This document shows, one piece after another, positions 1 to 24,730 of a stretch of DNA of 24,730 nucleotides. The notes below the pieces were generated by a model, which ran no database searches, was not told where the DNA came from, and saw only the letters and a list, made by a program, of their open reading frames with translations. Both the position numbers and the translations under genes were made by a program. Numbering within the stretch: position 1 is the first letter of the stretch; every line of letters begins with the position of its first letter. The stretch is taken from IMG/VR virus record IMGVR_UViG_3300028925_002282, positions 1 to 24,730 of that record. One strand, written 5' to 3'. Source of the stretch: a virus.

Positions 1-23
1 GGGGGAAGAGGCATTGACGCAAA

Positions 24-82
24 AAAGGGGTTTACTATTTTGTTTGTTTATCTACTTAGTTTAAACTAATATCAAAAAAAAA
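24..82 (+). promoter_or_regulatory. leader of packaging operon with perfect 14-bp palindrome
   Basis: This short leader precedes the first gene. Positions 56-69 form a perfect 14-bp palindrome, TTAGTTTAAACTAA. Further upstream, TTG at 14-16 and CTATTTTG at 35-42 lie 18 nt apart and resemble the Bacteroidota promoter pair (TTG, then TAnnTTTG) with one mismatch. This could be a weak late promoter with an operator, or part of a cos region next to terS. The palindrome is seen directly; its function is inferred. Confidence 0.3.
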
Positions 83-268
83 ATGACAAAGTACAAATGT
101 AAAAAATGCAAAAATGAAATTGATCTTATCAAAGCTACAATTGTTATTGTAGGGGATAAGGTAGTAACAAAAGAAGCATTATGCGAGTGTTGTGGGGAAT
201 ACATGGTTTCAAAACCAGTTGAGGGGATACCATCATTAATAAGAACCGAACCGAGTTTAAAAAAATAA
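83..268 (+). CDS. small zinc-ribbon protein upstream of terminase
   Basis: This is a 61-residue basic protein with two cysteine pairs, CKKC at residues 6-9 and CECC at 34-37, spaced like a treble-clef or zinc-ribbon fold that binds one zinc ion. The ATG follows a run of ten A residues, and no Shine-Dalgarno sequence is seen, which is normal for Bacteroidota. Its stop overlaps the next ATG by one base (TAATG), so it is probably translationally coupled to the terminase small subunit. Its place between an HNH nuclease (right edge of the window, if circular) and terS suggests a role in DNA packaging or regulation. The function is not known. Confidence 0.7.
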   Translation: MTKYKCKKCKNEIDLIKATIVIVGDKVVTKEALCECCGEYMVSKPVEGIPSLIRTEPSLKK

Positions 269-744
269 TGGGAAAGGGCCGTAAAAAAATACCAACCGCA
301 TTAAAACAAATGCAAGGAACAACCGAGAAATCCAGGGAAGTTGAGAATGAAATGCAAGTTGATGTTTGCCCAAGTTTACCAGATGCACCAACATTATTAA
401 GTGAGATTGGAAAAGGCGAATGGCTAAAAGTAACCAGTCAATTATTCAATTTACAAATGTTGCATGTTGTGGATTTACGATTGGTTGAAGCATATTGCAA
501 TGAAATTTCACTTTACATTGAGGCGGAACAATGGCTAAGGGATAACGGCAGAATTGATGAGTTTAAAAACATTGATGGAATGGTGATTCGTTCACAAGCA
601 AAGCCACAACAAAAGATTGCAAAAGATGCTTTAAATTCAGCAATGAAATTGGCAACACAATTTGGATTAACACCAGTTGCAAGGGCATCAATTTCAGCAC
701 CAGCAATAAACAACAACACGCAAATAAATAATTATTTTGAGTAA
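268..744 (+). CDS. terS: terminase small subunit, P27 family
   Basis: The 158-residue protein has the layout of the P27 family of small terminase subunits. The N terminus is GKGRKKIPTALK with a GT turn. A PSLPDAP segment near residue 37 precedes a helical body that contains EWLKV and the VDLRLVEAYC helix. The end motif FGLTPVARA lies near residues 131-139. Small terminase subunits bind the packaging-initiation site on phage DNA and regulate the large subunit. It starts inside the stop of the upstream gene (TAATG), and its own stop lies inside terL. The tail is rich in Asn and Gln (NNNTQINNYFE), as is usual for a flexible end. P27-type subunits are commonly found with an HNH nuclease, which fits the HNH gene at the right edge. 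Confidence 0.9.
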   Translation: MGKGRKKIPTALKQMQGTTEKSREVENEMQVDVCPSLPDAPTLLSEIGKGEWLKVTSQLFNLQMLHVVDLRLVEAYCNEISLYIEAEQWLRDNGRIDEFKNIDGMVIRSQAKPQQKIAKDALNSAMKLATQFGLTPVARASISAPAINNNTQINNYFE

Positions 745-2281
745 ATTTTATTTTGACAAAGATGCAGCACAAAGGGCAATAAGTTTTATTGAAAAATTTT
801 GTTCACACACAAAAGGGGAATTGGCTGGGAAACCTTTTTTATTGGAAGATTGGCAAAAGGAAATTGTTGGGAATATTTTTGGTTGGAAACATGAGGAAAC
901 AAAATTAAGAAAATACAGAACAGTATTTATTGAAGTGCCAAGGAAAAACGGAAAAACTACATTGTGCGCTGCAATTGCTCTTTACATGTTGTTTGCTGAT
1001 AGTGAAAGGGGATCGGAAGTGTATGCGGCCGCTGGTGATAGAAACCAGGCGGGAATTGTTTTTGAGATTGCAAAGGGGATGATTTTAAATTCAAATGAAT
1101 TAACAGGGCGATCAAAAGTGTTCAGGAATAGCATTACAAACGAAAGTAAAGGAAATTTCTTTCAAGCCATTTCATCTGATAGTAAAACAAAGCATGGATT
1201 TAATGCTAATTGCATAATTTTTGATGAATTACACACACAACCAAACAGGGATTTATGGGATACATTAACAACATCAACAGGAAGTAGGCGAGAACCATTG
1301 ACTGTTGCAATCACAACCGCTGGTTATGATAAGCAATCAATATGTTATGAAGTGTACAAATACGCAAAACAAGTTCAGGATGGTGCAATTGTTGATGAAA
1401 CATTTTATTCTGTAATTTATGAAGCGGATGAGGAAGATGATATTTCATTGGAATCAACATGGAAAAAAGCAAATCCAAATTATGGGGTTTCATTAAGAAA
1501 AGAATACATGCTTCAGGAAAGCAAAAGGGCCGTAAGCATTCCAAGTTACCAAAACACATTTAAAAGATTATTATTGAACATTTGGACAGATTCACAAACA
1601 CAATGGATTGGCCACAATGAATGGATGGAGTGCAATCCTGAATTTGATTACAAAAGTTTGGATGGAATGAAATGTTGGGGTGGTTTGGATTTAGCATCAA
1701 CAAGGGATATTTCAGCATTTGTTTTAGTTTTTGAAGTGGATAAAAAATATGTATTTATTCCGCATTTGTTTATTCCTGAAGATAATGCAAAGAAAAGAAG
1801 TGATCGGGATGGGGTTGATTACATGACATGGATAAAACAGGGGAATGTTATTGCAACACCTGGTGATGTTGCCGATTACAATTTCATTAGGGCCAAGATA
1901 AATGATTTAAGCAAACAATATAAAATTCAATCAATTGCTTATGACAGGTGGAATGCATCAATGTTAGTTACTGAATTAATGAATGATGGCGCAAACATGT
2001 CCCCATTTGGACAGGGTTTTGTTTCAATGAGTGCGCCAACAAAGGAATTAGAAAAATTAATTTTAGCAAAAGAAATTGTGCATGATAATAACCCCGCAAT
2101 GAATTGGATGTTAAGCAATGTTGCAGTTATGGAAGATCCCGCTGGAAATATTAAAATTGCAAAAAACAAATCTAAAGAAAAGGTGGATGGGATTGTTTCA
2201 ATGGTTATGGCATTAGGTGAATACATGGATGGGGAAGATTTGGGTAGCATTTACGATACAAGGGATTTACTAATTTTATAA
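737..2281 (+). CDS. terL: terminase large subunit (ATPase-nuclease)
   Basis: This is the 514-residue packaging motor. The N-terminal ATPase has a Walker A variant, VPRKNGKTT (residues 67-75), and Walker B CIIFDEL (159-165, with D163-E164). AITTAG (191-196) is the coupling motif. The C-terminal RNase H-like nuclease has its acidic residues at D318 (GGLDLAST), D403 (AYDRW) and D484 (VDGIVSM). Length and order match the Terminase_1 family seen with P27 small subunits. The only in-frame start that keeps the conserved N terminus (FDKDAAQRAISFIEKFC) is TTG at 737, which overlaps the terS stop by 8 nt. The first internal ATG would remove Walker A. It cuts concatemers and pumps DNA into the prohead through the portal. 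Confidence 0.95.
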   Translation: MSKFYFDKDAAQRAISFIEKFCSHTKGELAGKPFLLEDWQKEIVGNIFGWKHEETKLRKYRTVFIEVPRKNGKTTLCAAIALYMLFADSERGSEVYAAAGDRNQAGIVFEIAKGMILNSNELTGRSKVFRNSITNESKGNFFQAISSDSKTKHGFNANCIIFDELHTQPNRDLWDTLTTSTGSRREPLTVAITTAGYDKQSICYEVYKYAKQVQDGAIVDETFYSVIYEADEEDDISLESTWKKANPNYGVSLRKEYMLQESKRAVSIPSYQNTFKRLLLNIWTDSQTQWIGHNEWMECNPEFDYKSLDGMKCWGGLDLASTRDISAFVLVFEVDKKYVFIPHLFIPEDNAKKRSDRDGVDYMTWIKQGNVIATPGDVADYNFIRAKINDLSKQYKIQSIAYDRWNASMLVTELMNDGANMSPFGQGFVSMSAPTKELEKLILAKEIVHDNNPAMNWMLSNVAVMEDPAGNIKIAKNKSKEKVDGIVSMVMALGEYMDGEDLGSIYDTRDLLIL

Positions 2282-2286
2282 AAAAT

Positions 2287-2490
2287 ATGAATAACAGAAT
2301 ATTAGCATTATTAACACCAGAGGGATTTGATGAAAGATTTTGGGATTGTGCGGCCCAAACAAAAACTTATAAAGCGGCATATGAAATGGTTGAAGATGAG
2401 TACGAAAACAATTTCAGTAAACGCAAATATTCTGATTATAATTCTTATCGTAATTGCCGAGATAAAAGGATAAAAAGGCATCAAAAATAA
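2287..2490 (+). CDS. small conserved protein between terL and portal
   Basis: This is a 67-residue, highly charged protein. The N-terminal half is MNNRILALLTPEGFDERFWDCA. An acidic helix (YEMVEDEYENNF) follows, and then a basic end containing SDYNSYRNCRDKRIKR. From memory, Bacteroidota phages and prophages often carry a small protein with a similar YxxYxSYRxxRxKR end at this spot; no function is assigned. It begins 6 nt after terL stops, so it belongs to the packaging operon. Lack of cysteine pairs and membrane segments leaves a role as a small DNA- or portal-associated factor as speculation. Confidence 0.65.
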   Translation: MNNRILALLTPEGFDERFWDCAAQTKTYKAAYEMVEDEYENNFSKRKYSDYNSYRNCRDKRIKRHQK

Positions 2491-2688
2491 TTTAACATAA
2501 TAAATTAAATTTCGTTTGCTTATCGGTAGTAAATCAATTTTATACAATTTTAGGTGTGTATATACCACAAAACCATCAAAATGCCTTAAAACGCATAAAA
2601 ACAACCTTAAAATCATTTTAAGAAAAGCAACCAAGTTGCATAAAAGTTAGGTTTTAAATACGTATAATTGCATAAATTATATACAGAT
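2491..2688 (+). promoter_or_regulatory. structured gap upstream of portal with palindrome and direct repeats
   Basis: This is the largest gap in the late block. It holds a near-perfect palindrome CTTAAAAT-C-ATTTTAAG (2606-2622) and a repeated CCTTAAAA (2584-2591 and 2605-2612). A 9-nt direct repeat, TTGCATAAA, occurs at 2636-2644 and 2668-2676, with starts 32 nt apart (about three helical turns). TATAATTG at 2663-2670 differs by one base from the Bacteroidota -7 element. No convincing gene is seen on either strand. A promoter/operator for the head genes is the simplest reading, but the -33 spacing (24 nt from TTG at 2636) is long. Confidence 0.35.
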
Positions 2689-3879
2689 TTGGGCTTAATA
2701 GATACTTTAAAAAACATAATTACACCTTCAAAAAAGGATGTAAGGCATGAACAAAGAACGTTTGGAAGTCAAGTGCCAAAAGGAAGTGCCATTGCAGTAA
2801 ATTCTGATACGGCATTAACATTTACGGCAGTTTGGGCCGCAATCCGTTTATTAAGCGAAAGTGTTTCAAGTTTGCCAATAAGCGTTTATGAAATTGATAA
2901 AAATGGGGATAAGGTAGAAGCCAAGGCAAACCCAGTTTACAATTTACTAAAATACAAACCAAATAATTTTCAAAACAAGATTACATTTTTAGAGTTCCTC
3001 ATGTTAGGGATTTGCACAAAAGGGGAATCATTTTTCTACATTGAAAGAGATTCAAGGAGTTCAATCCCTTTGCAATTGTTACCATTAAACATTGATGAAA
3101 CTGATGTTGTTCAAAAGGAGGGTAAATTATTTTACGATACACAATACGGATTAAAAGATGCTGAAGATGTTTTGCATTTCAAAACAATCACAAAGGATGG
3201 CATCAGGGGAATGAGTCCGATTGAACAATGTAAAAATTCAATTGGTTGGGGTTTATCGGTTGAAGAATACGGAAACACATTTTTCAAAAATGGCGCCAAA
3301 TTAAGTGGAATATTGTCCACAGAAAGAGCATTAAGTGAAACCGCAATTGGCCGTTTAAAAAATTCATTCAATAATATTTACGCACAACTAACAAGCGCAA
3401 ATTCAACTGTTGTTTTAGAGGAGGGGTTAACATTTAAACCAGTTTCAATTTCACCAGATCAAGCGCAATTTTTGGCATCCAGAACATTTAGTGTTGAGGA
3501 AGTTGCCCGAATTTATAATTTGCCGCCACATATGATTGGTGATTTGAGTAAATCAAGTTTCAACAATATTGAAATGCAATCACAGGAATTTGTTACATAC
3601 ACATTGATGCCTTATTTAGTAAGGATTGAACAGGAAATGAATTTAAAGTTATTCAGAACAAACGAATTGGGGAAAGTATTTGTTCAATTTAATGTAAATG
3701 CATTACTTAGGGGAAACACAAAAGACAGATCAGAATTTTATAGAACAATGGTAAACATTGGGGTGATGAGCATAAATGAAGTTAGAAGTAAAGAAAATAT
3801 GAACAAGATTGATGGGGGTGATAAACATTTCATGCAGTTAAACATGACAACAATAGATAAAATTGGGGAAAGTGAATAA
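2689..3879 (+). CDS. portal protein, HK97 family
   Basis: The portal forms the ring at the special vertex through which DNA enters and leaves and to which the terminase and connector dock. The sequence follows the HK97-type portal family: a WAAIRLLSESVSSLPISVYE segment near the start, LHFKTI, and the diagnostic PPHMIGDLSKSSFNNIE stretch that leads to the clip/stem and LMPYLVRIEQEMN. No ATG exists near the N terminus. TTG at 2689 gives MGLIDTLKNIITPS, a typical portal beginning. The alternative TTG at 2668 adds seven residues but falls inside a TATAATTG element and a repeat. The stop at 3879 precedes the protease by 31 nt. About 396 residues is normal for the family. Confidence 0.92.
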   Translation: MGLIDTLKNIITPSKKDVRHEQRTFGSQVPKGSAIAVNSDTALTFTAVWAAIRLLSESVSSLPISVYEIDKNGDKVEAKANPVYNLLKYKPNNFQNKITFLEFLMLGICTKGESFFYIERDSRSSIPLQLLPLNIDETDVVQKEGKLFYDTQYGLKDAEDVLHFKTITKDGIRGMSPIEQCKNSIGWGLSVEEYGNTFFKNGAKLSGILSTERALSETAIGRLKNSFNNIYAQLTSANSTVVLEEGLTFKPVSISPDQAQFLASRTFSVEEVARIYNLPPHMIGDLSKSSFNNIEMQSQEFVTYTLMPYLVRIEQEMNLKLFRTNELGKVFVQFNVNALLRGNTKDRSEFYRTMVNIGVMSINEVRSKENMNKIDGGDKHFMQLNMTTIDKIGESE

Positions 3880-3910
3880 TTGCTGGGATAAAAAAAACGA
3901 TAAAATTGTT

Positions 3911-4498
3911 ATGGAAAAAAGATTATTTAAAATGGAAACGAGAATGGATGAGGTTGAAAACGGCCTAAAGGTTGTTGGGCATGCATCTGTTTACAATAGA
4001 TTAAGTGAAAATTTGGGTGGGTTTAAAGAAATTATTGCTGAGGGCGCATTTGATGATGTGTTGGGTGATGATGTTAGGGCTTTAATAAACCATGATGGAA
4101 ACCTTATTTTGGCAAGAACAACAAGCGGAACATTGCAATTAAGTACTGATGAAACTGGTTTGAAGTATGAATTTACAATCCCTGAAACATCTTATGGAAA
4201 GGATTTGGCGGTTTCAATGGAGCGTGGTGATATTACCCAAAGTTCTTTTGCATTTACTGTTTTAAATGATAGTTGGGAAACTGTTGATGGTGAAGATGTG
4301 CGTACAATCAATAAGGTTGCAAGACTTTATGATGTTTCACCTGTTACTTATCCAGCATATCCTGATGCAAATGATTTGGTTATTGCACAAAGGGGTTTAT
4401 CCGTATATAAAGAAAAACAAACAAGGGAAAAAGAGGAAAGCGATTTAATTTCAAGATCATTATTGGCATTGAAAATTGAATTGAAAAAAAGAAAATAA
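3911..4498 (+). CDS. prohead maturation protease, HK97 type (peptidase S78)
   Basis: This serine protease removes the scaffolding domain of the capsid protein during head maturation. From ATG 3911 it is 195 residues and starts MEKRLFKMETRM, the usual N terminus. The body shows GHASVYNRLS, the His motif INHDGNLILAR (His61), and the Ser motif ITQSSFAF (Ser111 or Ser112) followed by the strand-rich VSPVTYPAYPDAND segment, all as in family S78. A longer reading from TTG 3863 would overlap the portal gene and adds a poorly conserved lysine- and asparagine-rich extension, so I reject it. The C-terminal Arg/Lys/Glu-rich tail is likely cleaved or flexible. Confidence 0.9.
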   Translation: MEKRLFKMETRMDEVENGLKVVGHASVYNRLSENLGGFKEIIAEGAFDDVLGDDVRALINHDGNLILARTTSGTLQLSTDETGLKYEFTIPETSYGKDLAVSMERGDITQSSFAFTVLNDSWETVDGEDVRTINKVARLYDVSPVTYPAYPDANDLVIAQRGLSVYKEKQTREKEESDLISRSLLALKIELKKRK

Positions 4499-4522
4499 AT
4501 TTAATAAAAAAAAGAAAGCAAA

Positions 4523-5740
4523 ATGAAAAATTCTAAAGAATTAAAAGAAATGCGTTCAGATATTATTTCAGTTTTGGAGGGCATCAAAGATGTTGCAACA
4601 ACTACTGAAAGAGATCTAACGAAAGATGAAAACAACCAGGTTGATGGTTTATTAACGGAAGTTGATGAATTAGATACTAAAATTGAAAGAGCAGAAAAAA
4701 TGGAAAAATCTTTAAGAGATGCGGCAAAGGTTACCGGAACAGTTGTTGTTTCAAAAACTGATAAAGATGTTGAAACATTCACATTCCAAGAGGCAATGCG
4801 CCAAGCGTACACAGGAAATCTTAGCGGAATAGTTAAGGAAATGGATCAGGAAGCAAGATCTGAGGCAAGATATACAGGGCAAAACTTTAAAGGTTTAGCA
4901 ATACCATCTTCAATCCTACAAAGAGCATCAGTTGGCACATCTGCTGGTAGATCAACAATGACAATGAGTTTCACGGATCAGTTGGAATCACAATTAGTAT
5001 TGGCACAAGCTGGTGCAAATTTTTATTCTGGTGTTGATAATATGAAATTCCCAGTTATTTCGGCAGTAAATTCTTACTTTGTTCCTGAAGCAGGTGGTTC
5101 GGCAGGTGCAGCAAATGGAACAGCATCTTCAATTACGCTTACACCAAAGAAAATTATTTCTGTTGTAAATGTTTCAAATGAAGCGTTAGTTCAAAATGCA
5201 AGTTTAGAATCAGCATTACAAAGAAACATGGCAGCATCAATTGCGGCTACTTTTGAAAATGCATTATTAGATACGGCTGATGTAACAAATGCACCAGCAT
5301 CTATTTTTGCTGATGCGGCTGCAATTTCAACAGGAAACACGGCATCTGATTACTTAGCATTGGAAACGGCTTTATTAGCGGCTGGTGTTATGTTAGGGGA
5401 TAACGTTAAATATTTACTTGATGCTGATGCTTATAAAACTGTTAAAGGTTTAGCGCAAGTTTCTTCAGTTTCTCCAATTTGGGATAATGCAAATAGAGAA
5501 TTGAACGGCTACAAATCATTTGCATCTGGAAATATTGCTCGATCTGGGGCATCTTCAAAAGCGCATGCTTTATGTGGTGATTTCACTAAGGTACACATTG
5601 CACAGTTTGGTGGATTGGATATATTATTTGATCCTTTCACAGGTGGTGCAACAGGTGAGCCAAGAATGATTGTAACATCTTTAATGGATGGTGATGCTGC
5701 ACAAAATGATACAGCATTTGCAACATTGATTGAAGCATAA
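4523..5740 (+). CDS. major capsid protein, HK97 fold
   Basis: The 405-residue protein has the two-part plan of HK97-type capsid precursors. An N-terminal charged coiled coil (about residues 1-70) acts as an internal scaffold (delta domain). After a linker comes the HK97 fold (about residue 110 onward), with conserved strings such as FKGLAIPSSI, DNMKFPVI, PKKIISVVNVSNEAL and an ending GEPRMIVTSL. Codons are simple and Ala/Thr/Ser-rich, as in highly expressed structural genes. A strong terminator-like hairpin follows directly (5759-5792). The protease cleavage point cannot be read with certainty; the region of residues 90-120 is most likely. Confidence 0.95.
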   Translation: MKNSKELKEMRSDIISVLEGIKDVATTTERDLTKDENNQVDGLLTEVDELDTKIERAEKMEKSLRDAAKVTGTVVVSKTDKDVETFTFQEAMRQAYTGNLSGIVKEMDQEARSEARYTGQNFKGLAIPSSILQRASVGTSAGRSTMTMSFTDQLESQLVLAQAGANFYSGVDNMKFPVISAVNSYFVPEAGGSAGAANGTASSITLTPKKIISVVNVSNEALVQNASLESALQRNMAASIAATFENALLDTADVTNAPASIFADAAAISTGNTASDYLALETALLAAGVMLGDNVKYLLDADAYKTVKGLAQVSSVSPIWDNANRELNGYKSFASGNIARSGASSKAHALCGDFTKVHIAQFGGLDILFDPFTGGATGEPRMIVTSLMDGDAAQNDTAFATLIEA

Positions 5741-5758
5741 TTAATTAATAATTGATTG

Positions 5759-5792
5759 AAAGGGGTGGTTTTAAACGGCCATCCCTTTTTTT
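5759..5792 (+). terminator. intrinsic terminator after capsid gene
   Basis: Stem AAAGGGGTGG (5759-5768) pairs with CCATCCCTTT (5779-5788) over 10 bp with one G-U pair. The loop is 10 nt, and a run of seven T residues (5786-5792) follows. It lies 18 nt past the capsid stop and 12 nt before the connector start. Because the downstream tail genes have no obvious promoter of their own, it probably terminates only part of the transcripts. That would set a high capsid-to-connector ratio. Confidence 0.8.
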
Positions 5793-5804
5793 AAAAAGTA
5801 AAAA

Positions 5805-6383
5805 ATGAGATCATATAAAGTTACAGTTGCGGCAACAGTTGATTTGCTTACATTAAGCGAAACAAAAGAACATTTAAAAGTGGATGTTGATGCTGATGAT
5901 ACATTGATTACAAATTTAATTAAGGCGGCAACAAGTAGTTGTGAGGAATACACAAATCGGTTTTTTTTAAAAACTACAATTACACAATATTCAGATGTTT
6001 GGGCTGAAATTTCTGAATTATTAAAAAGCCCAGTACAAGCAGCTTTGTTTTCAATTAGTTATTACGATATTAATGAAGCATCACAAACTTTATCGGAATC
6101 AGATTACTCACTTGACAATATATCAATGCCAGCAAGAGTGTGGGCAGCGCCAAACAAATCATTTCCAAATTTATCGAGCAGAATAAATGCGGTTGAGGTT
6201 ACTTATAATGTTGGAGTTGATACGGCTGCGGAAGTTGATAATGCTATAAAACAAGCGGCATTGCTTACAATTGGGCATTGGTATGCAAACAGGGAAACAG
6301 TTGTTGTTGGCCGTATTGCATCAGAAGTTCCAATGGCTGCAAAATATTTATTGGATCAATATAAAATTCAAGTCTTAAGATAA
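5805..6383 (+). CDS. head-tail connector, gp6-like (Phage_connect_1)
   Basis: The 192-residue adaptor sits under the portal ring. The N terminus carries the classic gp6-like signature LSETKEHLKVDVDADDTLI followed by LIKAATSSCEEYTNRFF, an all-helical DNA-packaging adaptor fold. The C-terminal half ends in the helical IKQAALLTIGHWYANRETV, which is shared with gp6/YqbG-type adaptors. It begins 12 nt after the capsid terminator and ends in a TAATG overlap with the next gene, so it starts the neck-gene cluster. Confidence 0.88.
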   Translation: MRSYKVTVAATVDLLTLSETKEHLKVDVDADDTLITNLIKAATSSCEEYTNRFFLKTTITQYSDVWAEISELLKSPVQAALFSISYYDINEASQTLSESDYSLDNISMPARVWAAPNKSFPNLSSRINAVEVTYNVGVDTAAEVDNAIKQAALLTIGHWYANRETVVVGRIASEVPMAAKYLLDQYKIQVLR

Positions 6384-6703
6384 TGCAAATCGGGAAATTA
6401 GATAGGAGAATTATTTTGCAAATACCCATAAAAACGGCAAATGATTATGGGGAAGAGGTTATTTCATGGGGTTTGGGATTGACAGTGTGGGCAAATGTGG
6501 AATGGACAGGAGGTATGGAAAATGAGGAATCCAATAAATTAACAGCAACATCAAAGGTTATGTTTACAATAAGAAATATTGGGAATGCGGTAGATCCAAC
6601 ATATCGTATTATATACAAATTAAAATATTATTACATTCAAGCAATAAATGAGGTTGATGGGAGGGAAATGTTTTTGGAATTATTAACAGAACAAAAAGAT
6701 TAA
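6383..6703 (+). CDS. head-tail joining/closure protein (SPP1 gp16-like)
   Basis: This 106-residue, mostly beta protein opens with IGKLDRRIILQIPI and continues with DYGEEVISW, WANVEWTGG, and a strand pair around DPTYRIIYKLKYYYIQAINEVDGREMFLEL. This is the head-tail joining family (phage_H_T_join), whose members form the stopper ring between the adaptor and tail. It overlaps its neighbour upstream by one base and abuts the next gene downstream (stop 6703, start 6704). Confidence 0.85.
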   Translation: MQIGKLDRRIILQIPIKTANDYGEEVISWGLGLTVWANVEWTGGMENEESNKLTATSKVMFTIRNIGNAVDPTYRIIYKLKYYYIQAINEVDGREMFLELLTEQKD

Positions 6704-7237
6704 ATGGCTGGAAAAACTAAAGTAGGGGGACAATCAGCCCAAGCGTCTAAGTCATGGGTTGAGGTTGATCCAGCGAATTTACGTGATATTAATTTAATGT
6801 TTCAGCAATTGCCAAAACAAGTTGATAAAAATAAAATTTGGGTTAAATTTTGGAGGGAAAATTCAAAACCATTAGTTAAGGCGGCAAAACAAAATGCAAA
6901 AGGATTGGGAGGAAGTGGGCAATTGGCAAAAAGTGTTGGTTTTTTTACAACAAAGTCAAGTCGCAAGTATAATGGGGGATATGTAGGCCCAAAAGTAAAA
7001 GGGGCATTTAGCAGTAAAAAGAAAAGTGGGTTTTATGGTGCATGGGTTGAGTATGGTGGCGAAACAAAATTTGGGGGGAAGGGGTTTGGAGAGGATCAGC
7101 CATGGATGGCAGATGCATGGAGTTCAGCACATAGACAGGTTTTAGCCAGCGGAATAAAAAGTGCAGAAAAGATTTTTAAAAAGGCTTTAAATATACACAC
7201 AAGGAGATTAAAAAAATATGGTACTTTAGGATATTAA
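6704..7237 (+). CDS. neck/tail protein, HK97 gp10-like
   Basis: The 177-residue, very basic protein carries the HK97-gp10 pattern. A helical N-terminal segment with QLPKQV and VKAAKQNAK precedes GGSGQLAKSVGFF (the GxLxxS turn near residue 70). GYVGPKVKGAFSS, YGAWVEYGGETKFGGKG, PWMADAWSSA and a helical end follow. In HK97 the homologue is placed between the head-closure and tail-terminator genes, exactly as here. The Lys/Gly-rich middle suggests contact with DNA or with the tail-tube end. Confidence 0.82.
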   Translation: MAGKTKVGGQSAQASKSWVEVDPANLRDINLMFQQLPKQVDKNKIWVKFWRENSKPLVKAAKQNAKGLGGSGQLAKSVGFFTTKSSRKYNGGYVGPKVKGAFSSKKKSGFYGAWVEYGGETKFGGKGFGEDQPWMADAWSSAHRQVLASGIKSAEKIFKKALNIHTRRLKKYGTLGY

Positions 7238-7238
7238 T

Positions 7239-7640
7239 ATGAAATCAGGATTAGCAATATATAATATTTTGAGCAATGATGCTGATGTTTCACAATTGGT
7301 TGGGGTAAGAATATTCCCAAATGTTGCTAAAAATTCAACACAATTTCCATTTATCATTTATGATGTAAATGGTGAAACGCCAACAAATGACAAAGATGGG
7401 GTTTCAACTTTAGATACTGACAGTTTAATGGTAAGTTGTTATTCAGAAACTTATAAACAAGCGTCAGTATTAGGATTGAGAATAAGAAAGGCATTGGATA
7501 GAGTTAAGGGAACATTTGGAGGGGTGGAAATACAATCAATCCAATATGTTGGATATGATGATTTATTTGATGATGATAGTGGTGATGAAGGAATTTATAG
7601 AAAAGCATTAAATTTTAATATAAGAATAATAAATAGTTAA
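7239..7640 (+). CDS. tail completion/terminator protein, DUF3168 (gp17-like)
   Basis: The 133-residue protein matches the DUF3168 family. It has SGLAIYNILSNDADVSQLVGVRIFPN, then FPFIIYDVNGETPTNDKDG and DTDSLMVSCYSETYKQASVLGLRIRKALD. It closes with a strand YRKALNFNIRI. Proteins of this family cap the tail tube where it meets the neck. It lies one base after the gp10-like gene and just before the tube protein cluster, the usual location. Confidence 0.87.
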   Translation: MKSGLAIYNILSNDADVSQLVGVRIFPNVAKNSTQFPFIIYDVNGETPTNDKDGVSTLDTDSLMVSCYSETYKQASVLGLRIRKALDRVKGTFGGVEIQSIQYVGYDDLFDDDSGDEGIYRKALNFNIRIINS

Positions 7641-7643
7641 ATT

Positions 7644-7886
7644 ATGAAATACGAATTATTAAAAGATTGGCCAAGCAAAAGGCATGGTAAAACAATCAAA
7701 AAAGGAACATTTGTGATTATCAAAATAGAAAGCGAATTAGATCAATTGATTGAATTGGAATGCATTGAAAAACCACAAATAAAGGAAATTCCTATATTTG
7801 AGGGTACATTGGATCAATTAGAGGAATTAGGGAAAGCCCCAAAAGAAAAAAAGAAAAAAAAAGTGAGTAAAAATAAAGAAAATTAA
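7644..7886 (+). CDS. small Lys-rich protein in tail cluster
   Basis: The 80-residue protein has a short beta-like N-terminal half (MKYELLKDWPSKRHGKTIKKGTFVIIK), which resembles a small SH3-like or capping fold. Next comes an acidic stretch, and then a Lys-rich tail (about 14 Lys in the last 20 residues) encoded by long A runs at 7847-7862. No known family is recognised. It is placed between the tail terminator and tail-tube genes. A role as a tail accessory or head-decoration factor is possible but unproven. Confidence 0.6.
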   Translation: MKYELLKDWPSKRHGKTIKKGTFVIIKIESELDQLIELECIEKPQIKEIPIFEGTLDQLEELGKAPKEKKKKKVSKNKEN

Positions 7887-7906
7887 TAATAAAAAAATAA
7901 AAGAAA

Positions 7907-8335
7907 ATGGCAATATTAAATGGAACGGACATAAAAGTCTATGATGGGAGTGGTTTGTTAGTAGCTTATGCACAAAACGGATCAATAAACATTAATCATT
8001 CAACAAGAGAAATCACGAACAAAGAATCAGCAGGATGGAAAGAAACTTTAGAGGGATTAAGGGATTGGAGTATTGATGTTGATGGTGCTTATGCATGGAC
8101 TGATGCAGCAGGATCAGTTTTAGCAAATGGATTTGAAGATGTAATTTCAGCTTACATTTTAACAAGAGCATCATTAACAGTTAAATTTGGAACAACAGCA
8201 GCGGCAACTGGGGATGTTTTATATACTGGAACGGCATGGGTTACTTCTGGGAGTGCTTCAGCAGGAACGGAAGATTCAGCAACTTATTCTCTATCTTTAG
8301 AGGGTACTGGTGCATTAACTCAGACTGTATCTTAA
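7907..8335 (+). CDS. major tail (tube) protein, TP901-1 type
   Basis: The 142-residue protein is rich in Thr, Ala, Gly and Ser with alternating beta patterns and aligns by eye with the TP901-1-type tail-tube family. It has an N terminus MAILNGTDIKVYDGSGLLVAYAQNGS, then REITNKESAGWKETLEGLRDWSIDVDGAY. A late segment, DSATYSLSLEGTG, closes the barrel. These subunits stack as rings around the tape measure. A strong 11-bp hairpin follows its stop codon, mirroring the capsid gene, and the next genes are the tail chaperone and tape measure. Confidence 0.88.
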   Translation: MAILNGTDIKVYDGSGLLVAYAQNGSININHSTREITNKESAGWKETLEGLRDWSIDVDGAYAWTDAAGSVLANGFEDVISAYILTRASLTVKFGTTAAATGDVLYTGTAWVTSGSASAGTEDSATYSLSLEGTGALTQTVS

Positions 8336-8351
8336 TAATAATTTTTGGCGC

Positions 8352-8388
8352 GTGGGGGGTGATCTTGTTTGTGTGTTTCACCCCTCAC
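8352..8388 (+). terminator. strong hairpin after tail-tube gene, no U tract
   Basis: GTGGGGGGTGA (8352-8362) pairs with TCACCCCTCAC (8378-8388) over 11 bp with one G-U wobble and a 15-nt loop. It starts 16 nt after the tail-tube stop. Unlike the capsid hairpin it lacks a following T run, so it more likely protects the 3' end of processed tube mRNA or gives weak attenuation. True intrinsic termination is less likely. Confidence 0.55.
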
Positions 8389-8413
8389 AAACCAATTTAA
8401 ACAAACACATAAC

Positions 8414-8755
8414 ATGAAATATAATTTTGTAGAAATAGCAGAAAAAAAATATCCAATTAAATTTGGGTTCAATGCTTTAAGAAAGTATGGAATAAAAACA
8501 AACTCATCATTGGCTGATTTGGATAAGTTAGGCCAAGATATGAAATTGAATGATGCCTTAACTTTAATCCTTTGTGGGTTGGAAGATGGTTACAGGGCAG
8601 CAAAACAACAATGTGAGTTAGATATTGAAACACTTTCTGATTTGGTTGATGAAGATTTTAATGCAATTGAAAAATGCATGAATATTTTAGCCGAACAAAT
8701 GGGTGGAAATACTAAAAAAGAGGGAAAGGGCAAGGCCAGCAAGGCAAAACGCTAA
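8414..8755 (+). CDS. tail assembly chaperone, short form (gpG-like)
   Basis: This 113-residue form starts at ATG 8414 (MKYNFVEIAEKKYPIKFGFNALRKYG). An upstream in-frame TTG at 8369 lies in the hairpin loop and is rejected. Charged helices follow (LDIETLSDLVDEDFNAIEKCMNIL), with a Lys-rich tail ending KASKAKR. The position between the tube and tape-measure genes, the size and the frameshift site below identify it as the tail assembly chaperone, which coats the tape measure during tube assembly and is absent from finished virions. Confidence 0.82.
   Translation: MKYNFVEIAEKKYPIKFGFNALRKYGIKTNSSLADLDKLGQDMKLNDALTLILCGLEDGYRAAKQQCELDIETLSDLVDEDFNAIEKCMNILAEQMGGNTKKEGKGKASKAKR
8722..8728 (+). other. 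programmed -1 frameshift site G_GGA_AAG
   Basis: The heptamer GGGAAAG is in register in the chaperone frame (GGA at 8723-8725, AAG at 8726-8728), so simultaneous slippage by both tRNAs moves ribosomes into the -1 frame. That frame is open from here through 9072. It is the heptamer used by phage lambda for G/GT. A downstream stem is weak at best (GCCAG at 8736-8740 with TTGGC at 8757-8761), and lambda also lacks a strong one. The translated -1 frame before ATG 8791 (TLSWQDLERIAFGQ) looks protein-like and supports the fusion. Confidence 0.8.
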
Positions 8756-9072
8756 GTTGGCAAGATTTAGAAAGGATTGCATTTGGGCAAATGAACATGG
8801 AGGTTGATGTTTTTTATGATATGTTGCCCAAACATTTTTGGCTTAAAATGGATGGATTTAATGATTTGGAAAATTTAAGACAAAGGCAGGAATGGGAAAG
8901 GTGCAGATGGCAAACGGCATATTTACTGATGCCGCACACAGGAAAAGGAAAATCATTATCCCCAACAGATTTAATTAAATTTGAATGGGATAAAACAAAG
9001 TCAGAAGTTGATTTTGAGGAATTAAAAGCAAGGGCGGAATACATTAAAAAAATGGATAATTATGGGAAGTAA
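8728..9072 (+). CDS. tail assembly chaperone extension (gpT-like part of fusion)
   Basis: This is the -1 frame read after slippage at 8722-8728. The G-T fusion would run 8414 to 9072 and be about 219 residues, 105 from the first frame and 114 from this one. The extension includes LSWQDLERIAFGQ before the internal ATG 8791, then DVFYDMLPKHFWLKMDGF and RQRQEWERCRWQTAYLLMPHTGKGK. The pattern is that of the second chaperone domain in Gram-negative siphophages, and from memory Bacteroidota phages have the same tandem. Independent initiation at ATG 8791 is possible but would drop conserved residues. The stop overlaps the tape measure start by 11 nt. Confidence 0.75.
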   Translation, partial: GQGQQGKTLSWQDLERIAFGQMNMEVDVFYDMLPKHFWLKMDGFNDLENLRQRQEWERCRWQTAYLLMPHTGKGKSLSPTDLIKFEWDKTKSEVDFEELKARAEYIKKMDNYGK

Positions 9073-11593
9073 AGCAGTCGGTTTTTTAACATTTAATTTC
9101 GGTGCAAACATGGGTGGCTTTAATAAGGCCATGAAAAAAGCACAAAGGAAAGTAAGGAATTTCGGAAAGTCAATGAAACGTGTTGGGAGTTCCATGACTA
9201 CTGGATTGACAATGCCAATCATTGGGCTGGGTGCAATTGCAATAAAAACATTTGCAAATTTTGAACAGGCAATGCTTAAGGTAAAAGCCGTTTCAGGCGC
9301 AACCGCTTCAGAATTTAAATCATTAGAAGATAACGCAAAAAGATTAGGAAGTTCAACAATGTTTACCGCTTCACAAGTGGCTGGATTACAATTGGAATTA
9401 TCCAAGTTGGGATTAACACCAGAGGAAATAAACAAATCAACTGATTCAATATTAAGTTTAGCACAAGCAACAGGCCATGATTTGGCTGAAAGTGCAACAA
9501 TAGTTGCATCTACAATGAATAGTTTTGGAATGGAAGCAAGCGAATCGGCAAAAATTGCTGATATGTTTGCGGTTGCAAGTTCAAGCGCGGCCATTGATAT
9601 GACAAAATTGAGTGTTGCAATGCCAACTGTTGGGGCAACCGCAAATGCTGTTGGTGTTCCATTAGAGGGACTTACGGCTATGATGATGACATTGGCCGAT
9701 AGTGGAATGGAAGCATCCACAATGGGAACGCATTTGAGGAAAATATTTGTTGAGTTGGCAACAAAGGGGATCAGTTTTGATGATGCAATGAATCAAATAA
9801 ACACATCAACTGATAAAGTAACAACCGCAACAGGATTATTTGGAAAACGTGCATTTGGTGCTGGATTAATATTAGCAGGAAACACACAAAAAACGGCTGA
9901 ATATAATGTTGAATTAGCAAATGCCGCTGGGAAATCCAAGGAAATGGCCGACATTATGGATAGTGGTGCGGCTGGAGCAATGAGGCGTTTGGCATCACAA
10001 GCTGAGGGGGTTGCAATTTCATTGGGTGAAATGCTTATTCCTGTTTTTCAAAAACTTATGGGGCTTGTTCAGAAAGCATTGGGTTGGTGGAGTGGATTGA
10101 GTAGTGAAATGAAAAACAACATTGTTACAGTCGGGTTAATTGTTGCAGCAATTGGGCCAGTTATATCAATTTTGGGAGGGTTAGCAACAGCATTTGCATT
10201 AATTTTAAGTCCCATTGGATTAGTGGTTGCAGCAGCAGTTGCGGCAGGGATTTTGATTTACAAAAACTGGGAGCCAATTAAAAAAGCATTAGTTTCAGTA
10301 ATTAATTATTTTATTGACTTATACAATGAATCAATGTTATTTAGGGGTGCAATCCAGTTGATAATTATGGTGTTTAAAAACTTATGGGCGCAAGCTAAAT
10401 TTACCTTTAATTCAATGAAAGGGATTGTCACAAATTTGATCGCAACATGGATTGGTCAATTTAAGGCAATTGCAAAAGTAATTTCATCAGCATTAAGTAT
10501 AGATCCACAAGGGGTAAAAGAGGGAGCTAAAGATTGGGTGAAAGCAACATCAGATGGAATAAAGGGAAGTGCAAAAGTTTTACAAAAAACATCTAAGGAG
10601 TTAGGGGATGAGATGGCAGAAAATTTAAAAACAGCAATTGATAATACATTAACAAAGGAAAAAGTTGAATACATTACTGAAGATGATATTCAGGGGGCGG
10701 TTGATAGTGCTGCCGACATGGCCAAAGGAATTTATAACAAGATAAAAGGAGTTTTTGCAGTTGGAAGCGGTGGAAGCGGTGGAAGCGGTGGAAGTGAGGG
10801 GGATGAGGATGCACCAATAGAGGGACATTTTGAAATTGATGAAACTTATGAAGAAATGTTGGCCCGCACCAAGGAAACAACAAAAAGTTTAAAGGATATT
10901 TGGGGTGATTTTTGGGATGATTGGGGTGAGGGTATTCAAAAAGCGATAGGTATTGCCCAAAAAGCAATGGCAGGTATTGGCAATTTTGTGAGTGCAGTTG
11001 CTAAAAAAGAAACAACAGAGTTGGCAAACGAAAAAGCATTACAGCAGGAATTGCATGATGCTGATTATGAAAAACAGTTGGCAAGGATTGAAAATGGAAT
11101 GATGAGTGAGGAAGCCAAGCAGATTGCAATTGATGAATTAAACACTACATTTGCAGCTAAAAAAGAAACAATGGATAAGGCAATGGCAGAAAAGGAAAAG
11201 GCCATGAAACAAAAACAAGCAAGGAGGGACAAAGCAATGGCAATAATGAATGCAATTATCAATGGAGTTTCTGCCGTTGTTGCCTCATTGCCGAATATTC
11301 CATTGTCAATTTTTGTTGGTGGTTTAGCCGCTGCAAGTGTTGCGACAATAGCATCAACACCGATCCCAGCATTTGCAGATGGTGGAATAATTAGTGGCCC
11401 AACTGTTGGTTTAATGGGTGAATATCCTGGCGCAGGAACAGGAAATCCAGAGGTTGTTGCCCCATTAAAGAAACTTCAGGGAATGATGGGTGGGAATGAA
11501 AATAATAAAATTCAAATTGTTGGGAAATTATCAGGAAATGATATATATTTATCCAACTCAAAACAAACAACTGATAGATTAAGATTCGTTTAA
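9062..11593 (+). CDS. tail tape measure protein (TP901 family)
   Basis: The 843-residue protein sets tail length; at the usual 0.15 nm per residue the tail would be about 125 nm. The N-terminal core matches the TP901 tape measure family (FEQAMLKVKAVSGATASEFKSL, then SQVAGLQLELSKLGL and TKLSVAMPTVGATANAVGVPLEGLTAMMMTLADSG). A long hydrophobic stretch at about residues 350-400 would insert into the host membrane on ejection. A Gly/Ser linker at about 568-579 divides the protein. The tail of the protein has charged coiled coils, a second hydrophobic segment, and FADGGIISGPTVGLMGE, a common motif at tape-measure C termini. It starts within the chaperone gene. Confidence 0.93.
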   Translation: MGSKAVGFLTFNFGANMGGFNKAMKKAQRKVRNFGKSMKRVGSSMTTGLTMPIIGLGAIAIKTFANFEQAMLKVKAVSGATASEFKSLEDNAKRLGSSTMFTASQVAGLQLELSKLGLTPEEINKSTDSILSLAQATGHDLAESATIVASTMNSFGMEASESAKIADMFAVASSSAAIDMTKLSVAMPTVGATANAVGVPLEGLTAMMMTLADSGMEASTMGTHLRKIFVELATKGISFDDAMNQINTSTDKVTTATGLFGKRAFGAGLILAGNTQKTAEYNVELANAAGKSKEMADIMDSGAAGAMRRLASQAEGVAISLGEMLIPVFQKLMGLVQKALGWWSGLSSEMKNNIVTVGLIVAAIGPVISILGGLATAFALILSPIGLVVAAAVAAGILIYKNWEPIKKALVSVINYFIDLYNESMLFRGAIQLIIMVFKNLWAQAKFTFNSMKGIVTNLIATWIGQFKAIAKVISSALSIDPQGVKEGAKDWVKATSDGIKGSAKVLQKTSKELGDEMAENLKTAIDNTLTKEKVEYITEDDIQGAVDSAADMAKGIYNKIKGVFAVGSGGSGGSGGSEGDEDAPIEGHFEIDETYEEMLARTKETTKSLKDIWGDFWDDWGEGIQKAIGIAQKAMAGIGNFVSAVAKKETTELANEKALQQELHDADYEKQLARIENGMMSEEAKQIAIDELNTTFAAKKETMDKAMAEKEKAMKQKQARRDKAMAIMNAIINGVSAVVASLPNIPLSIFVGGLAAASVATIASTPIPAFADGGIISGPTVGLMGEYPGAGTGNPEVVAPLKKLQGMMGGNENNKIQIVGKLSGNDIYLSNSKQTTDRLRFV
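10763..10798 (+). repeat. 9-bp tandem repeat GGAAGCGGT encoding a Gly/Ser linker
   Basis: GGAAGCGGT occurs three times in perfect tandem (10763-10789) and a fourth, diverged copy (GGAAGTGAG) follows. It codes for a flexible GSGGSGGSGGSE stretch within the tape measure protein. Perfect copies suggest recent expansion by slippage. Copy number may vary among relatives, with small effects on tail length. Confidence 0.8.
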
Positions 11594-11596
11594 TAA

Positions 11597-14500
11597 ATGG
11601 CATACGTAAAAAGATTTAGCTCAGAATATTTATCATTAAATGGTGATGATTACACATTGGAATTTTGGGATAAAAATTTCACAGGTTCATCAACTGAAGT
11701 AAAGTTGGGGGTTGGGGGTTGTGAAATTTCTTATGATGGAAAAGGTGATGAAAAATACACAGGGATAATTGGATCAAAAATGACTATTCCATTAGTTATT
11801 GAAAACATATTTCAGGAGGTTTTTTTAACAAACTTAAGGGAAACATATCAGGAGCAGGATGTTTATGCCCATTTGTATATTGATGGGACAAGTACTATTC
11901 CCTTATGGAGTGGTTTTATCATTTTGGATTTATCTTCAAAGGAAGATGTTTCGTTTCCTTATGAAATATCTTTAACGGCAGTTGATGGGTTAGCATTATT
12001 AAAGGATCATGATTTTGTTCCTGATGAAACAATCCCGCCGCCTATGCTTAGGGCAAACACATACATTCCCGATCAATATGAAAAAACAATAAAATGGATT
12101 TCAAGGGCTTTACAAAAGACTGGAATGGCATCAGCGGCTGAAGGGACATGGCAAACGTGGAGAATACAAACATCAGTAAATTGGTACAATGAAAAGCACC
12201 AAAATACAAATATGAGTACCGATCCTTTAAATTATACAAGGGTAAAATCTGACGTTTGGCATAAAATGGAAGATCCAAATGTTGATGTTGCTGATGATGA
12301 ATTATACACGCCATTAAATACTTATGAGGTTTTAGAATCAATTTTGAAAGTATGGGGTTGCCGCTTAATTTATTGGAAGCATAAATTTAGAATAATACAA
12401 GTTGGGGAATATACAAAAGGTAATAGTGGAACAGTAACAGCCCCAGTCGATATTACTTCAAGGAATTATTATAGGACTGGGCAATATATAGATTCACAAC
12501 CTTATATAGGGGATACATATTACACAAGATATGATTTAGTTTTGGAAAATTATTTGAATAATTATTCAGGAATACAAAAATTATCAGGTGGCTCATGGGA
12601 TTATTATCCAGCAATTAAATCAATTAGTGGGGATTTCTTATCAATGAGTGGCCAAAATTATTTTGCTGGATTTATTCCTTTTGATACAACTTATTTTTTA
12701 GGGATAAATAATGTTTCATCAAAAGAAATTGCAACTATTACTGATGCAGATTTATTGGATGGATTTTATTGTCAAGTAATTGTAAGGTATTTAACGGCTA
12801 TTGTTGCGGGTTCAGGATCATCAGGATCAGCATTTAACCATGATATGAATTGGAGTATTAGGGCAAAGGTATCAGGATCATCAACATTTACCCATTATTT
12901 GCATTGGACATCTTCAGATGGGTTGCATTGGGCTGATTATTCTACAATCTCAACAACAGTTCATCATGTTTTATCAGCATTTGCAAAAACACTTACTTCA
13001 GATATTGGATACCAAAACATTGAAATTGTAAATGGAACAAAAGTTGGGGATAATTCATTTATTATTCCAATTGATTCTGATTTTACTGGTGATTGGGATT
13101 TTGAATATTTTTCATTGACATCTAACAATGAAACTATATCAGGTTTTCTGGGAGCACAAAGGGGGATGTTTAGTGTCCAGCCAGTAGCATGGGGATCTTC
13201 TTCTAATTTTTTCAGAACCGCCTATAATTTTTTACCAAATGAAGTTTCATATTACGAACAAATAATCCCTTTAACAAATAATTATTCAATATTTGCAAAA
13301 ATTTCAAATGGAGCAATTAATGCATTAGGGCAAACAATTTACATGGATAATGTCACAACAAATTCCATGCACAAGGAAATTAAGGATTTGCATTTTGGGG
13401 ATGCAGAAACACCTGATTCAGATTCATCAATACAAATTTGGGATGGATCTGCATGGATATTTTCATCATTCCTGGGTGAGTGGGGAGTTGGGACATTAAC
13501 AGGGGATGATGCAATTTCTGAATTACTATTAAGGGAAATTTTATCGGCACAAAATAACATTTCTTACAAACTAAGTTGCTCAACAACAACAGCCGTTAAT
13601 GGGAAAACTGATTTAGGCAGGCCAAAATACATAAACCCAATCGGTAGAATGATTGATTCGGATAATAAAAAATATGTATTTTTAAGGGGTTCATTTACAA
13701 CTGGACTGGATCAATGGGATGCAGAATGGTTTGAAATGACTTATGTAGCAAATACATCAACCTCAACATTTACTAATATCAATGGAAACATCACAACCGC
13801 AATTTCAATCCTTGATGATGGTGGGAGTGATCCCGTTCCGAGATTGGGAAATCCAAACCAAACATTTTCTTTGCCGCCACAATTTTCCAGAAATGAATCT
13901 TATACATCAACCGCATCACATATTGCAGCGGGTGAAATTTCATCAATCCCAATTAATGCAATTGGAACGGCAATTTTTAATATTGGGGATACAATAGTAA
14001 TTGAGGAAAAATTAACCTTAGTGAGGTATGAATTTACAATTTCAGCATTACAAGGTGCAGCAGATACTTCATTGTCAATTGATACCTATACATTAACAGA
14101 AGATATTAATGGGGGATCGTATATTGTTATTTCAAGGGTTGATTTAATACAACAATATCAAAGGAAAACAAAAGGTAAAATTGCAGGTTTTGATGTTGAT
14201 GCAACTTCATTGGAAAAGGGCGGTGTTTCAATTGATGGATTTTTAGATTCCGACAGAATGGTTGGTGCAAGTCCTACAAAATTAGCAACATCAGAATCAA
14301 TAAAAGCATATGTAGATTCAGAATCAGGTGGAATATCTAATTATAAATTTGCCACATCTTCAGGAACAGGATTAACAAGTGCAACAAATGGAATTGCAAA
14401 TGCAGTTGTTGTGCCTTTCGATACCAGTTCAGTTGGTTCAGCATCAACAACTATTTCTTTAAATGGATCTGGAGGAATTTCAGGGATTAGTGGTTCAGAA

Positions 14501-14860
14501 TACAGTTTCAGTTTAGATGAAAATGCAGGATCAGGAGTTTATGAAATAAAATGGAATGTTGCGGTTGATGTAGCAGTGGTTATAAATAGATATTTGGGCG
14601 GCATTACTTTACAAACTGGATTAGCAGTTGCGGGAACACCAATGACATGGGTAGAAGTTTCACCAAGCAGGAGTTGGATATATGACAGAGGTGCTGGTGG
14701 GAATAGGTATGGCAGTACATCAAATTCTATTTTACACAGTTCAATTGTGGAGTCAAGTAAACGAGTTTTTAGAGTTGTGTTTTGGAAGCAGGATGGGCAG
14801 GGAGCAGGTAAATTAAGAACCGAAATAAACGGGTGTAGTGTAACAATAAAACAAATTTAA
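11597..14860 (+). CDS. large tail-tip / receptor-binding protein
   Basis: The 1087-residue protein directly after the tape measure is the likely distal tail/baseplate hub fused to a receptor-binding region. The N-terminal 150 residues (LSLNGDDYTLEFWDKNFTG, TIPLVIENIFQEVFL, IPLWSGFIILDLSSKEDVSFPYEISLTAVDGLALLKDHDF) resemble the beta-rich tail-tip starts of Bacteroidota phages. The middle is Ser/Thr/Asn-rich beta sequence. Near residue 896 is ATSESIKAYVDS, a linker often seen in tail fibres. The last 180 residues (GVYEIKWNVAV, SPSRSWIYDRG, FRVVFWKQDG, CSVTIKQI) look like a compact jelly-roll or C1q/TNF-like receptor-binding head. Domain boundaries are by eye only. Confidence 0.75.
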   Translation: MAYVKRFSSEYLSLNGDDYTLEFWDKNFTGSSTEVKLGVGGCEISYDGKGDEKYTGIIGSKMTIPLVIENIFQEVFLTNLRETYQEQDVYAHLYIDGTSTIPLWSGFIILDLSSKEDVSFPYEISLTAVDGLALLKDHDFVPDETIPPPMLRANTYIPDQYEKTIKWISRALQKTGMASAAEGTWQTWRIQTSVNWYNEKHQNTNMSTDPLNYTRVKSDVWHKMEDPNVDVADDELYTPLNTYEVLESILKVWGCRLIYWKHKFRIIQVGEYTKGNSGTVTAPVDITSRNYYRTGQYIDSQPYIGDTYYTRYDLVLENYLNNYSGIQKLSGGSWDYYPAIKSISGDFLSMSGQNYFAGFIPFDTTYFLGINNVSSKEIATITDADLLDGFYCQVIVRYLTAIVAGSGSSGSAFNHDMNWSIRAKVSGSSTFTHYLHWTSSDGLHWADYSTISTTVHHVLSAFAKTLTSDIGYQNIEIVNGTKVGDNSFIIPIDSDFTGDWDFEYFSLTSNNETISGFLGAQRGMFSVQPVAWGSSSNFFRTAYNFLPNEVSYYEQIIPLTNNYSIFAKISNGAINALGQTIYMDNVTTNSMHKEIKDLHFGDAETPDSDSSIQIWDGSAWIFSSFLGEWGVGTLTGDDAISELLLREILSAQNNISYKLSCSTTTAVNGKTDLGRPKYINPIGRMIDSDNKKYVFLRGSFTTGLDQWDAEWFEMTYVANTSTSTFTNINGNITTAISILDDGGSDPVPRLGNPNQTFSLPPQFSRNESYTSTASHIAAGEISSIPINAIGTAIFNIGDTIVIEEKLTLVRYEFTISALQGAADTSLSIDTYTLTEDINGGSYIVISRVDLIQQYQRKTKGKIAGFDVDATSLEKGGVSIDGFLDSDRMVGASPTKLATSESIKAYVDSESGGISNYKFATSSGTGLTSATNGIANAVVVPFDTSSVGSASTTISLNGSGGISGISGSEYSFSLDENAGSGVYEIKWNVAVDVAVVINRYLGGITLQTGLAVAGTPMTWVEVSPSRSWIYDRGAGGNRYGSTSNSILHSSIVESSKRVFRVVFWKQDGQGAGKLRTEINGCSVTIKQI

Positions 14861-15039
14861 TGGCAAAAGAAAGTGTAAAAGATAGTTTAGAATTTATAGC
14901 GGTAAACGCAACAGGGATTGGCTTAAGTTTTGGAAATTTGGAATTTGAATTAAGAATGTTTATTTTAATATGCACGGCAATTTATGCAATAATAAAAATT
15001 ATTATGGGTGTAATGGAAATTATTAAAAGGAGCAAATGA
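14860..15039 (+). CDS. small single-helix membrane protein, holin-like
   Basis: This 59-residue protein was found by reading the gap after the tail-tip gene: ATG at 14860 overlaps the TAA of the tail gene, and the TGA at 15037-15039 overlaps the start of the M15 peptidase (ATGA). One membrane segment spans about residues 33-54 (MFILICTAIYAIIKIIMGVM), followed by a basic tail (KRSK). Placement before an endolysin suggests a holin, pinholin or antiholin partner to the larger holin at 15405. The call depends on position and hydropathy only. Confidence 0.65.
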   Translation: MAKESVKDSLEFIAVNATGIGLSFGNLEFELRMFILICTAIYAIIKIIMGVMEIIKRSK

Positions 15040-15389
15040 AACACTTTAAATTAAGAGAATTTAAATGCAAGTGTGGGTGCGAATCAAATGAAATTGATGT
15101 TGATTTTTTGGAAATGTTAGTGAGGGGCAGAAAGATTGCAAAAACACCCTTTAAAATAACAAGCGGTTACAGGTGCAAACAACATCCATTATCAATTAAA
15201 AACCCAACAAGTTCACACATTAAAGGGGTTGCGGTTGATATTGCATTTAGTAGCGGCACAAATTTGGCAATCATTATGGGGGGATTGGGCGGTGCTGGAT
15301 TTGAAAGGTTTGGAATTAATTTTGAAAAGCATTTTATTCATGTTGATTCTGATGAGCAAAAAAGTACCCCAAATATTTGGGGATACTAA
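15036..15389 (+). CDS. M15 zinc peptidase, endolysin
   Basis: The 117-residue D-Ala-D-Ala carboxypeptidase/endopeptidase of the M15_3 family likely cuts peptidoglycan at lysis. Motifs: FKCKCGCES near the start (family trait), ITSGYRCKQHPLS, then SSHIKGVAVDIA with zinc ligands His61 and Asp68, and HFIHVDSD with the third ligand His102. A Shine-Dalgarno-like AGGAG lies 6 nt upstream of the ATG, unusual in this AT-rich genome and likely to raise expression. There is no signal peptide, so it needs a holin to reach the wall, consistent with its neighbours. Confidence 0.88.
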   Translation: MKHFKLREFKCKCGCESNEIDVDFLEMLVRGRKIAKTPFKITSGYRCKQHPLSIKNPTSSHIKGVAVDIAFSSGTNLAIIMGGLGGAGFERFGINFEKHFIHVDSDEQKSTPNIWGY

Positions 15390-15404
15390 TTTAAAACACA
15401 TAAA

Positions 15405-15797
15405 ATGGGGATATTAAGCAAGATATTCAGCACAGGCGCAACCGAATTAGTAAAGGAAGTTGGCAATGTGATTGATGATTTAACAACAACCAAGGAAGAA
15501 AAATTAGTTTTAAAACAAAAGTTGGAACAAATGATTTTTGATTTTGAAGCGAAAATTCAGGAAGAAGTTTCCGAAAGATGGAAAGCCGATATGAATTCAG
15601 ATAGTTGGCTCAGTAAAAACATCAGGCCATTAACATTGGCATTTTTAGTTGTTTCAACAATTTTTATTATCTTTATTGATGCTGGATTTATTAACTTTGT
15701 TGTTGAAGCAAAGTGGACAGATTTATTACAATTGGTATTGATTACAGTAATTGGTGCTTATTTTGGTGGCCGTTCTTACGAAAAAATAAAAAGATAA
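15405..15797 (+). CDS. holin, 3TM/GTA_holin family
   Basis: The 130-residue protein has a cytoplasmic N-terminal helix-rich domain (acidic/basic, ELVKEVGNVIDDL and EEKLVLKQKLEQM) and then DSWLSKNIRPLTLAF leading into two membrane segments at about residues 75-98 and 104-121. It ends GGRSYEKIKR. The string with WLSKNIRP and a late GGRSxEK is typical of the GTA_holin_3TM family. It sits just past the endolysin (15-nt gap) and before the metallophosphoesterase (3-nt gap). It should form the membrane lesion for lysis. Confidence 0.85.
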   Translation: MGILSKIFSTGATELVKEVGNVIDDLTTTKEEKLVLKQKLEQMIFDFEAKIQEEVSERWKADMNSDSWLSKNIRPLTLAFLVVSTIFIIFIDAGFINFVVEAKWTDLLQLVLITVIGAYFGGRSYEKIKR

Positions 15798-15800
15798 AAC

Positions 15801-17030
15801 ATGGAAAACACACACTTGAAGTACAAAGATGAAATAAACGATCTTTGGGAGATAGGGCATGGATATACTCAAATTGCTATAATAATTAACGAGAGGCACA
15901 ATCTGGGCCTATCAACTGATTATTTTAGGAAGAAAATAAAAACCATTATAAAATACACTTTAGCCGATAAAGAGATTGTTGAATACAATGTAAGGCTATC
16001 AAAGCAAAAACAAAAGGCACAGGATCAAAGCCGAATTGCAAACAAATCATTCAGAGAGCATGCACGTTTGGAAAATTCATTAACGGCATACAATGAGGAA
16101 ATCATTAAGGTATTAAAAGAAAATTCATTGGAAACAGAATTTCCAAAAATTGAAATGGTTGGGAATGGTGCAATGGTTGTGCAAATTGCTGATACACATT
16201 TTAATGAGTTGGTTGATTTGGATCACAATAAATATGATTTTGAAGTTGCTGCAAAGAGGTTGCAAAAATTTGCATACTACACAAAAAAATATGCTGAATT
16301 GCATGGTGTTAAAAATATACTTATTGCCATAACTGGGGATTTAATAAATTCTGATAGGCGATTGGATGAAAAATTAAGCATGGCAACAAACAGGGCAAAG
16401 GCCACATTTTTGGGTGTTCATTTAATTAAACATTTCATTTTGGATTTAAGCAAGGTTGCAACAATAAGTGTTGCATGTGTTACAGGGAATGAATCCAGGG
16501 TGAATGAGGAATTGGGATGGGTTGATTTGGTTGCTTCAGATAATTACGATTTCACAATTTTTGAAATGTTAAGGTTATTATTGCCAAAAATAAATTTCAT
16601 TAGGGGAAACGCATTGGAATTAGTTGTTGAGGTTGCAGGGCAAAATGTGTTGCTTATTCATGGGCATCAGCTGGGCAAAATGGATAGCAATAGAATTGCA
16701 AAGGTAGTGGCGAAATATAGCCGTAAAGGGGTGCAAATACACTTCATTATCTGTGGCCACTTACATGAAACCATGATAACGGATTTATTTGCAAGGAGTT
16801 CATCATTAGTTGGTGCAAATGCTTATTCAGAAAACGCATTAAATTTAAGTTCAAGAGCCGCACAAAATATTTACATAATGAAAAAAGATGGTAGGCACGA
16901 TATAAGAATTGATTTACAGGAAACAAAAGGGTTTAAAGGTTATAAGATTGATAAGGAATTATTCAGTTATAATGCAAAAAGTTTAAATAAAACTATGCAA
17001 AACCATACGATTTTCAAAATAATTATATAG
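15801..17030 (+). CDS. calcineurin-like metallophosphoesterase with N-terminal HTH-like segment
   Basis: The 409-residue protein has an N-terminal segment (residues 10-50, LWEIGHGYTQIAIIINERH) that reads like a helix-turn-helix. A coiled-coil linker and a calcineurin-like catalytic domain follow. Metal-binding motifs are present in order: DTH (131-133), GD (179-180), GN (229-230), HGH (287-289) and GHLH (319-322). In the third motif the usual GNHD/E is GNES, so the catalytic His is missing or replaced. It may act on phosphodiester or nucleotide bonds, possibly on DNA. It is the last gene before the terminator at 17067, which places it in the late transcription unit. The substrate is unknown. 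Confidence 0.75.
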   Translation: MENTHLKYKDEINDLWEIGHGYTQIAIIINERHNLGLSTDYFRKKIKTIIKYTLADKEIVEYNVRLSKQKQKAQDQSRIANKSFREHARLENSLTAYNEEIIKVLKENSLETEFPKIEMVGNGAMVVQIADTHFNELVDLDHNKYDFEVAAKRLQKFAYYTKKYAELHGVKNILIAITGDLINSDRRLDEKLSMATNRAKATFLGVHLIKHFILDLSKVATISVACVTGNESRVNEELGWVDLVASDNYDFTIFEMLRLLLPKINFIRGNALELVVEVAGQNVLLIHGHQLGKMDSNRIAKVVAKYSRKGVQIHFIICGHLHETMITDLFARSSSLVGANAYSENALNLSSRAAQNIYIMKKDGRHDIRIDLQETKGFKGYKIDKELFSYNAKSLNKTMQNHTIFKIII

Positions 17031-17066
17031 ATTTGCAGTCATAATACTTTGTTTTAGTTAAGAATT

Positions 17067-17099
17067 TGCATCCTTTTTTTGGGGTGCATTTTCTTTTTT
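17067..17099 (+). terminator. intrinsic terminator at end of late block
   Basis: TGCATCC (17067-17073) pairs with GGGTGCA (17082-17088), 7 bp with one T-G wobble. The 8-nt loop is T-rich, and an 11-nt T-rich tract (TTTTCTTTTTT, 17089-17099) follows. It sits 37 nt past the stop of the metallophosphoesterase and 42 nt before the early promoter, dividing the genome into two transcription units. Confidence 0.8.
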
Positions 17100-17141
17100 A
17101 CATGGGTTGAGTAAAGTTTATTGGAAGTTTTATTGATATAT

Positions 17142-17173
17142 TTTGCACAGTTGTTTAAAATATTATATGTTTG
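17142..17173 (+). promoter_or_regulatory. Bacteroidota-type promoter of the early region
   Basis: TTTG (17142-17145), a 20-nt spacer, then TATGTTTG (17166-17173) match the Bacteroidota primary sigma consensus (TTTG or TTG, about 19-21 nt, TAnnTTTG). The first small gene starts 23 nt downstream of the -7 element, giving a short leader. A terminator lies directly upstream. I infer this promoter drives most genes from 17196 to the right edge. Confidence 0.8.
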
Positions 17174-17195
17174 CACCAACAAAAATAAACAAATT

Positions 17196-17297
17196 ATGAA
17201 AAACTTATTACAAACTTTATTGGCATTGGCTGGAATGTACGGATTACTTTACATATTATTGGCAACACTAACATTAATTGATTTACTTACATTATAA
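17196..17297 (+). CDS. 33-residue membrane peptide
   Basis: This 33-residue ORF (MKNLLQTLLALAGMYGLLYI...) is almost entirely hydrophobic and forms a single membrane helix. It is the first gene after the promoter, and its TAA overlaps the next ATG (TAATG), implying coupled translation. Function unknown; small membrane peptides at the start of early phage operons often modify the host envelope or block superinfection, but this is inference. Confidence 0.55.
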   Translation: MKNLLQTLLALAGMYGLLYILLATLTLIDLLTL

Positions 17298-17491
17298 TGT
17301 GGAGTGCTAAAAACAAATTTGGGGATATTGTGCGTTCAAAAATGAATGCAAAAGAATTAGAAAAATTCATTTCCAAAAATAAAGGATATTCATTTTCCAA
17401 AGAAATCAAAATAACAAATGCTGAAATCATTGCATACTGTTGTTTTATAAGTGCTGCAATAATTCAAATAATAATTTTATGGACAAGATAA
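17297..17491 (+). CDS. 64-residue C-terminally anchored membrane protein
   Basis: The N-terminal 40 residues are basic and hydrophilic (KNKFGDIVRSKMNAKELEKF). A membrane helix spans about residues 43-62 (EIIAYCCFISAAIIQIIILW), ending in WTR. It overlaps the upstream membrane peptide by one base and the next small gene by 13 nt. It may act with the 33-residue peptide as a pair. No family recognised. Confidence 0.6.
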   Translation: MWSAKNKFGDIVRSKMNAKELEKFISKNKGYSFSKEIKITNAEIIAYCCFISAAIIQIIILWTR

Positions 17492-17619
17492 AAAAAGAAA
17501 TAATGTACAATCCTGAAAAGGTAGGGAGTTTTGTAATGATGTTCGGATTCCAACAACCATCAGTTTACAGGCCCAACAAATGGGTTTCAATTAAAAAAGA
17601 AAATATAAAAAAGAAATAA
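17479..17619 (+). CDS. 46-residue basic protein
   Basis: The ATG at 17479 lies within the previous gene. The 46 residues (MDKIKKEIMYNPEKVGSFVMMF...) are basic with a short hydrophobic centre, and contain RPNKWVSIKKE near the end. It ends 4 nt before the annealing-protein-like gene. No homologue is recognised; the tight operon fit is the main support. Confidence 0.45.
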   Translation: MDKIKKEIMYNPEKVGSFVMMFGFQQPSVYRPNKWVSIKKENIKKK

Positions 17620-17623
17620 AAAA

Positions 17624-18031
17624 ATGGATAAAACAGAATTGACTAAATTTTACAAATTACATAATTTAAAACCATCTGATGTTTACAAAGATAAAAGGGG
17701 TTTTGTAATTATAACAAGGAGTGGAATAGAAAAGATAAAAAACCAAAATAAAATAAAGGTTGGGTTTGAAATGATTGTGTGCGATATTGACAATGTAGTG
17801 ATTAAGGCAATCAGCATGAGGTTTGATGCAAATGCTGATGAGTTTATCCCAATTATTGAAACATTTGGGAGTGCAAACAAAGAAAATTGTAGGCAAACAT
17901 TTAAGGTTGAGATTGCAGAAAAACGAGCATTGGCACGTTGTATAATCAAAACAATGCAATGGACTGATATGATGGGTGAAGATGAAATCGAAAACCAACC
18001 AGCCAAGTCATTAAACGCATTGAAATCATGA
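17624..18031 (+). CDS. possible single-strand annealing / recombination protein
   Basis: The 135-residue protein begins DKTELTKFYKLHNLKPSDVYKD and has a beta-rich centre (FVIITRSGIEKIKNQNKIKVGFEMIVCDIDNVVIKAISMRF). ETFGSANKENCRQTF follows, and a helix carries AEKRALARCIIKTM (residues 98-111). A beta sheet with an AEKRALxR helix is a trait shared, in my reading, with Rad52-like phage annealing proteins (for example the AETRAxGRAL helix of Sak3-type proteins). The gene sits upstream of an exonuclease and an SSB, which is where an annealase would be expected. The family is not certain. Confidence 0.45.
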   Translation: MDKTELTKFYKLHNLKPSDVYKDKRGFVIITRSGIEKIKNQNKIKVGFEMIVCDIDNVVIKAISMRFDANADEFIPIIETFGSANKENCRQTFKVEIAEKRALARCIIKTMQWTDMMGEDEIENQPAKSLNALKS

Positions 18032-18291
18032 GTGAAATAAAAAGGGAGGTTGAGGTAATTGTTTTATTGGCATTGGTGAAATGTGTTTCGGAACAATGTT
18101 CTGTATTAAAGGATCAACATTCAATGAACGTGAAGCAAAAATTCAATAGGTTAATGAAAGCGGCCCGAAATTATGAAAAGGAAATTGATGTTATAATGGA
18201 ACAAACTGGGGATTTCAATATTGAAAATGTGTACGATACAATAATGGAAACAATTAACGAATCAAAAACAATAGTTTATGAGCAAATTTAA
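18028..18291 (+). CDS. hypothetical helical protein
   Basis: The 87-residue, all-helical, charged protein (SEIKREVEVIVLLALVKCVSEQCSVLKDQHSMNVK...) overlaps its upstream gene (ATGA) and the nuclease downstream (14 nt). A weak pattern of paired helices may form a coiled coil. No family was recognised. Its location between the putative annealing protein and the nuclease suggests a partner in recombination. Confidence 0.55.
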   Translation: MSEIKREVEVIVLLALVKCVSEQCSVLKDQHSMNVKQKFNRLMKAARNYEKEIDVIMEQTGDFNIENVYDTIMETINESKTIVYEQI

Positions 18292-19012
18292 AATAAGCCA
18301 ATCGGCATTAAAAAGTTTCTTTGATCCAAATGTTTGTGATATCAAATGGGAGGAAATGTATTTAAACGGATACCGCACAGAACCAAGTGCAGCAATGTTG
18401 GATGGTTTGGTTTTTGAGCAACATGTAATTGGCGGTTCAAGGGGTGGCGAGGTTTACGAAATACCAAAAGGAAAGACAGGGAAAATGTTAAAAAGGGAAA
18501 CCGATTTAATGGCATTGTGTGAAAAGTCAATCCAAACAATGAATGATCTGGAAATTGAATTGATTGATGTGCAACCTGAATGGAATGTTGGGGATTTAAC
18601 AGGCCATCCTGATGCATTGGTGAAATACAAAGGGGAATTGGCAATCATGGATTTAAAATATACTGGGGTTCGGGAAGATGAAAGTTGCCGCTGGAATCCA
18701 TTTGCATGGGCTGATTTGGAACATAAGGATTTCAGGCAGGCATTACATTACATTGAAATGTATTATCAGGAACATGGGATTTATTTACCATTTTTTTACT
18801 TAGTATTTGGTAAAAGTGGATGGTGCAAATTCATAATGATTGATGTTTCAGGTGGTGCAATGGATGATTATAGAATGTTGTTAGATTCATTCAGGCGAGA
18901 ATTCAAGGCCTTTAAACCAAAACCAATTAGGAAATATGAGGTGTGTAGAAAATGCCCAGTATTATGTGATAAAAGAACAAACAAACCAAACATTGAAACA
19001 ATTACGATATGA
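18278..19012 (+). CDS. RecB/Cas4-like PD-(D/E)XK nuclease with four-Cys motif
   Basis: The 244-residue protein starts with the RecB-like ISQSALKSFFDP. LDGLVFEQHVIG (residues 41-52) matches motif I of RecB-type nucleases. The active site reads GHPDALV (D112) and MDLKYTG (D125, K127), followed by a helix with the conserved FRQALHYIEMY. Cys20 near the N terminus and C223-x2-C226-x3-C230 near the C terminus are placed as in AddB/Cas4-type Fe-S nucleases, so a 4Fe-4S cluster is possible. It likely resects linear DNA 5' ends for strand annealing. Neighbours are the putative annealing protein and the SSB. Confidence 0.75.
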   Translation: MSKFKISQSALKSFFDPNVCDIKWEEMYLNGYRTEPSAAMLDGLVFEQHVIGGSRGGEVYEIPKGKTGKMLKRETDLMALCEKSIQTMNDLEIELIDVQPEWNVGDLTGHPDALVKYKGELAIMDLKYTGVREDESCRWNPFAWADLEHKDFRQALHYIEMYYQEHGIYLPFFYLVFGKSGWCKFIMIDVSGGAMDDYRMLLDSFRREFKAFKPKPIRKYEVCRKCPVLCDKRTNKPNIETITI

Positions 19013-19383
19013 TAAAAATAGTTAAAGAAGCCGCAAGGGTTTCATCAAATTTATGGGATGCCAATATTGAAAGGGTGTTGGGAAATGATTGTCGAAAGGA
19101 TCACACTATAAAAGCAAAACGAATGCTGATTTATTATCTTTACAACTTTGTTGAAATAAGCCACAACAAAATGAAATTGTATATTAAAAATTTGGATCAT
19201 GCAACAAGCATTTACCATTGTAAAAAATTCAATGATGATTTATTGGAAAGCGAAATGATAACAATGAAGTTTGGGTTTTTTATGGGTGAAATGAGGGCAT
19301 TTAGCATTTATGGTGAGGAATTTGAGCAAAAGAAAAAAGAGTTGGAAATATTAAAAAGGGAAATAATTAATTTAAAAAAGTAG
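19009..19383 (+). CDS. DnaA domain IV-like DNA-binding protein
   Basis: The 124-residue protein has no AAA+ domain but carries a DnaA C-terminal (domain IV)-like segment at about residues 28-75. It includes CRKDHTIKAKRMLIYYLYNF, an SHNKMKLYIKNL helix, and DHATSIYHCKKF (DHAT at 63-66), which matches the DnaA signature DHSTVxxAxKK. In DnaA this segment recognises the DnaA box. A charged coiled coil makes up the end (EEFEQKKKELEILKREIINLKK). It overlaps the nuclease gene (ATGA) and precedes the SSB. It may bind the phage origin or host DnaA boxes, either to recruit or to block DnaA. Confidence 0.75.
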   Translation: MIKIVKEAARVSSNLWDANIERVLGNDCRKDHTIKAKRMLIYYLYNFVEISHNKMKLYIKNLDHATSIYHCKKFNDDLLESEMITMKFGFFMGEMRAFSIYGEEFEQKKKELEILKREIINLKK

Positions 19384-19386
19384 AAA

Positions 19387-19704
19387 ATGAAAGTAAATGG
19401 TAAGTTGGTAAAATTTTTAGAGGTTCAAAAAGGAACATCAAAGGCAGGAAAGGAATGGATGAAACAGGAATTTGTTATTGATACAGGTGGGGAATACAAT
19501 CCAGAGGTTTGCCTTAGTGTATTTGGTGAGGATAAAGTTAAGGCATTAAAACAATTTAGTGAGGGCCAAGAGTTGGAGGTTGAAATAAATATTTATTCAA
19601 GGGAATACAAAGGGAAATACTATCATTCAATTGATGCATGGAAAATTGAAGTTACTGGCGGCAATAGTCAGGAAGTTGAAAGTTCTGATGGATTGCCATT
19701 TTAA
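19387..19704 (+). CDS. single-stranded DNA-binding protein, DUF3127 family
   Basis: The 105-residue OB-fold protein matches DUF3127, a family typical of Bacteroidota: VNGKLVKFLEVQKGTSKAGKEWMKQEFVID, EVCLSVFGEDKV, GQELEVEINIYSREYKGKYYHSIDAWKIE. The C terminus is acidic and ends DGLPF (101-105), resembling the DDIPF tip of bacterial SSB through which host repair and replication proteins are recruited. It sits 4 nt after the DnaA-like gene and 3 nt before the winged-helix gene. It likely coats single-stranded phage DNA made by the nuclease. Confidence 0.8.
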   Translation: MKVNGKLVKFLEVQKGTSKAGKEWMKQEFVIDTGGEYNPEVCLSVFGEDKVKALKQFSEGQELEVEINIYSREYKGKYYHSIDAWKIEVTGGNSQEVESSDGLPF

Positions 19705-19706
19705 TT

Positions 19707-20078
19707 ATGATAAAAGGATTTGAAACGATTACGGCCGATTTAAGCAATGATGAGTTGCAAATGGTACAAAGTATCATAAAAGGATTAAAAGGCAAGCAGG
19801 GCAAGGATAACGCAATAACAGGCGCAAAAATTTGTGATGCAATGGGTTTGCATGGTGCAAGGTTGCGAAAGTTAATAAACCACATTAGGATCAACAACCT
19901 TTTACCATGTTTATGCTCAACATCAAATGGTTATTTTGTAGCAACAAACATTGAGGAATTAGAAAATTATATAATTTCATTAAAGCAAAGGATAAAAGCC
20001 CAGGTTGATGTTTTAAACGCATTAGAGCAACAAACAATAATTTTTGGAGGTACAGGGCAAATAACATTATTTGAATAA
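19707..20078 (+). CDS. winged-helix protein ending in clamp-binding-like motif
   Basis: In this 123-residue protein, residues 30-80 look like a winged helix (ITGAKICDAMGLHGARLRKLINHIR, then a wing with LCSTSNGYFVATNIEEL). A helix ENYIISLKQRIKAQVDVLNAL follows. The last residues are GQITLFE, with QITLF at 118-122. This matches the consensus of the bacterial sliding-clamp binding peptide (Q-x-x-L-F, for example QLNLF). The protein may therefore bridge DNA and the host beta clamp. It sits between the SSB and the first methyltransferase. The family is not known. Confidence 0.65.
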   Translation: MIKGFETITADLSNDELQMVQSIIKGLKGKQGKDNAITGAKICDAMGLHGARLRKLINHIRINNLLPCLCSTSNGYFVATNIEELENYIISLKQRIKAQVDVLNALEQQTIIFGGTGQITLFE

Positions 20079-20092
20079 AAATACAAACTAAA

Positions 20093-20509
20093 ATGAAAAA
20101 TAGAAATTTAAAACATGTGGATGATTGGGCAACACCTAAATATTTATATAATGAATTAGACAAGGAATTTAATTTTGATTTTGATCCATGCCCATTGCAA
20201 CATAATATTGAAGATTGGGATGGATTAAATGTTGATTGGGGTAATTGTAATTTTGTCAATCCCCCTTATTCCAGAAAATTAAAAGAAGCATTTGTTTTAA
20301 GGGCAATTGAAGAATCTAAAAAAGGAAAAAAATGCATTTTACTTTTACCTGTTTCAACATCAACAAAATTATTTCACAACTATATCTTACCAAATAAAAA
20401 GGAAATAAGATTTTTATTTAAAAGAATTAAATTTATTGGGGTAAATACATTTGGTGAGAAAGTTAGTGATAAGTGTGGGATGCATGATTCAATGATAGTT
20501 GTTTTTTAA
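20093..20509 (+). CDS. phage DNA N6-adenine methyltransferase (phage_Dam type)
   Basis: The 138-residue protein has the pattern of the phage Dam family (pfam05869-like): DDWATPKYLYNELDKEFNFDFDPCP (residues 10-34), then VNPPYSRKLKEAF with the catalytic NPPY (56-59), and later IRFLFKRIKFIGVNTFGEK. It methylates adenine in double-stranded DNA, probably to guard the phage genome against host restriction. No restriction enzyme gene is adjacent, so this is likely an orphan methylase. Its stop lies 1 nt before the next ATG (20511). Confidence 0.85.
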   Translation: MKNRNLKHVDDWATPKYLYNELDKEFNFDFDPCPLQHNIEDWDGLNVDWGNCNFVNPPYSRKLKEAFVLRAIEESKKGKKCILLLPVSTSTKLFHNYILPNKKEIRFLFKRIKFIGVNTFGEKVSDKCGMHDSMIVVF

Positions 20510-20510
20510 T

Positions 20511-21179
20511 ATGGAAATAATAAGAGTAATAAAAAATAAAAACTATTCCACAATCAATAATGAAATATTGAGGGATAAAAACATTTCTTTAAAAGCAAAA
20601 GGATTATTGATTACAATTTTAAGTTTGCCACCTGGTTGGGATTTAACAATTGCAGGAATGAGTGCAATTTGTAAGGAGGGTAAAAGAAGTATTGGTTCAG
20701 CAATAAATGAATTAATTGAATTTGGATACATTAAAAGGAACGCAATTAAGGATGGGACAATGTTTGCTGGTTATGAGTATTTTGTTTATGAATCACCCAA
20801 GTGCGGTTTTGTGGTTACGGGAAATGGGGATGCGCAAAATGTGGTTACGCAAAACGGCACGCAATTAAGTACTTATAAAAATAAAACCTTAAATAATAAA
20901 GTAAATATTAATGGTAGGTTTCAAAAACCTTTAATTTCTGAAATTTCAAATTACATTGAGGAAAGGGGAAATTTAATTGATCCAAACAAATTTTACGATT
21001 ATTATGAAAGCAATGGATGGAAAGTTGGCCGCAACAAAATGAAATGTTGGAAGTCGGCAATTAGGAATTGGGAAAATATGCGAAAAGATAAGGGCCAAAT
21101 GGAATCTAAAGTAATGGAAAGATTATCAAGCCATGATAAGGCAAAGGAAATATTAAAAAACATGCATAATGGGAATTAA
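20511..21179 (+). CDS. replication initiator-like protein (winged helix, DnaD-like tail)
   Basis: From ATG 20511 the protein is 222 residues; a TTG at 20499 would overlap the methylase and is less likely. The N-terminal 90 residues read as a winged helix (NEILRDKNISLKAKGLLITILSLPPGWDLT, then a recognition helix KEGKRSIGSAINELIEFGYIKR) as in RepA_N or DnaD-like replication initiators. A low-complexity linker with many Asn and Gln follows. The C-terminal part has a helix set FYDYYESNGWKVGRNKMKCWKSAIRNWEN, typical of phage replisome organisers that load helicase. No helicase or primase is visible, so host proteins are probably recruited. Confidence 0.7.
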   Translation: MEIIRVIKNKNYSTINNEILRDKNISLKAKGLLITILSLPPGWDLTIAGMSAICKEGKRSIGSAINELIEFGYIKRNAIKDGTMFAGYEYFVYESPKCGFVVTGNGDAQNVVTQNGTQLSTYKNKTLNNKVNINGRFQKPLISEISNYIEERGNLIDPNKFYDYYESNGWKVGRNKMKCWKSAIRNWENMRKDKGQMESKVMERLSSHDKAKEILKNMHNGN

Positions 21180-21783
21180 TTTACACAATATGGATTGCTT
21201 AAAAGCAATGAAAGAAATGCAGGATAATGAATTTGATTTGGCAATAGTTGATCCTCCTTATGGAATAGATATTAAAACAAGGGTATTTAATGATGGTAAA
21301 AAATGGGATAGTGAAATACCAAATGAAAAATATTTTAAAGAACTAAAGAGAGTTTCAAAAAACCAAATTATTTGGGGTGGAAATTATTTTTTAGATTATT
21401 TAGGGGCTACGCCTTGTTTTTTAATTTGGGATAAAAAAATGACAGATAAACACCTAATGAGTATGAGTGAAATGGCTTGGACAAGTTTTAATACAAAGAA
21501 TTTAATATTTAGGCAACCGCCAGTAGGAGAAAGGGGTTTTTATAGTATAGATGGAAAGAGAATACATCCTACTCAAAAAAGTATAAAACTTTATGAGTGG
21601 ATTTTAATGAATTATGCAGAAAAGGGAAACAAAATTTTAGATACTCATTTAGGAAGCGGATCAATTGCAATTGCATGTGATAATTTAGGATATGATTTAG
21701 AGGGGTTTGAGTTAGATGCGGAATATTTTTATGCAGCAACAAAAAGATTGAAAATTCATCAATCACAAATTAAAATGTTTTAA
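21169..21783 (+). CDS. DNA methyltransferase (N6-adenine or N4-cytosine, beta class)
   Basis: This 204-residue amino-methyltransferase has catalytic DPPYG at 28-32 near the N terminus and the SAM-binding loop DTHLGSGS (158-165; usually DPFxGSGT) near the C terminus, so the order is beta class. HPTQKS (133-138) is the common third mark. The C terminus is HQSQIKMF, where QIKMF (200-204) resembles a beta-clamp peptide (compare QADMF of E. coli DnaE). It overlaps the upstream gene by 11 nt. It likely protects phage DNA or marks an origin; no restriction gene is nearby. Confidence 0.88.
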   Translation: MGINLHNMDCLKAMKEMQDNEFDLAIVDPPYGIDIKTRVFNDGKKWDSEIPNEKYFKELKRVSKNQIIWGGNYFLDYLGATPCFLIWDKKMTDKHLMSMSEMAWTSFNTKNLIFRQPPVGERGFYSIDGKRIHPTQKSIKLYEWILMNYAEKGNKILDTHLGSGSIAIACDNLGYDLEGFELDAEYFYAATKRLKIHQSQIKMF

Positions 21784-21784
21784 A

Positions 21785-22180
21785 ATGGAAATTAAAGAAA
21801 TAAACCAACAGGATTTGGAATTAATGTGCATTGATGTATTAACACAAACATATGCTGATTTAGGGCAAAAGGATAACGATCCGCAAAACAAAGTTATGTT
21901 GGCCCAGAGTTTAGCAAAGGATTTAAAAAGAAGATATGCGTTCATGCCTTTTGATGCTGTAATTTTAGCATTTGAGAATGGGGTTCGGAATACCGATAAA
22001 TTTGTTGTTAGTGCAGCAACATGGTGCAAATGGCTCAATAAGATGAAAGCCGAAATTTGGGATGGGTGGCATCATTTTGAGTTAGGGAATTTTCATGTTA
22101 TCCAGCCACATGTTAAAGTAATAATGAAACAACAACCAGTTACAATGCTGGAATATAAACAAAAGAAAATAAGCAATTAA
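21785..22180 (+). CDS. hypothetical protein, replication-associated by context
   Basis: The 131-residue protein starts 1 nt after the methyltransferase stop. The first half is helical and acidic (QQDLELMCIDVLTQTYADLGQKDNDPQNK), followed by SLAKDLKRRYAFMPFDAVILAFENGVRN and the aromatic segment TWCKWLNKMKAEIWDGWHHFEL. From memory, small Bacteroidota phage proteins with a similar RYxxMxxxxVxxAFxxGVR stretch lie near replication genes, possibly as helicase loaders, but I cannot assign a function. Confidence 0.6.
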   Translation: MEIKEINQQDLELMCIDVLTQTYADLGQKDNDPQNKVMLAQSLAKDLKRRYAFMPFDAVILAFENGVRNTDKFVVSAATWCKWLNKMKAEIWDGWHHFELGNFHVIQPHVKVIMKQQPVTMLEYKQKKISN

Positions 22181-22220
22181 CAACCAATTGTTAAAAACTA
22201 CAAAATAAAAACAAAGAATT

Positions 22221-22316
22221 ATGAAATATTTTGCTTTAATTTACATCATGACAATTATATATTTATTTTTGGAAGCATATTTTACAGATCCAGTTGATGA
22301 TGGATTCAAAAGATAA
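22221..22316 (+). CDS. 31-residue membrane peptide
   Basis: MKYFALIYIMTIIYLFLEAYF forms one membrane helix, followed by a short acidic/basic tail (TDPVDDGFKR). It overlaps the following Cys-rich gene. The ATG is preceded by an A-rich leader 40 nt long after the last stop. Its short length makes it uncertain, but the pattern of tiny membrane peptides recurs across the early region. Confidence 0.4.
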   Translation: MKYFALIYIMTIIYLFLEAYFTDPVDDGFKR

Positions 22317-22476
22317 TTTTGATCCAAACAACCCAATTAATAACTGGGAGGAAAGCGAATCATGTAAGCATTGCCAATTAGATTTAGTAAATGAAAAGGG
22401 TGAAATGATTTGTGAGGGATGTGATATTTGTGTTTGTTGTGTTGAAACATTAACGGAATGCACATGTGATGAGTAA
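22300..22476 (+). CDS. Cys-rich small zinc-binding protein
   Basis: The 58-residue acidic protein starts at ATG 22300 (ATG 22297 and TTG 22294 directly upstream are equal alternatives). A hydrophilic N terminus (DSKDNFDPNNPINNWEE) precedes a dense cysteine cluster: CKHC, C-x2-C, CVCC and CTC, nine cysteines in about 36 residues. This could bind one or two zinc ions. It overlaps the preceding membrane peptide and the next gene (8 nt). No family recognised. Confidence 0.55.
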   Translation: MDSKDNFDPNNPINNWEESESCKHCQLDLVNEKGEMICEGCDICVCCVETLTECTCDE

Positions 22477-22657
22477 ACACAGGGGAAAAATAATAGGGAT
22501 TAAGGATTTAACAAAACCCATAAGAAATAAGATTTGGGAAGATTTAACAAAGGGATATGTTTTAAAAGAAATTGTAAAAAGAAACAATGTTACAGCATAC
22601 ACAATTGATTTTATTGTAAAGGAAAGGATGAGAATAAATAGATTTGAATTAAAATAA
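22469..22657 (+). CDS. small helix-turn-helix protein
   Basis: From ATG 22469 it is 62 residues (GTG 22466 is one codon earlier). The basic sequence KHRGKIIGIKDL is followed by IWEDLTKGYVLKEIVKRNNVTAYTIDFIVKERM. The last part reads as a helix-turn-helix (LKEIVKRNNVTAYTIDFIV) like small phage regulators. It may be a transcription switch for the early operon. It overlaps the Cys-rich gene by 8 nt. Confidence 0.5.
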   Translation: MSKHRGKIIGIKDLTKPIRNKIWEDLTKGYVLKEIVKRNNVTAYTIDFIVKERMRINRFELK

Positions 22658-22663
22658 TAATAA

Positions 22664-22864
22664 GTGAAAAGAACGTTCAAAACAATAAAATGGATCTTAA
22701 GGTATCACATTAAAAATAATGTGCGTTCATTGTGGACATGGGAAGATGATAATTTCACATGCATTTATAATAATTACAATGTTGAAAATAGAATTTATAC
22801 GCCCCAACAATTATTGAGGGAAATTGATTTAAAAAAAGAAAAGGATGATAAAACAAATAATTAA
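22664..22864 (+). CDS. hypothetical 66-residue protein (GTG start)
   Basis: The GTG at 22664 is preceded by an A/T-rich leader. The sequence is KRTFKTIKWILRYHIKNNVRSLWTWEDDNFTCIYN with several aromatics and a charged C-terminal helix (QQLLREIDLKKEKDD). It overlaps the next small ORF by 20 nt. No family recognised. Confidence 0.45.
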   Translation: MKRTFKTIKWILRYHIKNNVRSLWTWEDDNFTCIYNNYNVENRIYTPQQLLREIDLKKEKDDKTNN

Positions 22865-22994
22865 GGAATTAATGAAGTTGGTGATAAGTACAATTTTATT
22901 CCCATTGATAATTTTAATAACTTTAGTAATAATATTTATTGCAGCACATGAAGCATTTTGGAACAATACAACAGGGGAAACTGAAACTGAATAA
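22845..22994 (+). CDS. 49-residue single-helix membrane protein
   Basis: This short ORF starts within the previous one. A basic N terminus (IKQIIKELMKLV) leads to a hydrophobic helix at about residues 13-33, then an acidic end (TTGETETE). Its 3' end overlaps the NinB-like gene by 47 nt in another frame. It is either a membrane accessory protein or a chance ORF. Confidence 0.4.
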   Translation: MIKQIIKELMKLVISTILFPLIILITLVIIFIAAHEAFWNNTTGETETE

Positions 22995-23328
22995 CAAACG
23001 TTTGTTCATTGATAGTTTGCAACAATTTGAGGGAAAGGAAATTGAAATCAGATTAAGGGAAAGGAGTGCAAACCGATCAAAGGAACAAAATAGTTTATAT
23101 TGGATTTGGATTGATATATTAAGCAAAGAAATTGGCTACACAAAAGAGGAAATGCATACACTTATAAAATATAAATTCTTAAAAAGAAACATTGTTGATG
23201 ATAATGGAGTTGAATCTGAAACAATTAAAAGCACCACAACATTAACAACTAAGGAATTTACCGCATTCATGGATGAGGTTTTATTTTGGAGTAATAGCAC
23301 ATTGAACATTAATTTACCCAGTAACTAA
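22948..23328 (+). CDS. NinB/Orf-like recombination protein
   Basis: From ATG 22948 it is 126 residues (TTG 22939 adds three). The sequence shows the NinB/Orf-type pattern: an EIEIRLRERS strand, the RSKEQNSLYWIWIDIL helix (RSxxQN, as in lambda NinB with ERNRSLDQN), then EEMHTLIKYKFLKR. It ends in ESETIKSTTTLTTKEFTAFMDEVLFW, similar to the STSRMRVGEFAELLE end of lambda NinB. NinB replaces RecFOR in loading strand-exchange proteins on SSB-coated DNA. The fit with an SSB and nuclease in the same genome supports it. Confidence 0.6.
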   Translation: MKHFGTIQQGKLKLNNKRLFIDSLQQFEGKEIEIRLRERSANRSKEQNSLYWIWIDILSKEIGYTKEEMHTLIKYKFLKRNIVDDNGVESETIKSTTTLTTKEFTAFMDEVLFWSNSTLNINLPSN

Positions 23329-23330
23329 TA

Positions 23331-23711
23331 ATGAACGAGGAAAGATTGCAAACGGAAGTAATTAACTGGATAAAAGAAAAACATCCTGATGCAAGATATT
23401 GTGCATCATTGGGTGGGATATACACAGGGCCAAGGCAAGCCATCAAAGCAAAGCGCACAGGGTATTCAAGGGGATTCCCTGATTTGCAAATAACTGAAGC
23501 AAGGGGTGGATACTTTGGTTTGTTCATTGAAATAAAAACAATCAAAGGTAGGCCAACAAGCGTGCAAAAGGAATGGATTGATGATTTGAATTTAAGGGGT
23601 TACTATGCAGAAATATGCAAGGGGTTGCCAGCGGTTGTGAAATGCATTGAAGATTACATGAGTTTGGCTGAAACAATAGGGAATGAAAATATAGATTATG
23701 AAAGCAATTAG
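23331..23711 (+). CDS. VRR-NUC domain nuclease
   Basis: The 126-residue protein matches the VRR-NUC family of PD-(D/E)XK nucleases. An N-terminal ERLQTEVINWIKEKHP is followed by SLGGIYTGPRQAIKAKRTGYSRGFPDL (D51), LFIEIKTIKGRPTSVQKEWI (E67, K69, Q79) and a GYYAEICKG strand. VRR-NUC proteins cleave branched or flapped DNA and in phages are found next to replication and recombination genes. It could resolve recombination junctions before packaging. It starts 2 nt after the NinB-like gene. Confidence 0.85.
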   Translation: MNEERLQTEVINWIKEKHPDARYCASLGGIYTGPRQAIKAKRTGYSRGFPDLQITEARGGYFGLFIEIKTIKGRPTSVQKEWIDDLNLRGYYAEICKGLPAVVKCIEDYMSLAETIGNENIDYESN

Positions 23712-24039
23712 CAAAAAACAATCGGAAATAAACAGGAAGTTGGGAAAGGTTTACATGGAAATCATGGATGAAAGAGGGCATTATTGTACAGGTTGTGGCC
23801 GTTCTGATGTTCCTTTAAGCAATAGCCATTTGATCCCAAGGAGTAGGAGATCAGATTTAATATGTGAGAAAAGAAACATCACATACCATTGTATGAGTAT
23901 GGGTGAAAGGAAAGGATGCCATGAGATGTGGGAGGGAGTTGGGCGAACAATGCTATTGGATTATCATAAGAACATGGAATACATTTTGGAAGTTGATCCT
24001 GAATATTATTTCTTAATTAGTGAGTTGAATGCCAAATAA
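23698..24039 (+). CDS. HNH-like (treble-clef) nuclease
   Basis: In the 113-residue protein, C30-x2-C33 (CTGC) precedes PLSNSHLIPRSRR (His44), then THYH-type TYHCM (Cys65) and GCHEMWEG (Cys74, His75). The pattern of two Cys, an SHLIPRS turn and a later CH is that of His-Me finger/HNH nucleases like NinG. NinG and NinB lie together in lambda, and here the NinB-like gene is nearby. It may cut recombination intermediates. It overlaps the VRR-NUC gene by 14 nt and the next gene by 11 nt. Confidence 0.7.
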   Translation: MKAISKKQSEINRKLGKVYMEIMDERGHYCTGCGRSDVPLSNSHLIPRSRRSDLICEKRNITYHCMSMGERKGCHEMWEGVGRTMLLDYHKNMEYILEVDPEYYFLISELNAK

Positions 24040-24292
24040 AACGTTTATAAAAGCAGCCACATCATTAGCAATGTTTAATGCAATTGATACAATAAAAGAT
24101 ATTGCAGTAAGGCATGATAAACTGGAGGACATGGAATACATTGACAACATGTTTATCTTATCAATTATTGGGCATGCAATAGCATCAGAACAAGATAAGA
24201 AAGAAGTATTGGATTTCCTTATTGGAATAGCAAACAAAAGAAGTAGGGAAGAGGAAGATGTTTTATTTAATAACGCTAAAGATTTATTGTAA
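24029..24292 (+). CDS. hypothetical helical protein
   Basis: The 87-residue helical protein (PNKTFIKAATSLAMFNAIDTIKDIAVRHDKLEDMEYID) has an acidic C-terminal half. Its stop overlaps the HNH gene ATG (TAATG), indicating coupled translation. No known family. Its position between two HNH-type nucleases is all the context offers. Confidence 0.6.
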   Translation: MPNKTFIKAATSLAMFNAIDTIKDIAVRHDKLEDMEYIDNMFILSIIGHAIASEQDKKEVLDFLIGIANKRSREEEDVLFNNAKDLL

Positions 24293-24627
24293 TGCCGTAC
24301 CTGCCAAAACAAAAACCAAAGTCATGGATGCCTAAGAAAGTAGAGGGCCAAACAAGGCAATATGATAACAGTTCATTCTATCAATCAAAGCAATGGCGCA
24401 TGACAAGGAATCATTACATTAAAAGCAATCCATTGTGTGAGCAATGCAGCAGGGACAACAAGACAACAGGCGGGCATTGTGTGGATCACATCAAGCCAGT
24501 AACTAAAGGCGGTGCAAAGTTTGATGATAGCAACCTGCAAACATTATGCAATAGTTGCCATGCTAAGAAGTCAGCACAGGAAGCGGTTGAATATAGGGCT
24601 GGGGTTAAGCCGTACAAAAGGAAATAA
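24292..24627 (+). CDS. HNH endonuclease adjacent to terminase
   Basis: The 111-residue HNH nuclease has SKQWRMTRNHYIKSNPLCEQC (C49, C52), then VDHIKPVTKGG (D65, H66), DDSNLQTLCNSCHAKKS (N81, C86, C89, H90). This is the typical terminase-linked HNH, which in HK97-like phages cuts cos DNA together with TerS and TerL. The N terminus is Pro/Lys-rich. If the map is circular the zinc-ribbon protein and terS follow directly. It is the last gene of the window. Confidence 0.9.
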   Translation: MPYLPKQKPKSWMPKKVEGQTRQYDNSSFYQSKQWRMTRNHYIKSNPLCEQCSRDNKTTGGHCVDHIKPVTKGGAKFDDSNLQTLCNSCHAKKSAQEAVEYRAGVKPYKRK

Positions 24628-24730
24628 TAAGATATGTTAGTCCTTATGGGGTTTATAATATAAAAATAAAAATAAAAAATAAAAATAATATTATGTGGGG
24701 GTGTGTTGAATCATAAAAACAAAATATGCT
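24628..24730 (+). other. right-edge noncoding region, possible cos/origin DNA
   Basis: This 103-nt gap has no gene. It contains GGGGTTTA (24648-24655), repeated at 27-34 in the left edge, a run of AT-rich ATAAAAATAAAA, a palindrome ATAATATTAT (24685-24694) and a G-rich GTGGGGGTGTG. The left edge starts GGGGG. The gap between HNH and terS is the usual cos location, but the exact ends cannot be read here. Confidence 0.4.

Follow-up and report, generated by a model that had tools for sequence, protein, structure and literature searches.

A phage known from a 24,730-base IMG/VR virus record, here called the window, very probably produces one of its tail-helper proteins in an extended form as well, by means of a −1 slip at a slippery heptamer. 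Our leading explanation, which we hold with high confidence, is that the site is the programmed −1 ribosomal frameshift signal of a tail-assembly-chaperone pair, and comparison among relatives strongly supports a −1 frameshift of known kind accompanied by a conserved hairpin. We infer frameshifting because the relation of the two frames, the class of the heptamer, the spacer and the stem are all conserved among relatives of the window. Judging from these relatives, the letters of the heptamer are interchangeable, whereas its class, the 6-nt spacer and the hairpin are conserved. The hairpin, which was absent from the original prediction, is the main feature of the signal. Most ribosomes would read G through to its stop codon, and those that slip back one nucleotide at the heptamer, possibly stimulated by the hairpin, would yield a G-T fusion as the rarer product. 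By analogy with lambda, for which PMC5009743 sets out such a model, the tape-measure protein would be the binding partner of G, and recruiting the tail-tube protein would fall to the rarer fusion.

The genes of the window for terminase, portal, capsid, connector, tail tube, G, T and tape measure follow the order of long-tailed phages, and the G/T pair sits between the tail-tube (PF06199, from 7907) and tape-measure (PF10145, from 9062) genes (Table 1). G begins with the ATG at 8414 and ends with the TAA at 8753–8755. Read from the window sequence, its codons around the heptamer are GAG GGA AAG GGC, which places G_GGA_AAG in register as originally claimed. The −1 frame has a TAA at 8713–8715, opens at 8716 and stays open to 9069, with its stop at 9070–9072; these limits agree with those given earlier. 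Its first ATG, at 8791, is preceded by LSWQDLERIAFG, which bears out the claim that residues are encoded before any ATG in that frame. The predicted fusion comprises 105 plus 114 residues and thus has the expected length of about 219 amino acids, with EGKGQGQQGKTLSWQ as the stretch across the predicted junction. The sequence gives ...KKEGKGQGQQGKTLSWQ... as the expected junction peptide, and the 'KGGQ' of the original prediction has to be replaced accordingly.

Table 1. Positions of the G/T junction elements and neighbouring genes in the window.
Feature	Position	Strand	Remark
Major tail (tube) protein	7907..8335	+	Pfam PF06199 E 4.8e-13; PHROG 1407; expected upstream neighbour
G-like tail assembly chaperone ORF, 113 aa, 0 frame	8414..8755	+	PHROG 2115 'tail protein' E 4.3e-6
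T-like reading frame, −1 relative to G	8716..9072	+	PHROG 16333 (unknown function) E 3.2e-37
Slippery heptamer G_GGA_AAG	8722..8728	+	in register
6-nt spacer	8729..8734	+	stem start fixed at 6 nt in 164/180 sampled junctions
Conserved stem, 5' arm GCCAGC	8735..8740	+	covariation, 65 unique segments
Inner 3-bp helix, 8743–8745 with 8751–8753	8743..8753	+	MFE fold only
Conserved stem, 3' arm GTTGGC, includes Trp codon of T	8756..8761	+	
Tape-measure protein	9062..11593	+	Pfam PF10145 E 5.8e-29; PHROG 1533; expected downstream neighbour

The predicted fold of G (pLDDT 80) has the HK97 tail assembly chaperone 2ob9 as its top structural match, a weak one with Z 4.1 and rmsd 4.0 over 80 residues in a second-look alignment whose next row has Z 3.4; Foldseek alone returned nothing at E≤0.001. 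Structure prediction was poor for T (pLDDT 66.7, pTM 0.37). In the phage collection G found no match at E≤1, and the best matches of T had E values of 0.2–6. No known Rfam family came near its gathering score within 8300–9200. Elsewhere in the window, positions 15801–17030 encode a phosphoesterase-like protein whose closest named matches, at about 43% identity, are in the marine Synechococcus phages S-CRES3 and S-CBS2; these differ from the closest named matches of the window's structural genes.

Relatives were taken from protein-based scans of viral contigs, one match among genome contigs (L188), one deposited phage record (L026) and the window itself. Together they amount to at least 329 sequences that contain G as well as T, and merging identical junctions left 180 distinct ones, among which partial copies of one junction may count separately; the differing heptamer-to-stem segments number 97. 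Since each alignment scan supplied its best 80, the relatives are a sample of the nearer ones. Two further records, L025 and L027, contain only a recognisable T.

T lies in the −1 frame of G and overlaps its 3' end in all 180 distinct sampled junctions, and in 177 of them a canonical heptamer (A_AAA_AAG, G_GGA_AAG or A_AAA_AAA) stands in register within the overlap. Together with the gene order, these two counts uphold the predicted −1 programmed frameshift in the pair as the probable reading. Either A_AAA_AAG or G_GGA_AAG stands in register among the final 20 codons of G in 168/180 junctions, as compared with 33.1 expected from codon shuffling. The family stem accompanies A_AAA_AAG in 146 of the 180 junctions and G_GGA_AAG in 18; in L014 and L277, G_GGA_AAG is followed by a stem at spacer 5. 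Eight junctions have A_AAA_AAA and no stem, L331 has A_AAA_AAA with another stem, L026 has A_AAA_AAA with a spurious one, and L265 has two heptamers but not the family stem. The family stem is thus missing from eleven mostly distant junctions, namely ten with A_AAA_AAA (L026 included) and L265. Lysine is encoded by AAG in the second codon of the heptamer in 166/177 cases, as against 3472 AAA and 947 AAG elsewhere in G and T.

The open overlap is devoid of a canonical heptamer in L275, L308 and L329. In L275 (around 1470–1500), A_AAA_AAG and a near-matching stem are followed by a TAA in the −1 frame ahead of T, so that this junction is either a naturally broken copy or the result of an error in sequencing. 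L308, L314 and L329 are distant relatives with T at −1 whose overlap is without a canonical heptamer and which have a run of five Gs close by; another slip site may be used there. In L011–L013 both A_AAA_AAG and G_GGA_AAG are in register, but only the latter is located 6 nt from the stem. The stop codon of G directly follows the heptamer in these three rows, and it lies in the hairpin loop in the other 162/165.

The T frame behaves as coding sequence. No ATG, GTG or TTG is present between the upstream stop of the T frame and the conserved Trp codon in 160/165 rows. In the ten codons after this Trp (104 unique segments), synonymous single-base differences outnumber nonsynonymous ones in the T frame by 15559 to 6036, whereas the other two frames give synonymous:nonsynonymous ratios of 2550:19522 and 1144:21672; the entropies at the three codon positions are 0.74, 0.44 and 1.38. 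T is, as far as these patterns tell, probably read from the shift.

The window's stem pairs 8735–8740 with 8756–8761 and begins exactly 6 nt past the heptamer. When a stem was defined as 6 bp with at least 3 G-C pairs, 165/177 junctions had one at spacer 6, and 164 remain after removal of L026, whose stem is spurious (30-nt loop, different letters). Spacer 5 yielded 32 stems and spacer 7 yielded 51, and 30 of the former and all 51 of the latter are the spacer-6 helix with its start taken a pair too early or too late; all other spacers from 0 to 24 gave 0–9 stems, and random positions in both genes 8/2760. The initial set comprised 113 distinct junctions, and in 111 of these one heptamer, and no more than one, was followed exactly 6 nt on by a 6-bp stem with the Trp codon of T in its 3' arm (L014 and L023 being the exceptions). 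Excerpts of PMC7618472 give 5–9 nt after the heptamer as the range for a stem-loop; the family falls within it, with a spacer of 6 in 164/180 junctions and of 5 in two.

Across 65 unique segments the pairs are, from the outside in, GC59/CG6, then invariant CG, CG and AU, then AU60/GC4/GU1 and GC49/CG15/CC1. Compensatory double changes thus occur at three of the six pairs, and the other three are invariant. The sole G.U pair belongs to the window and the only C-C to L014, whose stem is shifted by one base. In the same segments 99.7% of the cells are paired, 25 cells are double-changed as compared with 4.6 in shuffles, and the covariation score is 0.218, whereas shuffles give 0.052 and sliding the stem gives no more than 0.028. 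None of 500 shuffles matched the percentage paired, the double-changed cells or the score, and 47/500 matched the pair and pair-type counts; related sequences can beat shuffles without structure, both arms of the stem code for protein, and the tests rest on a stem first noticed in these same sequences. Applied to the alignment, RNAalifold returned this stem alone. The three varying pairs require 4, 4 and 2 changes on a tree of 165 rows. Independent contrasts on supported branches include 3, 3 and 1 in which pairing was kept by a two-sided change, one that was one-sided (the window's G.U) and none in the opposite direction; because such contrasts are too few, no single stem pair reached significance in the tree-based sign test. 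From arm to arm the window's hairpin has −11.6 kcal/mol (family median −10.2), and its folding is modest, with a z of −1.67 over 62 nt and 15/200 shuffles folding at least as well.

The codon that precedes Trp in T follows the 5' arm. Where the arm has C, this codon is AGT or AGC in 14/16 unique segments, the others being GGT and the ACC of the mispaired L014; where it has G, ACT occurs 58 times, TCT 22 times and ACC once (n=81 unique segments). Serine is therefore written as AGY or TCT depending on the partner base. It is this tracking, along with the compensatory changes at three pairs and the spacer fixed at 6, that speaks against the view that the frameshift is genuine but the hairpin an idle by-product of coding in two frames. 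Such a by-product would fit with three pairs that never vary and with a 3' arm that contains the Trp codon TGG, and in lambda and TP901-1 the heptamer does occur with no stem of this sort behind it. On balance we consider an idle hairpin improbable, yet of the alternatives considered here it is the least improbable.

Alternatively, T might be a product of its own: once G has terminated, ribosomes would reinitiate inside the T frame, at ATG 8791 or a comparable start, no frameshift would be involved, and a hairpin at the stop codon would tune the coupling. The first ATG is indeed found 11 or 13 codons past Trp in 152/165 rows, a possible start lies only 3 codons past Trp in 33/165 if GTG and TTG are counted, and the stop codon of G is within the hairpin loop in 162/165. 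However, the conserved beginning of T, LxWxxLExxAFG, precedes that ATG and evolves as T-frame coding sequence; five of the 165 rows are without an ATG within 60 codons of Trp, each having a TTG; and reinitiation gives the heptamer no reason to stay in register to the extent observed (168/180 versus 33.1). We therefore judge reinitiation very unlikely. Still less credit is due to transcriptional slippage at a run of As, which could draw on the six As at 8714–8719 just upstream of the window's heptamer and on the six As that the family's common heptamer, A_AAA_AAG, contains. Only 4/19 G_GGA_AAG rows have such a run within 25 nt upstream, the other 15 having at most five As, and it is the heptamer, not an A-run, that fixes the position of the stem.

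Comparison with the lambda record showed that the window's heptamer is identical to that of lambda, as had been noticed. On the 165-row tree, which omits L026 and L277 and from which no direction of change from a root was derived, G_GGA_AAG forms three clades of 12, 6 and 1 rows, corresponding to at least three changes of state between A_AAA_AAG and G_GGA_AAG; a 112-row tree has 2 heptamer changes. Deep retention of the lambda heptamer was rejected on account of these at least three changes. Of the two possibilities offered originally, deep conservation or independent origin, the second is thus retained, and because the heptamer state is so labile the match with lambda is convergence on one of few shift-prone heptamers inside a conserved two-part signal. 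In a family that has switched its heptamer at least three times, the view that the letters shared with lambda are the informative point finds no support. Absence of the heptamer from close relatives that retain both ORFs had been named as a point that would weigh against the prediction: all 12 members of the window's clade have G_GGA_AAG, whereas most farther relatives are without it and carry an equivalent heptamer instead. Published reports place G_GGA_AAG also in TP901-1 (PMC4493119) and in the haloarchaeal virus HCTV-5 (PMC5009743). What started as 'the same seven letters as lambda' thereby turns into a testable rule, with interchangeable slippery letters and a spacer and hairpin that are held, and the natural heptamer swaps lend themselves to measuring what sets the chaperone ratio.

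Two pattern scans with fixed letters were run, one for the A_AAA_AAG form and one for the G_GGA_AAG form. Among the matches listed for the A_AAA_AAG form, 116/120 were at a G/T junction (one with G cut off); the DNA pattern in its commonest form thus finds the junction without protein homology. Of the matches to the G_GGA_AAG form, 14/28 were at a G/T junction. Nine of the remaining 14 lie outside the membrane-protein pair described next, and among these nine L463, L468, L474, L481 and L483 share one exact match to this form away from the G/T junction.

Five others of the 28 matches belong to contigs in which the pattern of the window's clade, G_GGA_AAG-N6-GCCAAC...GTTGGC, is located in an unrelated small membrane-protein gene (L456:8246-8470; L457:4334-4558, minus strand; L466:12954-13115; L473:5894-6130, minus strand; L482:1428-1649, minus strand). 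The membrane-protein ORF ends 31 nt after the start of the heptamer, and a conserved −1 frame continues for 74–79 amino acids, with L466 cut by the contig end. That the stem is shared by these five is a consequence of their selection by the pattern, an explanation that does not extend to the conservation of the −1 frame. The membrane-protein pair had no Pfam or PHROG match below E 0.05, and we call the protein putatively holin-like on the basis of its hydrophobic stretches. An M15 peptidase/endolysin-like gene lies near the pair in L482. It is tempting to speculate, though we lean slightly against it, that a heptamer, a 6-nt spacer and a short stem around the 0-frame stop constitute a recoding cassette reached more than once, and that a −1 shift in these five contigs would add a tail of 74–79 residues to the holin-like protein.

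The host is likely, but not proven, to belong to the Bacteroidota, in line with the original assignment. No Shine-Dalgarno-like 4-mer precedes 28/30 hand-picked gene starts of the window, whose G+C content is 33.8%, and a scarcity of Shine-Dalgarno leaders is typical of Bacteroidota. The genome collection yielded a single relative, L188, on a contig assigned to a Flavobacteriales MAG; this contig may represent a free phage binned with that MAG. A T query against genome contigs gave no match, and a search of 296 genomes of the MAG's phylum recovered that MAG only. The tblastn matches of terminase and portal were all below 60% identity, the largest groups being phages of Lactococcus, Streptococcus, Staphylococcus, Vibrio, Mycobacterium and Microbacterium; named phages therefore do not place the host. 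The family occurs in many environmental contigs, and its probable host phylum hardly uses Shine-Dalgarno leaders, as is also seen in the window.

Frameshifting of tail chaperones to −1 is ordinary in kind and a known trick of tailed phages. Its occurrence in phages of Bacteroidota was not described in the titles and abstract openings surveyed, which is a weak negative, nor in the excerpted passages of PMC5009743, PMC10885494, PMC3711429, PMC7618472, PMC4493119, PMC4615864, PMC8008677, PMC10367356, PMC10569736, PMC10627814 and PMC7886860. In Bacteroides phage F4 (L026) and in two phage scaffolds from human faeces, T lies at −1 and an in-register A_AAA_AAA precedes the stop of G, to which L486 adds an A_AAA_AAG; F4 differs from the window by the lack of the family stem. 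The Bacteroides phages F2 and Bacuni_F1 have matches to the T of F4. The F4 pair is annotated as hypothetical proteins and the pair of the two scaffolds is unannotated; annotators can now join two such ORFs listed as separate hypothetical proteins. In Cellulophaga phage phi39:1 (L025, about 2440–2530), gp19 and gp20 resemble a G/T pair, with T placed in frame +1 or −2 and a run of eight As ahead of the stop of G. The −1 relation is therefore not universal further out. A tail gene of a Lactobacillus phage reportedly employs a pseudoknot. Some −1 events in bacteria make use of pseudoknots, according to PMC5009743.

E. coli dnaX resembles the family in combining a heptamer with a downstream stem-loop, and the dnaX heptamer A_AAA_AAG (excerpts of PMC5009743) is that of 146/180 junctions. 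It is a different gene, and the window family is without sign of the upstream Shine-Dalgarno stimulator. GGAGG is present within 22 nt upstream in 46/165 rows, and such a stimulator was rejected because GGA is not in excess as first Gly codon of the MGG motif (44/106, as compared with 490/1075 Gly codons elsewhere in G). At the same codon GGG is in excess (31/106 versus 122/1075).

Another close counterpart is lambda G/GT, which has the same order of tail tube, G, T and tape measure and the identical heptamer near the end of G. To our knowledge, no stimulator has been described for the lambda site. Excerpts of PMC7618472 name this site as G_GGA_AAG, and its −1 use is described in those of PMC5009743. 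In gpG/gpGT of the Lactococcus phage TP901-1, the heptamer is likewise GGGAAAG and its distance to the stop is 31 nt, as in the window; by contrast, there is no comparable stem, and the host is a member of the Bacillota. In the stem test, for which lambda and TP901-1 were the two comparators, lambda had no stem of at least 6 bp with at least 3 G-C pairs 0–14 nt past the heptamer, whereas such a stem stands 6 nt away in the family of the window.

Follow-up and report, generated by a model that had tools for sequence, protein, structure and literature searches.

The window analysed here, a stretch of 24,730 bases that makes up one whole IMG/VR virus record, contains a block of five linked genes, the first of which appears to encode a minimal single-strand annealing protein (SSAP) from an undescribed sequence family. 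We propose that the source virus is a small siphophage of marine Bacteroidota and that the five-gene block is part of its early recombination/replication operon. We consider it likely that the operon has this role and that the SSAP, 135 amino acids long, comprises little beyond the Rad52 annealing domain. The window encodes a small and a large terminase, a portal, an HK97-type capsid, and a tape-measure protein, showing that it derives from a phage. This is a tailed phage of the Bacteroidota type, and contigs of its group are 24-29 kb long.

The five open reading frames are all on the + strand and encode, in order, the predicted SSAP (135 aa, 17624..18031; hereafter the annealase), a small accessory protein (87 aa, 18028..18291), a predicted exonuclease (244 aa, 18278..19012), a DnaA-like protein (124 aa, 19009..19383), and an SSB (105 aa, 19387..19704). 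Overlaps of 4 nt, 14 nt, and 4 nt join the first four genes, a 3-nt gap separates the DnaA-like gene from the SSB gene, and the following gene begins 2 nt after the SSB gene. The five genes are translationally linked. In the three closest relatives (L002, L003, and L021) we found homologues of all five genes in the same order with 55-91% identity, and both the annealase and the DnaA-like gene were present in 19 of 19 loci of our first search. The occurrence of homologues in the same order in other viral contigs indicates that the five are real genes and not chance open reading frames. The tight linkage described in an initial annotation of this DNA is thus confirmed.

We read the region as a single operon that runs on to about position 22180. 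Upstream of it is a weak terminator-like hairpin with a T run (17065..17098, + strand; scan match at 17067-17088) that may close the upstream transcription unit; such hairpins are no more numerous in this region than expected by chance. A motif scan identified a weak candidate promoter of the Bacteroidota type, TTTG-N20-TAnnTTTG, at 17142..17173 on the + strand. It is a candidate by position only, since the window contains two matches to the motif with 1.8 expected by chance. In 13 of 40 loci a similar motif is found ahead of the annealase gene, in the interval that follows the upstream phosphoesterase gene. RNA structure in the gap upstream of the operon was ordinary (z=-0.37), and our search for repeats or iterons around the operon returned no more than weak two- and three-copy families typical for AT-rich DNA. 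The gene following the SSB gene (19707..20078, + strand) is predicted to encode a conserved operon protein of 123 aa and unknown function (phrog_2113, E=8e-26) that occurs in 23 of the 104 wider-family loci, mostly at +2 to +4 from the annealase. Further downstream (20499..21179, + strand) is a gene predicted to encode a 226-aa HTH_36/DnaD-like replication initiator or helicase loader (HTH_36 E=6e-8; phrog_4707 initiator, 8e-19; phrog_186 DnaD-like loader, 5e-15), found in 45 of the 104 loci. Two DNA methyltransferase genes are also located downstream of the five-gene block.

The 135-aa protein, which includes the sequence AEKRALAR in a helix, had been described as annealing-like. Remote-homology searches with its sequence returned nothing significant. 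No significant family was found in Pfam, NCBIfam, or the named PHROGs, and no match was found among PDB sequences. The profiles RecT (PF03837), ERF (PF04404), Rad52_Rad22 (PF04098), and SSAP_Sak (PF06378) did not match the window protein, and when 42 family members were compared with known SSAP profiles the best result, RecT at E=0.0029 in two members, was not significant. Alignment with hhalign to RecT, ERF, and Rad52 sets, which are small, was not significant either (best ERF, E=0.19 over 98 columns). With profile scores below the curated cut-offs, we assign the protein to none of these four families. A match to Pfam AIPR (E=0.028) was rejected as chance. The protein therefore differs from RAD52, Mgm101, Redβ/RecT, Erf, Sak, and Sak3 in having no sequence match to the named families.

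Relatives of this protein are common. By tblastn, 49 records of cultured phages of Flavobacterium and Tenacibaculum encode proteins 34-38% identical to it, called hypothetical where listed. In IMG/VR, at least 530 relatives were identified by a pattern scan, and others are encoded in Hymenobacter chromosomes and flavobacterial MAGs. In the 15 kb of the Gundel_1 record that were read, no relative was found beside a DUF3127 gene. The Pfam models for RecT, ERF, and Rad52 had no match in 21 records that carry the family, including the window, which fits the 135-aa family being the annealase of these phages. Alignment of 39 diverse members showed seven invariant residues (L15, G34, G82, K100, R101, R105, and E121), among which K100, R101, and R105 are the only basic ones. 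Most phage members are just 125-135 residues long, leaving almost no room for a C-terminal partner-binding domain such as residues 178-261 of Redβ that bind lambda exonuclease (PMC9512822); members from Hymenobacter carry tails of 60-160 residues.

An AlphaFold2 model of the 135-aa protein made from the 39-member alignment had a pLDDT of 80 and a pTM of 0.70, with pLDDT values of 86-94 across most of residues 31-110 and 75 near the hairpin. The modelled elements (H3-12, E20-22, E28-30, H32-41, E45-53, E57-68, E73-85, and H94-110) follow the order α-β-β-α-β-β-β-α. The Rad52 annealase fold has been defined by five elements, namely a three-stranded antiparallel sheet, the helix α3 lying across it, α2, a β-hairpin, and α1 (PMC9870868), and is also given as β-β-α-β-β-β-α (PMC9512822); the model contains this order and has all five elements in sequence. 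By this model, the protein has a Rad52-superfamily fold. Structural realignment with VIA placed human RAD52 at ranks 1-7 (Z 7.1-7.5, 93-103 residues aligned), followed, among rows for dsRNA-binding domains (dsRBDs), by Mgm101 (Z 6.5, 6.5, and 6.2) and lambda Redβ (7ujl, Z 6.0, 102 residues aligned). All Z-scores were below 8. In a viral model library the named matches after members of its own family included Rad52/59/22 (6e-4), the RecT family (4e-3), SAK3 (8e-3), and ERF (1e-2); a protein annotated as RecE also matched (6e-4).

The same searches bear on a different reading, namely that this is an alpha/beta protein that binds nucleic acid or protein, for instance a dsRBD-like protein or an SSB-loading mediator, whose likeness to Rad52 is coincidental and which does not anneal DNA. 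In the VIA list, dsRBDs reach Z 5-7 over 62-80 residues, suggesting that part of the RAD52 match reflects a common alpha/beta topology. Foldseek against the PDB gave no match with E <0.05, the top match was a dsRBD (E=0.06), and RAD52 was outside the top 50; RAD52 thus ranks first by VIA realignment alone. The lack of a sequence link to known annealases is also in keeping with this reading. However, the matches to RAD52, Mgm101, and Redβ span 93-103 residues from about 4 to 123 and include the N-terminal helix and the hairpin, whereas the dsRBD matches mostly cover about 28-113. Viral models annotated as annealases match too, and the neighbouring SSB genes, along with one neighbouring RecE-type gene, fit an annealase. 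We therefore regard the non-annealing reading as unlikely. For comparison, just 83 residues of the accepted pair LiRecT/RAD52 can be superposed, with a deviation of 5.5 Å, and the leading matches of LiRecT do not include RAD52 (PMC9772228).

The invariant basic residues provide a further point of comparison. Residues that bind ssDNA are K152/R153/R156 in RAD52 and K148/R149/R152 in Redβ (PMC3823998, PMC9772228). The Lys-Arg pair K100/R101 of the 135-aa protein matches these and is on the equivalent helix by model (94-110), which also carries R105; this third Arg comes one residue later (KRxxxR, compared with KRxxR). The protein thus resembles the Rad52 superfamily in the order of its secondary structure, its structural matches, an invariant Lys-Arg pair in the third helix of the core, its SSB neighbours, and, for a relative at one distant locus, proximity to a RecE-type exonuclease gene. 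We base the conclusion that it is an annealing protein on the fold model, the matches to RAD52, Mgm101, and Redβ, the basic residues, and the SSB and RecE-type neighbours. The initial suggestion of an annealing-like protein is upheld to the extent of these modelled features; it was the structural part of the proposed searches that produced RAD52-type matches.

The 244-aa protein is supported as having a PD-(D/E)XK exonuclease fold with cysteines of the Fe-S type as in AddB and Cas4, consistent with its earlier description as a RecB/Cas4-like nuclease. The motif residues D112, D125-L126-K127, and Q154-x3-Y158 and the four cysteines C20 and C223-x2-C226-x3-C230 are invariant in 12 aligned members, and the cysteines may bind a 4Fe-4S cluster. 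The AlphaFold2 model had a pLDDT of 75 and a pTM of 0.76, with pLDDT <50 in the C-terminal Cys region. It matched 3l0a (Z 14.1), AdnAB (13.7), ACE1/Cas4 (12.6), RecE (12.4), MGME1 (11.9), λ exonuclease (10), and AddB (9.9). The protein is like AddB, AdnAB, and Cas4 in its fold, in its D/DxK and QxxxY motifs, and in having one Cys far upstream of a C-x2-C-x3-C cluster. It differs in standing alone, with no helicase domain and no Cas1 or Cas2 among the seven operon proteins scanned, and in the spacing of three before the last Cys, which is longer in AddB and Cas4. No match to this nuclease was found by tblastn in phage records.

CRISPR-related roles have been proposed for some phage Cas4-like proteins, and the nuclease could be an adaptation-type factor or an anti-CRISPR decoy unrelated to annealing. 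Its closest PHROG, a weak match, is phrog_1706, annotated as CRISPR/Cas system associated (E=5e-5), and Cas4 and ACE1 are among its structural matches. Set against this, the general exonucleases 3l0a, AdnAB, RecE, and MGME1 are the best matches with equal or higher Z, and the gene is embedded between the annealase and replication genes. PADLOC detected no Cas partner among seven operon proteins beyond a Csn2 match (E=0.009) that we rejected as chance. We thus consider a CRISPR-related role highly unlikely and treat the protein as a predicted recombination exonuclease.

The 124-aa protein is predicted to bind DNA through a domain like domain IV of DnaA, in agreement with its earlier label as DnaA-like. 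A profile of 29 members matched DnaA domain IV in the PDB (1j1v, E=1.4e-9), and Pfam Bac_DnaA_C matched the window protein alone at E=0.0048 and relatives down to 1.4e-9. The likeness extends over the full helix-turn-helix domain, with a DHxT-like motif and an invariant Arg. Matches were confined to domain IV and the AAA+ ATPase domain III of DnaA was not found in this protein. The base-reading D and T positions also vary compared with DnaA, making a different DNA target likely; it is possible that this target differs from the DnaA box. Counting DnaA boxes (TTATNCACA, one mismatch allowed) in the window gave 44 sites compared with 49 expected, so that boxes are not enriched, and we rejected a DnaA-box origin in the window. 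A tblastn search with this protein found no match in phage records.

The 105-aa protein belongs to the DUF3127 family (E=5e-27, 94 bits compared with a cut-off of 27) and matches the SSB family phrog_4932 (E=2e-27). It ends in SDGLPF, giving an acidic -DGLPF tip, and the PF tip is invariant in 16 members. This agrees with its earlier reading as an SSB with a protein-recruiting tip. The 87-aa protein is, as noted initially, uncharacterised; it has five homologues, is kept in six loci only, matches phrog_38024 of unknown function weakly, and had no relatives in phage records.

The initial annotation also presented the five genes as a self-contained and distinct system. Among 21 related viral contigs, which may be fragments, the annealase and DnaA-like genes were each present in 21, the nuclease in nine, the DUF3127 SSB in six, and the 87-aa gene in four. 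The genes therefore occur separately in relatives and the idea of a self-contained system fails. The annealase and the DnaA-like gene are the sole constant pair, and only in the clade of the window. In the wider family of 104 loci, the nuclease was present in 12, a DnaA-like gene in 52, and SSB-tipped genes in 57. Given that most relatives have no nuclease, it is not an obligate partner of the annealase.

Where present, the nuclease gene is at +1 or +2 from the annealase and before the DnaA-like gene (12 of 12 loci). SSB-like-tipped genes numbered 39 of 397 at +1 to +4 and 12 of 772 further off (Fisher p 3e-10, uncorrected for the relatedness of the loci). These SSB-tipped neighbours form three dissimilar families that do not cross-cluster by BLAST, and since the loci are related, we give the recurrence of diverse SSB-like types more weight as functional evidence than the raw count. 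At one distant locus (L114) the annealase is followed by an exonuclease VIII/RecE-type gene (phrog_412, 1e-22), an SSB-like gene, a DnaA_C gene (1.4e-9), and a primase-like open reading frame. The positions for an exonuclease, an SSB, and a DnaA-like protein thus recur, filled by genes that are not orthologous. The block is thus a mosaic recombination module whose relatives keep, lose, or swap parts and not a fixed five-gene machine.

Such modules have precedents, since erf-ssb and sak-ssb modules are known from Firmicutes phages (PMC8093625). Like these and like lambda Red exo-bet and Rac RecE-RecT, the block combines an annealase with an SSB, with or without an exonuclease, in an operon beside replication genes. 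It differs in that the exonuclease of the window's clade is of the Fe-S AddB/Cas4 type and optional, and in having a DnaA-domain-IV protein as a constant neighbour in this clade.

The patchy co-occurrence could also mean that the genes are neighbours with no joint function, with the nuclease degrading host DNA or counteracting host defence, the DnaA-like protein titrating or blocking host DnaA, and only the annealase and SSB cooperating. The uneven counts among the 21 contigs and the lack of DnaA-box enrichment in the window are in line with this. By contrast, the nuclease gene, where present, is always between the annealase and DnaA-like genes, and another type of exonuclease fills its position in L114. 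We find the absence of a joint function somewhat unlikely and favour a recombination/replication module.

We suggest the following mechanism for this module. The 135-aa protein probably oligomerises on ssDNA; its K100/R101/R105 helix would line a basic groove that holds one strand, and the protein would zip a complementary strand onto this one without ATP. Where present, the Fe-S-type PD-(D/E)XK exonuclease may act with the annealase by resecting DNA ends, with a polarity suited to leaving single strands for it, and the DUF3127-type SSB would coat ssDNA while its acidic tail may recruit partners. Annealing could link genome ends to each other or close them into circles, and could produce the concatemers packaged by terminase. 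The DnaA-domain-IV-like protein may mark an origin on the phage genome and act together with the HTH_36/DnaD-like protein to load the host replication machinery, which could couple recombination to replication. Putative recombination-dependent replication by the gene block is plausible as a working model. A bolder version is that the annealase founds a sixth family of the Rad52 superfamily, a bare annealing domain paired with an ATPase-free DnaA-domain-IV protein that targets annealing to the origin, leading to a DnaA-guided start of recombination-dependent replication; we consider this improbable.

Both the fold and this type of module are already known. What is new is an unannotated family of predicted, near-bare annealing domains that is common in Bacteroidota phages and, in the clade of the window, is always accompanied by a DnaA-domain-IV protein. 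A recent screen of 117 million unannotated proteins yielded structural candidates for SSAPs in their thousands, as yet unconfirmed (PMC11783212), and the 135-aa family may be among them. If our assignment is true, it fills the annealase gap in the cultured Flavobacterium and Tenacibaculum phages examined, where the protein is labelled a hypothetical protein. Phage mosaicism is driven by annealing proteins, which also do the work in recombineering. On the same condition, the 135-aa protein would offer a candidate for recombineering in Bacteroidota and, as an annealing domain among the smallest found in nature, would be useful for structural work.

Upstream of the annealase gene in the window is a gene encoding a metallophosphoesterase-like protein (15801-17030) that matches Metallophos_2 with an E-value of 1e-4, which is under the Pfam cut-off. 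A gene of this type is located 5' of the annealase gene in approximately 40 of the 104 loci of the wider family. Two small conserved genes, one belonging to phrog_2113 (19707-20078) and one with no family (21785-22180), accompany the annealase gene and the HTH_36 replication gene at 23 and 39 loci, respectively. The HTH_36 gene is flanked on either side by DNA methyltransferase genes, Dam (PF05869; 20093-20509) and N6_N4_Mtase (21169-21783), which are variably present between close relatives of the window.

At one end of the contig IMGVR_UViG_2228664050 (L021/L025, G201), bases 1-430 hold, both in inverted orientation, an SSB gene and the last part (35 codons) of the DnaA-like gene, about 5 kb away from the remaining operon. 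This arrangement probably arose through misassembly of the contig. Annealase-family genes were also observed in contigs labelled as Euryarchaeota and Actinomycetota MAG (L105, L106); these are probably mis-binned phage contigs.

One lineage includes L090 (3270-4584) and its relatives L077-L080, L091, L095, and L100. Here, the annealase gene is followed by a gene for an SSB-like protein and one for an AAA_25 RecA-like ATPase (E = 2e-8), together with a gene whose small product resembles a sigma factor.

A distant annealase relative is carried by contig NZMJ01000013.1, labelled as a Maricaulis sp. MAG (L114, 4450-6244), where it is followed by a gene for a nuclease of the RecE/exonuclease VIII type, then by an SSB-like gene and one that encodes a DnaA domain-IV protein. 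Compared with the operon of the window, these are non-orthologous genes in identical roles. In another lineage, a second type of DnaA_C-like protein (189 aa, E = 3e-5; L060, 4684-5253) is encoded after the SSB gene; similar loci are L061, L062, L064, L065, L066, L081, and L105. Proteins with DnaA domain IV thus turn up repeatedly among these phages.
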